The notes under the pieces were generated by a model. It saw only the letters and a program-made list of their open reading frames with translations. It made no database searches and had not been told where the DNA came from. A stretch of 64,000 nt of DNA from Chitinimonas sp. BJYL2 (GTDB taxonomy: Bacteria > Pseudomonadota > Gammaproteobacteria > Burkholderiales > Chitinimonadaceae). The number at the start of each line of letters is the position of its first letter. The first letter of the stretch is position 1. The translations under genes and the position numbers were made by a program. The stretch is from assembly GCF_027257935.1 (NCBI RefSeq), contig NZ_JANZKW010000005.1:1-64000 (forward strand), read 5' to 3'. This document shows, one piece after another, positions 1 through 64,000 of the stretch.

Positions 1-213
1 CAGAGATGCGAACTATACGCACCACCCCAACAACCGTCAACACCCTCTCAGCAAGATTTTTACACCAAATACGTAAGTGCTTGATTTTCAATCAGCACAG
101 CCAGAATGTTTCTGCGTATGGCGGAGATAATCTGGCAAGCGCTTGAAAACCACTGGTCAGCCCCCACCTCTGTTTCGTTGGAAATTCACATATATTTATT
201 TAGAGACTGCAAG
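1..213. other. Non-coding stretch upstream of grxC
   Basis: No convincing gene is seen here. The stretch is more AT-rich than its surroundings. It contains an imperfect inverted repeat at 78-97 (TGC, bulged T, TGATT, TTC loop, AATCA, GCA) and an AT-rich run at 190-201 that could serve as a -10 region for grxC. An in-frame upstream extension of grxC exists (from 106), but the added residues do not resemble glutaredoxin. Confidence 0.45.
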
Positions 214-471
214 ATGGCTACGATTACGATGTATTCCACCGGTGTCTGCCCCTACTGCATACGTGCAGAACAGCTCTTGAGCAGCAAAGGGGTCGGGATT
301 GACCAGAAGATCAGGGTGGATCTGGAGCCGGATCGGCGCGAGGAGATGATGACACGCACCGGGCGTCGCACCGTGCCGCAGATATTCATCAATGAGCAGC
401 ATATTGGGGGCTATGACGACCTGGCCGCACTGGATCGCGCAGGCGGGCTGGACCCACTGCTGGGCCGCTGA
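214..471 (+). CDS. grxC: Glutaredoxin 3 (GrxC-type, 85 aa)
   Basis: Small cytosolic glutathione-dependent disulfide oxidoreductase that reduces protein disulfides and mixed glutathione disulfides. The dithiol active site CPYC is at residues 12-15. The cis-proline motif TVPQIFI and the GG(Y)DDL glutathione-binding end of the fold follow, and 85 residues is the usual GrxC length. The start at 214 was chosen because MATITMYSTGVCPYC is the normal family N-terminus, while the longer upstream reading frame adds 36 unrelated residues. It lies directly upstream of secB, an arrangement seen in many beta- and gammaproteobacteria (family knowledge). A hairpin plus T-run after the stop suggests partial transcript termination before secB. 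Confidence 0.95.
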   Translation: MATITMYSTGVCPYCIRAEQLLSSKGVGIDQKIRVDLEPDRREEMMTRTGRRTVPQIFINEQHIGGYDDLAALDRAGGLDPLLGR

Positions 472-491
472 GCGGTCTGCATAGCATCAGC

Positions 492-525
492 CGGCTGAAT
501 CTGCGATGATTCGGCGGCCTTTTTT
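492..525 (+). terminator. Rho-independent terminator after grxC
   Basis: An 8-bp stem GCTGAATC/GATTCGGC (one G-U pair) with loop TGCGAT, extended by an outer C-G pair after one mismatch, is followed by a run of six T. It lies only about 25 bases before the secB start codon, so secB needs read-through or a promoter inside grxC. Confidence 0.7.
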
Positions 526-549
526 ACTTTGAATTCAGCAGGAGTCGCC

Positions 550-1026
550 ATGAGCGATCAGCAAGCACAGCCCATTTTTTCCATTGAAAAGCTCTTCATC
601 AAGGATTTGTCCCTGGAAGTGCCTAACGCCCCGCAGGTGTATCTGGAACAAGTTCAGCCTGAAGTCGATATGCAGCTCCACACGGAGGCCCAGCAGATCG
701 ACGAGGGTTACTATGAGCACGTCCTGACCGTAACTGTGACGGCAAAGAATGGCGACAAGACGGTGTTCCTGGCTGAAGTGGCCCAGGGCGGGGTATTCCA
801 GATCCGCAATATCCCTGCGGAAGATATGGACCCGATCTTTGGCGTCGCTTGTCCGAACATCCTCTTCCCGTATGTGCGCGAAGTGATCTCGGATATGGTG
901 ACTCGCGCGGGCTTCCCGCCGGTGATCCTCTCGCCGATCAATTTTGAGCAGATCTATCTGCAGCGCCTTGCCCAACAGCAGCAGCAACAATCTGCCAGCC
1001 AAGATGCGCCCGCTACGATTCAGTAA
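550..1026 (+). CDS. secB: Protein-export chaperone SecB (158 aa)
   Basis: Tetrameric cytosolic chaperone that holds preproteins unfolded and delivers them to SecA at the Sec translocase. Family hallmarks are visible: [19 protein letters not shown] near the N-terminus, the Y[12 protein letters not shown] strand, QGGVFQI, and the C-terminal block [11 protein letters not shown] followed by [16 protein letters not shown]. The Gln-rich acid-poor tail is typical. The start at 550 follows an AGGAG Shine-Dalgarno at 540-544 and gives the expected MSDQQ N-terminus. The gene overlaps the following SH3-domain gene by 23 bases, so the two are probably translated together. Confidence 0.97.
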
Positions 1027-1456
1027 GTGGATTGCCGCCAGCCTGCTCGGGCTGGCGGGCGTGTCAGCCACGGCGCTGGAGTTTCGCTCTGTGGCGGAAC
1101 ACGGCGCCGTTTTCTATGACGCACCCTCTGTTGCAGCCAAGAAGCTGTTTGTTGCCAGCAAGGGTCTGCCGGTAGAAGTACTGGTTGATAACAAGGACTG
1201 GTTGCGTGTGCGCGATCAGACCGGTGCGCTGGCTTGGGCGGAAAAGAAGTCGCTCATCAGCAAGCGGACTATCGTGGTGGCGGCGGCCAAGTCGCGTATT
1301 CATGCGGGTGCCGATGCCAAGTCGGCCGTGCTGATGACGGCCGACAAGAATGTTGTGCTGGATCTGCTAGAAACAGGTAAGGGCGGCTGGGTGAAGGTCC
1401 GGCACCGTGATGGCGCGGTCGGCTATCTGCGCATTGAAGAGGCTTGGGGGCTATGA
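1004..1456 (+). CDS. Exported SH3-domain protein (150 aa)
   Basis: Probable periplasmic or envelope protein of unknown specific role. Residues 1-25 form a signal peptide (basic RPLRFSK, hydrophobic [16 protein letters not shown]). The rest is two bacterial SH3-like repeats (about 28-83 and 87-150) with the typical [20 protein letters not shown]...[19 protein letters not shown] pattern; SH3b modules usually bind peptidoglycan or peptides. The start is inside the end of secB, and the stop overlaps the gpsA start in an ATGA junction, so it forms part of a secB-SH3-gpsA unit. A start at 944 would add 20 residues that mask the signal peptide. Confidence 0.85.
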
Positions 1457-2442
1457 AGGTTGCCGTTCTGGGTGCGGGCTCCTGGGGTACCGCACTGGCG
1501 ATCAGCTTTGCAGCACGCCATGAGGTCACCCTCTGGACGCGCGACCGGGAACAGCTCAGTAGGCTGCAGCGGGATCGTGAGAATACGCGTTATCTGAAGG
1601 GCTACCCCTTCCCCGATTGTTTGAGTGTTGCAGGTGATCTGTGCGTCGCGAGCCAGGATGCAGATGTCGTGCTGGTCGTTACCCCCACGGCAGGTCTGCG
1701 GCCCACGCTTCGGGCGCTGACGGCTGCGGGCTCTCGGGCGCCGGTGTTGTGGGCATGCAAGGGTCTTGAGGCCGACACGGAACTCCCGGCGCATGAAGTG
1801 GCTGCCGCTGAGCTGCCGGATAGTATTGCACGCGGTGTGCTCACGGGGCCCAGTTTTGCCCAGGAAGTGGCAGCTGGCATGCCCGCCGCCATTACGCTGG
1901 CCTCTGCTGATGAGTCCTTTGCCAACAGCATGGCGGCTGCGCTCAACTCAAGCCGTCTGCGGATCTATTCTTCCACCGATGTGGTTGGCGCCGAAATCGG
2001 CGGTGCGGTCAAAAACATCATGGCGATCGCGGCAGGTGTCTGCGACGGCCTGAAACTTGGTCATAACGCGCGTGCCGCGTTGCTGACGCGAGGCCTGGCG
2101 GAAATCACCCGTTTCGGCGTGGCGCTGGGTGGCCGACAGGAGACCTTTACCGGGCTCTCCGGCATGGGCGACCTGATCCTGACCTGTACGGGCGATCTTT
2201 CACGCAATCGTAAGGTTGGCTTATTGCTGGCAGCCGGCAAACCGCTGGGTGAGATCATCGAGAATCTCGGCCACGTGGCGGAAGGCGTCAACACGGCCCG
2301 CGCCGTGCAGCAGCAGGCGCTTCGGCTGGGTGTGGACATGCCGATCACGCAGGTGGTCTGCCAGATGCTGTTCGAGGGACTCGGCGCTGCCGATGCCATT
2401 GCCGCATTGATGGGCCGGGTAGCCAAGAAGGAAGCCGCCTGA
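1453..2442 (+). CDS. gpsA: NAD(P)-dependent glycerol-3-phosphate dehydrogenase (329 aa)
   Basis: Makes sn-glycerol-3-phosphate from dihydroxyacetone phosphate for phospholipid synthesis, in the cytoplasm. The Rossmann motif GAGSWGTA is at residues 7-14. The conserved GPSFAQEV segment, the catalytic-lysine motif GGAVKNIMAIAAG, NARAALLTRGLAEI and the GLSGMGDLILTC/SRNRKVG block are all present. Length matches the family. The start at 1453 overlaps the stop of the SH3 gene (ATGA), indicating translational coupling. The secB-gpsA linkage is common in proteobacteria. Confidence 0.97.
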   Translation: MKVAVLGAGSWGTALAISFAARHEVTLWTRDREQLSRLQRDRENTRYLKGYPFPDCLSVAGDLCVASQDADVVLVVTPTAGLRPTLRALTAAGSRAPVLWACKGLEADTELPAHEVAAAELPDSIARGVLTGPSFAQEVAAGMPAAITLASADESFANSMAAALNSSRLRIYSSTDVVGAEIGGAVKNIMAIAAGVCDGLKLGHNARAALLTRGLAEITRFGVALGGRQETFTGLSGMGDLILTCTGDLSRNRKVGLLLAAGKPLGEIIENLGHVAEGVNTARAVQQQALRLGVDMPITQVVCQMLFEGLGAADAIAALMGRVAKKEAA

Positions 2443-2468
2443 ACAGTCCCTGTGCTGGCAGGCATGAC

Positions 2469-2507
2469 AAAACGCCACATGAACCGATCCGGTTGATGTG
2501 GCGTTTT
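2469..2507. terminator. Bidirectional terminator between gpsA and bioH
   Basis: A perfect 12-bp inverted repeat AAAACGCCACAT / ATGTGGCGTTTT around a 15-base loop lies between two convergent genes. A-run on the left arm and T-run on the right arm make it usable from both strands. Confidence 0.85.
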
Positions 2508-2528
2508 GCTTATGGATTTGCGATCCCT

Positions 2529-3293
2529 TCAGACACGCTGCAGGAACGACTTCTGCGCGGCGATGAAATCCGCTTCATGGGAAATGAAGGGCGCATGGCC
2601 GGCACCGCCATGCATCACCAGTTCAGCGTGGCTGGCGCTGGCGAGCCATTGTCCGGCCTCCGGCGGGGTCATGCGGTCCCGCTCCCCGTACTGCAGCAGC
2701 ATGGGGCAGGCAATCTGGCTGACCGCACTACGCAGATCCGTTGCGGTGAGAATCTCCAGCCCCGCCATCAGTGCAGCCACTTGCGGCGCGGGTCGGCTGG
2801 CAAGGCTGGCCTGCAGGGAACGCAGTACCGCCCGGCCATCACGGCTACCCATCACCTGCAAACCCAGAAACACCTCCAGCGTCGCGGCATAGTCCTGGGA
2901 CAGGCTGCGGGCAAATGCAGCCAATGTATCGGCCGGCGTGGCGTGGGGCCAATCCTCGGCCTGCATGAAGCGCGGTGAGGAGGCACACAAGGTCAGCGAG
3001 CGCAATTTATCGGGTTGCGTCAGCGCCCACTGCAGGCCAACCGCCCCACCCAGCGACCAGCCCAGTACATGCACCGGCAGGGGGAAACACCGATCCAGCA
3101 CCGCGGCCAGCGCGTCGAGCGTATAAGGCTCGACCATGGCGCTGTTGCCGCAACCGGGCAGATCAACGATATGTACACAGTAATCCTGTGCCAGCTGCTC
3201 GGCCACACGCTGCCAGACAGCCCCGTGTATGCCCCAGCCGTGGATAAGGACCAGATCGTCGCCGTGGCCGAGGGTGTCGATGAACAAGGACAT
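2529..3293 (-). CDS. bioH: Pimeloyl-ACP methyl ester carboxylesterase BioH (254 aa)
   Basis: Alpha/beta hydrolase that removes the methyl group from pimeloyl-ACP methyl ester, ending the disguised fatty-acid phase of biotin synthesis. The oxyanion motif HGWGIHG is at about residues 18-24, the nucleophile elbow GWSLGG puts Ser at residue 80, the acid Asp is in YGERDRM and the catalytic His in GGAGHAPF. Length agrees with E. coli BioH. It follows bioF with a 5-base gap on the same strand, which supports the biotin assignment over a generic hydrolase. Confidence 0.93.
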   Translation of the reverse strand: MSLFIDTLGHGDDLVLIHGWGIHGAVWQRVAEQLAQDYCVHIVDLPGCGNSAMVEPYTLDALAAVLDRCFPLPVHVLGWSLGGAVGLQWALTQPDKLRSLTLCASSPRFMQAEDWPHATPADTLAAFARSLSQDYAATLEVFLGLQVMGSRDGRAVLRSLQASLASRPAPQVAALMAGLEILTATDLRSAVSQIACPMLLQYGERDRMTPPEAGQWLASASHAELVMHGGAGHAPFISHEADFIAAQKSFLQRV

Positions 3294-3298
3294 AAGGT

Positions 3299-4459
3299 CT
3301 AAGCGAGTAATGGTTTGAGGTTATCGATCAAGGCATCGATATCATCATCACTGTGGCTGGCGGACACCGTAATACGCAGACGTGGCGTTGCGACCGTCGG
3401 TGGACGTATCGCCGCCACCCAGCATCCTGCATCCCACAGTGATTCGGATACTTGCATGGCAGCAGCGCTCGACGCCATGCGCAGTGGCTGAATTGGCGTT
3501 TGCGAAGGCAACAGCGCGTCACCCAAGTCAGCCAAGCCCTTACGCAAGCGGGCGATATGGGCAACCAGGCGCATGCGCCGTCCTGGCTCATGCTCCATAA
3601 TATCAATCGCCGCCATCGCACTTGCGGCCAGCAAGGCTGGAGAGGCCGTAGTGTAAATAGCTGGCTTGGCCTTGTTGAGCAGCCATTCGATGACCACCGA
3701 ATGTGCGCCAACCAAGGCGCCGGCACTGCCTGCCGCCTTGCCCAGCGTGGCCAGATAGATGAGTCGCGGCGAGCTCAGCTGCCAATGCGCGAGGCTCCCG
3801 CGTCCCTCGCCGAGCACGCCAAAGCCATGCGCGTCGTCTACATACAGCCAGGCGTTGTGCTGCTCCGCCAGCTGCAACAAGTCCGCCAAGGGTGCCAGAT
3901 CTCCATCCATGCTGTAGACCGCATCCACTGCTATCAGCTTGCGCCTGGCCTTGCTGGCCGCCAGTTGTCGCGCCAGTGCGGCACAATCGTTATGCGGAAA
4001 ACGCTGGAAGTCAGCGCGACTCAACAAGCAGGCTTCGTTCAGTGAGGCATGGTTGAGTTTGTCCGCGAACACGGCATCCCCCCGGCCCAGCAAGGCGGGA
4101 ATCACCCCAAGATTGGCCAGATAACCGGTGCCGAACAACAGCGCAGCAGGCTGGCCGACAAAGCCGGCAAAGCGCTGCTCCAGCGCTTCGTGTGCTTGCT
4201 GATGACCGCACACCAGGTGGGAAGCGCCGCTGCCCACACCGAACTGCATCATCGCGTCTTGTGCGGCGGCAAGCAGTATTGGGTCGTTGGCCAGGCCCAG
4301 ATAGTCATTGCTGCAGAAATTGCGCAGGGTACGCTCACCCACGGTCACCTGCGGCCCTTGTGCGGTACTGAGAATGCGGCGGCGGCGGCGCAGGTGATCT
4401 GCATCGAGTGCGTGCAGTTGGTCGGCCAGTTCGGCCAGCAAGTCGGGTTCGGATGCCAT
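3299..4459 (-). CDS. bioF: 8-amino-7-oxononanoate synthase BioF (386 aa)
   Basis: PLP enzyme condensing pimeloyl-ACP (or -CoA) with alanine to form KAPA, the first step of the biotin ring pathway. Seen in sequence: RNFCSNDYLGLANDP near residue 45, GSGASHLVCGHQQAHEALE, VDAVYSMDGDLAPL, the DDAHGFGVLGEGRG aspartate/histidine block, and the PLP lysine in LATLGKAAGSAGALV. Length is typical. It is first in a two-gene unit with bioH; bioA, bioB, bioC and bioD are not in the window and must lie elsewhere. Confidence 0.95.
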   Translation of the reverse strand: MASEPDLLAELADQLHALDADHLRRRRRILSTAQGPQVTVGERTLRNFCSNDYLGLANDPILLAAAQDAMMQFGVGSGASHLVCGHQQAHEALEQRFAGFVGQPAALLFGTGYLANLGVIPALLGRGDAVFADKLNHASLNEACLLSRADFQRFPHNDCAALARQLAASKARRKLIAVDAVYSMDGDLAPLADLLQLAEQHNAWLYVDDAHGFGVLGEGRGSLAHWQLSSPRLIYLATLGKAAGSAGALVGAHSVVIEWLLNKAKPAIYTTASPALLAASAMAAIDIMEHEPGRRMRLVAHIARLRKGLADLGDALLPSQTPIQPLRMASSAAAMQVSESLWDAGCWVAAIRPPTVATPRLRITVSASHSDDDIDALIDNLKPLLA

Positions 4460-4565
4460 GCCGGCATTCTAAAGCCGCATGCGTGCATCGTGCTTGCCCC
4501 GTCGGCCTCTGCTATCGTGCGCGCTTGAACCGAATACCATCCTGAACCTGCTTCGAGACCCTGCC

Positions 4566-5111
4566 ATGCAAGCCACCCCCACCGCGATCCCGGACGTCAT
4601 CATTCTGGAACCCAAAGTGTTTGGCGATGAACGTGGTTTCTTCTTCGAGAGCTTCAACGCACGTACTTTTACGGCGCTGACGGGTTGTGAAGCAGACTTC
4701 GTGCAGGACAACCACTCACGCTCAGTGCGCGGCGTGCTGCGTGGCCTGCACTATCAGATCCAGCAGCCGCAGGGAAAACTGGTGCGTGTGGTGGCGGGCG
4801 AGGTGCTTGATGTGGCAGTGGATATCCGACGCAGCTCCCCCACTTTCGGTCAATGGGTAGGCGTGCGTTTGTCCGCAGAAAACAAGCGTCAGCTATGGGT
4901 GCCCGCCGGCTTCGCGCATGGCTTTGTAGTACTGAGCGAAACCGCCGAGTTTCTCTACAAGACGACGGACTTCTACGCACCCGAGCATGAGCGCTGCATC
5001 GCCTGGAATGAAGCTACGCTGGCCATCAATTGGGAATTTGATGGCCTACCCTCTCTATCGGCCAAGGACCAGCGCGGCCTGAGTCTGGCCGATGCCGAGC
5101 TGTTTGCCTGA
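4566..5111 (+). CDS. rfbC: dTDP-4-dehydrorhamnose 3,5-epimerase (181 aa)
   Basis: Epimerises dTDP-4-keto-6-deoxyglucose on the way to dTDP-L-rhamnose for surface polysaccharide. The cupin fold signature is clear: EPKVFGDERGFFFESFN, the base-containing segment DNHSRSVRGVLRGLHYQ, VRVVAGEVLDVAVDIRRSSPTFG, and the C-terminal WVPAGFAHGFVVLSETAEFLYKTTDFY. The start at 4566 gives the family-length protein. The other rhamnose genes (rfbA, B, D) are not adjacent, so this is a detached copy. It converges on the following minus-strand gene with only a 5-base gap and no terminator. Confidence 0.93.
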   Translation: MQATPTAIPDVIILEPKVFGDERGFFFESFNARTFTALTGCEADFVQDNHSRSVRGVLRGLHYQIQQPQGKLVRVVAGEVLDVAVDIRRSSPTFGQWVGVRLSAENKRQLWVPAGFAHGFVVLSETAEFLYKTTDFYAPEHERCIAWNEATLAINWEFDGLPSLSAKDQRGLSLADAELFA

Positions 5112-5116
5112 TTTGC

Positions 5117-7822
5117 CTAAAGCGCCTTGACGACCCATTTGAGTGATACGTCGTCGGGGTGGGGGCGGATATCGAAACCCAGCTTTTTCATCAGCCCCAG
5201 CATCGGCGTGTTCGATGCCAGGATATCGCCTTCAATCGTACTCAGCCCTGCATCTCGGGCAGCATCGAACAAGGCCATCATCAGCTGACTGCCCAAGCCC
5301 ATGCCCTGCCAGCGGTCGGCAATCGAGATCGCAAACTCGCAGCTGGCGGCATCCGGGTTGGCCATATAGCGGGCCACACCAGCCATGCGTTCTTCGCTAC
5401 CCGACCCCACCGCCGCCACCACCGCCATCTCGCGGGCGTAATCCAGCTGGGTAAAACGCACCAGCAACGAAGGCGGCAGCTGCTTGAGCGCGCTCATGAA
5501 GCGGTTGAAGCGGCTTTCTTCGGAAAGATCCTCTCGCACAAAACGCTGTAATTCTTCGGCATCTTCCGGCCGGATCGGCCGAAACACGCATTCACTGCCA
5601 TCTTTGAGCTTGCCGTGGGTTTGCAGGTGCGATGGATATGGGTGTATCGCCATATGGCTGTAGCGGCGAAAGTCCGCCGGCAAGGGCGCCACAATGATGC
5701 TGGCGTCTACGGCCACGGCCCCATGCTCGTCCACCACCACCGGGTTCAGATCGAACTCCACGACTTCCGGTAGCTCGCAAGCCATTTCCGACACCCGCAG
5801 CAGCAAGGCACGGACTGCATCGATATCCACGGCCGGATGCCCGCGGAAGGGTCCCAATGCTTTGGCTACCTTGGTACGGCGAATCAGGCTGGTGGCTATC
5901 ATGTCGTTGAGTGGCGGCAGTGTCGCGGCGACATCCTCGAAGATTTCCGCCATCAACCCTCCTGCGCCAAAAGCCACGGTGGGGCCGAACACGGGGTCAC
6001 GCGCCAGCCCGAGCATGAGTTCACGGCCGTGGCGCTTGCCATGCATTTTCTGCACCACCAGACCGCGCAGTTTGGCTGGATCCAGGCGATCTCGGGCGGT
6101 GGCCAGCATGGCAGCGGCCGCATCCGCTACCTGCTCCAGTGTGGTCAGGTTGAGCACCACCCCGTCAACATCACTTTTGTGAATCAGGTCATCTGCATCG
6201 ATCTTGATGGCAACGGGCAAGCCGATGCGGGCCGCGGCAGCAACCGCCTCCCCGGGCGTGGCCGCGGGCAAGGTGGGCGGGTGCGGAATATGAAAGGCGT
6301 CCAGCAATGCCAGCGACTCCGACGTGGTGAGGAGGCGGCGGCCTGCGTGGAGGGCTTGTTGGACAACGGCACGGGCGCGGGCAATGTCAGGCTCGCTGCG
6401 GCTTGCCAGCGGGCCTGGCGTCTGCAAACTCAGCTCTTGCAGATAAGTCCAGGCAGCCAGGCTGGCAAAGGCCTCAATCGCGTGCTCGGGTGAGAAGAAG
6501 TAGGCCATGTGAGCGCGATCGAGAAGTTCGCGCGACAGGGCGATGCGTTTGTCGCCCAGCCAGACCAGCATCAGCAGTTTGTCGTGCCGCTGATTCAGCT
6601 CGATCATTTTCTCGGCCGTGACCAGATGATCGGTCCCCGCCTGCGGGGTCAGGATCACCAGCACACCATCCACATTGGGGTCGGCCAGGCAGGCGTCAGC
6701 AGCGGCAACGAAGCGCTCGGGTGGCGCATCGCCAAGAATATCGACCGGGTTATCGTGGCTGCCTATGGCAGGCAGCTCGGCATCCAGTCTGGCTATCGTC
6801 CCGGCATCCAGCTTGGGCAACTCGACCGACAGCTCCCGTGCCCTGTCGACAGCCATGCGGCCGGCACCATAACCGTTCGAGATCACCGCCAGACGGCGAC
6901 CGCGCGCGCGGTAGTTAGCCGCAAGCATGCGAATGGCAATGCTCATGTGCACCATGGTCGGTACGCGCAGCACCCCGGCACGACGGAGGGCGGCATCGAA
7001 AGCGGCGTCGCTGCCCAGCAACTGGTGGGAGTGGGTACGGAGCGCGCGCTGACTATCTACCGGATCCTTGCCGACCTTGAGGCACACCACCGGTTTTTGG
7101 CGGGCCGCAGCCCGGATCGCGCTCAGGAATCCGCGCGCCTCACCCACATCTTCAAGATAAAGGAGGATGCCGCGGGTCTGGTTATCCTGCGACAGATAAT
7201 CGAGTACCTCGCCAAAGTTCACATCGGCGCTGGCCCCCATCGAAACCACGGTTGAGAAGCCCACCTCATGCGCTTCGGCCCAATCGAGTATGGCGCTGGC
7301 CACCGAGCTGGACTGGGCGACCAGGGCCAGATTGCCGGCCTTGACCGCACCCTGGTAATTGGCTGCGATCAACCCACTTGCGGGTCGCATCAGTCCCAGC
7401 AGATTGGGGCCCAGCATGCGCACGCCGAACTGTCTGGCCAAGGCCACCGCTTCTTCCAGCAGTGCCCGGTTGGTGGTATCAACAGCCACAAAATCGCGAG
7501 ACAGCACCAGCATGGTTTTGACACCACGCTCCCCACATTCACGGACCAGTTCAGGCAGGGTACGCGCCGAAGTGGCGATGACCGCCAGATCGATCTCGTC
7601 GAGTGGCACATCCGCCATCGTGCGATAGACGGTTTGCCCGAACACCGTATCGTGGCGTCGGTTGACCCCGTAAAGCACCCCCTTGAAGCCGCTGTCGAGC
7701 AGGTTGCGGAACACTCGCGCACCCACCGAGCCAGCCGTTTCCGATGCGCCGACCAGCACGACACTACGCGGCTGGAACAGCGGCGTCAGATAGTGCGCTT
7801 TCATGGCAAGCCAGCGATCCAT
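5117..7822 (-). CDS. Bifunctional acyl-CoA-ligase-like / GNAT protein acetyltransferase (901 aa)
   Basis: Resembles the Pat/YfiQ class of protein lysine acetyltransferases, in which an NDP-forming acyl-CoA synthetase-like scaffold is fused to a GNAT domain; in relatives it acetylates acetyl-CoA synthetase and other enzymes. Visible order: CoA-binding domain (about 10-130, LFQPRSVVLVGASETAGSVG), succinyl-CoA-ligase-like domains (to about 460), an ATP-grasp region (about 490-710, PVAIKIDADDLIHKSDVDGVVLNL), then GNAT (about 735-895) with the acetyl-CoA loop WQGMGLGSQLMMALFD. The start at 7822 has GAGGG upstream; a second ATG six codons later is possible. The acylation target cannot be told from sequence. 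Confidence 0.88.
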   Translation of the reverse strand: MDRWLAMKAHYLTPLFQPRSVVLVGASETAGSVGARVFRNLLDSGFKGVLYGVNRRHDTVFGQTVYRTMADVPLDEIDLAVIATSARTLPELVRECGERGVKTMLVLSRDFVAVDTTNRALLEEAVALARQFGVRMLGPNLLGLMRPASGLIAANYQGAVKAGNLALVAQSSSVASAILDWAEAHEVGFSTVVSMGASADVNFGEVLDYLSQDNQTRGILLYLEDVGEARGFLSAIRAAARQKPVVCLKVGKDPVDSQRALRTHSHQLLGSDAAFDAALRRAGVLRVPTMVHMSIAIRMLAANYRARGRRLAVISNGYGAGRMAVDRARELSVELPKLDAGTIARLDAELPAIGSHDNPVDILGDAPPERFVAAADACLADPNVDGVLVILTPQAGTDHLVTAEKMIELNQRHDKLLMLVWLGDKRIALSRELLDRAHMAYFFSPEHAIEAFASLAAWTYLQELSLQTPGPLASRSEPDIARARAVVQQALHAGRRLLTTSESLALLDAFHIPHPPTLPAATPGEAVAAAARIGLPVAIKIDADDLIHKSDVDGVVLNLTTLEQVADAAAAMLATARDRLDPAKLRGLVVQKMHGKRHGRELMLGLARDPVFGPTVAFGAGGLMAEIFEDVAATLPPLNDMIATSLIRRTKVAKALGPFRGHPAVDIDAVRALLLRVSEMACELPEVVEFDLNPVVVDEHGAVAVDASIIVAPLPADFRRYSHMAIHPYPSHLQTHGKLKDGSECVFRPIRPEDAEELQRFVREDLSEESRFNRFMSALKQLPPSLLVRFTQLDYAREMAVVAAVGSGSEERMAGVARYMANPDAASCEFAISIADRWQGMGLGSQLMMALFDAARDAGLSTIEGDILASNTPMLGLMKKLGFDIRPHPDDVSLKWVVKAL

Positions 7823-7978
7823 GGCCCTCAGTCCCGCCCGTCCACACCCGATCCGGTATGGCGGGTTTCCAATCAGGTTCAGTCTGATGATGGCCGACAG
7901 ACAGGCCCCATCACAGTCACTTTGCCTACCCGCCTGAGCAGGTGGCGCTTCAGCTTAGCAGCCCCGGATCGCGCCCGT

Positions 7979-8284
7979 TCAGCGAAACTTGCGCAGCAGC
8001 GCCACCACTTCAGCGATTTCGGCATCACCATCACCCTGGTGCAGCGCACGTGCTACGCAGCCACGCAGGTGAGTTTCCAGCAACTGCTCACCCACCGCGG
8101 CGAGCGCGGAACGCGCCGCCTGGATCTGGGTGATGACGTCCACACAGTAGCGGTCATCCTCGATCATCTGACGAACTGCTTTGACCTGACCTTCCAGCCG
8201 TGCCAGCCGCTTGTCCAGCGCGGCCTTGTCAGTGCGCTCGACCAAGCGTGAAGGCGGATGGCAGGTATCAGTCTTCGATGTCAT
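7979..8284 (-). CDS. csoR: Copper-sensing repressor CsoR (101 aa)
   Basis: Small all-helical repressor of the CsoR/RcnR family that leaves DNA when it binds Cu(I). The three copper ligands are in register: Cys47 (DRYCVDV), His72 and Cys76 (THLRGC), matching the 25- and 4-residue spacing of the M. tuberculosis Cys36/His61/Cys65 set. Having the second Cys argues for CsoR rather than formaldehyde-sensing FrmR. The start at 8284 lies within the last 17 bases of copZ. As last gene of the copA operon it is expected to repress its own operon through the boxes at 11694-11748. Confidence 0.92.
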   Translation of the reverse strand: MTSKTDTCHPPSRLVERTDKAALDKRLARLEGQVKAVRQMIEDDRYCVDVITQIQAARSALAAVGEQLLETHLRGCVARALHQGDGDAEIAEVVALLRKFR

Positions 8285-8474
8285 AGCCCGCTCCCTCGAT
8301 CGCTGCGCGGATCGCCGCGGCATTGGTCAGGTCGGGATCGAACACCACACGGGCCAGCGCCTGTGCAAGGTCCACCTTGACCTCACCGACACCCGTCAGC
8401 GCGCGGACCGCACGCTCCACCGATGCCACGCATCCGCCACAGCTCATGCCACCGATTTTCAGTTGTACTTCCAT
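8268..8474 (-). CDS. copZ: Copper chaperone CopZ, HMA domain (68 aa)
   Basis: Single heavy-metal-associated domain that carries Cu(I) in the cytosol to CopA and to the sensor. The metal loop GMSCGGC gives Cys12 and Cys15. The rest follows the beta-alpha-beta-beta-alpha-beta pattern (VASVERAVRALTGVGEVKVDL, VVFDPDLTNAAAIRAAIEGAGYDI). Length is exactly that of a stand-alone CopZ. It is fourth in the operon, 4 bases after the DUF1275 gene, and overlaps csoR. Confidence 0.95.
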   Translation of the reverse strand: MEVQLKIGGMSCGGCVASVERAVRALTGVGEVKVDLAQALARVVFDPDLTNAAAIRAAIEGAGYDIED

Positions 8475-8478
8475 GGTC

Positions 8479-9246
8479 TTACTCCTTCTGTTGTGGGCCG
8501 CTGTTCCGGCGCAGTTGCTGTAGATCGTCCCAGACCGGCAGACTGGCCAGCAGGGTCAGCCAGGCCGCCAGCGGCAAGGTGGTAACAAAACCCATATGTT
8601 TGAATCCCAATGCGCCAACAATGGCGCCGAACACAAAGCTCGTCACCAGGCCGGCGTGCAAGGCAAGGCGGATCCGGTTGGCGCGGACTGGCTCATGGCC
8701 TTGACGCGGCCGGTTGGGATAGAGCGCTCGACCGAGTTCGATACCGATATCGGTCAGCAAACCGGTGAGGTGGGTAGTACGGATCTCCGCCTGAGACAGT
8801 TTGGTCACCATGGCGTTCTGCAGGCCCATGATGTAGCAGAGCAGGAGCACCGTGGCAGGCATCAGCAGCTCGGTGCGTTGCGCCAGCGCCGCGCCCATCA
8901 GGCCGAACACCAGCAGCAAGACCGCTTCCAGCAGCAGGCTCAAGGCATAGACGCTGCGCAACGCACGTCGGCGCGCCCAGTTCACCAATAGTGCACAGGT
9001 CATGGCACCAGCCACAAAGGTGATGACTGCCACCAGCGCGCCGGCAGCCAGCAGCCAGCTCGCCATGACGGCGTGATCAACCATCATGGAAACCATACCG
9101 GTCATATGTGAGGTGTATTGGCCCACCGCCAGGAAACCGCCTGCATTCACGGCCCCGGCAATAAAAGCCAGCGAAAAACCCAGCTGCCGGTTGGCTTGCT
9201 GGTTACGCTCGGGGCCGCTGAGCTGACGTAGATACTGGATGGGCAT
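8479..9246 (-). CDS. DUF1275 (YoaK-like) membrane protein (255 aa)
   Basis: Integral inner-membrane protein of the YoaK/DUF1275 family, whose biochemical function is not established. Family marks are seen: LAFIAGAVNAGGFLAVGQYTSHMTGMVS at the N-terminus, and LLLCYIMGLQNAMVTKLSQAEIRTTHLTGLLTDIGIELGR in the middle. About six hydrophobic segments are visible. The ATG at 9246 was preferred over an in-frame TTG at 9258. It sits inside the copper operon between the DUF3703 gene and copZ; the location suggests a metal-related role, but this is inference. Confidence 0.85.
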   Translation of the reverse strand: MPIQYLRQLSGPERNQQANRQLGFSLAFIAGAVNAGGFLAVGQYTSHMTGMVSMMVDHAVMASWLLAAGALVAVITFVAGAMTCALLVNWARRRALRSVYALSLLLEAVLLLVFGLMGAALAQRTELLMPATVLLLCYIMGLQNAMVTKLSQAEIRTTHLTGLLTDIGIELGRALYPNRPRQGHEPVRANRIRLALHAGLVTSFVFGAIVGALGFKHMGFVTTLPLAAWLTLLASLPVWDDLQQLRRNSGPQQKE

Positions 9247-9254
9247 GGCGGTGC

Positions 9255-9551
9255 TCAAGGCATGGGTTTGAACGGGTTCACCCGGGCGCGGCCTGTATTG
9301 CCAGCCGGCAGGCGTCCCGTCAGGTGGCCCAGCGGCGTCAGCGCCAGGCGGAGCAACTGGCCGGCCACTTCACGGCTGTCGCCCAAGTGCCAGCCCGCCT
9401 TGAGCATCCACCAATGACTCAACCAGTGCTGCCGGAATACCGGCTGACCCACAATATGCGCCTGCTCTAGCAGCACCAGCGCCACATCGGCACGCCCTTC
9501 ACGGTAAGCTTGCTGCGCCTTGGTCAGGTATCGGGAAAAATCATGGCTCAT
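9255..9551 (-). CDS. DUF3703 family protein (98 aa)
   Basis: Small soluble protein of the DUF3703 family, function unknown. The N-terminal helix-rich part (FSRYLTKAQQAYREGRADVALVLLEQAHIVGQ) looks like a single TPR-like helical hairpin. The C-terminal LLRLALTPLGHLTGRLPAGNTGRARVNPFKPMP matches the family ending (GNTG..V..F.PMP). No metal-binding cysteine pair is present; His and Trp residues cluster in QHWLSHWWMLKAGWH. The ATG at 9551 overlaps the copA stop (ATGA), so expression is probably coupled to copA. Confidence 0.82.
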   Translation of the reverse strand: MSHDFSRYLTKAQQAYREGRADVALVLLEQAHIVGQPVFRQHWLSHWWMLKAGWHLGDSREVAGQLLRLALTPLGHLTGRLPAGNTGRARVNPFKPMP

Positions 9552-11692
9552 GGCGCAACCTTGCGTGGATGCCAACGCTGCAGCAGCAAGGCATTGGCCA
9601 CCACCGATACCGAACTCAGCGCCATGGCTGCACCCGCCAGGGCCGGGTGCAGGTAGCCAAATGCCGCGGCGGGAATGCCGATGGCGTTATAGATAAAGGC
9701 AAAGAACAGGTTCTGCCTGACTTTTGCCAGCGTAGCGCGGGCGAGCGCCAATGCATCCACCAGTGCCATCACATCATGTCGAGCCAGGGTGATGTCGGCC
9801 GTCGCAATCGCCGCCTCAGCCCCTTGCCCTACCGCAAGGCTCAGATCGGCGGCAGCGAGTGCCGGGGCGTCATTGACACCGTCACCCACCATGCCCACAC
9901 GCTCGCCCAGCGCTTGCCGACGCTGTATCTCGGCCGCTTTGTCTGCGGGCTGGCACGCCGCCAGCCAGGTCTGGATACCCAGCTGAGCCGCCACCGCGCG
10001 GGCGGGGCCGGCACGATCCCCTGTGAGCAGCAGGGGCGTCACTCCCATAACGAGGAGTCGTGCGAGCGCCTCGGCTGCATCGGGTCGTATCGGATCGGCC
10101 AATGCAGCCAAGCCCACGTACTGCCCCTGCTCGGCCGCCAGCACCAGTGTTTCCTCACCCGACTCGACGCGCGTCATCACGGCATCAGGCAGGACCACAC
10201 CGCGGGCCTGCAGCCAGGCTGCCGATCCAAGCTGGAGCAATCGCTGCTGCCCATCCTGTGCGATGTCTGCCTCGCTGCCGGCACCAGGATACTGCTGCAT
10301 GCGGGTCATGCTGACGGCAGGATCGACCGGCAAGGCCGCCGCCAGTGCCTGCGACAAGGGATGGCGCGACGCTGCCGCCAGCGCCTGCACGCGCGATGTC
10401 GCCATCCCGAAATCAGCGGAAATCACGGCAGGATGGCCCTGGGTCAGCGTACCGGTCTTATCGAGTGCAAGCACATCCAGCCGCGCCGCAGACTCCAGCG
10501 CTGCGGCATTCTTGATCAGGATGCCATGGCGGGCAGCCACGCCGGTGCCCGCGATTACCGCCGCTGGCGTGGCCAGTCCCAAGGCACAGGGGCAAGCTAT
10601 CACCAGCACGGCGATGGCGTTGACCAGGGCCAGCTCGAACCCCGCGCCCACCCACCACCAGCCCGCCAGCGTCAGCAAGGCAATCACCAATACAATCGGT
10701 ACGAAGATCGCAGCAATCCGGTCTGCTAGCGCCTGGATAGGCGCCTTGCTGGCCTGCGCCTCTCTCACCAGACGAATGATGCGCGCCAACTGGCTGTCTG
10801 CACTGGCGTGGCTGACCGCCACACGCAGCAAGCTGCCCTGATTGAGGCTGCCGGCAAAAACCGGGCTGCCCGTCGTCTTGTCGACCGGCATGGATTCGCC
10901 TGTCAGCAGGGACTCGTCGGCACTGCTTTCGCCGCTGAGCACCGTGCCATCGGCCGGCACAGCCTCACCAGGCTCCACCCGAACGATATCGCCCACACGC
11001 AACAGACGGACATCCCGTTCCAGCACTCCTTCCGGCGTCTCAAGGCGCGCCGTTTTGGGTTGCAGCCGCGCCAGGGCGTAGAGCGCCGCCCGTGTCTGGT
11101 ACTTGGCTCGCGCTTCCAGCGCCTTACCCAGCCATACCAACGCAATCACGACAACCGCGGCTTCAAAATACACATGACCGGACAAGCCCCCCAGCACCAG
11201 CACCGCGCTGTAGCCATAGGCCGCCGAGGTGCCAAGGGCGACCAACACATCCATATTGGCGCCACCCGACCGCAATGCATGCCAGGCGCCGTGATAGAAG
11301 CGCCAGCCACTCACAAACTGCACCGGGGTCGCCAGCAGCAGAGCCAGCCAACCCGGCAGCATCAGCGCATGTATACCTGCTGCCATGGCGGCCATATCGG
11401 CCAGAAACGGCAACATCAGAGCCAAGGCCAGCCACAAGGGCCAGCTCGACGTCTGCTCGGCTTCAGGGACCAGCTCGTCACCCGCAGGTATCGCGCCATA
11501 GCCCGCCTTGGCAATCGCCGCCACCGCCGCCGCGTCGTCCAGACCCGCCACCATCGCCGATTCGCTGGCAAAGCTCACACTCGCCACCACTCCCGGCAAG
11601 CGATTCAAGACCTTCTCGATACGCAACGCACAGGCGGTACAAGTCATGCCACTGATGCGGTACTCGCGTGCCTCACCTTGGTTGATCGCCAT
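9548..11692 (-). CDS. copA: Cu(I)-exporting P1B-type ATPase CopA (714 aa)
   Basis: Pumps Cu(I) from the cytosol to the periplasm using ATP. One N-terminal HMA domain carries CTAC (Cys18/Cys21). Eight membrane segments are expected, with the transport-site CPC at residues 367-369. TGES is in the actuator domain, the phosphorylated Asp411 is in DKTGTLT, then the HP motif (SRHPLSQALAAAL) and GDGVNDAPALAAADLSLA. The start at 11692 was preferred over an ATG one codon upstream because AGGGG is then 6 bases away. It heads a five-gene copper operon driven by the promoter at 11725-11753. Confidence 0.96.
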   Translation of the reverse strand: MAINQGEAREYRISGMTCTACALRIEKVLNRLPGVVASVSFASESAMVAGLDDAAAVAAIAKAGYGAIPAGDELVPEAEQTSSWPLWLALALMLPFLADMAAMAAGIHALMLPGWLALLLATPVQFVSGWRFYHGAWHALRSGGANMDVLVALGTSAAYGYSAVLVLGGLSGHVYFEAAVVVIALVWLGKALEARAKYQTRAALYALARLQPKTARLETPEGVLERDVRLLRVGDIVRVEPGEAVPADGTVLSGESSADESLLTGESMPVDKTTGSPVFAGSLNQGSLLRVAVSHASADSQLARIIRLVREAQASKAPIQALADRIAAIFVPIVLVIALLTLAGWWWVGAGFELALVNAIAVLVIACPCALGLATPAAVIAGTGVAARHGILIKNAAALESAARLDVLALDKTGTLTQGHPAVISADFGMATSRVQALAAASRHPLSQALAAALPVDPAVSMTRMQQYPGAGSEADIAQDGQQRLLQLGSAAWLQARGVVLPDAVMTRVESGEETLVLAAEQGQYVGLAALADPIRPDAAEALARLLVMGVTPLLLTGDRAGPARAVAAQLGIQTWLAACQPADKAAEIQRRQALGERVGMVGDGVNDAPALAAADLSLAVGQGAEAAIATADITLARHDVMALVDALALARATLAKVRQNLFFAFIYNAIGIPAAAFGYLHPALAGAAMALSSVSVVANALLLQRWHPRKVAP

Positions 11693-11693
11693 C

Positions 11694-11714
11694 ATATACC
11701 CCTACAAGGTATGT
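11694..11714 (-). promoter_or_regulatory. CsoR-type operator box 2, overlapping copA ribosome-binding site
   Basis: Inverted repeat ATACC-N7-GGTAT, extended to 7-bp arms with one mismatch. Read on the minus strand it contains ATACC...GGGGTAT, the layout of known CsoR operators. It shares 16 of 21 positions with the box 34 bases upstream. It covers the Shine-Dalgarno of copA. Confidence 0.6.
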
Positions 11715-11724
11715 AATTTCGATC

Positions 11725-11753
11725 ATCATATACCCCAATACCGTATATTGCAA
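11725..11753 (-). promoter_or_regulatory. Sigma-70 promoter of the copper operon
   Basis: On the minus strand a -35 TTGCAA (11748-11753) and a -10 TATGAT (11725-11730) are separated by exactly 17 bases. The spacing and sequence are near consensus. The spacer is almost wholly occupied by the operator-like box, as expected for a repressor-controlled promoter. Confidence 0.75.
11728..11748 (-). promoter_or_regulatory. CsoR-type operator box 1, inside the copA promoter
   Basis: Perfect inverted repeat ATATAC-N9-GTATAT lying between and over the -35 and -10 elements. The GGGGTAT half with its G-tract resembles CsoR targets (established for Bacillus copZA). Bound CsoR here would block RNA polymerase. 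Confidence 0.7.
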
Positions 11754-11767
11754 ACTAGCCCAAACGT

Positions 11768-11796
11768 AAAAAACCCCGCTCTGGAAAGAGCGGGGT
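11768..11796 (-). terminator. Terminator of hppA
   Basis: Stem ACCCCGCTCT / AGAGCGGGGT with loop GGAA. On the minus strand it is followed by a T-run (A-run 11768-11773 on plus). It lies 20 bases beyond the hppA stop and insulates the copper promoter. Confidence 0.88.
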
Positions 11797-11815
11797 GGGT
11801 GCTGCGGGATACGTA

Positions 11816-13939
11816 TCAAGGTTGAGGCGGTGGCGGGACGGGTGTCGTCTGCACTTGCGGGGCCGGCTCGGCCGGTGCAGGCGCGGGATTCAAGGGCAGC
11901 AAAGGCACGATCAGCAGCGCCACGATATTGATGATCTTGATCAGCGGATTCACCGCCGGACCAGCTGTGTCCTTGTAGGGGTCACCCACCGTATCGCCAG
12001 TAACCGCCGCCTTGTGGGCATCGCTACCCTTGCCGCCGTGATGATCATCCTCAATGTATTTCTTGGCATTGTCCCAAGCGCCGCCGCCCGTACACATGGA
12101 GATCGCCACAAACAGACCGGTGACGATGGTGCCCATTAGCAAGCCACCCAGCGCCACCGGGCCAAGAATCAGGCCGACAAGGATGGGCACAACTACAGGC
12201 AACAAGGACGGCACAATCATTTCCTTGATCGCTGCGGTAGTGAGCATGTCTACCGCGCGACCGTATTCAGGCTTGGCGGTGCCGGCCATGATGCCGGGGA
12301 TCTCGCGGAACTGGCGGCGCACTTCTTCCACCACCGCACCAGCCGAGCGGCCCACGGCTTCCATCGCCATGGCGGCAAACAGATAGGGGATCAAGCCGCC
12401 GATGAACAGGCCGACTATCACGCGATAGTCCGACAGATCAAACGCTACCACGCTGCCCTGCCCGGCCAGCGCATGGGTGTAATCGGCAAACAGCACCAGC
12501 GAAGCCAAGCCTGCCGAGCCGATTGCATAGCCCTTGGTAACGGCCTTGGTGGTGTTGCCCACCGCGTCGAGCGGGTCAGTGATGTCGCGCACCGCCGAAG
12601 GCAGACCGGCCATTTCGGCAATGCCACCGGCGTTATCGGTAATCGGTCCGTAGGCATCCAGCGCCACTACGATGCCGGCCATGCTGAGCATGGAAGTTGC
12701 CGCTATCGCAATGCCGTAAAGGCCGGCCAGCGAGTAGGACGCAATGATGGCGGCACAGACGAACAGCACCGGCCAGGCCGTGGATTTCATGCTCACGCCG
12801 ATACCGGCAATGATGTTGGTGGCGTGGCCGGTGGTGGAGGCCTGGGCAATATGCTGCACCGGGTAATACTGGGTACCGGTGTAGTACTCGGTAATCCACA
12901 CCATCGCCGCGGTCAGCACCAAGCCCACCACGGCGGCGCCGAACAGCTTGATCTGGCTGCCGGCTGCGCCCAACACGTTATCGGGCATGACGGCATTGGT
13001 GATGAAGTAAAAACCGATCAGCGACACCACGCCCGCAACGGCCAGCCCCTTGTACAGCGCCGGCATCACATTGGTCTTGCCCGGTGTGGCCTTGACGAAG
13101 AAGCAGCCAATGATGGAAGCAATGATCGAGAAGCCGCCCAGCACCAGCGGATAGAGTGCGGCTTCGACGGCAGCGCCCTTGAGCATCAGCACGCCCAGCA
13201 CCATGGTGGCGATCAGCGTCACCACATAGGTTTCGAACAGATCGGCCGCCATGCCGGCACAGTCGCCGACGTTGTCGCCCACGTTATCGGCAATCACGGC
13301 CGGGTTGCGCGGGTCATCCTCGGGGATGCCGGCTTCAACCTTGCCAACCAGATCGGCACCCACATCCGCACCCTTGGTGAAGATGCCGCCCCCCAGACGG
13401 GCAAAGATCGAGATCAGCGAGGAACCGAAGGCAAAGCCCATGAGCGGCTTGAGCGCGTGGTGCAGATCGTCGCCAGGGGCCAGATTGGCCGTCAGCAGCA
13501 TGTACAGCAGGGTGACGCCGAGGAGGCCAAGCCCCACCACCAGCATGCCGGTGATGGCGCCGCCACGGAAGGCCACATCCAGCGCGGCCTGCATGCCCTG
13601 CGTGGCCGCCTGGGCGGTGCGTACATTGGCGCGCACCGACACATTCATGCCGATAAAGCCGCAAGCGCCCGACAACACGGCGCCGGCTATGAAGGCCGCC
13701 GCGGTCGTCACATCGATGAACAAGCCGATCAGGATGGCCAGGATCACGCCCACCAGCCCAATCGTCTTGTACTGCCGGGCCAGATAGGCCTCGGCGCCTT
13801 GCTGGATGGCGGCAGCGATCTCCTGCATGCGCTCGTTGCCCGCGGCCTGCGCCAATATCCAGCTGCGAGAGAAGAATCCGAAGAGTACGGCGGCGACGCC
13901 GCACGCGAGGGCAAAGTACAGTGCTGCGGATGACGACAT
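11816..13939 (-). CDS. hppA: Membrane-bound proton-pumping pyrophosphatase (707 aa)
   Basis: Couples hydrolysis of pyrophosphate to H+ transport across the inner membrane. The substrate site [14 protein letters not shown] plus [29 protein letters not shown] is intact, as is the C-terminal DNAKKYIED...[27 protein letters not shown], with Lys rather than Ala, is the mark of the K+-independent class. About 16 hydrophobic segments are present. The start at 13939 follows GGGAG at an 8-base distance; an upstream open frame adds 67 non-membrane residues and was rejected. The final 25 residues form a Pro/Ala-rich tail (from [13 protein letters not shown]) that is unusual for the family. It diverges from ppa. 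Confidence 0.95.
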
Positions 13940-14067
13940 AAGCGACGCTCCCTTACTGTAATGGGGGCCATTGGTTGCCGCTGGCCCTTGCGGATGGTGC
14001 TTGCAAAGGTATAGCCAGCCAGACACCGCATTGCCATCGTGCGGCGCAGCACGCGCACCCGTACGAA

Positions 14068-14076
14068 TGCTAAAAT
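14068..14076 (+). promoter_or_regulatory. Extended -10 promoter element of ppa
   Basis: TGC-TAAAAT is an extended -10 motif 63 bases before the ppa start codon. No good -35 is visible at the usual distance, which extended -10 promoters tolerate. Confidence 0.45.
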
Positions 14077-14138
14077 GGCGCTCTTGCTGCGCTGCAGGCG
14101 CGGCAGCTTTTTTCCAACTCCCCCAGACAGATACCGCC

Positions 14139-14678
14139 ATGAGCCTTCACAACGTCAGTGCCGGCAGCAAGCTGCCCGACGAGTTCAACGTCATCATCGA
14201 AATCCCGGCCAACGCCGCCCCGATCAAGTACGAGGTGGATAAAGAGTCCGGCGCGATGTTCGTCGACCGTTTCATGGGTACCGCCATGTTCTATCCGTGC
14301 AACTACGGTTATGTGCCCAACACTCTGAGCGAAGATGGTGATCCGGTCGATGTGCTGGTCGTCACGCCGTTCCCGCTGAGCCTCGGTGTGGTGGTTCGCT
14401 GCCGTGCGCTGGGCATGCTGAAGATGGAAGACGAAGCCGGTATCGATGCCAAGCTGATCGCCGTGCCGGTGGAAAAGCTCTGCCCGATGTACAAGGACAT
14501 CCAGGCCGCCAAGGACCTGCCGACCCTGCTGCTGGATCAGATCCAGCACTTCTTCGAGCACTACAAGGATCTCGAAAAGGGCAAGTGGGTCAAGGTGACT
14601 GGCTGGGAAGACATCGCCGCCGCCCACAAGGAACTGGTGGATGGCGTGCAGCGTTACGGCGCCACCAAGCAACAGTAA
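14139..14678 (+). CDS. ppa: Soluble inorganic pyrophosphatase (179 aa)
   Basis: Family I cytosolic pyrophosphatase that hydrolyses PPi and drives biosynthetic reactions forward. Conserved metal and substrate residues are visible: [37 protein letters not shown], the [10 protein letters not shown] aspartates, [15 protein letters not shown] and [16 protein letters not shown]. Length fits E. coli Ppa. The start at 14139 gives the family N-terminus. It is divergent from hppA, so the two pyrophosphate-hydrolysing enzymes share one 199-base control region. Confidence 0.97.
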
Positions 14679-14696
14679 GCTGCCTTGCACAACCCG

Positions 14697-14728
14697 GAAC
14701 GGCCACTTCGCAGTGGCCGTTCTTTTTT
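14697..14728 (+). terminator. Terminator of ppa
   Basis: Perfect 11-bp stem GAACGGCCACT / AGTGGCCGTTC with loop TCGC followed by six T. Confidence 0.95.
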
Positions 14729-14936
14729 GCTCTGGCCACCGTACTACAAACAGACCACAGCATCGGGGCTCTCCGGCATGCTGCATATCGATCGAAACTG
14801 TTGCAGAATCACCCGCCACTCATCCGCCTATGGCACAGCTTGTCGCATACGGGTAGCACATACACCCAGTGCTGCGGCATAAGAGCGGCTTGCTGACCGG
14901 TCACCCGGCAGCGCTGATTACTTGAGGGATATATCC

Positions 14937-16946
14937 ATGCAACTCAAACACCTTGCTTTCGCCATCGCACTGGCCTTGCCCATGGCCACGATGGCGGCGC
15001 CCAAGTCGGGCATCGACAAACAGAACTTCGACAAGTCCGTTCGCATCCAGGACGACCTGTATGCCGCCGTCAACGGTGGCTGGGAACGCAAGACCGAGAT
15101 TCCCGCCGACAAGGCCAGCTGGGGGGCTTTCCATGAACTGCGCGATCTGTCCGAAAAGCGGACGCGCGAGATCATTGAGGGCGCAGCCAAACTGAAGGGG
15201 CATGAAGCCAAGCAGGTGGCCGACTTCTATGCGAGTTTCATGGATGCCGCGAAAGTAGAGGAACGGGGCGTGATGCCGCTCAAACCTATGCTGAGCAACT
15301 TCGCCCGTGTACCTGACACCGCGGAAATGACCAAGCTCTGGGGCAATCTGCAGCAAATGGGTATTCCCCTGCCCTTCGTCTTCTTCGTTGATCAGGACAG
15401 CAAGGATTCAACCAGATACCAGTTGCAGGTCTACCAAAGCGGCCTCGGCCTGCCTGACCGGGACTACTACCTGGAAAAGGACGAGCGCTTCGCCAAGGCC
15501 AGAGATGCTTACAGGGAATACCTCAAGACCTTGCTCACTCTGAGCGGCATTGCGCGAGACGATGCAGATGCACGCGCTGACAGCGTGATGGCGCTCGAAA
15601 CCAAGCTGGCTACCGCACAGTGGAGCAAGGTCGACAACCGCAATCCGGAAAAGACTTACAACAAATATGACCGTGAAGGCCTGAAGACCTTTGCGCCCGG
15701 CATTGACTGGGATGCGCTGCTCAAAGCGTCGCTGGCCGGCGATGTAAGCGACATCAACATCTATCAGCCAAGCTATATCACCGAGGTCGGGCTGCTGATG
15801 AGCAGCGAGCCGATTGCAACCTGGCGCGACTACCTGAGCATCCGTGCGCTGGATCGTCATGCACCTCATCTCTCCAAAGCATTCGTGGACGCGCATTTCA
15901 ACTTCCATGAGAAAACCATTGCTGGCGCCAAGGAACTCCGCCCGCGCTGGAAGCGCGGTGTTGAAGTCGTGGAAAACAACCTCGGCGAGGCCATAGGCAA
16001 GCTGTATGTGGAGAAGCACTTCCCGGCCGCTTCCAAGAAAAAGATGGAAGTGCTCGTCAGCAACCTGATGAAGGCCTTTGACGAGAGCATCGATAACCTG
16101 GCCTGGATGAGCCCGGAAACCCGCAAGCAAGCCAAAGTCAAACTCGCCAATTACGGGGTGAAGATCGGCTACCCCAACAAGTGGCGCGATTACAGCGGCC
16201 TGCAGGTGCGCGCCGATGATCTGGTCGGCAACGTGGTACGCGGTTCCATCTTTGAGTACCGCGAACGCATCGGTCGCATCGGCAAGCCCATCGACCGAGA
16301 GGAATGGTTGATGACGCCGCAGACGGTCAACGCCTACTACAACCCCTCGATGAACGAGATCGTGTTCCCGGCTGCCATCCTGCAACCACCATTCTTCGAT
16401 CCGAAGGCAGATGATGCGGTCAACTACGGCGGCATCGGTGCAGTCATCGGCCATGAAATCAGCCATGGCTTCGATGACCAGGGCAGCCAGTTCGATGCGC
16501 ACGGCAATCTGAAGAACTGGTGGGTAGACAGCGACCGCACCGCCTTCTCGAACCTGACCGAAAAGCTGGTCGCGCAATACGCCAAGTACGAGCCGATTGC
16601 CGGCCGCTTTGTGAATGGCAAGCTGACTTTGGGCGAAAACATTGCCGACCTCTCCGGCCTGCAGATTGCGCACAAGGCCTATCGCCTGAGCTTGGGCGGC
16701 AAGCCGGCACCAGTACTCGATGGCTTCACGGGTGATCAGCGCTTCTTCATCGGCTTTGCACAGGTCTGGCGTAACAAGACCCGTGAAGAGCGCCTGCTGC
16801 AACTGCTGACCACCGATCCTCACTCGCCGGCACATGTGCGGCCTGTGGGTGCCGCAGTGAACTCCGACGCGTTTGTCTCGGCATTTGGTGTCAAGGAAGG
16901 CGATGGCATGTTCAAACCGGAGAATGAGCGTATCCGCATCTGGTAA
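14937..16946 (+). CDS. Secreted M13 (neprilysin/PepO-like) zinc metallopeptidase (669 aa)
   Basis: Zinc endopeptidase acting on peptides in the periplasm. Residues 1-21 are a signal peptide (MQLKHLAFAIALALPMATMA) with cleavage before AAPKSG. The N-terminal Peptidase_M13_N region spans about 35-430. The catalytic part contains NAYYNPSMNEIVFPAAILQPPFF, the zinc motif HEISH at 506-510 (VIGHEISHGFDDQGSQFD) and the third ligand in GENIADLSGL. The C-terminal end WRNKTREERLLQLLTTDPHSPAHVRPVGAAVNSDAFVSAFGV is canonical. The start at 14937 follows GAGGG at 14924-14928. It is a single-gene unit ended by a strong terminator. Confidence 0.94.
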   Translation: MQLKHLAFAIALALPMATMAAPKSGIDKQNFDKSVRIQDDLYAAVNGGWERKTEIPADKASWGAFHELRDLSEKRTREIIEGAAKLKGHEAKQVADFYASFMDAAKVEERGVMPLKPMLSNFARVPDTAEMTKLWGNLQQMGIPLPFVFFVDQDSKDSTRYQLQVYQSGLGLPDRDYYLEKDERFAKARDAYREYLKTLLTLSGIARDDADARADSVMALETKLATAQWSKVDNRNPEKTYNKYDREGLKTFAPGIDWDALLKASLAGDVSDINIYQPSYITEVGLLMSSEPIATWRDYLSIRALDRHAPHLSKAFVDAHFNFHEKTIAGAKELRPRWKRGVEVVENNLGEAIGKLYVEKHFPAASKKKMEVLVSNLMKAFDESIDNLAWMSPETRKQAKVKLANYGVKIGYPNKWRDYSGLQVRADDLVGNVVRGSIFEYRERIGRIGKPIDREEWLMTPQTVNAYYNPSMNEIVFPAAILQPPFFDPKADDAVNYGGIGAVIGHEISHGFDDQGSQFDAHGNLKNWWVDSDRTAFSNLTEKLVAQYAKYEPIAGRFVNGKLTLGENIADLSGLQIAHKAYRLSLGGKPAPVLDGFTGDQRFFIGFAQVWRNKTREERLLQLLTTDPHSPAHVRPVGAAVNSDAFVSAFGVKEGDGMFKPENERIRIW

Positions 16947-16962
16947 GCACCCTGTCCGGATG

Positions 16963-16992
16963 ACAAAAGGGCCGCAATTGCGGCCCTTTTGT
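16963..16992. terminator. Bidirectional terminator after the M13 peptidase
   Basis: Perfect 30-base palindrome with arms ACAAAAGGGCCGCAA and TTGCGGCCCTTTTGT. It separates the convergent peptidase and solute-binding-protein genes. Confidence 0.92.
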
Positions 16993-17025
16993 TTTACTTT
17001 TGGCATGGGCGCAATACAGGCCCGG

Positions 17026-17769
17026 TCAGCGCGGCGGCTCTGCCATCGGGGCGGCATAGCGTCGCTCGATGGCGGCGTAAGCGCCCGATTTGCGCAAGGC
17101 ATCCAGAGCACGATCAAAGCGCTCACGCACGGCAGCGTCACGAAATGCCACGCTGTAATGGGTAGGCGGAAAGATGGGGAACCAGCTCAGCGGCTGATTC
17201 GGGTCAACCTGCCCGGCAACGTCGCCATTGAAATACTCGATGATGCGCCGATCACCGACCACCACATCGATACGCCCTGAATACAGCAGACGGTTACGGA
17301 CGATCTGCTGAGCTTCCTCGCGATAGGCCGGGTTGGCATTGGCCATGGCCTGGAATTCAGGCCCCAGCAACTGGCGGGCGCGCTGGAAGGCGCTGACCGA
17401 ATAACGGCCCAGATCCTCGATACGCTGGATATTGAGCTTGCGGCTGCGCAAGGCCGCCGCTTCGTTCCGGTAATCGATATAGGGTTGCGAGTAGTGCGCT
17501 TCGATGCCGCTGAACGGATTGGTGGTGGTGATGCCATCGATAGTGCCCTGAGGCAACATCCGGTGCAGCCGCTCCATGGGCGCATAGATGGCCTTGACCT
17601 CGTAGCCAGCCTGGCGCAAGGCCGTGACCACGATCTCGTACTCCAGACCCCGCGCCTCATTTTCAAAGACATAAGGCGGCTTGTGAGAGCCAAAGCCGAT
17701 GGTCAGCGTCTCTGCGTAGACCGCCGGCAGCAGCAAGGTCAGCCAGACAGCGGTGAGGTGACGGATCAT
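17026..17769 (-). CDS. Periplasmic amino-acid-binding-like protein (SBP family 3, 247 aa)
   Basis: Solute-binding fold of the polar amino acid (family 3) type, exported by the signal peptide MIRHLTAVWLTLLLPAVYA. The opening ETLTIGFGSHKPPYVFENEARGLEYEIVVTAL matches the family; lobe 2 holds GRIDVVVGDRRIIEYF. No ABC permease or ATPase is adjacent, so it is more likely a free-standing sensor or binding protein than a transporter component. The ligand is unknown. The start overlaps the stop of the upstream TonB-like gene (ATGA). Confidence 0.8.
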   Translation of the reverse strand: MIRHLTAVWLTLLLPAVYAETLTIGFGSHKPPYVFENEARGLEYEIVVTALRQAGYEVKAIYAPMERLHRMLPQGTIDGITTTNPFSGIEAHYSQPYIDYRNEAAALRSRKLNIQRIEDLGRYSVSAFQRARQLLGPEFQAMANANPAYREEAQQIVRNRLLYSGRIDVVVGDRRIIEYFNGDVAGQVDPNQPLSWFPIFPPTHYSVAFRDAAVRERFDRALDALRKSGAYAAIERRYAAPMAEPPR

Positions 17770-18428
17770 GGCGCCAGTATTCCCTTGTCGGTACGGCCAG
17801 TCGCCTCGGTGCTCTTGCCCGAACAGTCACCGAGACACACTTCAATCAACTTGCGGCTGCGGACGAATCGCCCATCCTTGATGGCCGGGGACCAGCGCGC
17901 CGCCATGAAAACATCACGGGCTATATCATCGTAGTAAGCCGCAGGCTCGGCATGAAGAATATCGACATGATCAGTGAGACCAAATTCGTCGATGAAGACT
18001 TCAAGGGTAATGAGGCCGGGCCCGCTGAGTCCATCCGGCAAGGGCGGCAGGAGGACTTCATGCATGGGTTCTGCGCGTACATCCAGCGCCTCGACCGGAT
18101 ACCAGTCCAGATCGACTCGGCTATCAAAAATGCTGTACAGCGCTGGAAGGTCATAGGGCGACCCGAATCCCGGATCCAGGAAGGTCTGGCCGGTTTCATC
18201 ACGCTCATCCGCCACACGTAGCGGCATATCGGCCGTCTGCTGCCTCAGTGGAGTGGCCGGGGGAGCAGCCTTAAGCGGTCCGGTCAAGCTGACCGACAGC
18301 TCGTCGGCGGGAAGGCTTGCGCGGCTCGGCAGTACATTGACGGGCCGAGCCAGAAGCAGCAGCGCCGAGGCGATCAGCCCATGCAATAACGTCGAGCCCA
18401 GAACGGCATAAACGAAGCGCCTGCGCAT
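17766..18428 (-). CDS. Membrane-anchored TonB-C-like protein (220 aa)
   Basis: Function not recognised with certainty. A single N-terminal membrane segment follows a basic start (MRRRFVYAVLGSTLLHGLIASALLLLARP), as in TonB. A low-complexity linker (PLKAAPPATPLRQQ) leads to a C-terminal domain (about 140-205, LITLEVFIDEFGLTDHVDIL...FMAARWSPAIKDGRFVRSRKLIEV) that has the strand-helix-strand rhythm of a TonB C-terminal domain. No ExbB/ExbD genes are nearby. The ATG at 18428 has GGAGG 7 bases upstream, better than the longer frame. It is translationally coupled to the solute-binding protein downstream. Confidence 0.65.
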   Translation of the reverse strand: MRRRFVYAVLGSTLLHGLIASALLLLARPVNVLPSRASLPADELSVSLTGPLKAAPPATPLRQQTADMPLRVADERDETGQTFLDPGFGSPYDLPALYSIFDSRVDLDWYPVEALDVRAEPMHEVLLPPLPDGLSGPGLITLEVFIDEFGLTDHVDILHAEPAAYYDDIARDVFMAARWSPAIKDGRFVRSRKLIEVCLGDCSGKSTEATGRTDKGILAP

Positions 18429-18506
18429 TGCCTTGCCTCCACAGACCGGCACCGCCATGCCAGGCGTTGCCGCCTGGCTCCCGGCCTCCCACCCTTGCAG
18501 CAAGGG

Positions 18507-19235
18507 CTACTTCTTGTTCAGATGGGCTTCGAATGCTGGCGCAGCAATGGCACCAGACACCATCTCACCACTCTCGAAAACCAGCGCCGGCGTGCCGTTG
18601 ATGCCATAGCGCTCGGCCATGGCGACAATGTCGTTGACCGGGTTGGCGCACTTGCCATCACCCTGCGGCAAACGGCCCTCAAGCATCCAGGCATTCCATG
18701 CGGCCAGTTTGTCCGGCGCGCACCAGATCAGCGCGGACTTGCGTGCAGCGTCCGGGTGCAGGGAGGCAAGTGGCAACATGAAGGTATAGACCGTCACATT
18801 GTCGAGCTTGCTGATGGTGTCGGTTTCAAGGCGCTTGCAGAAAGGGCAGTCCGGATCGGAGAACACGGCCACCTTGCGGCTGCCATTGCCCTTCACCAGC
18901 TTGATCGCCTTATCGAGCGGCAGGGTTTTGAAATCGACCTTGGAAAGCTCGCGAATCCGCGCTTCGGTCAGGCTCTGGCGTGCTGCCACATCGACAAGGT
19001 CACCCACCACGATGTAGTCACCCTTGGGGTCGCTGTACACCACCTGGCGGCCGGCAAACACCACTTCATACAGGCCCTTGATCGGGGTGGCACGCACGCT
19101 CTCGATCGTGCGCTCGGGGAACTTCTTCTGGAGCGCGTCCTTGGTGGCCTTGTTGTTATCACTCGCTGCGTTGACACACGCAGCCAGCATCAAGGCAATG
19201 GACATCAGGGACAGGCGTTTGGGGAGGGACATCAT
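18507..19235 (-). CDS. dsbC: Thiol:disulfide interchange protein DsbC (242 aa)
   Basis: Periplasmic disulfide isomerase. The N-terminal dimerisation domain (about 30-95, ALQKKFPERTIESVRATPIKGLYEVVFAGRQVVYSDPKGDYIVVGDLVD) is followed by a thioredoxin fold with active site CPFC (DPDCPFCKRLE, about residue 125) and the cis-Pro loop GINGTPALVFESG. The signal sequence MMSLPKRLSLMSIALMLAACVNAASD contains LAAC, which resembles a lipobox, so it may be a lipoprotein rather than a free protein. Located behind the ubiquinone hydroxylase genes on the same strand. Confidence 0.92.
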   Translation of the reverse strand: MMSLPKRLSLMSIALMLAACVNAASDNNKATKDALQKKFPERTIESVRATPIKGLYEVVFAGRQVVYSDPKGDYIVVGDLVDVAARQSLTEARIRELSKVDFKTLPLDKAIKLVKGNGSRKVAVFSDPDCPFCKRLETDTISKLDNVTVYTFMLPLASLHPDAARKSALIWCAPDKLAAWNAWMLEGRLPQGDGKCANPVNDIVAMAERYGINGTPALVFESGEMVSGAIAAPAFEAHLNKK

Positions 19236-19268
19236 GGGCGGGGTTTCCGGTTGAGTAACGGCAAAGAA

Positions 19269-20420
19269 TCAGGAAATGGCCTGCCGCATCAGCGCGCGCT
19301 TCAGCGGTCCGGCCCGGTTGGTGAGGCTCATGCCCAGATTGCGCACCGGCGCAAGCAGGGTATGTTGATGCGAAAACAAGGCGTGTAAACCATCACAGAG
19401 GGTCTGCATGGTCAGCACGGGTTCGGCGCGATGGCGGGCATAACGGGACAGCAGCATGGCATCGCCAGGATCACGGGAAGGTGACGCCAACAGTAGCTCG
19501 GCGAGCTTGGCGGCATCGCCGAAACCGAGATTCACGCCCTGCCCTGCCAAGGGATGCACCGTATGGGCGGCATCACCCACCAGTGCCAGCCGCGGGCCGA
19601 TCATGCTGCGGGCGCGACCCAGGCTCAAGGGGAACGCAGCCGCGGGCGTCAGCGGCGTGAACCTGCCCCATGCCTGCCCCCCCGCAGCAGCAACCATGTT
19701 GGCCAATGCCTCCGGCGCCATGTCCAGGAGTTCGGCAGCATGCGATGGCGTGGTTGACCACACCATCGACACGCGATTTCCCGGCAAGGGGAGCCAAGCC
19801 AGAATACCGTCATCACGGAACCACTGGCGAGCCACACCCAGATGTGGCCGCTCACAGTGAAAATTGGCAACAACACCCGATTGACCATAAGGCTTGCGGT
19901 CAAACCCGATGCCTGTCTGCGTACGCAACCACGACTGGGCACCATCGGCACCGATCAGCAAGGCCGCTTGCACCGCTTTGCCCTCTTCGAACACCAATTC
20001 GGCGCAGGGTTCCATCCAGTTGATACGCTGCAGGGCGGCCGGCGCAAAGCAGCTGACCCGTCCCTGCAGCGCGGTCCACAGCGTCGCCTGCATCAGCCGG
20101 TTCTCGACCGTGGCCGCAAGGCAATCGCGACCCAGCTCCAGAGCATCAAAACGCAGCACCCCGCCAGCATCACCGCGCACGTCCATCTCGCGGATCTGCC
20201 CGGCACGCGCCATGGGCCAAGCACCGAGACGCTGCAGGAAAGCGAGGCTGGCGGGGCTGACTGCGTAGATACGGTTATCCCAGTCATCGTCAGCCAGCGA
20301 AGCAAGCGGTGGTGCGGCGCGATCAATCAGTGCCACCCGCCAGTGATCTGCCAGCGCCAGGGCAAGGCTGGCACCGACCGGGCCTGCGCCCACAATCGCG
20401 ATATCGAAACGTTCCATCAT
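19269..20420 (-). CDS. UbiH/UbiF/VisC-family FAD-dependent hydroxylase (383 aa)
   Basis: Flavoprotein mono-oxygenase hydroxylating the aromatic ring of a ubiquinone precursor. The dinucleotide-binding motif GAGPVGASLALAL is near residue 11, a GADGAQSWLR segment is in the middle, and the signature GDAAHTVHPLAGQGVNLGFGDAAKLAELL is near residue 285. Which ring position it acts on (UbiI, UbiF or UbiM class) cannot be decided from the motif alone. The start overlaps the stop of ubiH, so it is co-translated with it. Confidence 0.88.
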   Translation of the reverse strand: MMERFDIAIVGAGPVGASLALALADHWRVALIDRAAPPLASLADDDWDNRIYAVSPASLAFLQRLGAWPMARAGQIREMDVRGDAGGVLRFDALELGRDCLAATVENRLMQATLWTALQGRVSCFAPAALQRINWMEPCAELVFEEGKAVQAALLIGADGAQSWLRTQTGIGFDRKPYGQSGVVANFHCERPHLGVARQWFRDDGILAWLPLPGNRVSMVWSTTPSHAAELLDMAPEALANMVAAAGGQAWGRFTPLTPAAAFPLSLGRARSMIGPRLALVGDAAHTVHPLAGQGVNLGFGDAAKLAELLLASPSRDPGDAMLLSRYARHRAEPVLTMQTLCDGLHALFSHQHTLLAPVRNLGMSLTNRAGPLKRALMRQAIS

Positions 20421-21583
20421 GGGGTCCCGAACACCATACGCGCAGCGAATTCGCGGCGCAGCGGTGGCAGGTTGTCGAGCGCCAGAAAACCGGCCAGCTT
20501 GAGACGACGCAAGGGTTTGAGATCCAGCTCGAACAGGCGGATCAGGCTATCGGTAAAGCCTACCGTCGCCCAGCTGTCGCGTTGGCGCAGGCTGGCGTAG
20601 CGGGACAGCATCGCGTCATCTCCCAAAGCATTGGGCGGCGTGGCGCTGATCACACCGGCAAGCGCACGCGCATCGCGCAGGCCCAGATTGAAACCCTGTC
20701 CGGCCACCGGGTGCAGCGTTTGTGCCGCGTTGCCTACCACCGCCACGCGGCGGGCAGAATGGGAAGCAGCCCACTTGAGCCGCAGCGGAAATGCCAGCCG
20801 GGGACTGACCGCCAGCAACTGGCCCGCACGGTCGCCGATGCGCTCAGCCAGTGCGTTCAGGAAGGTGGCGTCGTCCATGCCACGTACATCAAGGGGGTCA
20901 TGTTCGGGTCGCGTCCACACCACCGTGTAACCCTCGCCATGAGGCAGCAAGGCAATCGGGCCATCCTTGGCAAAGCGCTCGAAAGCCACGCCGGCCTGCA
21001 TCGGGCTGACCTGCAGCTCGGCCAGAATGGCGTGCTGGTGGTAATCGCGCTCGTGCTGCCGGATGCCGGCCTGGGCCAGCAGCGCGCCGCCATCCGCCAA
21101 GGTCAGCAGCCCGCTGGTTACCAGCACCTCCTCGCCTTCGTGTTGCAGGGTGATGGCCGCGTAGGCATCCAGCGTTTGCACCTGCGTCACGGTCGCCCCG
21201 GCCAGGTAGTGAATGGCAGGGTGCCGGTTGAGCTGTTCATGCACCGCACCTGCTAGCGCCGCATAGGGCATCACATGGCCCAGTGCGGGCAGATTCAGGT
21301 CGCCATTACGCAGCACAACGCGCCCGAAGGCTCCTTGCTGCGACACATGCACACGCTCGATGGCGGTTGCGGCCAAGGCCGGCCAGATACCCAGCCCGGT
21401 CAATACCTCAGCCGAGGCCTGCGAGATGGCCAAGGCACGCGGGTCCTTGCCGGGGTGCTGGCGTGCTTCGACCACGCCGATCTGCAAGCCATTGCCTGCG
21501 AGCATCAAGGCCAGTGCGCCGCCTACGGGACCGCCGCCAACAATCAGGCAATCCAGGTGAGCAGGGAGTGATGTGGCGCGCAT
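20417..21583 (-). CDS. ubiH: 2-octaprenyl-6-methoxyphenol hydroxylase UbiH (388 aa)
   Basis: FAD mono-oxygenase of ubiquinone synthesis. Seen: CLIVGGGPVGGALALMLAGNG near residue 12, the family segment RALAISQASAEVLTGLGIWPAL, GEGYTVVWTRPEHDP, and GNAAQTLHPVAGQGFNLGLRDARALAGVI. The latter with AQTLHP rather than AHTVHP is typical of UbiH. It lies between pepP (6-base gap) and a paralogous hydroxylase, the order known from many proteobacteria (pepP-ubiH-ubiI). Confidence 0.9.
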   Translation of the reverse strand: MRATSLPAHLDCLIVGGGPVGGALALMLAGNGLQIGVVEARQHPGKDPRALAISQASAEVLTGLGIWPALAATAIERVHVSQQGAFGRVVLRNGDLNLPALGHVMPYAALAGAVHEQLNRHPAIHYLAGATVTQVQTLDAYAAITLQHEGEEVLVTSGLLTLADGGALLAQAGIRQHERDYHQHAILAELQVSPMQAGVAFERFAKDGPIALLPHGEGYTVVWTRPEHDPLDVRGMDDATFLNALAERIGDRAGQLLAVSPRLAFPLRLKWAASHSARRVAVVGNAAQTLHPVAGQGFNLGLRDARALAGVISATPPNALGDDAMLSRYASLRQRDSWATVGFTDSLIRLFELDLKPLRRLKLAGFLALDNLPPLRREFAARMVFGTP

Positions 21584-21589
21584 GGGCGA

Positions 21590-22918
21590 TCAACCGACCG
21601 TCAAGGCCTCGATACCGGCAACGTCCTTGGGCACCAGTGCCGTCAGGTTCTCATGACCGTCAGCCGTCACCAGCAGGTCGTCCTCGATGCGCACACCGAT
21701 ATGCAGGAAATGCTCGGGCACCGCCACATAGTGCGCCGGCGAGTCTGCCAGCAACGGGCGGAAGTACAGGCCCGGCTCCACGGTCAGCACCATGCCGGCT
21801 TCGAGCTTGCGCGACACGCCATCGATCTTGTATTCGCCGGCGTCGTGCACATCCAGCCCCAGCCAGTGGCCGGTGCCGTGCATATAGAACTGCTTGTAGG
21901 CTTCGCGCTCGATCAGGCCATCGACCTCGCCCTTGAGGATGTCGAGATCCACCAGGCCCTGGGTCAGCACCCGCACGGCGGCATCGTGATAGCCGATCCG
22001 CACTTCACCGGCGCGCACCTTGTCGAAACTGGCGTGCATACTGGCCAGCACCAGCTCGTAGATATCCTTCTGCGGGCCACTGAAACGGCCACCCACCGGG
22101 AACGTGCGGGTGATATCGGCCGCATAGCCATGCAGCTCGCAACCTGCATCGATCAGCAGCAGATCGCCTGCCTGCATTTGCCGGTTGTTCTCGTGATAGT
22201 GCAGGCAGGTCGCGTTGGCGCCGCTGGCAACAATGGAGCCATAAGCCGGTGAGCGAGAACCGGACTTGGTGAAGTGGTAATGGAGCTCGGCTTCGACTTC
22301 ATACTCGAACTGGCCAGGGCGCGCCAGACGCATGGCACGGATATGGGCCTCGGCCGAAATACGGCCAGCTTCGCGCATGGAGGCCTTTTCGGCATCGTCC
22401 TTGATCAGGCGCAGCTCGCCGATTGCGTGGCGTACATCCACAAACTCGATGGGTGCGGGCTTGCCGGTGCGGGCGCGCTGTTTGACCTGCTCGATCACAC
22501 CCTGGATGCGCCGGTCCCAGCGCTCGTCAAAACCGATGGGATAGTAAAGCCTGGGCTGGCCGGCGATCAGCTCCACCAGCTTGCTATCGAGCTGATCGAT
22601 GGCATACGCCTCGTCAAAGCCGAACTGTTCACGGGCCGCATCGGGACCGTAAAGGAAACCTTCCCAGATTTCGCGTAGTTCGTTCTTGGGCTGGCAGAAC
22701 AGGATGGACTTGGGCGCATCGCCCAGTACCTGGACCAGCACGGCCTCGGGCTCATGAAAACCGGTCAGGTAGAAGAAATCGCTGTCGAAACGGAAGGCGT
22801 AATCGCTATCGGCGTTACGGCTCTTGACCCGCGCGGTCGGCAGGATCACGAGGCCGGCAGGCAGGCGCTGGTTGAGCGCGGCGCGGCGGGCAGCGTGGTG
22901 ATGAGCTTGGGAAGACAT
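21590..22918 (-). CDS. pepP: Xaa-Pro aminopeptidase PepP (442 aa)
   Basis: Metallo-aminopeptidase of the M24 pita-bread fold that removes an N-terminal residue before proline. The N-terminal AMP_N domain (SDYAFRFDSDFFYLTGFHEPEAVL) is followed by the catalytic domain with metal ligands in LLIDAGCELHGYAADITRTFPV, HGTGHWLGLDVHDAG, GMVLTVEPGLYF and GVRIEDDLLVT. Length is that of E. coli PepP. First gene of the pepP-ubiH-hydroxylase-dsbC run. Confidence 0.95.
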   Translation of the reverse strand: MSSQAHHHAARRAALNQRLPAGLVILPTARVKSRNADSDYAFRFDSDFFYLTGFHEPEAVLVQVLGDAPKSILFCQPKNELREIWEGFLYGPDAAREQFGFDEAYAIDQLDSKLVELIAGQPRLYYPIGFDERWDRRIQGVIEQVKQRARTGKPAPIEFVDVRHAIGELRLIKDDAEKASMREAGRISAEAHIRAMRLARPGQFEYEVEAELHYHFTKSGSRSPAYGSIVASGANATCLHYHENNRQMQAGDLLLIDAGCELHGYAADITRTFPVGGRFSGPQKDIYELVLASMHASFDKVRAGEVRIGYHDAAVRVLTQGLVDLDILKGEVDGLIEREAYKQFYMHGTGHWLGLDVHDAGEYKIDGVSRKLEAGMVLTVEPGLYFRPLLADSPAHYVAVPEHFLHIGVRIEDDLLVTADGHENLTALVPKDVAGIEALTVG

Positions 22919-23060
22919 GTTCAGGCATCCGGGTGATTCGGCCGGAGAAGTCGCAGCCGCACCGCGCGATTATAGCTGCAAGCCCCGTTGCGCCTGCGTG
23001 CCGTATACACACGCATGCGACGGACGCCGCTTCAAGGCCGATGGTTGGTTACCCGCACGC

Positions 23061-23996
23061 TCAGATGGCGAAACGGAAGCACTGATGGATCTTGCGATTA
23101 CGGAAGTCCTCGGGCACCGACACCGCACTGATGTCCTTGCACATGGGCACCAGCGACTCATCAAGCGTGAATCCGCGGAAATTATTCGAGAAATACAGCA
23201 CCCCACCAGGCATCAACAGCTTGAGGCAGCTTTGCACCAGCTTCACATGATCGCGCTGCACATCGAGGATATCGAGCATCTTGGCCGAGTTCGAGAAGCT
23301 CGGCGGGTCCATCACGACCAGATCGAACAGCTCGCCCTGGTCGATGGCGGTTTCGAGATAGCGGAACACATCGGCGCGCACCAGCGTGTGGCGCTGCATA
23401 TCCAGCCCGTTGAGCTCGAAGTTACGCCGCGACCAATCCTGATAGGTGTTCGACAGGTCCACCGTCACCGAGCTGCTGGCACCGCCCGTGGCGGCATAGA
23501 CCGTAAAGCTGCCCGTATACGCAAACAGATTCAGGAAACGCTTGCCGGCCGCCTCGTCACCCACGCGTTTGCGGGTGGGGCGGTGATCGAGAAACAGCCC
23601 CGTATCGAGGTATTCGTCCAGGTTCACCCAGAAGCGCCGGCCCTGCTCGCTGACGACAAAATCCTCGCCCTTGGCCCCGGTGTGGCTGTACTGGAAATCA
23701 CCGCTCTGGCGGCGGCGTAGTTTGAAGGCGATGGCGCTATCGGCAATGCCCAGCACCTCGGCCACCACCGCACGGACTTCCGCCACCCAAGCTGCGTGCT
23801 CGGCGTCGGTCTGCTGCCAGCCCGTATCGTATTCGGCAATGTGCGCACGCTGACCATATACATCGACCATCACCGGGAACTGCGGCACATCCCGGTCGTA
23901 AATGCGATACGCCTGGGTGTCGACACGTTTGGCCCACTTGGCAAAGTGCTTGGCACTCTTGGCCAGCCGGTTACGGAAATCATCGCGTGCAGACAT
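23061..23996 (-). CDS. RlmK-like class I SAM-dependent methyltransferase (311 aa)
   Basis: Corresponds to the C-terminal half (RlmK part) of the fused E. coli RlmL, which methylates 23S rRNA guanine 2069. Conserved blocks: WAKRVDTQAYRIYDRDVPQFPV, FWVNLDEYLDTGLFLDHR, the SAM-binding segment FLNLFAYTGSFTVYAATGGA, and the catalytic-loop motif DPPSFSNS with FDLVVMD before it. The RlmL half is absent here, so this is the split form. It follows coaD by 6 bases on the same strand. Alternative: a related RlmI-type m5C enzyme, but the PUA domain is missing. Confidence 0.82.
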   Translation of the reverse strand: MSARDDFRNRLAKSAKHFAKWAKRVDTQAYRIYDRDVPQFPVMVDVYGQRAHIAEYDTGWQQTDAEHAAWVAEVRAVVAEVLGIADSAIAFKLRRRQSGDFQYSHTGAKGEDFVVSEQGRRFWVNLDEYLDTGLFLDHRPTRKRVGDEAAGKRFLNLFAYTGSFTVYAATGGASSSVTVDLSNTYQDWSRRNFELNGLDMQRHTLVRADVFRYLETAIDQGELFDLVVMDPPSFSNSAKMLDILDVQRDHVKLVQSCLKLLMPGGVLYFSNNFRGFTLDESLVPMCKDISAVSVPEDFRNRKIHQCFRFAI

Positions 23997-24002
23997 GGAT
24001 GA

Positions 24003-24497
24003 TCAAACCCGGTTGCCCATATCCAGAAAACGCCGACGCACCGGCTCGGGGACGTACTGCTTGAGCACCTCTTCCCAGCCCTCGGGGCCGATCAGTCCCT
24101 TGATCATGGTGGAACTCACCTCCGCAATCGAACGCGGCGGCATCAGGAAAATGGTGGTCACTTCGCGCACCAGATCGGAATTGATATAGCGCATGGTGCG
24201 CTCGAACTCGTAATCGCTGGGATTGCGGATGCCGCGCAGGATGTAGTGCGCATCGACCGAGCGCGCGTAATTAACGAGGAACTGGTTCTCGAAGCTGGTG
24301 ACCTTGAGATCCGGCAAGTGCTGGGTCACCTCGCGCAGCATCTCGACGCGCTCCTCCACATTGAAGGTGGCGCGTTTGTCAGGATTGATACCAATCGCGA
24401 CGATCATTTCATCAAACAGCTCATAGCCGCGTTCAATCATCCACAAATGACCATTGGTCACGGGATCGAAGCTGCCGGCGTAGACCGCGCGTTTCAT
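24003..24497 (-). CDS. coaD: Phosphopantetheine adenylyltransferase CoaD (164 aa)
   Basis: Transfers AMP to 4'-phosphopantetheine, the penultimate step of coenzyme A synthesis. The nucleotidyltransferase motif [17 protein letters not shown] is at the N-terminus, with [15 protein letters not shown] and the ISSTMIK-like [10 protein letters not shown] near the C-terminus. Length fits the bacterial hexameric enzyme. It heads a two-gene unit with the RlmK-like methyltransferase, and is divergent from the binding-protein gene at 24790. Confidence 0.95.
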
Positions 24498-24789
24498 GAT
24501 GGGGCGTTCCTGAGCATGGGATGCCCGATTCTAGTGCAGCGCAGCAAAATGCGCCTGTTTCGCACGCAATTTCGATTTGCACGGCGAGCACGCCTGCAAC
24601 ACCAAGGTACTCGGTATAGCGCCATTTATCGGGCGTATCGGCAAATGAGCAACAGGTAATGGACTTGTAGTGGACTTGCGGTTGAAAGCCCCGAAGCCTC
24701 AGGGCACACTCAGCGTGAACGCAGGCATTGCCGTCCGGTGCCTGCCGCTTCTGAACACCTCTTGAAATAAAAATGACGGGGAGAACGTG
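24498..24789. other. Divergent intergenic region coaD / binding protein
   Basis: No gene seen. It holds two adjacent 11-base direct repeats (TGGACTTGTAG and TGGACTTGCGG, about 24661-24682). GGGGAG at 24778-24783 is the Shine-Dalgarno of the rightward gene. No clear -35/-10 pair was found for either direction. Confidence 0.4.
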
Positions 24790-25917
24790 ATGGGCAGACT
24801 CAACAAGGTCTGGCTCCTGGCGCTATGCATGGCCACCAGCCTGACGCACGCAGAAATCGTAATCGGTCAGAGCGCACCCTTGACGGGGCTCGCGGCCACC
24901 TACAGCCGTCACCTGAGCAACGGTGCCAAGGCTTATTTCAACTGGCTCAACAAACAGGGCGGCATCAACGGCGAGCAGGTCAAGTTCGTTGTTTACGACG
25001 ACGGCAACGAGTTTCCGCGCGTGCTGGCCAATACCACCAAGCTCATCAATCAGGACAAGGCCGTTGCCTTGATGGGCTACTTCAGTGCCGACGGCACCGC
25101 CTCCGTCATCAGCCGTCGCTGGCTTGATGGCGCCAGCATCCCGCTCGTGGGTGTGACCAGCTCCACCCGCAGCGTGCGCGAGCCCGGCTCCAAGTTCGTA
25201 TTCCATACCCGTGCAGGCCAGCGCGAAGAAGTCGCCAAGCTGATCTCGCAGATGAAACGCCTCGGCATCAACAAGATTGGCGTGTTCTATCAGGATGACC
25301 AGTTCGGTCAGGATGGTCTGGCCGCGGCCGAAGCCGAAGCCAAGTCAGCGGGCGTGAGCATTGCCGCACGTGCCAGCTACCCGGCCAATACCGTCAAGGT
25401 GGACACGGCAGCCAAGCGCATTGCCGACTCCAATGTCCCCGCCGTGCTGATGATCTCGATCACCAAGCCCACCGGTGCCTTCATCAAGGCATTGCGCGCG
25501 CAAGGCAGCGGCGCCAGCCTGTACCAGACCTCGACGGTGGACTTTGAGGAACTGGTCAAGGACGTGGGCGCCAAGGCCGTGCACGGTCTGGCCATCGCAC
25601 AGGTCTACCCTTATGTGTTCGACGACCAGAACAAGCTGATCAAGGAATTCCGTACCGTGCTCGCCAGCCACGCACCCGAAGCGACGCCGGCTGGTTATGC
25701 CGCGCTGGAAGGCTATATCACGGCCAAGCTGGTCAGCGATGCGATCGCAAAGGCCGGCAAAGGGGCAACCCGCGCCAAAGTCTATGCCATGCTCGAAAGC
25801 ATGAGCGATGCGGATATCGGCGGTGGTTACCGGGTTTCCTACAGCGGCACTGATCGCAGTGGGTCCAAGTTTGTGGACCTGACCATCGTGAACCAGCGTG
25901 GCGAGTTGTCCCGCTAA
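24790..25917 (+). CDS. LivJ-type periplasmic solute-binding protein (375 aa)
   Basis: Type I periplasmic binding protein (branched-chain amino acid/amide family). Residues 1-19 form a signal peptide (LNKVWLLALCMATSLTHA). The first lobe begins EIVIGQSAPLTGLAATYSRHLSNGAKAYFNWLNKQGGINGEQV, the classical family opening, followed by VALMGYFSADGTASV and the hinge region IGVFYQDDQFGQDGL. The liv permease and ATPase genes are absent from the neighbourhood, so it is an orphan that may feed a remote transporter or a sensor. The start at 24790 has GGGGAG 6 bases upstream. Confidence 0.88.
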   Translation: MGRLNKVWLLALCMATSLTHAEIVIGQSAPLTGLAATYSRHLSNGAKAYFNWLNKQGGINGEQVKFVVYDDGNEFPRVLANTTKLINQDKAVALMGYFSADGTASVISRRWLDGASIPLVGVTSSTRSVREPGSKFVFHTRAGQREEVAKLISQMKRLGINKIGVFYQDDQFGQDGLAAAEAEAKSAGVSIAARASYPANTVKVDTAAKRIADSNVPAVLMISITKPTGAFIKALRAQGSGASLYQTSTVDFEELVKDVGAKAVHGLAIAQVYPYVFDDQNKLIKEFRTVLASHAPEATPAGYAALEGYITAKLVSDAIAKAGKGATRAKVYAMLESMSDADIGGGYRVSYSGTDRSGSKFVDLTIVNQRGELSR

Positions 25918-25937
25918 GTGGGTTGCTGGCGTCACGC

Positions 25938-25968
25938 AACAAGGCCGCCCTCGGGCGGCCTTGTTTTT
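25938..25968. terminator. Bidirectional terminator after the binding protein
   Basis: Perfect 13-bp stem AACAAGGCCGCCC / GGGCGGCCTTGTT with a 2-base TC turn (realistically a slightly larger loop), followed by TTT. It lies between convergent genes. Confidence 0.9.
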
Positions 25969-25992
25969 GGGTATTACTCCCCGATCCGGCAA

Positions 25993-27474
25993 TCAGCGTA
26001 CGACGCAATCCTCGGTGCTGGCCGGCGCGCACAGACTGGACTCATTGATCGTATAGACAGGCTGCTTGAGCAACTGCCCCAAACTACGTTCTGCCGCCGC
26101 GCCACACACGGTGCGCTGCTGACCGCACAGATCGCGCGGATCGGATGCGCAGCGGTCCAGCCGGGGTACCGCCTCGCCCCAGGCCGTGGGGTAGCTGGCA
26201 AAGCGGCCGCCCACCATCACAGCCAGTGTCTGTTTGAGTGCCGTATTGGCCAGCACCGCACCCAGATCGCGCCGTCCCTCGGTATCGATCATGACCACAT
26301 CGGCCCACTCGCCGGGTGCCAGCTTGCCGATCTGGCCCTGCAGCCCCACAGCCCGCGCCCCATTGCTCGTCATCATCGCGTGCACATCGGCCCAGCTGAA
26401 CAGATCGGCCAGCTTGTCGCGGTTGTAGCGCATCAGGCAACGGGCCTCATCAAGCTGACTGAGTGACCCCGATGGCGACCAGTCCGTACCCATGGCCAGC
26501 GTTACCCCGGCCGCCTTGAGCTGGGGCAAGGGGGCCGTTGCGCCGTAGAGACGGAAGTTCGAGCGCGGCGACAGCACCACGGCCACATCCTGTGCTTTGA
26601 GCCGTGCAATCTGCGCCTCGCTGATCGCCACGCCGTGAATGAAGGCATTGGCAGTGGGCTTGGCCTTGACCGCATCGAGCACGCAATCGACCTCATACCC
26701 CGCGCCGGCATTCGTCCCCTCCCCCACATGCGGAATGAAAGGCTTGTCCGCCGCCACCTTGATCTGTGCGACTTGCTCGGGTGTGCACGGCGCGCTTGGC
26801 CACTGCATGCTGCCCGCGTCGTTGAGCGGGAAGGTGCTGTCGATCACCGGCTTGGTTGGGGTGGCCAAGGCACCATCGGCCAGCTTGAGATTCCGCAGGA
26901 AGGCGCGGTAGTCCTTGGCGCCAGAGATGGCCGTGGAGCCCGTCAGCATATGCCGCAACATTGCGCGCTCGCTGACTTCGGTGCGCACAACCGGATCTTT
27001 GGGTGCATCACCTTCGAAGCCGCGCTGCGCCGGCAACAGCTTGCGCCATTCGTGGCGGTGCACCCACTTGAGCGTGGGCGGTGCGGGCGGCTGCTGGTAG
27101 CTGTAGTCGATATGTTCATGCAGATTCAACAGCCCGGCCGATACCAGGGCACCGGGGCAATCGATGATGCGCGCGGCCACACGCGGCATCGCACAGCCGG
27201 CGGTGGCAACCTTGCCCTCGGGGCTGATCAGCAGCGTACCGCCTACATAGAGTTTGCCGTCGCTGATCACATTGCCACGCAGCAACTGGAACGGGCCGTC
27301 GCCCGATATGGTGCACTGCGCCGCCACGCCGGCATAGTTGGCATCACACACCTGCACCGGGTAGCCACTGCCGTCGAGCGGCACGCTGGCCACCGCGCCC
27401 ACTGGCGCTGGTGGTAGCTGGGCACAGCCGGCGGCTAGCAAGGCGGCGGACAGGCTCAATAAACGTCGATCCAT
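25993..27474 (-). CDS. Amidohydrolase-family lipoprotein (493 aa)
   Basis: Metal-dependent hydrolase of the amidohydrolase superfamily, apparently anchored to the membrane by a lipid: signal LLSLSAALLAAGC with lipobox AAGC near residue 17. Metal-site elements are visible: HEH in SAGLLNLHEHIDYSY, PHVGEGTNAG, FIHGVAISEAQIARL, and MGTDWSPSGSLSQLDEARC with the catalytic Asp. The final 80 residues carry many Cys (DRCASDPRDLCGQQRTVC, SLCAPASTEDCVV), suggesting disulfides outside the cytoplasm. The start at 27474 places the signal at the N-terminus. Substrate unknown; imidazolonepropionase- or chlorohydrolase-like families are the nearest fit. Confidence 0.8.
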   Translation of the reverse strand: MDRRLLSLSAALLAAGCAQLPPAPVGAVASVPLDGSGYPVQVCDANYAGVAAQCTISGDGPFQLLRGNVISDGKLYVGGTLLISPEGKVATAGCAMPRVAARIIDCPGALVSAGLLNLHEHIDYSYQQPPAPPTLKWVHRHEWRKLLPAQRGFEGDAPKDPVVRTEVSERAMLRHMLTGSTAISGAKDYRAFLRNLKLADGALATPTKPVIDSTFPLNDAGSMQWPSAPCTPEQVAQIKVAADKPFIPHVGEGTNAGAGYEVDCVLDAVKAKPTANAFIHGVAISEAQIARLKAQDVAVVLSPRSNFRLYGATAPLPQLKAAGVTLAMGTDWSPSGSLSQLDEARCLMRYNRDKLADLFSWADVHAMMTSNGARAVGLQGQIGKLAPGEWADVVMIDTEGRRDLGAVLANTALKQTLAVMVGGRFASYPTAWGEAVPRLDRCASDPRDLCGQQRTVCGAAAERSLGQLLKQPVYTINESSLCAPASTEDCVVR

Positions 27475-27557
27475 ATCGTCCTCTCGTATCTCGTCGCGAT
27501 CAGCATAGTCAGTTCGCGAGATTTCGTTTGCGTGAATCGGCGGCGGACACAAAAACA

Positions 27558-27577
27558 AAGCCGCCCGAAGGCGGCTT
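27558..27577 (-). terminator. Terminator of the dpp operon
   Basis: Stem AAGCCGCC / GGCGGCTT with loop CGAA. Read on the minus strand it is followed by TGTTTTTG (plus-strand 27550-27557). It lies about 105 bases beyond the dppF stop. Confidence 0.8.
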
Positions 27578-27682
27578 GTCTGGCGAGACCCGTAGGGTGC
27601 AAAAGGCTATCGGCCGCATTGCAACATGGCGCTACGACCGCCGGGCGGTGCAATACGCTGCGCTTATTGCAACCTACTCGTC

Positions 27683-28666
27683 CTAGACGGCGATCTCTTC
27701 AATCCGGTGGCAAGCCACCATGCGGCCATCAATCGGTCGCAGCTGCGGGACTTCCTGCTCGCACTGGGCATTGGCGTGCGGGCAGCGCTTGTGGAAAGTG
27801 CAGCCGCTCGGCGGACTCAGCGGACTGGGCAGTTCGCCGACGACCTTGATCTTGATACGACGGTCTTCGGCACGAATCGCCGGGGTCGCACTCATCAGCG
27901 CGAGGGTGTAGGGATGCAGGGGCTTCTGGTAGATGGTGGACTTGGCGCCATATTCCACAGCCGCACCCAGATACATCACCATCAGGTCATCCGCCACATG
28001 CTCGACCACGCTCAGATTGTGCGAGATGAACACATAGCTGGTGCCGAACTCGTCTTGCAGATCCATGAACAGATTGAGAATCTGTGCCTGGATCGACACG
28101 TCGAGCGCCGATACGGGTTCATCGGCCACCACGATCTTGGGGTTCAGGATCATCGCGCGGGCAATCGCGATACGCTGGCGCTGACCGCCCGAAAACATGT
28201 GCGGATAACGGCGCACATGCTCGGGGCGCAAACCCACCTTGGCTACCATGGCCTCGATCCGGGCCTTGCGCTCGGCGCTGCCCAGATCGGTATTGATGTA
28301 GAGCGGCTCATCCAGCGCAGCCGTAATCGTCTTGCGCGGGTTCAGCGAGGCATAGGGGTTCTGGAACACCATCTGGACCTTGCTACGCATGGCTTTCACC
28401 GTGGCAGCATCAGCCTTGGCGACGTCCACGCCTTCGATGCGCAGCTCGCCGGCCGTGGCGGGTTCGATCATCGTCAGCTGGCGCGCCAGCGTGGACTTGC
28501 CGCAGCCCGATTCACCGACCACCGCCAGCGTGCGCCGCGGTGCCAGGGTAAATGACACACCGTTGAGTGCCTTGACGGTGGCCGTGCCCTTCAGAAAACC
28601 GCGACTCACGTTGTAGTGACGGGTCAGGTCCTTGGCAACCAGCAGGTCTTGTTGAACATCAGCCAT
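27683..28666 (-). CDS. dppF: Dipeptide/oligopeptide ABC transporter ATPase DppF (327 aa)
   Basis: Second ATPase of a peptide importer. Walker [12 protein letters not shown], signature [28 protein letters not shown] (Walker B) and the H-loop [15 protein letters not shown] are present. The C-terminal oligopeptide-transporter extension ([27 protein letters not shown]) holds the four cysteines known in this family to bind an Fe-S cluster. Last gene of dppBCDF, overlapping dppD by 8 bases. Dpp versus Opp cannot be decided without the binding protein. Confidence 0.88.
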
Positions 28667-29630
28667 GGGTCGGGTTTCCTTCGCTGTTCAGCGGGGTGAA
28701 GCAACGCACGCCATCGAGCAGCGCCGGACGCTCGCTGCGGCAGCGATCCTGCGCGTAACGACAACGTGGACTCAACAGGCAGCCCGCAGGCCGGTCGTAA
28801 TGACCGGGCACGATGCCAGGGAGAGCCGAAAGGCGCTTGGCGCCCTTGCTGTGTTCGGGAATCGCCGCCAGCAGTGCCTGTGTATACGGATGGCGCGGCG
28901 CATCGAAAATCGTATCGATGGCCGATTGCTCCACCACCTGGCCGGCGTACATCACGCACAGGCGCTTGGCCATCTCAGCCACCACGCCCAGATCATGGGT
29001 AATCATGATCAGGGCCATATTGTGTTCTTTCTGCAAGCGCGCCAGCAGGTCCATGATCTGGGCCTGGATGGTCACGTCGAGCGCGGTGGTCGGCTCGTCG
29101 GCGATCAGCAGCTTGGGGTTGCAGGCAATCGCCATCGCAATCATCACGCGCTGGTTCATGCCGCCCGACAGCTGGTGCGGATAGGCATTGAGGCGGCTCT
29201 TCGGGTCGGGAATCTCGACCAGCTCCAGCAGTTCCAGCGCGCGCTTGTCGAGCTCGGCACCGCGCAGGCCCAGATGCACCTTGAGCGACTCCTTGAGCTG
29301 GAAACCCACAGTGTACGAGGGGTTCAGGCTGCTCAGCGCGTCCTGAAAGATCATCGAGATGTCTTTACCGACGATCTTGCGGCGCTGGCTGGGGCTGAGC
29401 TTGAGCAGGTCGTGACCGTCGAACACCAGCTCATCGGCGGTTACGCGACCGGGGGCGTCGATCAGACCCATCAGCGCCATCATGGTCACCGACTTGCCCG
29501 AGCCCGATTCGCCGACAATGCCGACGAGTTCACCGCGGTCGATCTCGAAGTCGAGACCGTCGACGGCCGGGAAAGGATGCGCGAGCGAGCCGAACTCGAC
29601 ACGCAGATTCTTGATTTTGAGCAGACTCAT
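28659..29630 (-). CDS. dppD: Dipeptide/oligopeptide ABC transporter ATPase DppD (323 aa)
   Basis: First ATPase of the peptide importer. Walker [18 protein letters not shown], signature [36 protein letters not shown]-loop [13 protein letters not shown], and the C-terminal oligo_HPY region with Cys residues ([20 protein letters not shown]). It partners DppF as the usual heterodimer. The gap to dppC is 10 bases. Confidence 0.9.
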
Positions 29631-29640
29631 GCGGCTCTCC

Positions 29641-30546
29641 TTACGCTGCGCGTTTCAGCTTGGGGTCCAGCGCATCGCGCAGGCCGTCGCCCATCAGGTT
29701 GATCGACAGCACCGTGATCAGGATCGTCAGGCCCGGCATGGTCACCACCCAAGGCGCACGTTCGATGTAGTCACGTGCGGCGCTGAGCATGGTGCCCCAC
29801 TCGGCGGTGGGCGGTTGCACGCCCAGACCCAGGAAGCCCAGCGCGGCCACTTCCAGAATCGCCGACGAGAAACCCAGCGTGGCGTTCACGATCAGCGGGG
29901 CCATGCAGTTGGGCAGCACCGTCAGGAACATCAGGCGCAGCGTGCCGGCACCGGCCACGCGGCTGGCCGTCACATATTCCTTGTTGATCTCGGCCATGGC
30001 GGCAGCACGCGTCAGGCGCACATAGCTCGGCAGGGTGCCGATGGCGATGGCGATCATCGTGTTGGTGAGGCCGGGGCCGAGGATGGTGATGATGCAGATG
30101 GCCAGCAGAATGCCCGGCAGCGCCAGCATGATGTCCATCAGACGCATGATGATGGGGCCGAGCGTCTTGTCGAAGAAGGCCGCCAGCAGACCCAGCACAA
30201 TGCCCGGAATCATCGACATCACCACCGACATGAAGGCGATGAACAGCGAGATGCGCGCACCATGGATCAGGCGCGAGAGGATATCGCGGCCCAGCTCGTC
30301 GGTACCGAACAGATAGGTGGACATGCCGCCTTCGGCCCAGGACGGTGGGGTAAGCATATGGTCGCGGTATTGCTCGATCGGGCTGTGCGGCGCGATCCAG
30401 CCAGCAAACAGCGCACAGAACACGGCCACCAGAAAGATCGCCAGCGCCACCACGGCACCCTTGTTGTGCGAGAAAGCCTGCCAGAACTCGCGCATCGGCG
30501 AGGGGTAGCTGGGTACGTTTTCCACGGCTTGGACGGTAGTTGTCAT
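29641..30546 (-). CDS. dppC: Dipeptide ABC transporter permease DppC (301 aa)
   Basis: Inner-membrane permease of the peptide importer. The N-terminal OppC_N segment ([39 protein letters not shown]) is followed by DPP-type permease motifs: [22 protein letters not shown], and the EAA loop [38 protein letters not shown]. Six membrane segments. The start at 30546 has GAGGA just upstream; a longer frame to 30591 adds 15 unlikely residues. Confidence 0.9.
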
Positions 30547-30553
30547 GCTGTCC

Positions 30554-31564
30554 TCACTTGGCCGAGCGGATGCGCGGGTTGACCACGCCATACAGCAGGT
30601 CGACCAGCAGGTTGATCACGATGAACACGGTGGCCGAAATCAGGATGCCGGCCTGCACCACCGGGTAATCGCGGCGGGCAATCGAATCGACAATCCACTT
30701 GCCGATGCCGGGCCAGGAATAGATGGTTTCGGTGAGCACGGCGCCAGCCAGCAAAGAGCCGGTTTGCAGACCGATCACGGTAATCACCGGGATCAGCGCG
30801 TTGCGCAGTGCGTGGACTACGACGATGCGCGTGGGGGCCAGACCCTTGGCGCGCGCAGTGCGGATGTAATCCTCGCGCAGCACTTCGAGCATGCTGGAGC
30901 GTGTCATCCGCGCAATCACCGCCAGCGGGATCGTACCGAGCACGATCGAGGGCAGGATCAGGTGCATGACGGCCGACTTGAACGCGCCCTCTTCACCCGA
31001 GAGCCAGCTGTCGATCAGCAGCAAACCGGTTTTCTGCGCGATGTCGTATTCGATGTCGATGCGGCCGGACACGGGCGTCCAGCCCAGGCTGACCGAGAAG
31101 AACATGATCAGGATCAGACCCCACCAGAAGATAGGCATGGAGAAACCTGTCATCGCCGTGCCCATCACCGTGTGATCAAACACCGATCCGCGCTTGAGAC
31201 CGGCAATCATGCCTGCCGGCAGACCAATGATCACGGCGAACAGCAAGGCACACAGGGCCAGCTCGACGGTGGCGGGGAACAGGGTCAGAAATTCCTTGGT
31301 CACTGGCTCACGGGTCACCAGCGAGATGCCCAGATCCCCTTGGGCCAGATCGCCCAGGTAGCGGAAGTACTGGACATGCAGGGGCTGATCCAGACCCAGG
31401 CGGGCCATCGCAGCGGCGTGCATTTCAGGGTCGAGCTTGCGTTCGCCGACCATCACTTCGATCGGATCACCGGGAATAAGCCGGATCAGCGCAAATGCCA
31501 CCAGGGTGATGCCGATGAAGGTCGGGATGACCGTCGCCAGCTTCCTGAGTACGAATGAAAACAT
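30554..31564 (-). CDS. dppB: Dipeptide ABC transporter permease DppB (336 aa)
   Basis: First permease and first gene of the operon. The N-terminus MFSFVLRKLATVIPTFIGITLVAFALIRLIPGDP is diagnostic of DppB/OppB, and the EAA loop reads VLREDYIRTARAKGLAPTRIVVVHALRNALIPVITVIGLQ. Length equals E. coli DppB (about 339). A promoter candidate lies at 31701-31729. No binding protein (dppA) precedes it, which is where it is normally found. Confidence 0.9.
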   Translation of the reverse strand: MFSFVLRKLATVIPTFIGITLVAFALIRLIPGDPIEVMVGERKLDPEMHAAAMARLGLDQPLHVQYFRYLGDLAQGDLGISLVTREPVTKEFLTLFPATVELALCALLFAVIIGLPAGMIAGLKRGSVFDHTVMGTAMTGFSMPIFWWGLILIMFFSVSLGWTPVSGRIDIEYDIAQKTGLLLIDSWLSGEEGAFKSAVMHLILPSIVLGTIPLAVIARMTRSSMLEVLREDYIRTARAKGLAPTRIVVVHALRNALIPVITVIGLQTGSLLAGAVLTETIYSWPGIGKWIVDSIARRDYPVVQAGILISATVFIVINLLVDLLYGVVNPRIRSAK

Positions 31565-31700
31565 GGATTACCTCCGGGTTTGCCGGCGCGCCGTCGCACG
31601 GACAGAACGCCTTCCCCATCTTGCCCCGGTGCCGGCGATTACCGGCACCACTACTGCGTCCTGCACCTGCTTCCACCCCGGCAGGGCGGAAAAGCGGCGG

Positions 31701-31729
31701 ATGTTACGCGGGCGTCACGCACAGGGCAA
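31701..31729 (-). promoter_or_regulatory. Candidate promoter of dppBCDF
   Basis: On the minus strand TTGCCC (31724-31729) and TAACAT (31701-31706) are spaced by 17 bases, placing transcription start about 130 bases before dppB. Confidence 0.45.
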
Positions 31730-31781
31730 TGACCACGCTTCCGCGTTGGCATAACAACAACTTATCGACTTTTAGGCAGCG

Positions 31782-31804
31782 AAAAACATGCTGCAATGCA
31801 GCAT
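31782..31804 (-). terminator. Terminator of murB
   Basis: Stem ATGCTGC / GCAGCAT with a 3-base loop. On the minus strand it is followed by GTTTTTC. It starts 17 bases beyond the murB stop. Confidence 0.85.
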
Positions 31805-31820
31805 TCCGCCGCCGCCCGAG

Positions 31821-32828
31821 CTACCACCAGATCGGCTCCGGCGTGAGCTGAACGCCGAAGCGCTGCTGCACATCGGCCTGTACGGCCTGCATCAGCGTCC
31901 GCACATCCGCAGCCCGGGCGTCGCCGTGGTTCACCAGCACCAAGGCCTGCTTGTCATACATGCCCACCGGGCCTAGCCGCTTTCCCTTCCAGCCGGCCTG
32001 TTCAATCAACCAGCCCGCAGCCAGCTTGCAGCGGCCATCCGCCTGAGGATAAGCGGGCATGGCTGGATGATGCGCCCGCAACGCTGCTGCCGTGGCGGCA
32101 TCAACGATCGGGTTGTGAAAGAAGCTGCCAGCGTTGCCGATCACGGCCGGGTCGGGCAGCTTGCTCTGGCGCGTGGCGATCACGGCATCGGCTACCGCCT
32201 GCGGCGTTATCGCCTGGCCATCCAGACGCTGGCGCAGATCGCCGTAATCCAGCACGGGGGCCCATTGTTTGGGCAAACGGAACAGCACTTCGGTAATCAG
32301 CCAGCGGCCGGCCTCGGCCTGTTTGAATACACTGTCGCGATAGGAAAACATGCATTGCTCTGCCGTAAAGAAGCAGGGCTGTGCGTCGTCCAGGCTCAGT
32401 GCATGCAAGGCATGGAAGCGATCCTTGAGCTCGACACCATACGCGCCGATGTTCTGGATCGGCGCAGCCCCTACCGTGCCCGGTATCAGCGACAGGTTCT
32501 CCAGGCCCGGCCAGCCCTGCGCCAATGTCCACTGGACGAAGTCATGCCAGTTCTCCCCCGCAGCCGCCGCCACATACCAGGCATGCTCGTCCTCGCCCAG
32601 CAGGGCACGGCCGGCAAGCTCGACGCGGATCACCGAACCGGCAACCCGCTCGGCCGGCACCAGATTGCTGCCGCCACCGAGCACACGCAGCGGCGTCACC
32701 GCACTGGCGAGGATGTCGGCCAGCTGATCGGCGTGTTCAAGGTGGTACAGGCGCTCGGCACGGGACTGCAAGCCCAGGGTGTGCAGCGGCTGTAGATTGA
32801 CGTCGGACAAGACAGGCACAGCAATCAA
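31821..32828 (-). CDS. murB: UDP-N-acetylenolpyruvoylglucosamine reductase MurB (335 aa)
   Basis: FAD enzyme forming UDP-N-acetylmuramate for peptidoglycan. The FAD-binding part contains LRVLGGGSNLV and the segment GLENLSLIPGTVGAAPIQNIGAYGVEL. The catalytic region includes FSYRDSVFK, a GNAGSFFHNPIV serine loop, and AGWLIEQAGWKGKRLGPVGMYDKQALVLVNHGDA with the final Glu in LTPEPIWW. Type I MurB by its length and YRDS loop. Single-gene unit with its own terminator, divergent from ldhA. Confidence 0.96.
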   Translation of the reverse strand: MIAVPVLSDVNLQPLHTLGLQSRAERLYHLEHADQLADILASAVTPLRVLGGGSNLVPAERVAGSVIRVELAGRALLGEDEHAWYVAAAAGENWHDFVQWTLAQGWPGLENLSLIPGTVGAAPIQNIGAYGVELKDRFHALHALSLDDAQPCFFTAEQCMFSYRDSVFKQAEAGRWLITEVLFRLPKQWAPVLDYGDLRQRLDGQAITPQAVADAVIATRQSKLPDPAVIGNAGSFFHNPIVDAATAAALRAHHPAMPAYPQADGRCKLAAGWLIEQAGWKGKRLGPVGMYDKQALVLVNHGDARAADVRTLMQAVQADVQQRFGVQLTPEPIWW

Positions 32829-32926
32829 TCCGGAAAATGGCGTAGCGGCGATTATCCTGCATATTGGCGTAAGCAGGCCGCACCATATCGTGCCCCATCA
32901 CCCTGCCGTCTACCGGAGCCTACGTC

Positions 32927-33913
32927 ATGCGTATCGCTGTTTTTGACACCCACCGTTACGACCGTGATGCCCTGCTGGCAGCCAATTCGCGCTACGGGCA
33001 CGATCTGAGCTTTTTCGAGGCGCGCCTCAATCGCGATACCGCTGCCCTTGCGCAGGGCTTTGAAGTGGTGTGCCCCTTTGTGAATTGCCGACTTGATGCC
33101 GCCACACTGACCCAACTGGCGGCAGGTGGCACGCGTCTGGTCGCGCTGCGTGCCGCTGGTTTCAACGGCATCGACCTGCCCGCCGCCAAGGCCAACGGCA
33201 TCGCCGTCGTCCGCGTACCGGCCTATTCCCCGCACGCAGTCGCCGAACATGCGTTCGCCCTGCTGCTGACACTGGTGCGCAAGACTCATCGCGCCTACAA
33301 CCGGGTCCGCGAGGCCGATTTTTCACTGGACGGCCTGGTCGGCTTTGATCTGGCGGGCAAAACCTTCGGGATTGTCGGCCTTGGCCGCATCGGTCTCGTT
33401 GCCGCACGTATCGCCCACGGTTTCGGCTGCCGTGTCCTGGTGAGCGACCCGGCGGCCAGCCTGCCTGCCGACTTGCCGCTGACGCAGGTCGATCTGTCCA
33501 CCTTGCTGAAGCAGAGCGATATCGTTTCCCTGCATGTGCCGCTCCTGCCCGCCACACGCCACCTGATCGACGCCGCCGCACTGGCGCAGCTGAAACCCGG
33601 CGCCATTCTCATCAACACCAGCCGCGGCGGCCTGATCGACAGTCAGGCTCTGTTGGCCACGCTCAAAGCCGGCAAGCTCGGTGGCGTGGCACTGGATGTG
33701 TATGAACTCGAAGAAGGCGTATTCTTTGAAGACCTGTCCGGCACCGGCCTTGCGGATGATGTGCTGGCGCGGCTGACGACCTTCCCGAATGTGCTGATTA
33801 CCTCCCACCAGGGTTTTCTGACCCATGAGGCCTTGGCGAATATCGCCGATACCACCCTGGACAATGTGCGGGCCTTCTCGCTTGGCGAGGTACTGAAGAA
33901 TCAGGTCGGCTAG
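32927..33913 (+). CDS. ldhA: Fermentative D-lactate dehydrogenase-like 2-hydroxyacid dehydrogenase (328 aa)
   Basis: NAD-dependent reduction of pyruvate to D-lactate. The sequence follows Ldh[21 protein letters not shown] at the start, [36 protein letters not shown], the Rossmann motif GLGRIG, the catalytic Arg in [15 protein letters not shown], Glu in [17 protein letters not shown], and the catalytic His in [12 protein letters not shown]. The long [11 protein letters not shown] insertion separates LdhA from other D-2-hydroxyacid dehydrogenases. Single gene upstream of the bufferin cluster, on the same strand. Confidence 0.93.
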
Positions 33914-33971
33914 GCAACGAGCGCACACCGTTCATGTCCAATTCAGCCCGCCGGGACGAGCATGCGCAATA

Positions 33972-33988
33972 GGCAGAAAAATTCTGCC
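33972..33988 (+). other. Hairpin between ldhA and the bufferin cluster
   Basis: 7-bp stem GGCAGAA / TTCTGCC with an AAA loop. There is no T-run after it, so it is a weak terminator at best; it ends two bases before the -35 of the next promoter and could instead be an operator-like dyad. Confidence 0.45.
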
Positions 33989-33990
33989 GC

Positions 33991-34018
33991 TTGCATGTAA
34001 GCCCCGCGGCACTATGAT
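33991..34018 (+). promoter_or_regulatory. Promoter of the bufferin cluster
   Basis: TTGCAT (33991-33996) and TATGAT (34013-34018) with a 16-base spacer form a good sigma-70 promoter 59 bases before the precursor start. Overlapping it, GTAAGC (33997-34002) and CGACGA (34019-34024) with 16 bases between resemble the GTAAC-type ECF-sigma promoters reported for some bufferin operons. Which one is used is not known. Confidence 0.55.
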
Positions 34019-34076
34019 CGACGAAGGCAGGCGGCACTCTTGCCCGACAGTATCCTCACTCAACAGGAGTCACGAC

Positions 34077-34349
34077 ATGGATAAGAAACAAGCCCTGATC
34101 ACCGGCGCACTGAGCAGCCTGATCGCCCTCGGCCTCTCCAGCGGCGCCGTTGCCGACGACAAGGCCGCCAAGGAAAAATGCTACGGCGTCGCCAAGGCCG
34201 GCAAGAACGATTGCGCTGCCGCCAATGGCAGCCATAGCTGCGCGGGCCAGGCCAAGACCGATAACGACGCCAACGAATGGAAGTACGTCGCCAAGGGCAC
34301 CTGTGAAAAAATGGGTGGCAGCACCAAGCCGGGCGAAAAGAAGAGCTGA
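34077..34349 (+). CDS. bufA: Bufferin-type precursor peptide, DUF2282/BufA family (90 aa)
   Basis: Precursor of a probable ribosomally made, modified metal-binding peptide. Residues 1-26 are a signal peptide ([20 protein letters not shown], cut after AVA). The core carries exactly four Cys: 35 ([14 protein letters not shown]), 46, 55 ([10 protein letters not shown]) and 76 (KGTCEKMGG), the conserved DUF2282 pattern. Family knowledge: such precursors are modified on Cys by a DUF692/MNIO enzyme with a DUF2063 partner, exported, and bind copper in the periplasm. Here those two genes follow directly. The start at 34077 follows AGGAG; an upstream start would bury the signal peptide. The modified state is inferred, not seen. 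Confidence 0.9.
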
Positions 34350-34382
34350 GCGGCTTAGTCAGCATTCCACCGTTACACGGAG

Positions 34383-34406
34383 CGGGTGGCGCGAGCCACC
34401 CGTTTT
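34383..34406 (+). terminator. Terminator-like hairpin between bufA and bufB
   Basis: 8-bp GC-rich stem CGGGTGGC / GCCACCCG with GNRA loop GCGA followed by TTTT. It sits after the precursor gene and ends three bases before the bufB start. Likely an attenuator that lowers expression of the enzymes relative to the precursor, or a structured spacer in the bufB ribosome-binding region (CGGAG lies at 34378-34382). Confidence 0.65.
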
Positions 34407-34409
34407 CAT

Positions 34410-35246
34410 ATGTCTCTCACCACCTTGCCTCACGCTGCCGGTATCGGCCTGCGCCTGCCGCACATCCGCGAAGTCATCGACACGCGGCCTGCCGTGGCCT
34501 GGTTCGAGGTCCACGCCGAGAACTATTTTGGCGGTGGCGCCAACCGCGCGGCGTTACGGCGCGTGCGGACCGACTATCCGATCAGCATCCACGGCGTGGG
34601 GCTGGGGCTAGGTTCCGCGGTACCGCTGGATAAGGCGCACCTCGCGGCGCTACGCGAGCTGGTGGACGAGATCGAACCCGCCGCCGTCTCCGAGCACCTG
34701 TGCTGGAACCGCACCGCCGACGAATGCTTCAACGATCTGCTGCCCCTGCCCTACACAGAAACGGCCCTGCACCATATGGCAGCCCAGGTCGACGCCGCGC
34801 AAACAGCGCTGGGCCGGCCGCTGCTGATCGAGAACCTGTCGTCCTATGTGGCTTTTCGCGACGATGCCATCGCCGAGGCCGAGTTTCTGGCCGAACTGAG
34901 CCAGCGCACGGGGTGCGGGCTCCTGCTGGATCTGAACAATCTTTACGTCAACGAACACAATCTGGGCCGTGATGCGCGCGCCGCTATCGCCGCATTGCCG
35001 GTAGAGGCCGTTGCCGAAATCCATCTTGCCGGCTTCGAGAAACGCGATGACGACCTCTGGCTCGATACCCACGGCACACCCGTGTGTGATGCGGTGTGGG
35101 ACCTGCTGGATGTGGCACTGGCACGTTTCGGCGCCCTGCCGGTGCTGCTGGAGCGTGATACCCATCTGCCGGCCTTTGCCGATCTGCAACACGAAGCGGC
35201 GCGTGCGCAATTGGCGCTCGATACCTGGGTGGGGTCAACGCCATGA
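34410..35246 (+). CDS. bufB: DUF692 / MNIO-family peptide-modifying enzyme BufB (278 aa)
   Basis: TIM-barrel multinuclear iron oxidase family (formerly DUF692; includes MbnB) that oxidatively modifies cysteines of precursor peptides. Conserved blocks: GIGLRLPHIREVI, WFEVHAENYF, SIHGVGLGLGS, SEHLCWNRT, LPLPYTETAL, LIENLSSYV, LLDLNNLYVNEHN, EIHLAGFE, DTHGTPV and LERDTHLP, containing the His, Glu and Asp iron ligands. The ATG at 34410 lies right behind a hairpin and has no ordinary Shine-Dalgarno; a GTG at 34386 is possible but adds non-conserved residues. The stop overlaps bufC (ATGA). Confidence 0.92.
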   Translation: MSLTTLPHAAGIGLRLPHIREVIDTRPAVAWFEVHAENYFGGGANRAALRRVRTDYPISIHGVGLGLGSAVPLDKAHLAALRELVDEIEPAAVSEHLCWNRTADECFNDLLPLPYTETALHHMAAQVDAAQTALGRPLLIENLSSYVAFRDDAIAEAEFLAELSQRTGCGLLLDLNNLYVNEHNLGRDARAAIAALPVEAVAEIHLAGFEKRDDDLWLDTHGTPVCDAVWDLLDVALARFGALPVLLERDTHLPAFADLQHEAARAQLALDTWVGSTP

Positions 35247-36010
35247 ATCGCCCGCTTTCCCGGCAACTGGGCGATTTCGCCCGCGCCATGCACGATACCG
35301 ATATCGCGCAACAGCTGTTTGGCGATAGCGCCCGAGGGCACAGTGCCTACGCCAACAACGCCCTGTTCAATCGCGCCGACGCGCTGGCCGAGGCCTTCCC
35401 GGTAGTGCGGCAGCTGGTGGGGGATGACTTTTTCGGTGCGATGGCGCGCGCCCATGCCCGCGCCGAGCCGTCGCGCTCCGGTGATCTGCATGCCTATGGC
35501 GAACGTTTTGCCGACTTCATCGCCACCTTCGCGCCTGCGCAGGAGCTTCCCTATCTGGCCGACTGCGCAAAGCTGGACTGGCTGTGTCACCGCGCTTACT
35601 ACGCACCGGACCACACGCTGCTGCGGCTCGAGGCGCTGGCGGACATCCCTGCCGAACAGCACGGTGCGCTGGTCTGGTCGCTGGCGCCTTCGGCGGCACT
35701 GATGCAATCCCGCTGGCCGGTAGCGAGTTTATGGCTTGCGCACGAGTCACTGGCGCAAGGGCATGAGGCCAGTTTTCCCTCGCCCGATCAGGGTGGCGAG
35801 CGTGTACTCGTTTACCGCGATGCCATGCTCAAGGTGCGCGTGCGCCGCTTGCTGGCATCGGATGCCGCCTTCCTGCAGGCCTGCGCAGCGGGCCTGCCGA
35901 TGGCCGAGGCGCTCGAACGCGCGCTCGATGAAGACATGGATTTTGATCTGGGGCTGTCATTGCAGCGCTGGGTGGCCGACCAAGTAGTGTCGGAATTTCA
36001 TCTGGAGTAA
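35243..36010 (+). CDS. bufC: DUF2063 partner protein BufC (255 aa)
   Basis: Soluble protein with an N-terminal DUF2063 domain (about 5-95: LSRQLGDFARAMHD, SAYANNALFNRADALAEAFPVVRQLVGDDFFGAMARAHARAEPSRSGDLHAYGERFADFI) and a C-terminal alpha/beta part. Members accompany MNIO enzymes and are thought to recognise the precursor and present it to the enzyme, as MbnC does for MbnB. The 4-base overlap with bufB implies stoichiometric synthesis of a BufB-BufC complex. No catalytic motif is seen. Confidence 0.88.
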   Translation: MNRPLSRQLGDFARAMHDTDIAQQLFGDSARGHSAYANNALFNRADALAEAFPVVRQLVGDDFFGAMARAHARAEPSRSGDLHAYGERFADFIATFAPAQELPYLADCAKLDWLCHRAYYAPDHTLLRLEALADIPAEQHGALVWSLAPSAALMQSRWPVASLWLAHESLAQGHEASFPSPDQGGERVLVYRDAMLKVRVRRLLASDAAFLQACAAGLPMAEALERALDEDMDFDLGLSLQRWVADQVVSEFHLE

Positions 36011-36013
36011 TGC

Positions 36014-36499
36014 ATGCACCCTGCCACCGCGCATCTGATCCGCGCCCATCAATGCCTCGTCCACGGCCTGGCGCAATGGCTAGCGCCAATCGCAACCCTG
36101 GTGACACGTCTCTACGTGGCGCAGGTGTTCTTTCGTGCCGGCCTCAGCAAGATCGAAGATTGGGACACCACTGTGTTCCTGTTTACCGAGGAATATCGCA
36201 CGCCCCTGCTGTCACCTGCCCTTGCCGCTCTGGCAGGTACGGCCGGCGAACTGATCCTGCCGGTACTGCTGGCACTGGGTCTGGCTGGCAGACTGGGGGC
36301 GCTGGGCCTGTTTGCCGTCAATGCGATGGCGGTGGTTTCCTACTGGCACGTGCTCGGTACGCCCGAGCAGGCGGCAGGCCTGACGCACCATCTGCACTGG
36401 GGCTTGCTGCTGATGCTGCTGGCTGGGTACGGTCCGGGCAAACTATCGCTGGATACGCTGCTCACCCGCTGGTGCGGCAAGTGCAGCGCCTCCCACTGA
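36014..36499 (+). CDS. DoxX-family membrane protein of the bufferin cluster (161 aa)
   Basis: Four-helix inner-membrane protein of the DoxX family. The family start is visible (VTRLYVAQVFFRAGLSKIEDWDTTVFLFTEEY), as are LAGTAGELILPVLLALGLAGRLGALGLFAVNAMAVVSYWHVL and a last helix HLHWGLLLMLLAGYGPGKLSLD. DoxX proteins are frequent last genes of DUF2282-DUF692-DUF2063 clusters; the role there is not settled (redox or export support has been suggested). It begins 3 bases after bufC. Its stop codon directly abuts the stop of the convergent gene at 36500. Confidence 0.85.
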   Translation: MHPATAHLIRAHQCLVHGLAQWLAPIATLVTRLYVAQVFFRAGLSKIEDWDTTVFLFTEEYRTPLLSPALAALAGTAGELILPVLLALGLAGRLGALGLFAVNAMAVVSYWHVLGTPEQAAGLTHHLHWGLLLMLLAGYGPGKLSLDTLLTRWCGKCSASH

Positions 36500-37102
36500 C
36501 TAAGGACGGCCTTGCACCGCTGGCGGCGTCAACGCTGGTGGCGGTAGATTCTGCGGCGTGAACGACCCCGGTGCTTGCGGCACGATACGTTCGCGGTTGC
36601 CCATGTTCCAGCGGGCGCAGTACCACTTGGTCTGCTGGTTGGTCGTGCCCACGAGTACCGACATGGTATCGGTAATGTAGCGAACGCCATCGGCCGTATT
36701 GATGGGCCGGAAGGTCACACCCAGCGTCCGTTCGATCTGCTGTTTGGTGGATTCGACCGGCTGGGTGATCAATGCACCGATCATCAGGGCACGGCTTTCA
36801 TCGATATTGGTAAACACTTCCAGCGTGGCGGCACCGCCAAGCTGCGCACCCTGCGAATTCCACCAGCGGGCCTCGCCCCAATCGCGGATGCTGGCTTGCA
36901 GATGCTTGTTGAAGTACTCATGCCAGAAGGTGGTGCTCCAGTCGGAGCGGCACAACAGGGCCGATTCCACCTTGTCGTTGAAGTCGGTAGGCAAGGCATG
37001 CACCTGGGCAGCCAGCAGCGCGCCGGCCACCCAGATGGCACAGCGGCTAACCCGAGTTGCGCAGGCCTGCGGCAATCCCGTTGATGGTGAGGTGAATCGC
37101 AT
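36500..37102 (-). CDS. Exported protein of unknown function (200 aa)
   Basis: Not recognised. A probable signal peptide (CAIWVAGALLAAQVHA, cut before LPTDFNDKV) sits after an unusually long basic N-terminal part. The mature part has paired Cys (LLCRSDW and WYCARWNMGN), blocks rich in Thr/Asn (GALITQPVESTKQQIERTLGVTF, ADGVRYITDTMSVLVGTTNQ), and a Pro-rich tail (SFTPQNLPPPALTPPAVQG). The ATG at 37102 overlaps the ppc stop by 56 bases; GAGG lies 9 bases upstream. Likely co-transcribed with ppc, but no functional link is evident. Confidence 0.65.
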   Translation of the reverse strand: MRFTSPSTGLPQACATRVSRCAIWVAGALLAAQVHALPTDFNDKVESALLCRSDWSTTFWHEYFNKHLQASIRDWGEARWWNSQGAQLGGAATLEVFTNIDESRALMIGALITQPVESTKQQIERTLGVTFRPINTADGVRYITDTMSVLVGTTNQQTKWYCARWNMGNRERIVPQAPGSFTPQNLPPPALTPPAVQGRP

Positions 37103-39806
37103 ACAGCACATCCTCGCTCTCGTCGCCCTCGCGGAACCGCTTCACCAGATCGACTTGCAGGTGGTTCAGCGGGTCCAGATAGGGTAGCCGGTTCTTGAGG
37201 CTACGCGCCAGCAGCGGGTTATCGCCGAGTAGTTCCTTGTGTCCGGTGATCGCGAGTACGGCATCCACGGCACGGCGCCACTCCTGCTTGATGCGGCCGA
37301 AGATCGCCTCGGCAATCGCCGGGTCCTTCACCAAGGTCGCGTAGCGGCTCGCAATATGGATATCGCTCTTGGCCAGCACCATCTCCATATTGCTGATGGT
37401 GGAGCGGAAGAACGGCCATTCGCGGTACAGGCGGGCCAGCTCTTCAATCCCGGCCTCACCCTTCTCGTCGCGGTAGGCCGCAATCGCGGTACCAAAGCCA
37501 TACCAGCCCGGCAGCATCAGGCGGCTTTGTGCCCAGGAGAACACCCAGGGAATCGCGCGCAGATCGCCGATATGGTTGGTGGCCTTGCGCGCCGAGGGGC
37601 GGCTGCCGATATTGAGTTTGGCAATCTCCGAGATCGGCGTGGCTTCGCGGAAATAGGTGATGAAATCGGGCGTGGCATACACTAGGTCGCGGTATTCGCG
37701 GTAGGCAAGGCCCGAGAGCTTTTCGAGCAAAGCGTGGCGCTCCGGCGTATCAGCCGCAACGGCCGCTTCCGTGGGGAAGCTCGCGCTCAGCGTGGCCGCC
37801 AGCAGGGTTTCCAGGTTGCGGCGACCCACTTCGGGGTCAGCATACTTGGCGGCAATCACTTCACCCTGTTCGGTGATGCGGATCTGCCCGGCCACCGAGC
37901 CGGCGGGCTGCGCCAGAATGGCCTCATAGCTGGGGCCACCACCACGACCGACCGAGCCGCCGCGGCCATGGAACAGGCGCAGGCGTACGCCGGCTTCGGC
38001 GAACACCTCCACCAGCTTGACCTCGGCCTTGTAGAGTTCCCAGTTGCTGGTGAGGTAGCCGCCATCCTTGTTGCTGTCGGAATAGCCCAGCATGATTTCC
38101 TGCACACCAGCACGCTGATCAACCAGCTGACGCCACTGCGGCAAGGCCAGCAGGTCGCGCACGATGGCATCGCAGGCCCGCAGATCGGGAATCGTTTCGA
38201 ACAGCGGGATGATATTGACGGCCGCATGCGGCGTGGGCGAGAGCGCGATCAGACCCACTTCCTTGAGCAGCACGGCTACTTCGAGCAGGTCCGACACGCT
38301 TTGCGCGTTGGATATGATGTAGTTGGGCAAGGCCGCTGCGCCGTACTTGGCGTGGATCTCGGCGGCCGTGCGCACGATGGCCAGCTCCTTGGCGCTTTCT
38401 TCGCTGTATTGCACATAAGGCGTTTGCAGCAGGCGGGCGCTGGCCAGTTCGCGCAACAGCACTTTCTGGCGCGCTTCCTCGCTCAGCGCGGCGTAGTCCT
38501 CCAGCCCGGCTTTCTCGAACAGTTCGGCGACGACTTTCTCGTGGATGCCGCTGTGCTGGCGCATATCCAGCGGTGCCAGATGGAAACCGAATACATCGAC
38601 GGCGCGAATCAAACGCCGCAGGCGGCCGCTGGCCAGGATCGCCGAGCCATGCGCCGCCAGCGAGGCCGACAGGGCCCGCAAGTCGCCCGCCAACTCTGCC
38701 GCTGTGGCATAGGGGGCGATACCGGCATCGGCCAAGATGCCGCCGCGGAACTTGCCCAGCACATGCGCGGTAGAGAGGATGCGTTGGCGGATGGTGTTCA
38801 TGGCCAGGCGATAAGGCTCTTCGCTACGGCTGGCAGGCTGGTTGGCAAACGCCGCGCCGATCGCGTGCACGGCATCGCTGGCCTGCACCATGCGCGAGGA
38901 CAGGCTCAGCTCGCTTTCGAGCTTGGTGGCCTCTTCATAGTAAAAATCGAACGCCACCGCAGCCTGGCGGCCGACGGCATGCAGGGTGACTTCGGGCACC
39001 ACAAAGGGGTTGCCGTCACGGTCACCGCCGATCCAGCAGCCCACGTGCATGAATACCGGCAGCTCGACCGGCTCACCGAGCAAGGCGCTCAAACGGTCTT
39101 CAAGTTCGATGTAGATGCGTGGCAGCTGCTTGAGGAAGGTGGAGCGGAAATAGCTGATGCCGTTTTCGATTTCATCGCTGACCTGCAGCTTGAAGGCGCG
39201 GATTTCGCGCGTCTGCCACAGCGTGAGGATCACGCGCTGCAGGGCGATATCGTTTTCTTCCAGCTCTTCGGGCATCAGCGTCTGCCGGTCGCGCATGGTC
39301 AGCGCGCGGGCGATCGTGCGTTCGCAATCGAGCAGGGTCTTGCGTTGTACTTCGGTCGGGTGCGCGGTCAATACCGGGGCGATCAGTGTGGCAGCCACCA
39401 GGTTCTTGATCGCCTCGGCCGAAACACCGCGCGCTGTCAGCTCGTCGAGCGAGTGGGTGAGGCTGCCGCGCTGTGCCGGGCTGCGCTGGATGCGGTGGTA
39501 GCGACGGCGGCGGTTGTGGTGCAGGTCTTCGGCAATGTTCGACAGGTGCGAGAAGTAGCTGAACGCACGCGCCACAGCCACCGTCGTATCGTGGCTCAGA
39601 TTCGCCAGCGTGGCGGCCAGCTCATCGGCCGCGCTGGAATCGGCTTCCCACACGAAGCGGCTGGCCAGCTCGCGGATCGCCTCGATCTGCTTGAGCGTGT
39701 CGGTGCCCGACTCACGCTCGATGGTATCGGCCAGCATGGTGGCCAGCAGGTTGAGATCCTGCTCCAGCGGCAGGTCTTTGGCGGTAGCGTTGTCGTACAG
39801 GGCCAT
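37047..39806 (-). CDS. ppc: Phosphoenolpyruvate carboxylase (919 aa)
   Basis: Anaplerotic enzyme making oxaloacetate from PEP and bicarbonate. The catalytic His is in LTAHPTEVQRKTLLDCE, with further active-site blocks GGDRDGNPFV, LDMRQHSGIHE, MLGYSDSNKDGGYLTSNW, FHGRGGSVGRGGGPSYEAI and the C-terminal GIAAGLRNSG. Length is normal. The ATG at 39806 was preferred to a TTG two codons earlier. A perfect 17-base palindrome at 39877-39893 may be an operator. Carbonic anhydrase in the same window could supply its bicarbonate. Confidence 0.97.
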   Translation of the reverse strand: MALYDNATAKDLPLEQDLNLLATMLADTIERESGTDTLKQIEAIRELASRFVWEADSSAADELAATLANLSHDTTVAVARAFSYFSHLSNIAEDLHHNRRRRYHRIQRSPAQRGSLTHSLDELTARGVSAEAIKNLVAATLIAPVLTAHPTEVQRKTLLDCERTIARALTMRDRQTLMPEELEENDIALQRVILTLWQTREIRAFKLQVSDEIENGISYFRSTFLKQLPRIYIELEDRLSALLGEPVELPVFMHVGCWIGGDRDGNPFVVPEVTLHAVGRQAAVAFDFYYEEATKLESELSLSSRMVQASDAVHAIGAAFANQPASRSEEPYRLAMNTIRQRILSTAHVLGKFRGGILADAGIAPYATAAELAGDLRALSASLAAHGSAILASGRLRRLIRAVDVFGFHLAPLDMRQHSGIHEKVVAELFEKAGLEDYAALSEEARQKVLLRELASARLLQTPYVQYSEESAKELAIVRTAAEIHAKYGAAALPNYIISNAQSVSDLLEVAVLLKEVGLIALSPTPHAAVNIIPLFETIPDLRACDAIVRDLLALPQWRQLVDQRAGVQEIMLGYSDSNKDGGYLTSNWELYKAEVKLVEVFAEAGVRLRLFHGRGGSVGRGGGPSYEAILAQPAGSVAGQIRITEQGEVIAAKYADPEVGRRNLETLLAATLSASFPTEAAVAADTPERHALLEKLSGLAYREYRDLVYATPDFITYFREATPISEIAKLNIGSRPSARKATNHIGDLRAIPWVFSWAQSRLMLPGWYGFGTAIAAYRDEKGEAGIEELARLYREWPFFRSTISNMEMVLAKSDIHIASRYATLVKDPAIAEAIFGRIKQEWRRAVDAVLAITGHKELLGDNPLLARSLKNRLPYLDPLNHLQVDLVKRFREGDESEDVLYAIHLTINGIAAGLRNSG

Positions 39807-39876
39807 GATCAATCTCGCGACGTGGGTTTTGCTGCGGTGCGGTAGCCAGAGTAAGGGATAGTCCGCACGTAGGGAA

Positions 39877-39893
39877 TTGTAGTTTAACTACAA
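39877..39893. promoter_or_regulatory. Perfect palindrome upstream of ppc
   Basis: TTGTAGTT-T-AACTACAA is a perfect dyad 70 bases before the ppc start. On the minus strand it lies directly downstream of a TATAAA -10-like element, a typical repressor position. The regulator is unknown. Confidence 0.5.
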
Positions 39894-39930
39894 GTTTATA
39901 ACCGGATCGCCCTTGTGCGCCACAAAACAG

Positions 39931-39956
39931 AAAGGCCGTGCAGATGCACGGCCTTT
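39931..39956 (-). terminator. Terminator of the porin / PstS-like unit
   Basis: Perfect 11-bp stem AAAGGCCGTGC / GCACGGCCTTT with a 4-base loop. On the minus strand it is followed by CTGTTTTG. It lies 39 bases beyond the PstS-like stop and upstream of the ppc promoter region. Confidence 0.85.
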
Positions 39957-39994
39957 TCTCTTGCAAAACAAAGCTTTCCTTGCCAAAAAAAGGC

Positions 39995-40402
39995 TCAGAA
40001 GCTGCCGACCACCTTCACGCTACCATCAACAGACCCCTTGTCGATGTAGCCAATTGCAGCTGGGTTGCCCGCAACAAACTTCTTCACATCGGCACTACCA
40101 CCCACTTCCTTGGGCGGGGTACCCTTGCCGGTGAACTGCATCTTGGCCCAGTGCGCCTTGACGCCTGCAGGGTCCTTCTTGAGTACTTTGCTGCTGAATT
40201 CCCCGCGCGTGGCGCCATCGCTTTGATCCACCGGGGTGGCACTACCGCCACTCGGGAAGCTTGTGGATTTACCCAGGAAGATGCTGGCAATCTGCTCGGG
40301 CGAGAGGCTGTCGACACCCGACTTGGGATTGACGACAACCGCCACCTCGGCCTGAGCGGCTACCGTCAGCAGGGCAAGCAAGGTGAGCATGTGGATTTTC
40401 AT
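39995..40402 (-). CDS. Short PstS-like periplasmic binding protein (135 aa)
   Basis: Exported small protein resembling one lobe of phosphate-binding PstS. Signal peptide MKIHMLTLLALLTVAAQA. The mature part opens EVAVVVNPKSGVDSLSPEQIASIFLGKSTSFPSGG, matching the PstS region where the binding protein domain recurs, and continues DQSDGATRGEFSSKVL and AAIGYIDKGSVDGSVKVV. At 135 residues it is less than half of a true PstS, and no pstCAB genes are nearby. It follows a porin gene by 12 bases, so the pair may act together in uptake of an anion. Confidence 0.8.
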   Translation of the reverse strand: MKIHMLTLLALLTVAAQAEVAVVVNPKSGVDSLSPEQIASIFLGKSTSFPSGGSATPVDQSDGATRGEFSSKVLKKDPAGVKAHWAKMQFTGKGTPPKEVGGSADVKKFVAGNPAAIGYIDKGSVDGSVKVVGSF

Positions 40403-40414
40403 GATGCCCCCTCC

Positions 40415-41677
40415 TTAGAAAACGAAGTCAGCAGCGATGGTGTAGACATTTACCGACTCACCGGCAAATGCAGACCGCAGCTTGAATGGATCGGTGGAAT
40501 CAATCTTCTGCTTGGTAAAGAAGTTGTCCTTGCCCTTTTCAGTCTGTACGCGGTCGAACTGGAACTTGATGGCCACATTCTTCATGGCATTCCAGCGCAG
40601 ACCCAGCGTGGTCGTGCTCTGATCCGCACCTGCCTTGGTATCAATGACTGCGGCCTTGAGACCTGCAAGCTGGACGGTCGGCGTGGGGAGGTTGTCAGTG
40701 ATGTGGTTCACCTTGGTCTCGACGCTGGCGTAACTGACATAAGGCGTGAAGTCACCAAAGCGGTAGCCCAGCGTGGTGTACCAACCGTCCGTGTCATCGA
40801 CGAAACTCTCGGTACGGCGCTGGGTATACTCGCCCTGGAAGACCAGCTGACCATCATCGTAGGTTGCCCCGATGCCGGTAAAACTGGCCAGCTTGTCCTT
40901 GATGATCAAGTCATTGAGGGCGGCCTTCCATGGGCCCGAAATGGCAGCAGGCAACACGGTGCTGTTGGCGACGGCGCTCATCCCGGGAATCAGGATCGTG
41001 TCCATGCCGGGGCTGTGGCCGGTCAAGTCCGTACGGATGTAACCTGCGCGGAACAGCCAGGAGTCAATCTCGTAAACGGCATTGATCCCCATCATCTTCT
41101 TGAAATCGATGTTGAAATCACCGGGCAACTTGGTCTTCGATGCGCCCGTGTAGGGCTGCAAGGTCACCGTCCCGTCACCGACATTGTGCTTGTAGAGCAT
41201 GTCGATACCATCGAAACGACCATTGGCAACCTGTGAGTACACATCAACTGGCGGGCGAGCCCAGATATTGGCATAGCCCACATTGCGGTAGTCCGAGATC
41301 AGGAAGGTGGGGGTACCGATCCGGCCCACGCGCACTGCCACATTCGGCGTGGCCTGATACTTCACGAAAGCCCACTCCACCCCAGGGGTGAAGTTGTTCT
41401 TTTCGTTCTTGGTCGAGAGCAGTTGCAGGGTCGCCGACCACTGATCATTGAACTTGGCCACACCTTGCACGCCAAGCTTGGTATCGACGGTGTAAGAGGC
41501 GTTCTTCTTGGCCCCGTTGGGCTGACTGGAAACAGCACGGAACTCGGCATTGTCCGTATTGGTGCTGACTGCACTGACGGTACCGAAACCGGAAAAACTG
41601 AAGGCCGTATCATCAGCCCAAGCAGCAGCCGACAAAGCTGTCGCCAATGCAAGTGCGAGGGGTTTGAGGGTCTGCAC
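40415..41677 (-). CDS. Outer-membrane porin-like protein (420 aa)
   Basis: Probable beta-barrel. GTG start at 41677 with GGAG 7 bases upstream yields the signal peptide VQTLKPLALALATALSAAAWA. The mature chain begins DDTAFSFSGFGTVSAV and alternates hydrophobic and polar residues, with many aromatic-rich strand patterns (GDFTPYVSYASVETKVNHI, TTLGLRWNAMKNVAIKFQFDRV). It ends VNVYTIAADFVF with the terminal Phe needed for barrel assembly. A longer ATG frame to 41773 has no signal at its N-terminus. Specificity is unknown; the downstream PstS-like gene hints at an anion. Confidence 0.8.
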   Translation of the reverse strand: MQTLKPLALALATALSAAAWADDTAFSFSGFGTVSAVSTNTDNAEFRAVSSQPNGAKKNASYTVDTKLGVQGVAKFNDQWSATLQLLSTKNEKNNFTPGVEWAFVKYQATPNVAVRVGRIGTPTFLISDYRNVGYANIWARPPVDVYSQVANGRFDGIDMLYKHNVGDGTVTLQPYTGASKTKLPGDFNIDFKKMMGINAVYEIDSWLFRAGYIRTDLTGHSPGMDTILIPGMSAVANSTVLPAAISGPWKAALNDLIIKDKLASFTGIGATYDDGQLVFQGEYTQRRTESFVDDTDGWYTTLGYRFGDFTPYVSYASVETKVNHITDNLPTPTVQLAGLKAAVIDTKAGADQSTTTLGLRWNAMKNVAIKFQFDRVQTEKGKDNFFTKQKIDSTDPFKLRSAFAGESVNVYTIAADFVF

Positions 41678-41776
41678 GTTCACTCTCCAGGATACAAAGG
41701 GGGATGCGGCGTCGAATCTTGTGGTGCTACAGCGGCGCGCCAGAGCCACCGCAACGATCCGCCCCGGATACACCGG

Positions 41777-43297
41777 CTAGTGCAGCAGCAAGGCAAGCAC
41801 AACCAGCAGGGCAGCCAGCAATCCGGCAATGGTCGCGAGCCATTCATTGCGTTGCTGCTGGCTCTGGAGCATTTGCTCGGTCACTGTTACCAGCTTAGTC
41901 TGCTGCTCTCCTTCGGCAAGCCGGACAAGCGCACGAGGCAGGGCAGGTAGAGTTTCTGCCCAGTACGGCGCCTCCACCTTGATCTGGCGCAACAGCGCGC
42001 GCCAGCCCACCTGTTCGTTCATCCACCGCGTCAGGAAAGGCTTTGCGGTATCCCAGAGGTCCAGTTCTGGGTCCAGTTGACGACCCAGACCCTCGATGTT
42101 GAGCAGGGTTTTCTGCAGCAATACCAGTTGTGGCTGAATTTCCACATTGAAGCGGCGTGAGGTCTCGAACAAACGCAGCAAAATCTGCCCCAGCGAGATT
42201 TCTGCCAGCGGCTTATCGAAGATCGGCTCGCAGACGGTGCGGATGGCGGCTTCGAGTTCTTCGACGCGCGTTTCTTTGGGCACCCAGCCTGATTCGATAT
42301 GGGCGGTGGCCACGCGGCGGTAATCGCGATTGAAGAAGGCGAGGAAATTGATCGCCAGATAGCGTTTGTCGAACTCCGACAGACTGCCGACGATGCCGAA
42401 ATCGAGCGCAATGTACCGCCCATCCGGCGCGACCAGAATATTGCCGGGGTGCATATCTGCATGGAAAAAGCCGTGGCGGAATACTTGGGTGAAGAAGATT
42501 TCCACCCCGAACCGGCTTAGTTGCTTGAGGTCGATACCCTGCTCACACAGCGTATCGATCTGCGAGACCGGCGTGCCATCCATCCACTCAAGCACCATCA
42601 CTTCGCGGCTGGTGTAGTCCCACAGAATCTCTGGCACCAGCAGCATGTTCGATGCGGGGAAATTGCGCCTTAGCTGACTGCCGTTGGCGGCTTCGCGTTG
42701 CAGATCGAGTTCGTCATGAAGATAGCGGTCGAATTCCGCCACCACTTCACGGGGCTTCAGGCGCTTGCCGTCGGCAAACAGTTTCTCGACCAGCCAAGCC
42801 ATGACCTTGAGCAAGGCCAGATCGGATTCGATCACGGGCTGGATGCCGGGGCGCAGCACCTTCACCGCCACGCGGCGGCCATCGGGCAGCTCCGCGTAAT
42901 GGACTTGCGCCACCGAGGCCGAAGCGACCGGCGTGGTATCAAAACGACTGAACAGCGCGCGCGGCGGCTTGCCCAGCGCAGTTTCGATGACCTGTTCGGC
43001 AATGTCCGAATCAAAGGGTTTGACCCGATCCTGCAGACGCGTGAGCTCACTGGCCACATCTGCCGGCACCAGATCCGGCCGGGTGGAGAGCACCTGGCCA
43101 AACTTGACGAAGATGGGCCCGAGCTTCTCCAACGCCCGGCGCAAACGTACTGCGCGCGGCGCCTCGAAGCGGCGCCAGAACAGGATCAGTTTGACGGTGC
43201 GTTCCAGCCCGCGCACGCGCTCGTGGCCAAGGATGAACTCGTCCAGCCCGTAGGCAAAGACAATGCGGAGGATCTTGAGGAGCCGAAGCAGGAACAT
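41777..43297 (-). CDS. ubiB: Ubiquinone biosynthesis kinase-like protein UbiB (506 aa)
   Basis: Atypical ABC1/ADCK-family ATPase needed for aerobic and anaerobic ubiquinone production. The family KxGQ motif is KFGQ at residues 65-68 ([19 protein letters not shown]), the A-rich nucleotide loop is in [28 protein letters not shown], and [11 protein letters not shown] plus [12 protein letters not shown] provide the kinase-like catalytic and metal loops. A C-terminal membrane anchor ([21 protein letters not shown]) is present. It lies apart from the ubiH pair at 19-21 kb, and ubiE/ubiJ are not adjacent. Confidence 0.94.
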
Positions 43298-43384
43298 GCG
43301 ATCAGGCCAGCGCAGGAGAGGCCGCGATTATCACGCGAAACGAGCATGGCGGGCAGCGTTACCGCCGCCCACCACACCTGATGC

Positions 43385-46300
43385 TTACAGCAGCACGCGC
43401 TCGATGCCGCCGTTACGCGCGGTTTCCACGTATTCAGGCATCCAGTTTTCGCCGAGTACATGCTTGGCAATTTCGACCACGATGTAATCGGCCGTAGTGC
43501 CCGAATCGTCGTTGTAGCGGGTCAAGCCCTGCAGGCAGCTTGGGCAGGAGGTCAGGATCTTGACCTGATCCTGTGTGCCGGCGCGCGCTGCGTCGGCCCC
43601 CTTGCGCATTTCTTCTTCCTTGCGGAAGCGCACCTGCGTGGACACATCGGGTCGCGTCGCGGCCAGCGTGCCGCTTTCGCCGCAGCAGCGCTCGTTCAGA
43701 TCGACCTGCTGACCCATGATCTCGTTGGCCAGCTTGATCGGGCTCATGGTCTTGATCGGGGTGTGGCAGGGGTCGTGGTACATATAGCGCGTACCTTCCA
43801 CGCCTTGCAGCCTTACACCCTTTTCGAGCAGGTATTCGTGGATGTCGATCAGGCGGCAGCCGGGGAAGATCTGTTCAAACTGGTAGCGCGTGAGCTGGTC
43901 GTAACAGGTGCCGCAGCTGACCACCACGGTCTTGATGTCGAGGTAGTTCAGCGTATTGGCCAAGCGGTGGAACAGCACGCGGTTCTCGGTGGTGATCTGC
44001 TCGCCCTTGTCGGCATAACCGCTCGACGTCTGCGGGTAGCCGCAGCACAGATAACCGGGCGGCAGCACCGTGGTGGCGCCCACATGCCAAAGCATGGCCT
44101 GGGTAGCGAGGCCGACCTGCGAGAACAGGCGCTCAGAGCCGCAGCCCGGGAAATAGAACACGGCTTCCGAATCTTCGGCCGCGACCTTGGGGTTGCGGAT
44201 CACCGGGATCACCTCGGCGTCTTCCACATCCAAGAGCGCGCGCGCCGTTTTCTTGGGCAGATTGCCGGGCATCTTCTTGTTGATGAAGTGGATGACCTGG
44301 GTCTTCACCGTCGGCTTGCCCACGGTGGCCGGCGGCGCGGCAGTCTGTGCCTTGGCGGCGACCTTGAGTACCTCGTGACCCAGGCGTTGCAGCTTGTAGC
44401 CGATGCCCATCATGCCGGCGCGCAGCGTCTTGATCGTGGCCGGGTCTTTCACCGTGAGGAAGGCCATGGCGGCGGCGGTGCCGGGGTTGAACTTCTTGTG
44501 GCCGGTCTTGCGCAGGAAGTTGCGCATGGCCACGGTGACATCGCCGAAGTCGATCTTCACCGGGCAGGGGTTCACGCACTTGTGGCAGACCGTGCAATGG
44601 TCGGCCACATCGCCCAGTTCCTCGAAGTGCTTGAAGCTCACGCCTCGGCGTGTCTGCTCTTCGTACAGGAAGGCTTCGGTCAGCAGGCCCACGCCGAGAA
44701 TCTTGTTGCGCGGGCTGTAGAGCAGGTTCGCGCGTGGCACGTGAGTGGCGCACACCGGCTTGCACTTGCCGCAGCGCAGGCAGTCTTTGACCATGTCCGA
44801 AATCTGGCCCAGATCGCTCTGTTCCAGAATCAGCGACTCGGCACCCAAGAGACCGAACGAGGGCGTATACGCATTGCGCAGATCGGCACCGGGCAGCAGC
44901 TTGCCCTTGTTGAAACGGCCGTTCGGGTCGATGCGCTGCTTGTATTCGACGAAGGGGCGAATCTCCTCGTCGTGCAGGAATTCGAGCTTGGTGATACCGA
45001 TGCCGTGCTCGCCCGAGATCACGCCATTGAGCGAACGCGCCAGCGCCATGATGCGCGCCACGGCTTTGTGCGCCGTTTGCAGCATGGCGTAATCGTCGGA
45101 GTTCACCGGGATATTGGTGTGCACATTGCCGTCGCCGGCGTGCATGTGCAGCGCCACCCAGGTGCGCCCCTTGAGTACCTGCTTGTGGATCGCCTTGACC
45201 GCATCGCGCACCGGCGTGTCGGCATCGCCCGAGAACAGGTTGTTCAGTTCGCCCAGCAGTTCGCGCTTGAAGCTGATCCGCAGGGCAAAGTCGCGCAGGG
45301 CATGGAACACCGATTGCGGCGGCTCGATATCGCTGGCGGGTTCCAGCGGGGCCGTGGGCCAAGTGCTGGTGTAGCTCTCAAAGGCGTCGTCGAGATGCTG
45401 GAGTATCCAGTCCCAGCGCTGGCGCACAGCGCGTACGCGTTCGAGCGCAGCTTCGCGGCGGTCGCCGATCAGTTCGTCATGGCTCACCGTTTCGTCGGCA
45501 TCGACTTCCAGTTTGCCTTCGCTGAAGAAGGTATCGAGCTTGTCGAGCAGTTGCAGCTTGTTGGCAATGCTCAGTTCGATATTGATGCGCTCGATGCCAT
45601 CGGAGTAATCACCAAGGCGCGGCAACGGAATGACCACGTCTTCGTTGATCTTGAACGCATTGGTGTGGCGTGCGATGGCTGCCGTGCGGGCACGATCGAG
45701 CCAGAATTTCTTGCGTGCTTCAGCCGTCACCGCAATGAAGCCTTCACCGTGACGCGCATTGGCCAGGCGCACGACCTGGCTGGCGGCCTCGCCCACAGCG
45801 TTTTCGTCGTCGGACACGATGTCGGCGATCAGCACCATCTTGGGCCGGCCCTTGGACTTGGCCTTGGTGGCGTAACCGACGGCGCGCACATAGCGCCAGT
45901 CCAGATGCTCGAGACCGGCCAGCAGCACGCCGGGCTTGGCATCGAGGTAGTCCTTGATTTCAACGATGGCCGGCGTGGCTTGGGCCACGGTGCCGAAGAA
46001 TTCGAGACACACGGTCCGCACATGCGCGGGCATGCGGTGCAGCACGAAGCGGGCCGAGGTGATCAGGCCGTCCGTACCTTCCTTCTGCACGCCGGGCAGG
46101 CCCGCAAGGAACTTGTCGGTCACGTCCTTGCCCAGACCCACCTTGCGGAAGGCCGGGCCGGGGATGTTCAGCGTGTCGTCCGAGATCAGCGTCTTGCCAT
46201 CGGGCTGCAGCTTGCGGATGCGGAAGCTGGCCATGTCGATATCGTGGATCTTGCCGCGGTTGTGGTTCAGGCGTTCGATGAACAGCCAGTTGCCGTCCGG

Positions 46301-47215
46301 GTCCACCATCTTCCACGAGGCCAGGTTGTCGAGCGCGGTACCCCACAGCACGGCCTTCTTGCCGCCGGCGTTCATGGCCACGTTGCCGCCGATGCAGCTG
46401 GCCTCGGCCGAAGTCGGGTCCACCGCGAACACCAGCCCCTCGGCTTCGGCGGCTTCCATCACGCGCTTGGTAACGACACCAGCGCCGCACTGGATGGTGG
46501 CCACCTTGCCTTCCACGCCGGGCAGCGTGATGTATTCGACACCGTTGTGGCGATCCAGCTTTTCGGTGTTGATCACGGCCGACATCGGCGTCAGCGGTAC
46601 CGCGCCACCGGTGTAGCCGGTACCACCACCGCGCGGGATCATGGTCAGACCGAGGTCGATACAGGCCTTCACGAGGCCGGCCATCTCCTCCTCGGAATCG
46701 GGATTCAGCACCACGAACGGGTATTCGACGCGCCAGTCGGTCGCGTCAGTCACATGCGAGACGCGGGCGAGGCCATCGAAGCAGATATTGTCCTTGCGGG
46801 TCAGCCCGCTCATGCGCTTGAGCACTTTCTTGCGCAGCGCGGCCGTTTCGGGGAAGAAGCGCTCGAAGGCATCAACGGCCTTGCGGGCTTGATCCAGAAG
46901 GCTGGCAACCTGATCGTTATCGCCACGGCGCTTCTCGACTTCGCCCAAGCGGTGGCGCATGGCGCCGACCAGCGCAGCCAGACGGTCCGGGTTGTCGAGC
47001 AGGTCGTCCTGCAGATAGGGATTGCGCTGCACCACCCAGATATCGCCCAGCACCTCGAACAGCATGCGCGCGGAACGGCCGGTACGGCGTTCGCCACGCA
47101 GGGTGTCGAGCACCTGCCAACTGGCCTCGCCGAGCAGGCGGATCACGATCTCGCGGTCGGAAAACGAGGTGTAGTTGTAGGGAATTTCGCGCAGGCGGGG
47201 GGCTTGATCAGCCAT
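43385..47215 (-). CDS. DUF3683-type FAD / 4Fe-4S oxidoreductase (1276 aa)
   Basis: Very large fused dehydrogenase. Order: DUF3683 region (1-150), FAD_binding_4 (about 165-345, [40 protein letters not shown]), FAD-oxidase C-terminal domain (to about 790, [29 protein letters not shown]), two 4Fe-4S motifs ([12 protein letters not shown] near 810; [12 protein letters not shown] near 870) and two CCG domains (GCGSERLF...CCGYP near 1058; HDPCHTP...CCGESG near 1175). The design is that of D-lactate/glycolate dehydrogenases (GlcD-GlcF or YdiJ fusions) that pass electrons to quinone. D-lactate is a reasonable substrate guess, not proven. Confidence 0.88.
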
Positions 47216-47472
47216 GGGGAAGCACCAGTGTCGGCGATGGATCGGGACTCGCGATTCTAGCCGAATTGCTGCGCTGCATCGAACCCGTTCGCGACGTGTA
47301 GTTGCACGACAGTGACAGAAAAAGCCTAAATGAAACAGACTTTTAGCGGATTTTGATTGACGTTCGCGTCAGTCAAGGCAGGCCATCGGACGGCATCCCG
47401 GCCCGTAGCCGCCGGGTCGCACGCGGACTATCGCGGTGAATGACAAGGGTGGGGCAGGCTGCCCCGCCGGAC
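47216..47472. other. Intergenic region between the DUF3683 gene and ilvA
   Basis: No gene seen. A hairpin GGTGGGGCA-GGC-TGCCCCGCC at 47448-47468, just beyond the ilvA stop, may end ilvA transcription but has no T-run. A short dyad CGTG-N6-CACG at 47295-47308 lies upstream of the DUF3683 gene. Confidence 0.4.
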
Positions 47473-48987
47473 TCATCCAAGGAACAAGCGATACGCAGGG
47501 TTATCCCGCTCATCGGTATAGTCATAGCCCAGCTCGGCCAGAAAGCGCTGGAACGCCGCTTCATCGCTGGGCGGCACCTGCATGCCCACCAGGACGCGGC
47601 CAAAATCGGCCCCGTGATTACGGTAGTGGAACAGGCTGATATTCCAGCCACGCCCCATCTGGGTCAGGAAGTTCAGCAGCGCACCGGGGCGCTCAGGGAA
47701 CTCGAAGCGATAGACCAGTTCATGCTCGACCTGCGGCGCACGGCCACCCACCAGATGGCGGATATGCAGCTTGGCCATCTCGTTGTCAGTCAGATCCACC
47801 GCCTTAAGGCCACGCTCGTTGAGCAACGCAACCAGATCCGCGGCTTCCTTGCGGGTGCTGATCTTCACGCCGACAAAGATATGCGCCTCGGCCGGGTCAG
47901 CGGCGCGGTAGTTGAACTCGGTGACTGCGCGGCTGCCCAGCAGCTCGCAGAACGAACGGAAGCTGCCCGGTTGCTCGGGAATGGTCACCGCCAGGATCGC
48001 TTCACGCGCCTCGCCGATTTCGGCCCGCTCAGCCACATGGCGCAGGCGGTCAAAGTTCATATTGGCGCCAGAGGCAATGGCGATCAGCGTTTTGTCCTGC
48101 ACGCCTTCGCGTTCGGCCCAGGCCTTGAGGCCGGCCAGCGAGAGCGCGCCGCTGGGTTCCAGAATCGAGCGCGTGTCCTCGAACACATCCTTGATCGCCG
48201 CGCACATGGCGTCGGTATCCACGGTAATGATCTCGTCGAGCACTTCGCGGCACAGGCGGAAGGTTTCCTCACCCACCTGTTTCACGGCCACGCCGTCGGC
48301 AAACAGGCCAACGTGCTCCAGCACCACGCGGTGACCAGCCTCGATGGAACGCCGCATCGCGTCACTATCCACCGGCTCCACGCCAATGATCTTGATCTCG
48401 GGCCGCAGTCGCTTCACGTATGCACCCAGCCCCGCAGCAAGGCCGCCACCACCCACGGGTACAAAGATGGCCTCGATGGCATCGGGGTGCTGACGCAGGA
48501 TTTCCATGCCCACCGTGCCCTGGCCGGCAATCACATCCGGGTCGTCGAAGGGGGCGACATAGGTCATGCCCGTCTCCTCGACCAGTTTGACCGCATGGGC
48601 ATAGGCATCGCTGTAGGAATCGCCATGCAGCACCACCTCGGCACCGCGGCGCTTGACGCCATTGATCTTGATCGACGGTGTGGTGGCCGGCATCACGATG
48701 ACGGCGCGGCAGCCGAGCCGTTGCGCAGACATCGCCACCCCTTGGGCATGGTTGCCGGCTGAAGCCGTGATCACGCCGCGGTCACGCGCCGCCTGCGGTA
48801 GCTTGGCCAGCTTGTTGTAGGCACCGCGCAGCTTGTAGGTGAACACGGGCTGCATGTCCTCGCGCTTGAGCAGGACACGGTTGCCGATGCGGCTAGCCAG
48901 GTTCGGCATGGCGTCCAGCCCGGTTTCCACGGCGACGTCGTAAACCCGGGCGGTGAGGATGCGTTCAAGGTAATCAGGTGGGGACAT
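47473..48987 (-). CDS. ilvA: Biosynthetic threonine ammonia-lyase IlvA (504 aa)
   Basis: PLP enzyme converting threonine to 2-oxobutyrate, the committed step of isoleucine synthesis. The PLP lysine is in FTYKLRGAYNKL, with GNHAQGVA, VGGGGLAAGLGAYVKRLRPEIKIIGVEP and LEPSGALSLAGLKAW. The C-terminal third holds two ACT-like regulatory domains (AILAVTIPEQPGSFRSFCELL and ELVYRFEFPERPGALLNFLTQMG), so allosteric control by isoleucine is expected and it is not the short catabolic enzyme. No evident Shine-Dalgarno precedes the ATG. Confidence 0.95.
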   Translation of the reverse strand: MSPPDYLERILTARVYDVAVETGLDAMPNLASRIGNRVLLKREDMQPVFTYKLRGAYNKLAKLPQAARDRGVITASAGNHAQGVAMSAQRLGCRAVIVMPATTPSIKINGVKRRGAEVVLHGDSYSDAYAHAVKLVEETGMTYVAPFDDPDVIAGQGTVGMEILRQHPDAIEAIFVPVGGGGLAAGLGAYVKRLRPEIKIIGVEPVDSDAMRRSIEAGHRVVLEHVGLFADGVAVKQVGEETFRLCREVLDEIITVDTDAMCAAIKDVFEDTRSILEPSGALSLAGLKAWAEREGVQDKTLIAIASGANMNFDRLRHVAERAEIGEAREAILAVTIPEQPGSFRSFCELLGSRAVTEFNYRAADPAEAHIFVGVKISTRKEAADLVALLNERGLKAVDLTDNEMAKLHIRHLVGGRAPQVEHELVYRFEFPERPGALLNFLTQMGRGWNISLFHYRNHGADFGRVLVGMQVPPSDEAAFQRFLAELGYDYTDERDNPAYRLFLG

Positions 48988-49133
48988 GGCAATGTAACGA
49001 AACTACAAATCGGCCCTCAAACTAGCAGGAATCCGCCACGGCGACGAGATGCCGCGCGCGTCAATCAGCCGCTTGAGCTCCTCGTCTTGCAGGGGTTTGT
49101 GCACGATGGCGGCGGCTTTTATACACTCTGCCC

Positions 49134-50714
49134 ATGTCTCCTCCCCTGCCACTGATTTCCAACGATCTATGGCGCTCGGCCAAGGTCTTCAACCTGTTCC
49201 GAGCGCTCATGGCGATGGCGCTGCTCACCGCCAGCTGGTGGCTGCATGCCAAGCTATTCCCGGACGCCGATGATCGCACCGCGCTGCACTGGATGGCCGG
49301 TGCCTACCTGTTGCTGGTCGTGGTGTTCGGTGCCTGCCTGCGCCAGCGCTGGCCGCGGTTTCCGGTGCTGCTGGGTATTCAGGTTGCCGCCGACATCGCC
49401 TTCATCGTGGGCGTGATGCATATCGCAGGCGGGCTCAAATCCGGTATCGGGCTGATGTTGCTGCCCTATCTGGCAGGCGCAGGCCTTGTCAGCCGAGGGC
49501 GCACCACCCTGTTCCATGCCGCCCTCGCCAGCATCGCCTTGCTGCTGCAGCAGTTGTTGCAGTACGTGCAATCGGACTCCACCAATGATCTGTTCCAGGC
49601 GGCGCTGCTGTGTATTGCCTGCTTTGCCACGGCCTGGCTGGCTTTCCGGCTGGCACGGTACGCCACCGAATCGGAAAAGCTGGCGGAACGGCGCGGCAGC
49701 GAGCTGGCCAATATGGCGCAGATCAACCGGCTGATCCTGCAGGATGTATCGGATGGCGTGCTGGTACTCGATGAAACCGACGTGATCCGGCAGTTCAACC
49801 AGCAGGCTGAACGGCTGCTGGGTTCGGGCATGATCGCCGGCAAAACGTCCATCGCCTCGGTCAGCCCGCCGCTGGCACGGGCACTGGCCGCCTGGCATGC
49901 CGGCGCAGCCGAGCTGCCGGAGGGTCTGGACCTGTACCCCGAGCTGGTCCGCCCCCGATTCATGCCGGTGCGGGTTGGCACCTCGGCAACCGGCACGGTG
50001 ATCTTTCTGGAAGACATTGATCGCCTGCGGCGCGAGGCCCAGCAGCTCAAACTGGCCGCACTAGGCCGGCTCACTGCCAATATCGCCCATGAAATCCGCA
50101 ACCCGCTGTCGGCCATTGGCCATGCTGCACAACTACTGGCAGAAGACGCGAGCGACCCCACCACCTTGCGGCTCACCCGCATCATGGTCGAGAACAGCCG
50201 TCGACTCGACAAACTGGTGCGCGCAGTGCTGGATCTGAATCGTCGCGATCGTGCCGAACCCGTGGATCTCCGTCTGCATGAGTGGATACATCATTTCGTG
50301 CAGGAGTTCCGGGAGGTCGAGGGGATTGCCGCCAGCATCCGCGTGGAGTGCCCCCAGGGGGCAGTGGCACGCTTCGATGAGGGGCAATTGCATCAGGTAC
50401 TCTGGAACCTCTGTCGCAACGGCTGGCGTTATGGTCAGCATGCTGACGACTCGCTCCAGCTCAGGGTGGTGCGGCAGGGTGACGCCTGGGCGCTGGACGT
50501 GCGTGATGACGGCCCGGGTATTGCCCATGCCGATCAGATCAAGCTGTTCGAACCCTTTTTCACCACCGACGCGAAAGGCACCGGATTAGGCTTGTATATC
50601 GCCCGCGAGATTTGCGCCGGCAACGAGGCCATGCTGGAATACGTGCCCACGCCGGGCGGGGCGGCCCAGCAAGGCGCTTGTTTCCGCCTCACCTTTCCGG
50701 CACGCCCCGCATGA
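49134..50714 (+). CDS. pilS: PilS-type sensor histidine kinase (526 aa)
   Basis: Membrane sensor kinase. Six hydrophobic segments fill residues about 20-180 (LFRALMAMALLTASWWLHA, MAGAYLLLVVVFGACL, etc.), then a PAS-like domain (VSDGVLVLDETDVIRQFNQQAERLLG), the phospho-accepting His near residue 319 (IAHEIRNPLSAIGHAAQLL) and an ATPase domain (NLCRNGWRYGQH, DDGPGI, GTGLGLYIAREI). With pilR directly behind, the pair matches PilS-PilR, which controls type IV pilin transcription. No pilus genes are in the window. Divergent from ilvA. Confidence 0.87.
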   Translation: MSPPLPLISNDLWRSAKVFNLFRALMAMALLTASWWLHAKLFPDADDRTALHWMAGAYLLLVVVFGACLRQRWPRFPVLLGIQVAADIAFIVGVMHIAGGLKSGIGLMLLPYLAGAGLVSRGRTTLFHAALASIALLLQQLLQYVQSDSTNDLFQAALLCIACFATAWLAFRLARYATESEKLAERRGSELANMAQINRLILQDVSDGVLVLDETDVIRQFNQQAERLLGSGMIAGKTSIASVSPPLARALAAWHAGAAELPEGLDLYPELVRPRFMPVRVGTSATGTVIFLEDIDRLRREAQQLKLAALGRLTANIAHEIRNPLSAIGHAAQLLAEDASDPTTLRLTRIMVENSRRLDKLVRAVLDLNRRDRAEPVDLRLHEWIHHFVQEFREVEGIAASIRVECPQGAVARFDEGQLHQVLWNLCRNGWRYGQHADDSLQLRVVRQGDAWALDVRDDGPGIAHADQIKLFEPFFTTDAKGTGLGLYIAREICAGNEAMLEYVPTPGGAAQQGACFRLTFPARPA

Positions 50715-50766
50715 GCCCCTACCCAGCCACCCGGACACGGCCATTGCCCACCGCAGGTAAGTATCC

Positions 50767-52125
50767 ATGAGCAAGAAGAACGGCAAGCCCCCCCGCATAC
50801 TCGTGGTTGATGATGAACCTGATCTGCGCGAGCTGGTCGAGCTGACCCTGTTGAAGATGGGTCTGGAAGTCGACACCGCCAGCGGGGTCGATGACGCACG
50901 CCAGCGTCTGGATGCAGGCGGCATCGATCTGTGTCTGACCGATATGCGCATGCAGGATGGCAGCGGGCTGGACGTGGTGCGTCATATCGACACCCAGGGC
51001 TACGATATCCCGGTCGCCGTCATCACCGCCTACGGCAGCCTCGACAATGCCGTGGAAGCGCTCAAGGCCGGCGCCTTTGATTACTTGGCCAAGCCGGTAT
51101 CGCTGGAGCAACTACGCACGTTGGTACGCTCGGCGCTGTCGCTCGACAAACCTCGCGCCAGCAAGGCCGGCAGCGAGGAAGAACGCGCGTTTATCGGCAC
51201 CTCACCCGCCATCTTGCAGGCACTGCAACTGATTGAACGACTGGCACGTAGCCAGGCCCCGGTCTACATCACTGGCGAATCCGGTAGCGGCAAGGAACGG
51301 GCCGCGCGGCTGATCCATGCGCAATCGAGCCGCAGCGCCCTCCCCTTTGTGCCGGTGAACTGCGGTGCCATCCCCGAGAACCTGATGGAGAGCGAGTTCT
51401 TCGGCTACAAGAAGGGTGCATTCACGGGTGCCGACAGCGAGCGCGACGGTTTTTTCCAGGCAGCCGAGGGCGGCACGCTGTTCCTCGACGAAGTAGCCGA
51501 TCTGCCCCTGGCCATGCAGGTGAAGCTGTTGCGCGTGATCCAGGAAAAGCGGGTGCGCAAGCTGGGCGATGCTCGCGAGATCCCCGTGGATGTACGCATC
51601 ATCTGCGCCACTCACCAGAATCTGGCTAAGTGTGTCGAGGAAGGCCGCTTCCGCCAGGATTTGTACTACCGGCTCAATGTGATCGAACTGAAAATGCCCG
51701 CACTGCGGGAAATGCGCGAGGATATCGGGGCGATTACCGAGGGTGTGCTGGCCCGCCTGGCTGCCCAGAATGGCATGCCCTTGCCCAAGCTAGGTGCCGA
51801 TGCCCGCGAAGCGCTGGGTAACTATGATTTTCCCGGTAATGTGCGCGAACTCGAAAACGTGCTGGAACGCGCGCTGGCACTGTGCGATGGCCGGCTGATC
51901 CGGCTGGATGACCTGCAGCTGAGCCGAACGGATCGCGACGAGCCGGTTCCCTCCGCCGCGATTGGCGACAAGTATCCGCTGCAGGACTATCTCGACCGGC
52001 TCGAACGCGAAGCCATACTCGAAGCGCTGGGTAAAACCCGCTTCAACCGTACCCAGGCCGCCAAGATACTGGGCGTGACCTTCCGCTCGCTGCGCTACCG
52101 GATGGAGCGGCTGGATATCAACTGA
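50767..52125 (+). CDS. pilR: PilR-type sigma-54-dependent response regulator (452 aa)
   Basis: NtrC-family activator. Receiver domain with phospho-accepting Asp59 (DLCLTDMRM), AAA+ domain with Walker A GESGSGKE near 169, the sigma-54 contact loop GAFTGA near 217, Walker B TLFLDEVADLP, and a C-terminal helix-turn-helix (RFNRTQAAKILGVTFRSLRYRMERL). It should activate RpoN-dependent promoters such as pilA when phosphorylated by the preceding kinase. It converges on yegD with a 10-base gap and no terminator. Confidence 0.9.
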   Translation: MSKKNGKPPRILVVDDEPDLRELVELTLLKMGLEVDTASGVDDARQRLDAGGIDLCLTDMRMQDGSGLDVVRHIDTQGYDIPVAVITAYGSLDNAVEALKAGAFDYLAKPVSLEQLRTLVRSALSLDKPRASKAGSEEERAFIGTSPAILQALQLIERLARSQAPVYITGESGSGKERAARLIHAQSSRSALPFVPVNCGAIPENLMESEFFGYKKGAFTGADSERDGFFQAAEGGTLFLDEVADLPLAMQVKLLRVIQEKRVRKLGDAREIPVDVRIICATHQNLAKCVEEGRFRQDLYYRLNVIELKMPALREMREDIGAITEGVLARLAAQNGMPLPKLGADAREALGNYDFPGNVRELENVLERALALCDGRLIRLDDLQLSRTDRDEPVPSAAIGDKYPLQDYLDRLEREAILEALGKTRFNRTQAAKILGVTFRSLRYRMERLDIN

Positions 52126-52135
52126 CGGCCGATCC

Positions 52136-53398
52136 TCAGCCGTAGCGCCGCAGCGCCTCCACGGCCAGACCCGCGCCGATGCTGCCGAACAGATCGCCCT
52201 CCACCGGGCGGGCATTCGGCAGCAGCGCAGCAATACGCCGGCGCAAAGACGGTATGCCGCTGGAGCCGCCCGTAAAGAAGATGGTGTCGATCTGCTCGCG
52301 GCCCACCCCCGCATCCGTGATCAGGGCAGATACCGTCGCTTCCACATCGCTGACGAGCTTGTCGGTTGCCTCATCGAAGGTGGCCGACTCAATGGTCTGG
52401 GCAAAGCCTGCCTCCAGACGATCCAGTGTCAGCAGGGTCTGCGGGGCACTGGACAGGGCAATCTTGGCTTCTTCAACCTGCAGGGCCAGCCAGTGGCCAT
52501 CACGTCGCTCGATCAGCCGCAGCAGGCGATCCAGTGCATCTTGTGCCTGTGCGTCGCGGTAGACCTCCTGCAACTCCATCCAGATCTTGCGTGTGTAGTT
52601 GAAGTTGATGGTGTGCCAGGTCGCCAGATTGAAATAGTAGCTCGACGGCACCTCGGCATTGTTCTTGAGCCGGGTGCGATAACCCAGCAGGGGCATCACG
52701 CCGGCCAAGCTAAGGTATTTGTCGAAGTCGGTACCGCCGATATGCACCCCGCCGTTGGCCAGCAGATCTTCACGGCGCTCGCTGGTTCTGGCGCGTTCGG
52801 GCGAGAGGCGCACCAGCGAAAAGTCCGAGGTACCGCCGCCAATATCGGCAATCAGCACCAGCTCTTCCCGATCCAGCCCCTGTTCGTAATGGAAGGCCGC
52901 CGCAATCGGCTCGAACTGGAAACTGACTTCCTTGAAGCCCACCGCCCGCGCTGTATCCGCCAGCGTGGCCTCTGCCCGCGCATCGGCCTCGGGGTCATCA
53001 TCCACAAAGTGGACCGGACGCCCGAACACGGCCGTATCGAAGCGCCGACCCGCATCGCGCTCGGCGCGGTGCTTGAGTTCGCCGATGAAGCGCTGCAAGA
53101 GCTCGCGGAACGACAAGGCACGACCCGCCACCTCGGTCTGGCCGTCGATCAGACTCGACCCCAGCAGGCTCTTGAGCGAGCGCATAAGCCGGCCCTCGTA
53201 GCCATCCAGATATTCGGCCAGTGCCTGGCGGCCAAAACAGGTGTGATCCTCTTCGGCATTGAAGAACACGACCGAAGGCAAGGTGACCTTGCCGTCCTCC
53301 AGCCGCAGCAGAGTGTCGCCGCCGGGGCGCAACCAGCCCGTGGTGGAATTGGAGGTGCCGAAATCAATGCCGCAGGCGCGGGCAGGCGTAAGGGACAT
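52136..53398 (-). CDS. yegD: Hsp70-family protein YegD-like (420 aa)
   Basis: Actin-fold ATPase related to the DnaK nucleotide-binding domain but without a substrate-binding domain. Phosphate loops: CGIDFGTSNSTTGWL at the N-terminus and LVLIADIGGGTSDFSLVRL in the middle; adenosine motif IFFTGGSSGIPSLRRRI near the C-terminus. Length is that of E. coli YegD. The start at 53398 places the phosphate-1 loop near the N-terminus; an upstream frame adds 22 residues lacking conservation. Function unknown beyond chaperone-like. Confidence 0.88.
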   Translation of the reverse strand: MSLTPARACGIDFGTSNSTTGWLRPGGDTLLRLEDGKVTLPSVVFFNAEEDHTCFGRQALAEYLDGYEGRLMRSLKSLLGSSLIDGQTEVAGRALSFRELLQRFIGELKHRAERDAGRRFDTAVFGRPVHFVDDDPEADARAEATLADTARAVGFKEVSFQFEPIAAAFHYEQGLDREELVLIADIGGGTSDFSLVRLSPERARTSERREDLLANGGVHIGGTDFDKYLSLAGVMPLLGYRTRLKNNAEVPSSYYFNLATWHTINFNYTRKIWMELQEVYRDAQAQDALDRLLRLIERRDGHWLALQVEEAKIALSSAPQTLLTLDRLEAGFAQTIESATFDEATDKLVSDVEATVSALITDAGVGREQIDTIFFTGGSSGIPSLRRRIAALLPNARPVEGDLFGSIGAGLAVEALRRYG

Positions 53399-53605
53399 GG
53401 TATGGGTCAACAGCAGCGGGGCGCGGATGGTAAGCACCTGTCCGGCGATTGTCCAGTTTTTCATTCCGGATCAGCGGCTTAGCGGCACCACCCATCTATC
53501 GCCCAAGCCCCGCCAGCTGCCGCTGCGGCGGCTGCCCATGCGCAGGACGCTTAAGCGGATGCGTTGCAGGGGCGTCGTGTACCGCGGCTTTCGACGACTG
53601 CGCCA

Positions 53606-53634
53606 TTCCATCGTGGCAGGGCTTTGACTATGCT
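53606..53634 (+). promoter_or_regulatory. Candidate promoter of the GH13 lipoprotein gene
   Basis: TTCCAT and TATGCT separated by 17 bases. The -10 is good, the -35 weak. Confidence 0.35.
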
Positions 53635-53653
53635 GGCGCGGCTGATCACCGAC

Positions 53654-53675
53654 GAGCCGGGCAAGGACCCGGCTC
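53654..53675 (+). other. Leader hairpin before the GH13 lipoprotein gene
   Basis: Perfect 8-bp stem GAGCCGGG / CCCGGCTC with a 6-base loop, ending 28 bases before the start codon. No T-run follows, so it is an mRNA-leader structure rather than a terminator. Confidence 0.5.
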
Positions 53676-53703
53676 GCAACCCACCGCCCAACGGAGTGAA
53701 CCG

Positions 53704-55314
53704 ATGTCCCTTATCCCGCGTTTCGCACGCCTCGGCCCGGTCGCGCTTGCCCTCTGGCTGGCAGGCTGTGCCACTACCCCCCGCCCCGTCATCGATCACG
53801 GCGTAGACCTGACGCCGATGCCGGCACGCCCCGTCGCCAGCCAGCTCGCTCCCGGCTGGGAACGCGGCGTGTTCATGGAAATCTTCGTGCGCGCCTATCA
53901 GGACAGCAACGGCGATGGCATCGGCGACCTCCAGGGGCTGACCCAGCGGCTGGATTATCTGCAGGCGCTGGGGATCAAGGGCATCTGGCTGATGCCGATC
54001 ATGAAAAGCGCCGACCGCGACCATGGTTATGCCACCACCGACTACCGCGACATCGAAACCGACTATGGCACGCTGGCCGACTTTGACACCTTTATCGCAG
54101 CCGCCCATGCGCGAGGCATCGGGGTGATCATCGATTACGTCATCAACCACAGTGCGGCAGAACATCCGCTGTTCGCCAATGCCCGCAGCGGGCCCGATGC
54201 CCGCTACCGCAACTGGTTCGTGTGGGACAAGAGCCCGCCGGCCGGCTGGGATATCTGGGGCAAACACCCTTGGTATCCCGCAGGAGCGCAGTTCTATTTC
54301 GGGACCTTCGGCCCGCACATGCCGGATTTCAACATGCGCAATCCGGAAGTCGTGAAGTACCACGAAGACAGCCTGCGCTTCTGGCTCAACCGCGGCATGG
54401 ATGGCTTCCGGCTCGATGCGGTGCCGCATCTGGTCGAGAACAACGCGGTGGACTGGAACGACCAGCCTGAGAGCCGCGCACTAACCGCCGGTTTCACCCG
54501 GCTGAGCAAATCCTATCCCCGCCGCTATGTCGTGTGCGAAGCCACCGCCAAACCGGAGGATTACGCCAGCGACACCATCTGTGGCGGCGCATTCGCCTTC
54601 GGCTTGCAGTACGAGATCATCAAGGCTGCCAAGGGCGATGCCGAAGCAGTGGCCAAGGTGGCGGATTACTTCCGTACCGCCTCGCCCAATATGGCCACCA
54701 TGTTGTCAAACCACGATATTTTCGCGGGCCAGCGCGTCTGGGATCAGCTGGCCGGCGATACGGCGCGTTACAAGCTTGCGGCGGCCAGCTATCTGCTGTT
54801 GCCGGGTACGCCCTTCATCTATTACGGCGAAGAAGTGGGTCAGGCCGGCATTCCGGGTCTGGAGGGCGACTTCCCGATCCGCGGGCCCATGAGCTGGTCG
54901 TCCGAGCCCGGTGCCGGCTTCAGCAAGGGCACGCCATTCCGCCCGACTGCACCCAACGCAGCCCAACAGAACGTAGTGAGCGAACAGGCTCGGCCCGATG
55001 GCCTGCTCGCGTTCTACAAGGCCATGATTGCGCTGCGCAACACGCTGCCCGCCATTGCCCGCGGCAGCTACGAGCACGCCAGTGTGCAAGGCAGCGCCCT
55101 GAGCTACCAGCGCCGTCTGGGCAAGGAAACCGTGTTGGTGGCCATCAACTACGGCAGTGCACCGGCCTCGCTCGACATCGCCCAGCTGCCCGCCAACCGC
55201 AGCGCCGAGGCCCGCTACCCGGCCCATGCCGCCAAACTGCGCAGCAATGAAAAAGGCCAGCTCACGCTGGCCCTGGCACCGCAATCGGTCGCGGTTTACC
55301 GCTTGGTGGACTGA
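53704..55314 (+). CDS. GH13 alpha-amylase-family lipoprotein (536 aa)
   Basis: Glycoside hydrolase acting on alpha-glucans or related sugars at the cell envelope. Signal with lipobox: RLGPVALALWLAGC near residue 20. The four GH13 regions are intact: region I DYVINHS (144-150), region II GFRLDA with nucleophile Asp238, region III acid Glu279 (VCEATAK), region IV SNHD with Asp338. The opening GVFMEIFVRAYQDSNGDGIGDLQGL resembles oligosaccharide hydrolase and trehalose-synthase-like members. A small C-terminal beta domain ends SVAVYRLVD. Exact specificity is not decidable. Its 3' end overlaps the convergent carbonic anhydrase gene by 19 bases. Confidence 0.88.
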   Translation: MSLIPRFARLGPVALALWLAGCATTPRPVIDHGVDLTPMPARPVASQLAPGWERGVFMEIFVRAYQDSNGDGIGDLQGLTQRLDYLQALGIKGIWLMPIMKSADRDHGYATTDYRDIETDYGTLADFDTFIAAAHARGIGVIIDYVINHSAAEHPLFANARSGPDARYRNWFVWDKSPPAGWDIWGKHPWYPAGAQFYFGTFGPHMPDFNMRNPEVVKYHEDSLRFWLNRGMDGFRLDAVPHLVENNAVDWNDQPESRALTAGFTRLSKSYPRRYVVCEATAKPEDYASDTICGGAFAFGLQYEIIKAAKGDAEAVAKVADYFRTASPNMATMLSNHDIFAGQRVWDQLAGDTARYKLAAASYLLLPGTPFIYYGEEVGQAGIPGLEGDFPIRGPMSWSSEPGAGFSKGTPFRPTAPNAAQQNVVSEQARPDGLLAFYKAMIALRNTLPAIARGSYEHASVQGSALSYQRRLGKETVLVAINYGSAPASLDIAQLPANRSAEARYPAHAAKLRSNEKGQLTLALAPQSVAVYRLVD

Positions 55315-55973
55315 TTGAGCACGTCCACCGGCAGATCTCGCTTGAAGAAGTCACGATAGCGGTCGGTCAGCTCCTCGGCGCTGCCCACGGTCATGGCCAG
55401 ATCGTGGAGCAGGCCGTCGGAGATGCGGTACGACCAGCCGTGTACCGTGACCTCCTGACCACGCGCCCAGGCATCCTGCACCACGGTGGTCTGGGCGGCA
55501 TTGACGACCTGTTCGACCACATTGAGCTCGCACAGCTTGTCGAGGCGCTCTTCAGGGTCGAACTTGTCGAGCCAACGGTTATGCACGCGGCGCAAATCAT
55601 GGATATGTCGCAACCAGTTATCGACGAGACCGACGCGCTTGTCCTCGTAAGCCGCGCGCACACCGCCGCAGCCATAGTGGCCGCAGACGATGATGTGCTT
55701 GACCTTGAGCACATCGACCGCGAACTGGATGGTGGACAGGCAGTTGAGATCGGAGTGGACGATCAGGTTGGCCACATTGCGGTGCACGAACACTTCGCCG
55801 GGCAAGAGACCGATCAGTTCATTGGCGGGTACACGACTGTCGGCGCAGCCTATCCACATGTATTCCGGAGTCTGCTGCTTGGCAAGGGTTTCGAAGAAAC
55901 CGGGTTGCTCGGCCTTGATGGCGTCGGCCCAGTTACGGTTATTGCCCAGCAAGTGCTGAAGTTCATCGCTCAT
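55296..55973 (-). CDS. can: Beta-class carbonic anhydrase (225 aa)
   Basis: Zinc enzyme interconverting CO2 and bicarbonate. Zinc ligands and dyad are visible: Cys-x-Asp-x-Arg in WIGCADSRVPANEL, and His-x2-Cys in VCGHYGCGGVRAAYED. RNVANLIVHSDLNCLSTIQFAV and GLVDNWLRHIHDLRRVH agree with E. coli Can. The start at 55973 was preferred over an ATG three codons upstream. Bicarbonate produced could serve ppc and carboxylases. Convergent overlap with the GH13 gene at the 3' end. Confidence 0.94.
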   Translation of the reverse strand: MSDELQHLLGNNRNWADAIKAEQPGFFETLAKQQTPEYMWIGCADSRVPANELIGLLPGEVFVHRNVANLIVHSDLNCLSTIQFAVDVLKVKHIIVCGHYGCGGVRAAYEDKRVGLVDNWLRHIHDLRRVHNRWLDKFDPEERLDKLCELNVVEQVVNAAQTTVVQDAWARGQEVTVHGWSYRISDGLLHDLAMTVGSAEELTDRYRDFFKRDLPVDVLNQSTKR

Positions 55974-55978
55974 GCGTT

Positions 55979-56362
55979 TCATTCTCCGGGATGCAATGGT
56001 TCATGGGCGTAGTCGACCAGGGTTTCCAGCGACACGAGCTCCAGGAAATCTTCGTGCGTGCTCGCCAGCACCAGCTTGGGTGCGGCGCCCGCTCGCAAGG
56101 CCTCGACCCAGCGCACGGCACAGACGCACCAGCGATCACCGGGCTTGAGGCCGGGAAAGTCGAATTCGGGACGGGGGGTGCTCAGATCATTACCGTGTGC
56201 AGCCGAAAACGTGAGGAACGCTTCGGTCAGCACCACACAGGCAGTATGGCGACCGGCATCGCTGGCGTCGGTGTTGCAGCAACCATCACGGAAGAAACCG
56301 GTCAGGGGCTTGAAACTGCAGGGCTCCAGCGGCAAGCCCAGGATATTGAGTGCGTCGTGCAT
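55979..56362 (-). CDS. DUF2237 family protein (127 aa)
   Basis: Small soluble protein of unknown function. The whole chain matches the DUF2237 pattern: NILGLPLEPCSFKPLTGFFRDGCCNTDASDAGRHTACVVLT, AFLTFSAAHGNDLSTPRPEFDFPGLKPGDRWCVCAVRWVEAL, and a C-terminal LVSLETLVDYA. Conserved Cys residues (EPC, GCCN, WCVC) suggest metal binding or redox, but nothing is established. The start at 56362 gives the normal length; an upstream frame to 56419 runs into the tRNA terminator. It lies 5 bases upstream of can on the same strand. Confidence 0.85.
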   Translation of the reverse strand: MHDALNILGLPLEPCSFKPLTGFFRDGCCNTDASDAGRHTACVVLTEAFLTFSAAHGNDLSTPRPEFDFPGLKPGDRWCVCAVRWVEALRAGAAPKLVLASTHEDFLELVSLETLVDYAHEPLHPGE

Positions 56363-56418
56363 TACTTCGCCCCCTGTGACATGACCCGCGCCGAACGACG
56401 GGGCCTTCATCAAAAACA

Positions 56419-56449
56419 AAAAGCCGCTTCCCGTAGGAGAGCGGCTTTT
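56419..56449 (-). terminator. Terminator of the tRNA operon
   Basis: Stem AAAAGCCGCT / AGCGGCTTTT. On the minus strand it is followed by T-rich GTTTTTG. It lies 11 bases beyond tRNA-His. Confidence 0.88.
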
Positions 56450-56460
56450 GTTGTATTACT

Positions 56461-56537
56461 TGGGGTGGCTGATGGGACTCGAACCCACGACAACAGGAAT
56501 CACAATCCTGGACTCTACCAACTGAGCTACAGCCACC
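56461..56537 (-). tRNA. tRNA-His (GTG)
   Basis: 77 bases including encoded CCA. Acceptor GGTGGCTG pairs with CAGCCACC including the extra G-1 typical of tRNA-His. Anticodon loop TTGTGAT sits in stem CAGGA/TCCTG; T-loop GGGTTCGAGTCCC. Third gene of the Pro-Arg-His cluster. Confidence 0.97.
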
Positions 56538-56566
56538 ACCGGAAAACTCGGCGTCCAATGCAGGAT

Positions 56567-56643
56567 TGGCGCACCCGACAGGAATCGAACCTGTAACCTA
56601 CGGCTTAGAAGGCCGTTGCTCTATCCGGTTGAGCTACGGGCGC
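56567..56643 (-). tRNA. tRNA-Arg (TCT)
   Basis: 77 bases with encoded CCA. Acceptor GCGCCCG; anticodon loop CTTCTAA in stem ACGGC/GCCGT; T-arm CAGGTTCGATTCCTG. Reads AGA/AGG codons. Confidence 0.97.
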
Positions 56644-56707
56644 TTGGTCACCTCGGCAACGGACCTTTATAGGATCACGTCGAACGGATTCAATACACTG
56701 AAAAACT

Positions 56708-56784
56708 TGGTCGGGGCGGTGGGATTCGAACTCACGACCACCTGGTCCCAAACCAGGTGCGCTACCAGGCTGCGCTACGCCCCG
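56708..56784 (-). tRNA. tRNA-Pro (TGG)
   Basis: 77 bases with encoded CCA. Acceptor CGGGGCG pairs with CGCCCCG; the C1-G72 pair is a tRNA-Pro feature. Anticodon loop TTTGGGA in stem CCTGG/CCAGG. First gene of the cluster, about 5 bases from the predicted transcription start. Confidence 0.97.
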
Positions 56785-56795
56785 AAGAGGGCAGG

Positions 56796-56824
56796 ATACT
56801 AAGGGGCGAGCCCGGTACTGTCAA
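56796..56824 (-). promoter_or_regulatory. Strong promoter of the tRNA Pro-Arg-His operon
   Basis: Minus strand: consensus -35 TTGACA (56819-56824), 17-base spacer, -10 TAGTAT (56796-56801), then a GC-rich discriminator CCTGCCC, which is typical of stringently controlled stable-RNA promoters. Confidence 0.88.
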
Positions 56825-56891
56825 GCCAGACTTGGGAGTGCGGCGGAAAAATGCGAGAATTCAACCCTTTGCACGTAACCGGGATCACCTC

Positions 56892-57746
56892 ATGAGCGCT
56901 CAACTCCTCGACGGCAAGCAGATTTCCGCAGAAATCATTGATGAAGTCCGCAAGGGAGTCGATGCGCGCACCGCCGCCGGCAAGCGTGCGCCGGCACTGG
57001 CGGTGGTGCTCGTCGGAGACGATCCGGCCTCGGCCGTGTACGTGAACAACAAGAAAAAAGCCTGTGAGCGTGCCGGCTTTCGCTCGCTCTCCTTCGAGTA
57101 CCCCGCCACACTGACCGAAGCCGAGTTGCTGGATCTGGTGCGCAAGCTCAATGAGGATGTCGAGGTCGATGGCATCCTCGTGCAGCTGCCGCTGCCCAAG
57201 CATATCGATGCCGACAAGGTCATCGAAACCATCAATCCGAACAAGGATGTGGATGGCTTTCACCCCTACAATTTCGGCCGCCTTGCCCTGAAGATGCCGC
57301 TGCTGCGCCCCTGCACCCCGCATGGCGTGATGGTGATGCTGGAGAAAACCGGCGTGGACCTGGCCGGCAAGGATGCCGTGGTAGTGGGCGCGTCCAATAT
57401 TGTTGGCCGCCCAGCTGCGCTGGAGCTGCTGCTGGCTCGCGCGACCGTCACGGTGTGCCATAGCAAGACGAAGGATCTGGCCAGCAAGATCGCCGCAGCC
57501 GATGTGGTCGTCGCGGGCGTGGGCATCCCCAATTTCGTGAAGGGCGAATGGATCAAGCCCGGCGCCATCGTCATCGATGTGGGCATCAACCGGCTCGATA
57601 ACGGCAAGCTCTGCGGCGATGTGGAGTTTGATGTGGCTCGCGAGCGGGCCAGCTGGATCACCCCGGTGCCCGGCGGTGTGGGCCCGATGACGATCGCGAT
57701 GCTGATGAAGAACACGCTGGACGCCTGCAACGCCCTGCACCCCTGA
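56892..57746 (+). CDS. folD: Methylene-THF dehydrogenase / methenyl-THF cyclohydrolase FolD (284 aa)
   Basis: Bifunctional one-carbon enzyme interconverting methylene-, methenyl- and formyl-tetrahydrofolate. Family motif with catalytic Tyr and Lys: [31 protein letters not shown] and [17 protein letters not shown] follow, then the NADP loop [29 protein letters not shown], and [17 protein letters not shown] at the C-terminus. The start at 56892 gives the family length; upstream residues would read into the tRNA-Pro gene. Divergent from the tRNA cluster. Confidence 0.97.
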
Positions 57747-57776
57747 GCCGCCCGCCCCCACCTGCCGAGATACCCG

Positions 57777-58802
57777 ATGCTCTACCCGCTGCTGCGCCCC
57801 CTGCTGTTTGCCTTGGAACCCGAAACCGCCCACAAGCTCACCTTTGCCGGGCTGGAAACCCTGCACTCGCTGGGCTTTGCCTCGGTACTGGGTAGTCGCG
57901 AGCAAGCCCGACCCATAGAGGTCATGGGGCTGACGTTTCCGAACCGCGTCGGGCTGGCGGCAGGTCTCGACAAGAATGGCGACCACATCGATGCCCTTGC
58001 CGACCTGGGCTTCGGCTTCATCGAGATCGGCACGGTGACGCCACGCCCGCAACCGGGCAATCCGCAACCGCGCATGTTTCGCCTGCCGGCTGCGCAGGGC
58101 ATCATCAACCGGCTCGGCTTCAACAACGGCGGGCTCGACGCGCTGGTCGCCAATGTGGAAGCCAGCCAGTACCGCGGCATACTCGGCATCAATATCGGCA
58201 AGAACTTCGATACGCCGATCGAGAGCGCCAACGATGATTATCTGGCCTGCCTGACGCGTGTATACCCCTACGCGAGCTACATCACGGTCAACATCTCCTC
58301 GCCCAATACCAAAAACCTGCGCCAGTTGCAGCAATCGAGCGAGCTGGAGCGACTGCTGTCAGCACTCAAGGATGAACAGGCGCGGCTCACCGTACGGCAT
58401 GGCCGCTATGTGCCACTGGCACTGAAGATCGCACCGGATCTGGAAACCGAACAGATCATGGAAATCGCCCGCCTTCTGGTCGAGTACCGTTTCGATGGTG
58501 TGATCGCCACCAACACCACGCTGTCCCGCGTGGGTGTGGAAGGCTTGACGCACGGCAATGAAGCCGGCGGCCTGTCGGGTGCGCCGGTGCGGATGCGGGC
58601 CACGGCCGTGCTGCGCGCCTTGGCGTCGGCACTGCATGGGCGGGTGCCCATCATCGGGGTGGGGGGCATCCTCAGCGGCGAGCATGCCGTCGAGAAGCTC
58701 GATGCCGGCGCCTCGCTGGTGCAGGTTTATAGCGGGCTCATCTATCGTGGTCCGGCACTGGTGGGCGAATGCGTCGCCGCCACCAACGAGCGCGGCGCCT
58801 GA
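57777..58802 (+). CDS. pyrD: Dihydroorotate dehydrogenase (quinone), class 2 (341 aa)
   Basis: Membrane-associated FMN enzyme of pyrimidine synthesis that reduces ubiquinone. An N-terminal helical membrane-binding extension ([29 protein letters not shown]) marks class 2. FMN barrel motifs: [59 protein letters not shown], the catalytic Ser region [12 protein letters not shown], and [17 protein letters not shown]. Starts 30 bases after folD on the same strand. Confidence 0.96.
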
Positions 58803-58807
58803 ATCCC

Positions 58808-59530
58808 ATGATCAATCTGGCTGATCGCATCGACGCGATCCTGCCCCAGACACAATGCACCCAGTGCGGCTACCCGGACTGCCGCCGCTATGCGGAAGCC
58901 ATTGCAGCCGGCGAGGCCGGTATCAATCAATGCCCGCCCGGCGGTGAGGCGGGCATCCACCAGCTTGCCGCGCTGACTGGCCGGCCCGTAGTGCCACTGA
59001 ACCCGGTTCATGGCGAGACCAAGCCGTTTGCGCTGGCATTGATCGATGAGACCCATTGCATCGGTTGTACGCTGTGCATCCAGGCTTGCCCCGTGGATGC
59101 CATTCTGGGTGCTGCCAAACTGATGCACACGGTGATCGCGCAGGAGTGCACAGGTTGCGAGCTGTGCATTGCGCCTTGCCCGGTCGACTGCATCAGCATG
59201 GTACCGGCCAGTCGTCCGGCCGAGGCTGAGGCGCAGCAGGCGCAAGCCCATCACTGGCGACTGCGCCATCAACAGCGGGCCGCCCGCTTGGTGCGCGAAA
59301 AGCAGGAGCGCAGCGCCCGCCTGGCCGCCAAGGCCCTCGACAAGCTCAACGACCCTCACTTTGCCGGCGCCGAGCAGCAGGCCAGCATCCGCGCCGCACT
59401 CGCGCGCAATGCGCAGGAAACCACGCCAGCGGCTACCATCAATACAGACCCGGCCGCTGCAAGGCGCGCCAAGCTTGATGAGATCATGGCCCGCGCCGCC
59501 GCACGGCTGGACAAGGCCAGCAAGGAGTAA
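58808..59530 (+). CDS. rnfB: RnfB/RsxB-like electron transport ferredoxin protein (240 aa)
   Basis: Iron-sulfur protein related to the B subunit of the Rnf/Rsx complex. A 4Fe-4S domain near the N-terminus ([35 protein letters not shown]) is followed by two ferredoxin clusters ([32 protein letters not shown]) and a charged Ala/Arg-rich tail (about 145-240). The N-terminal membrane helix of classical RnfB is missing, and no other rnf genes are present. This short form next to nth is known in betaproteobacteria. It may donate electrons elsewhere or help Fe-S proteins; this is inference. Confidence 0.85.
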
Positions 59531-59532
59531 CC

Positions 59533-59775
59533 ATGACCCCGATCCGCGCCATCTATGTACTTGCCCTGATCCTGTTTTTCTATTTTGTGGCTACCAGCCG
59601 CATGACCCCGGCCCTGCTGGTACTGGGCGGCATATTCGTCCTAGGCATCTGGCAAATCCGCCGCATGCTGGCCGAAGCCCGCGAGCGGGAGGCACGGCAA
59701 TGGGAAAACAGTGATGTGACCATCGTGATGCCCCGCAAACCAGAGCAACCGGCGTCGCGCGGGCCGCAGGGCTGA
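59533..59775 (+). CDS. Small membrane protein (80 aa)
   Basis: Not recognised. Two predicted membrane helices (AIYVLALILFFYFVAT and TPALLVLGGIFVLGIWQI) are followed by a charged cytosolic tail (RRMLAEAREREARQWENSD). It starts 2 bases after the rnfB stop, so it is co-translated; it could provide the membrane anchor missing from this RnfB, but that is speculation. Confidence 0.65.
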   Translation: MTPIRAIYVLALILFFYFVATSRMTPALLVLGGIFVLGIWQIRRMLAEAREREARQWENSDVTIVMPRKPEQPASRGPQG

Positions 59776-59791
59776 TCCGCAGCCGTTTGCC

Positions 59792-60169
59792 ATGAAACTC
59801 AACACCCGCCTGCATGGCCGCATCCGCTACCAGACCTGGGTGCGGGTGATCCCCAAGGCTGGCGCAGGCCTGCTCAGCCACATCGAGGACATCTCGACTG
59901 CCGGGCTGGGCTTGGAGCATGACCAGCCCATGGCCACCGATATCGAGTGCCATGTGTACTTCATGCTGCCGCTTTATGGCACCGAACACATCGTCCAGGC
60001 GCGCTGCCGGATTGCCGGTTGCCGGCCAACCGAAACACCGGGGCGCTACCATCTGGGACTGGCCTTCATCGACTTTGTATCCGATCCACGCGCCACATCC
60101 GAACTGATCGACGCCTTTGTCGATCACCTCAACGCCACCCAGTCCGACCCACCTGCCCAGGCATCATGA
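59792..60169 (+). CDS. PilZ-like domain protein (125 aa)
   Basis: Small cytosolic protein with a probable PilZ fold, the c-di-GMP-binding domain. Basic N-terminus KLNTRLHGRIRYQTW is followed by the DISTAGLGL motif (D/NxSxxG type) and beta-strands HVYFMLPLYGTEHIVQARCRIAG and YHLGLAFIDF. The RxxxR motif is only partly matched, so ligand binding is uncertain. The stop overlaps the nth start (ATGA). Confidence 0.65.
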   Translation: MKLNTRLHGRIRYQTWVRVIPKAGAGLLSHIEDISTAGLGLEHDQPMATDIECHVYFMLPLYGTEHIVQARCRIAGCRPTETPGRYHLGLAFIDFVSDPRATSELIDAFVDHLNATQSDPPAQAS

Positions 60170-60795
60170 ACCCCGCCTCCCGCCGCCTTTTTTTTGAACG
60201 CCTGCGCGAGGGTAACTCCGCGCCCCGTACCGAACTCGACTACAGCACCCCGTTCGAGCTGCTGGTGGCGGTCGTGCTGTCGGCACAAGCGACCGATGTG
60301 GGCGTCAACAAAGCCACGGCACGGCTGTTCCCGGTAGCCAACACCCCCGCCGCGATCCATGCGCTGGGCCAGGCCGGGCTGGAGGAGTACATCAAGACCA
60401 TCGGCCTGTATCGCAGCAAGGCCAAGCATGTGATTGAACTATGCCGCATGCTGATGGAGCTGCACGATGGCGAGGTGCCGCAAACGCGCGAGGCGCTCGA
60501 AGCACTGCCCGGCGTCGGGCGCAAAACCGCCAATGTGGTGCTCAACACCGCGTTCGGCCAGCCCACTATCGCCGTGGATACGCATATCTTCCGTGTCGCC
60601 AATCGCACCGGGTTGGCGCCGGGCAAGGATGTGCGTGCTGTCGAGGACAAACTGCTCAAGGTTGTGCCCGCCGAATTCCGTCTCGATGCACACCACTGGC
60701 TGATCCTGCATGGCCGCTATGTGTGTAAGGCGCGCAAGCCCGACTGCGGCCACTGTGTGGTGCGTGACTTATGCGACTTCAAAGGCAAGGATTGA
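60166..60795 (+). CDS. nth: Endonuclease III (209 aa)
   Basis: DNA glycosylase/AP lyase removing oxidised pyrimidines. The helix-hairpin-helix with catalytic Lys is LPGVGRKTANVVLN; the catalytic Asp is in IAVDTHIFRVANR. The 4Fe-4S cluster Cys follow C-x6-C-x2-C-x5-C (VCKARKPDCGHCVVRDLC). N-terminal STPFELLVAVVLSAQATDVGVNKAT is canonical. Translationally coupled to the PilZ gene. Fe-S dependence may explain the conserved proximity of rnfB. Confidence 0.96.
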   Translation: MNPASRRLFFERLREGNSAPRTELDYSTPFELLVAVVLSAQATDVGVNKATARLFPVANTPAAIHALGQAGLEEYIKTIGLYRSKAKHVIELCRMLMELHDGEVPQTREALEALPGVGRKTANVVLNTAFGQPTIAVDTHIFRVANRTGLAPGKDVRAVEDKLLKVVPAEFRLDAHHWLILHGRYVCKARKPDCGHCVVRDLCDFKGKD

Positions 60796-60869
60796 GACAG
60801 GCTGTGGTGTAGATTGCACCATTTGGCAGCGAACTTATATTGCGGTGCACCATAATGATTCGGCAAGCC

Positions 60870-60875
60870 TATAAT
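60870..60875 (+). promoter_or_regulatory. -10 element upstream of kup
   Basis: Consensus TATAAT 35 bases before the kup start. No convincing -35 is at 16-18 bases upstream. Confidence 0.4.
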
Positions 60876-60910
60876 CCGCCGCCACCCCGTTCTGGTTTTC
60901 AGGAAGCGTC

Positions 60911-62815
60911 ATGAGCGCCCAACACAGCCAGCAAGACCCCAAAAAAATCGCAGGCCTTACCCTGGCCGCACTCGGCGTCGTTTATGGCGACATCGGTACC
61001 AGTCCGCTGTATGCGTTTGCCGAATGCTTCAGCCCGCACCACGGTCTGACACCCACGCCCGCCAATGTACTGGGCATCCTGTCGCTGATCACCTGGGCCC
61101 TGCTCTTCGTCATCAGCTTCAAATACGTGCTGTTCATGCTGCGCGCCGATAACAACGGTGAGGGCGGCATCCTTGCGCTGATGGCACTGGCCCTGCGCAA
61201 CAGTCAGCGCAAGCGCGGCCAGTTCTCGATCTTCATCCTGCTGGGCATTGCCGGCGCGGCACTGTTCTATGGCGACGGAGTGCTGACCCCCGCGGTGTCG
61301 GTGCTCTCCGCGGTGGAGGGCCTCAAGGTGCTCGATCCGGCCTTCGAGCGCTTCGTGCTGCCGCTGACCGTCATCATCATCATCGGGCTATTTGCGGTGC
61401 AGCGGCACGGCACTGGCGGCGTGGGCAAGTTCTTCGGCCCCATTGTCGTGCTGTGGTTCCTCAGCCTCGCCGTGCTCGGCATCGGCGGCATCCTGCGTGA
61501 TCCGACCGTACTCAAGGCGCTGTCGCCCGTGTATGCCTATGAATTCTTTGCCGCCCAGCCCATGCTGGCCTTCCTGTCGCTGGGTGCGGTGGTGCTGGTG
61601 GTCACCGGCGGTGAAGCCATCTATGCCGACATGGGCCACTTCGGCCGCCTGCCGATCCAGATCGGCTGGTTCGGCCTGGTGCTGCCAGGCTTGCTACTCA
61701 ATTACTATGGTCAGGGCGCGCTGGTGCTGCACGATCATGCCAACGTCAGCCAGGCTTTCTTCCTTCTGGCGCCCAAGGTGCTGGTGCTGCCACTGGTGAT
61801 CCTGGCTACCGCCGCCACCGCGATTGCTTCGCAGGCCCTGATCTCGGGCGTGTTCTCGATCACGCGCCAGGCGATCCAGCTCGGTTACATGCCGCGCATG
61901 GAGATCGACCACACCTCCGAGCGCGAAATCGGCCAGATCTACATTCCTTTCGTAAACTGGGCCCTGTGCATCGCCGTGCTGCTGCTGGTCTTCAGCTTCA
62001 AGACCTCGGCCGCCATCCTGCCGGCTTACGGCTTTGCCATCTGCGGCATCATGATCATGACCACCGCTACCGCGTTCGTGGCGCTCAAGCAGCCCAATAA
62101 CCCCGGCCGCACCCGTCTGATCCGAGGCTTGCTGGTCTGCTTCATCATCGTGGATATCGCCCTGCTGGCGGCCAATGTGCCCAAGATCCCCACGGGCGGC
62201 TGGTTCCCGCTGGCGATCGGCCTGATCATGCTGGGCATGATGTTCACCTGGAAGCGCGGCCGCCGGCAGCTGTTCCATCGCATCCATGATGGCGAACTGC
62301 CGCTGGAGCTGTTCGTGCAAAGCATCGAGGCCAACCCGCCGCATCGCGTCGAGGGCACGGCGATCTTCATGACCGGCAGCGCCAACACCACGCCGCATGC
62401 CTTGCTGCACAACCTCAAGCACAACAAGGTCTTGCACGAGCAGGTGGTGTTCCTCACCATCAGCGCCACCGACATCCCGCGTGTGCCCGACAAACAGAAA
62501 CTCAAGGTCACGCGTCTGAGCCCCTCGTTCTGGCAGATCGAGGCCACCTACGGTTTCGTTGAGGAACCCTCGGTACCCGAGATCCTCGCCGCCGCCGAGC
62601 GCGACCATGGTCTCGTTTGCGACGAGATGACCACCTCGTACTTCCTCTCGCGCGAGACCATCATCTGCGGCGCCCGCACGGCGGAGCGCGACGATATGTC
62701 CTGGGCGCAGATCAAGGTGTTCACCTGGATGCAGCGCAACGCCCAGCGTCCGACCGACTTCTTCAAGATTCCCGCCAACCGGGTGGTGGAGATGGGGACG
62801 CAGGTCGAGATGTAA
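60911..62815 (+). CDS. kup: Low-affinity K+ transporter Kup (634 aa)
   Basis: H+-coupled potassium uptake protein of the inner membrane. N-terminal family signature LGVVYGDIGTSPLYAFAECF, then ALLFVISFKYVLFMLRADNNGEGGILALMALAL, GDGVLTPAVSVLSAVEGLKV, and about twelve membrane helices to residue 460. The soluble C-terminal domain (about 460-634, GTAIFMTGSANTTPHALLHNLKHNKVLHEQVVFLTI) is normal. Length agrees with the E. coli protein. Single-gene unit. Confidence 0.96.
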   Translation: MSAQHSQQDPKKIAGLTLAALGVVYGDIGTSPLYAFAECFSPHHGLTPTPANVLGILSLITWALLFVISFKYVLFMLRADNNGEGGILALMALALRNSQRKRGQFSIFILLGIAGAALFYGDGVLTPAVSVLSAVEGLKVLDPAFERFVLPLTVIIIIGLFAVQRHGTGGVGKFFGPIVVLWFLSLAVLGIGGILRDPTVLKALSPVYAYEFFAAQPMLAFLSLGAVVLVVTGGEAIYADMGHFGRLPIQIGWFGLVLPGLLLNYYGQGALVLHDHANVSQAFFLLAPKVLVLPLVILATAATAIASQALISGVFSITRQAIQLGYMPRMEIDHTSEREIGQIYIPFVNWALCIAVLLLVFSFKTSAAILPAYGFAICGIMIMTTATAFVALKQPNNPGRTRLIRGLLVCFIIVDIALLAANVPKIPTGGWFPLAIGLIMLGMMFTWKRGRRQLFHRIHDGELPLELFVQSIEANPPHRVEGTAIFMTGSANTTPHALLHNLKHNKVLHEQVVFLTISATDIPRVPDKQKLKVTRLSPSFWQIEATYGFVEEPSVPEILAAAERDHGLVCDEMTTSYFLSRETIICGARTAERDDMSWAQIKVFTWMQRNAQRPTDFFKIPANRVVEMGTQVEM

Positions 62816-62837
62816 GCCCCGTGCATCAGCAGACGCA

Positions 62838-62867
62838 AAAAAGCCGGATCACATGATCCGGCTTTTT
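62838..62867. terminator. Bidirectional terminator between kup and tal
   Basis: Perfect 13-bp stem AAAAAGCCGGATC / GATCCGGCTTTTT with loop ACAT; A- and T-runs serve both strands. Confidence 0.95.
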
Positions 62868-62938
62868 GTTTGGCCGCGGCGTTGTTTTCGTAGCCGCAGG
62901 GTGGAATTAGTGCAGCCCATTGCACCCCGCGGTGTCGC

Positions 62939-64000
62939 TCAAGCCAGCAAGGCCAGCAGCTTGTCGAATGCCTCATCGAACAGCTTCAGGCCATCGACCT
63001 GCAGCTGCACCGCCACGGCATCCATATCGATACCCGCATCCGCCAATGCCTTCAGCGTAGCTTCGGCCTCCGCCACGCCCACGCTCAGGCTGGCCGACGC
63101 CTTGCCGTGGTCACGGAAGGCCGCCAGTGTGGCATCGGGCAGCGTGTTGACCGTATCGGGGCCGATCAGGTTGTCCACGTACAGGGTATCGGGGTAGGCC
63201 GGGTTCTTGGTGCCCGTACTGGCCCACAGCAGGCGCTGGATATTCGCACCGGCGGCGCGTAGATCGGCGCATTCGGCGCTGTTCCAGCGGGCCATCCAGC
63301 GTGCATACGCCACCTTCACCATAGCCAGTGCGGCCTTGCCCTTGAGTGCGACGGCCGCGCCGCCCAGCGCATCGAGCTTGCCGTCGATCAGCGTATCCAC
63401 GCGCGACAGGAACAGGCTGGCGACCGAGCGTACATGGCGCACATCACCGCCGGCCGCAAGGCGCTGGCGCAGGCCGGCCACATAGGCATCGAACACCGCA
63501 TCGCAATCGCGCTGGCCGAACATCAGGGTGACGTTGACGTTGATGCCCGCGGCGATGGCGGCGGTAAAGGCCGGCAGGCTCTCGGCGGTGGCGGGAATCT
63601 TGATCATGGCATTGGGGCGCTGGATCGCGGCCCACAGGCGCTTGGCAGCGGCTTCGGTACCGGCGCCATCGCGTGCCAGATAGGGCGAGACTTCGAGGCT
63701 GACATAGCCATCGAGCCCGTTCGACTCGCGATACACGCTGGCAAACAGATCACAGGCACCCTGTACATCGGGCACAGCCAGGGCTTCGAAGCGCTGTTCG
63801 GCGCTCAGGCTCTGGGCCTTGAGGGCGGCCAGATCGTCGGCATAGCCGGCGCCGGCGGAAATCGATTTCTGGAAGATGGCCGGGTTGGAGGTCACGCCCG
63901 AGAGGCCGTCCTCGGCGATCAGCTTTTGCAGCGGGCCGGCCAGCAGCTCACGCGAGAGGTTATCCAGCCAGAGGCGCTGGCCAAATGTCTTGGCGAGAAC
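62939..64000 (-). CDS. tal: Transaldolase, 5' end outside the window (at least 353 aa)
   Basis: Pentose-phosphate enzyme moving a dihydroxyacetone unit between sugar phosphates. The reading frame stays open to the window edge; the visible part begins KTFGQRLWLDNLSRELLAGPL and continues SGVTSNPAIFQKSI, the family opening. The Schiff-base Lys is in NAMIKIPATAESLPAF, and INVNVTLMFGQRDCDAVFDAYVAGL and YARWMARW support the longer transaldolase class with a C-terminal extension. An internal GTG at 63895 is not the start because conserved residues lie before it. Confidence 0.93.
   Translation of the reverse strand, partial: VLAKTFGQRLWLDNLSRELLAGPLQKLIAEDGLSGVTSNPAIFQKSISAGAGYADDLAALKAQSLSAEQRFEALAVPDVQGACDLFASVYRESNGLDGYVSLEVSPYLARDGAGTEAAAKRLWAAIQRPNAMIKIPATAESLPAFTAAIAAGINVNVTLMFGQRDCDAVFDAYVAGLRQRLAAGGDVRHVRSVASLFLSRVDTLIDGKLDALGGAAVALKGKAALAMVKVAYARWMARWNSAECADLRAAGANIQRLLWASTGTKNPAYPDTLYVDNLIGPDTVNTLPDATLAAFRDHGKASASLSVGVAEAEATLKALADAGIDMDAVAVQLQVDGLKLFDEAFDKLLALLA

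Follow-up and report, generated by a model that had tools for sequence, protein, structure and literature searches.

A bufferin operon in Chitinimonas

We analyzed a stretch of 64,000 nt from Chitinimonas sp. BJYL2 (in full, the window). An earlier note had claimed a DUF2282 precursor, an MNIO enzyme, a DUF2063 partner and a DoxX protein in this order and on one strand, and all four genes were found as stated, with intact reading frames (Table 1). Direct reading likewise confirmed a 90-aa precursor with cysteines at positions 35, 46, 55 and 76 and the ATGA overlap of the enzyme and partner genes (35243-35246). The ribosome-binding string of bufA is identical or almost identical in the relatives that were aligned upstream. 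In the 3.45-Mb host genome, there is one MNIO gene and one DUF2282 gene, and a DUF2282 gene is present in 10 of 10 genomes of the host family.

Table 1. Features of the bufferin operon and of the candidate regulator (positions refer to the window unless stated otherwise).
Feature	Position	Strand	Basis or remark
Four-gene operon bufA-bufB-bufC-doxX	34077-36499	+	Reading frames and family profiles
bufA, DUF2282 bufferin precursor, 90 aa	34077..34349 (ATG at 34077, TGA to 34349)	+	PF10048
bufB, MNIO (DUF692) bufferin maturase, 278 aa	34410..35246	+	NF050167, PF05114, 3BWW
bufC, DUF2063 partner (PME type 1), 255 aa	35243..36010	+	PF09836, structure model
doxX, DoxX-family membrane protein, 161 aa	36014..36499	+	PF07681
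Ribosome-binding site (AGGAGT) and ATG of bufA	34062..34079	+	Read directly
ECF-sigma-like promoter TGTAAG-N17-CGACGAAGG	33996..34027	+	Conserved in the family; shuffles
GC-rich hairpin and T-run between bufA and bufB, putative attenuator or partial terminator	34381..34406	+	Covariation
sigmaE/MseR-like pair	Host genome contig C1, about 649.3-650.0 kb		Unlinked to the operon

BufA matched PF10048 with 91.3 bits (E-value 3.7e-26, cut-off 22), and its four cysteines are retained in all 10 other precursors that were aligned. By eye, a putative signal peptide with KK in the n-region, a hydrophobic core and an AVA/DD site can be recognized, with likely cleavage after Ala26; the relatives are similar. 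Across six other genomes of the genus, BufA identity is 81-94% (signal peptide included), and the enzyme (72-78%) and the covered part of the partner (59-70%) are both below the precursor.

BufB scored 360.9 bits against NF050167, "MNIO family bufferin maturase" (cut-off 310), and 336 bits against PF05114 (cut-off 25). The full MNIO motif set claimed for it was recovered in the form of the motifs common to the solved MNIO 3BWW, which aligned with BufB (E-value 3.8e-35). BufC matched PF09836 over residues 11-93 of 255 (71.7 bits, cut-off 27). Because sequence-only searches of the PDB gave no solved-structure match for BufC, a structure model was built (pLDDT 92.9). Its top Foldseek matches were TglI (8hi7, E-value 4.3e-7) and NGO1945 (3dee, E-value 2.9e-5), and the match to an isolated RRE (TbiB1) was weak (E-value 5.5). 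In length (about 250-260 aa expected) and as modelled, BufC fits a DUF2063 partner, with a predicted C-terminal RRE-like domain. The DoxX protein matched PF07681 (50.8 bits, cut-off 23.6) and scored 48.5 against the HvfX model NF050144, under the cut-off of 80.

Profiles and structures agree with the bufferin assignment of the earlier note, and the Buf1 features that can be tested by sequence or model were all found. The cluster is a complete, intact Buf1 bufferin operon of a known kind (bufferin, gig operon, captophorin). It is one more example in a family already numbering thousands, as described in PMC12452194.

Promoter and hairpin

The good promoter that had been claimed was not borne out as a sigma-70 promoter, and an ECF-like box was found to be conserved instead. 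A sigma-70 scan of positions 33700-36700 returned 0 sites, with 0.7 expected by chance. A candidate sigma-70 site, TTGCAT (33991-33996) followed after 16 nt by TATGAT (34013-34018), matches at 8 of 12 positions, and its -35 half is not conserved. The ECF-like box overlaps this site and precedes the start of bufA by 81 nt. It has one mismatch to TGTAAG-N16/17-CGACCAAGG, and no box as good appeared when the upstream region was shuffled 200 times. Among relatives' upstream regions, the GTAAG and CGAC-AAGG halves are conserved. With at most one mismatch, the box was found upstream of 9 of the 13 DUF2282 genes of the family, the window bufA included (0/200 shuffles each), and with at most two mismatches upstream of 5 of its 7 Buf2 loci. 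A good box was absent at the other four DUF2282 genes, at two Buf2 loci and at both 12-Cys loci of the family. One of these four DUF2282 genes belongs to the sigma-bearing operon of genome G007 (see below), where the best box has three mismatches and 2 of 200 shuffles were as good.

Genome-wide, matches with at most one mismatch were no more frequent than those of a reversed control (9 versus 10 in 10 genomes); the weight of the motif comes from its position. Seven of the nine matches were at bufA, one at a Buf2 locus and one elsewhere. A stricter pattern with variable spacer gave nine matches in the same number of genomes (seven at bufA, two at one orthologous unrelated site) versus five for the control. 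The exact pattern (CCAAGG), which does not match the window's own promoter copy, matched in 8 of 300 genomes of the order, in 5 of them at bufA, and the control gave none. In a wider survey of 82 bufA rows, 23 had a GTAA-N17-19-CGA box in their upstream sequence (21 with GTAAC; reversed control, 6). A palindrome, GGCAGAAAAATTCTGCC (33972-33988), was considered as an operator and set aside because it is absent from the 10 other aligned upstream regions. Judged by sequence, the promoter looks ECF-like rather than sigma-70.

An attenuator-like hairpin lies 3' of bufA in 9 of 10 family genomes. Its stem has 10 bp, and 97.5% of cells are paired over the nine genomes (8 distinct sequences), compared with 34-61% for slid controls; three pairs are changed on both sides, i.e., they covary. 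The window copy has a T-run of only four T, two of which are able to pair, and it is absent from the list of a simple terminator scan. The hairpin was present in 6 of the 82 bufA rows of the wider survey (two of the six being relatives in the host family), and is therefore not a general Buf1 feature.

Candidate regulator

No Sigma70_r4_2 match was found in the window, and other parts of the host genome encode ECF factors. One of them scored 235.7 bits against TIGR02943 (cut-off 162.2). Directly after it, a 60-aa anti-sigma factor is encoded (NF052368, 72.6 bits, cut-off 50) that carries Cys4, His30, Cys34 and Cys37, the positions published for MseR (PMC2893595). The MseR-like family occurs once per genome in 10 of 10 family genomes. 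In one of them, G007, bufA-bufB-bufC-doxX-sigma-antisigma form one operon, and the sigma factor of this operon matches the host candidate with 195 bits (next best in the host genome, 45).

Linkage was surveyed in 150 genomes of the order, 65 of which have an MseR-like gene above the cut-off. In 29 of these 65, spread over 22 families, the distance from this gene to an MNIO gene is at most 10 kb, with about 0.5 such cases expected. An over-cut-off MseR-like gene was missing from 24 of 76 genomes with MNIO, and MNIO from 13 of the 65 genomes with an MseR-like gene. The samples of 150 and 300 genomes, referred to as the order, may include Neisseriaceae. The NCBI taxonomy places Chitinimonas in Neisseriales; Chitinimonas is not known to be pathogenic.

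Neither the candidate pair nor the G007 pair had a match in the Buf1 and Buf2 stretches of nine relatives at an E-value of 0.01. The promoter motif was not found at up to two mismatches in the 11-kb neighbourhood of the candidate sigma gene, and autoregulation was therefore not seen. Sequence evidence makes the unlinked sigmaE/MseR-like pair the likely regulator of the operon.

Known systems and proposed mechanism

The sigmaE/MseR operon of Neisseria, NMB2140-NMB2145, presumably includes MNIO and DUF2063 genes, and we take its precursor to be of the EGKCG type, whereas the host precursor is a DUF2282 protein. As proposed for the host, it is a doxX operon under an ECF sigma factor with a ZAS anti-sigma factor, and NGO1945 is named in print for it (PMC2893595, PMC3240639). 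Its promoter, GTMAGBWTT-N12/13-CGTCTAAH, comes close to that of the host and shares its -35 core and spacing (PMC2893595, PMC3240639), but has CGTC instead of CGAC (CGACGAAGG) in the -10 region (PMC2893595). The regulators are encoded in the operon in Neisseria (PMC2893595, PMC3240639), but are unlinked to it in the host. The order of sigma and ZAS anti-sigma genes is the same, the sigma factors being likened by family profile.

The Caulobacter Buf1 cluster CC3252-CC3257 shares with the host a four-Cys DUF2282 precursor, MNIO, DUF2063 and DoxX in equal order (PMC12452194), and an ECF-type promoter with GTAA...CGA halves (PMC3511200). The boxes differ (GTAACC-N16-CGAA versus GTAAGC-N16-CGACGAAGG in the host; PMC3511200). 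In Caulobacter, sigF and the negative regulator NrsF adjoin the operon (PMC12452194, PMC3511200), whereas no sigma gene lies in the window and NrsF (PF06532) had 0 matches in the host genome, with a positive Caulobacter control. Cupriavidus metallidurans gigPABT also has the equal order of four-Cys periplasmic peptide, metal-binding enzyme, DUF2063 and DoxX-like protein; it is described as induced by copper and gold and as contributing to copper resistance (PMC10304878). There, rpoQ and rsqA, a predicted membrane-bound anti-sigma factor, are divergent neighbours (PMC10304878), unlike the short ZAS-type host candidate, which is encoded elsewhere. The captophorins fontiphorin, oxazolin and gonophorin resemble the host in their MNIO enzyme and PME1 partner, which install 5-thiooxazoles, and differ in their EGKCG-repeat precursors; fontiphorin has seven thiooxazoles, versus two expected in the host (PMC13097082).

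In the literature, clusters of this type are ascribed to 5-thiooxazoles formed from Cys and to the sequestration of copper in the periplasm (PMC12452194, PMC13097082). For Buf1, only the two central cysteines are reported to be modified, with a disulphide joining the outer two (PMC12452194). By analogy with such characterised relatives, BufB, an iron oxidase, and its partner BufC would act on BufA while the Sec signal peptide is still attached, converting Cys46 and Cys55 to 5-thiooxazoles. After Sec export, Cys35 and Cys76 would form a disulphide, and the mature bufferin would bind periplasmic Cu(I) present in excess. The exported product, taken as 64 aa with cleavage after Ala26, has a calculated monoisotopic mass of 6607.07 Da without modification and would have 6596.99 Da with two thiooxazoles and one disulphide. 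DoxX, whose role is uncertain, may be an accessory in the membrane. Transcription would start at the ECF-type promoter, most likely by the unlinked sigmaE-like factor, which would be held by its zinc-type (MseR-like) anti-sigma factor, and the hairpin after bufA could yield more precursor mRNA than enzyme mRNA. We consider this single explanation, an intact Buf1 (captophorin) operon with a modified Cu(I)-binding peptide, an ECF-type promoter and hairpin attenuation, to be highly probable (nearly 0.9), and we infer that the Chitinimonas copy is active.

It is doubtful, but deserves to be kept in view, that the same operon is read by housekeeping sigma-70 or another ECF factor, with the sigmaE/MseR-like pair uninvolved. 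TATGAT matches at five of six positions, a TATnnT-like string just 5' of CGACC is partly retained in relatives, and the host has other ECF genes to choose from. Yet the sigma-70 scan was empty, and conservation follows GTAAG and CGAC-AAGG rather than the -35 half. Among the ECF factors, the candidate is set apart by its match to the G007 sigma factor, and by the linkage of the MseR-like family to MNIO loci across the order and within the G007 bufferin operon. NrsF, the anti-sigma factor named for Buf1 clusters in PMC12452194, was not found in the host genome.

We regard it as unlikely that the peptide chiefly buffers gold, a different thiophilic metal or an oxidant, and that copper, bound incidentally, is not its main ligand or stress. 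This would accord with gold induction of the homologous gig operons (PMC10304878), the existence of MerC fusions (PMC12452194) and the response of Caulobacter sigF-dependent clusters to chromium (PMC3511200). Against it, thiooxazole products are said to "generally bind Cu" (PMC13097082), and bufferins are reported to improve growth under copper stress (PMC12452194). Decay or inactivity of the operon copy is highly improbable: apart from the low HvfX score of the DoxX protein, nothing was found to suggest it, and the frames are intact, the enzyme motifs complete and the sequence conserved in the genus.

With the Buf1 (captophorin) operon as the preferred reading, the cluster itself is ordinary, and the useful part is a new, testable regulatory link. 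Among the literature matches listed, with subscription literature mostly outside the scope, none treats Chitinimonas bufferins, sigma control of bufferins, or MseR together with copper, and the discoverers of Neisseria sigmaE/MseR named no activating signal in the accessible text of PMC2893595. One unlinked sigmaE/MseR-like pair may command the Chitinimonas Buf1 and Buf2 operons in trans via GTAAG-N16/17-CGAC, and, both across the order and in Neisseria, clusters for thiooxazole metallophores may generally be switched by MseR-like ZAS anti-sigma factors, a proposal for which we see the chances as evenly balanced. If true, the switch would naturally be triggered when Cu(I) or some other thiophilic metal attacks the zinc-thiolate site of the anti-sigma factor. 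Through the link, the Chitinimonas DUF2282 bufferins would be connected with the switch known from Neisseria, sigmaE/MseR, for which copper or a metal like it is suggested as the signal.

The operon and its predicted product

All four genes of the bufferin cluster that an earlier note had read from the sequence were found by gene calling and in the sequence itself, including the ATGA overlap of bufB and bufC (bufC starts inside the bufB end). As all four products exceed their Pfam cut-offs and BufB scores 360.9 bits against NF050167, 'MNIO family bufferin maturase' (cut-off 310), the gene order is not due to chance and the gene names are right. The cluster itself is an already known kind of system. 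A GTG 24 nt upstream of the bufB ATG, within a hairpin, is the less likely start.

Features of the operon and its candidate regulator
Feature	Location	Strand	Remark
Conserved promoter element, window copy	33996-34027	+	TGTAAGCCCCGCGGCACTATGATCGACGAAGG
bufA	34077-34349	+	90 aa
bufB	34410-35246	+	278 aa, counted from ATG
bufC	35243-36010	+	
doxX	36014-36499	+	
TIGR02943 sigma, then anti-sigma (NF052368)	G000:C1 (the window's own genome), about 649.3-650.0 kb		anti-sigma 60 aa

In Buf1 bufferins modification falls on the central Cys, and a disulphide joins the outer pair (PMC12452194). Fontiphorin loses four H per modified Cys, every characterised case of its class has 5-thiooxazoles, and products of that class generally bind copper (PMC13097082). 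By analogy, BufA would carry modified Cys46 and Cys55 and a Cys35-Cys76 bridge.

In an alignment with the solved MNIO structure 3BWW (E 3.8e-35), BufB shows the common motifs, and the full motif set claimed before is indeed present: His61, His96, Glu141/Asn142, Asp174 with Asn176/Asn177, His205, Asp219/His221 and Glu248. These residues were placed by this alignment. In HvfB, activity is abolished by replacement of an Asn, an Asp or a His at the predicted third iron site (PMC13419390). BufC had no match by sequence among PDB structures. Its structure model (30 aligned sequences, pLDDT 92.9) matched TglI (E 4.3e-7), which works with TglH, and NGO1945 (E 2.9e-5); these are the two MNIO partners that PMC12452194 cites as references.

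The window's genome (3.45 Mb) holds one MNIO and one DUF2282 gene. Both families occur in all 10 family genomes searched, DUF2282 with 13 genes in total. The nearest named relative found was Chitinimonas taiwanensis (75% in BufB), in a search that may omit records very close to the window; the window is accordingly taken to come from a Chitinimonas. Like the window, four of the six other genus genomes (G003 to G006, not G001 or G002) have a D-2-hydroxyacid dehydrogenase gene next to bufA; because neighbour genes are kept beside the operon in relatives, it is probably old chromosomal equipment. The minus-strand gene downstream (36500-37111) encodes a 203-aa protein that matches nothing in Pfam or NCBIfam at E 0.001 and is also found near the operon in four further stretches (L015, L016, L142, L150). 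Within the genus, the precursor, signal peptide included, is more conserved than the enzyme and the partner. This would fit a signal peptide that also acts in recognition, a role suggested for HvfA and bufferin (PMC13419390).

In 9 of 10 family genomes the bufA-bufB gap retains a 10-bp GC-rich stem with T's after it. Across 8 distinct sequences, 97.5% of cells are paired versus 34-61% when slid, and three pairs show changes on both sides. The hairpin directly follows the precursor gene and, in the window, directly precedes the bufB start, which has no clear ribosome-binding site; this arrangement would favour the precursor over the enzyme. The window copy, with its short T-run, was not listed by a simple terminator scan. 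A post-bufA hairpin was not met in the literature on bufferins and sigma/MseR control, at the partial coverage of searches aimed at those topics.

A conserved upstream element

The promoter proposed earlier is not the element conserved among aligned upstream regions, which reads TGTAAG-N17-CGACCAAGG. With at most one mismatch it precedes 9 of the 13 family DUF2282 genes, 75-84 nt before the start (0/200 shuffles each); one further gene has it with 3 mismatches (2/200 shuffles), and it is absent at three. At five of the seven six-Cys (Buf2) loci it occurs with no more than 2 mismatches (G001, G003, G004, G005, G006); the G002 locus has only a 15-nt-spacer version, and the element was not found at the G008 locus. 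The bare pattern at up to 1 mismatch is not rarer than a reversed control, so the case for a promoter rests on place and conservation.

The -35 core and spacing are identical to those of the Neisseria sigmaE promoter, GTMAGBWTT-N12/13-CGTCTAAH (PMC2893595). Among wider Buf1 loci, 21 of 82 rows have an upstream GTAAC...CGA box, which agrees with GTAACC-N16-CGAA, the sigF box of Caulobacter (PMC3511200).

In G009, a second ECF-like box (1 mismatch, N16) lies at the bufC end before the doxX region (L142, reverse-complement coordinate 4877), possibly as an internal promoter for doxX. A perfect palindrome, GGCAGAAAAATTCTGCC, lies upstream of the window's promoter (33972-33988) and is absent from 10 other aligned upstream regions.

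In two genus genomes a third MNIO gene is immediately preceded by a 172-aa ORF that has 12 Cys and lacks an obvious signal peptide (L129 and L130, reverse-complement 938-1453; G003:C1 ~1122 kb, G006:C9 ~752 kb); the common promoter element was not found at either locus. Another has two adjoining divergent MNIO-like stretches of 66 and 105 bits (L140, L141; G004:C155 12746-14254).

A candidate regulator at a distance

The window contains no Sigma70_r4_2 gene, and NrsF was not found in its genome. Elsewhere in this genome, the candidate anti-sigma carries Cys4, His30, Cys34 and Cys37, the positions published for MseR, the Neisseria anti-sigma of sigmaE. All 10 family genomes carry exactly one copy of this anti-sigma family. 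In G007 this copy, its ligands shifted by two residues, belongs to a six-gene operon, bufA-bufB-bufC-doxX-sigma-antisigma, whose bufA-bufB gap is too short for the hairpin and whose sigma matches the window genome's candidate with 195 bits (next best 45). In stretches L142-L150 of nine relatives, nothing matched the candidate regulators or the G007 pair. Near the G007 operon, two tandem DUF2282 precursors (115 and 100 aa; L171 9380-10102, minus strand) precede a second MNIO and DUF2063 pair, without the common promoter.

A 150-genome sample of the order was also surveyed; it may include Neisseriaceae, and NCBI places Chitinimonas in Neisseriales. Anti-sigma genes over the cut-off occur in 65 genomes; 76 have MNIO genes, 52 have both and 61 have neither. 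As the kinship of genomes is uncorrected, the Fisher value (2e-10) is an underestimate. Of the 65, 29 have the anti-sigma gene no more than 10 kb from an MNIO gene (about 0.5 expected), and these 29 are spread over 22 families by the sample's labels; with sub-cut-off matches included, the figure is 34 of 73.

We put at about 0.65 the probability that the window's operon is under the distant control of this sigmaE/MseR-like pair; that copper is its signal would be a further, weaker step. Control of Buf1 and Buf2 in trans by sigmaE/MseR was not met in the literature searched, at partial coverage. In PMC12452194, sigma and NrsF genes are reported in Buf1 clusters and not in Buf2 clusters; a common unlinked regulator, if true, would thus explain how Buf2 operons are also switched.
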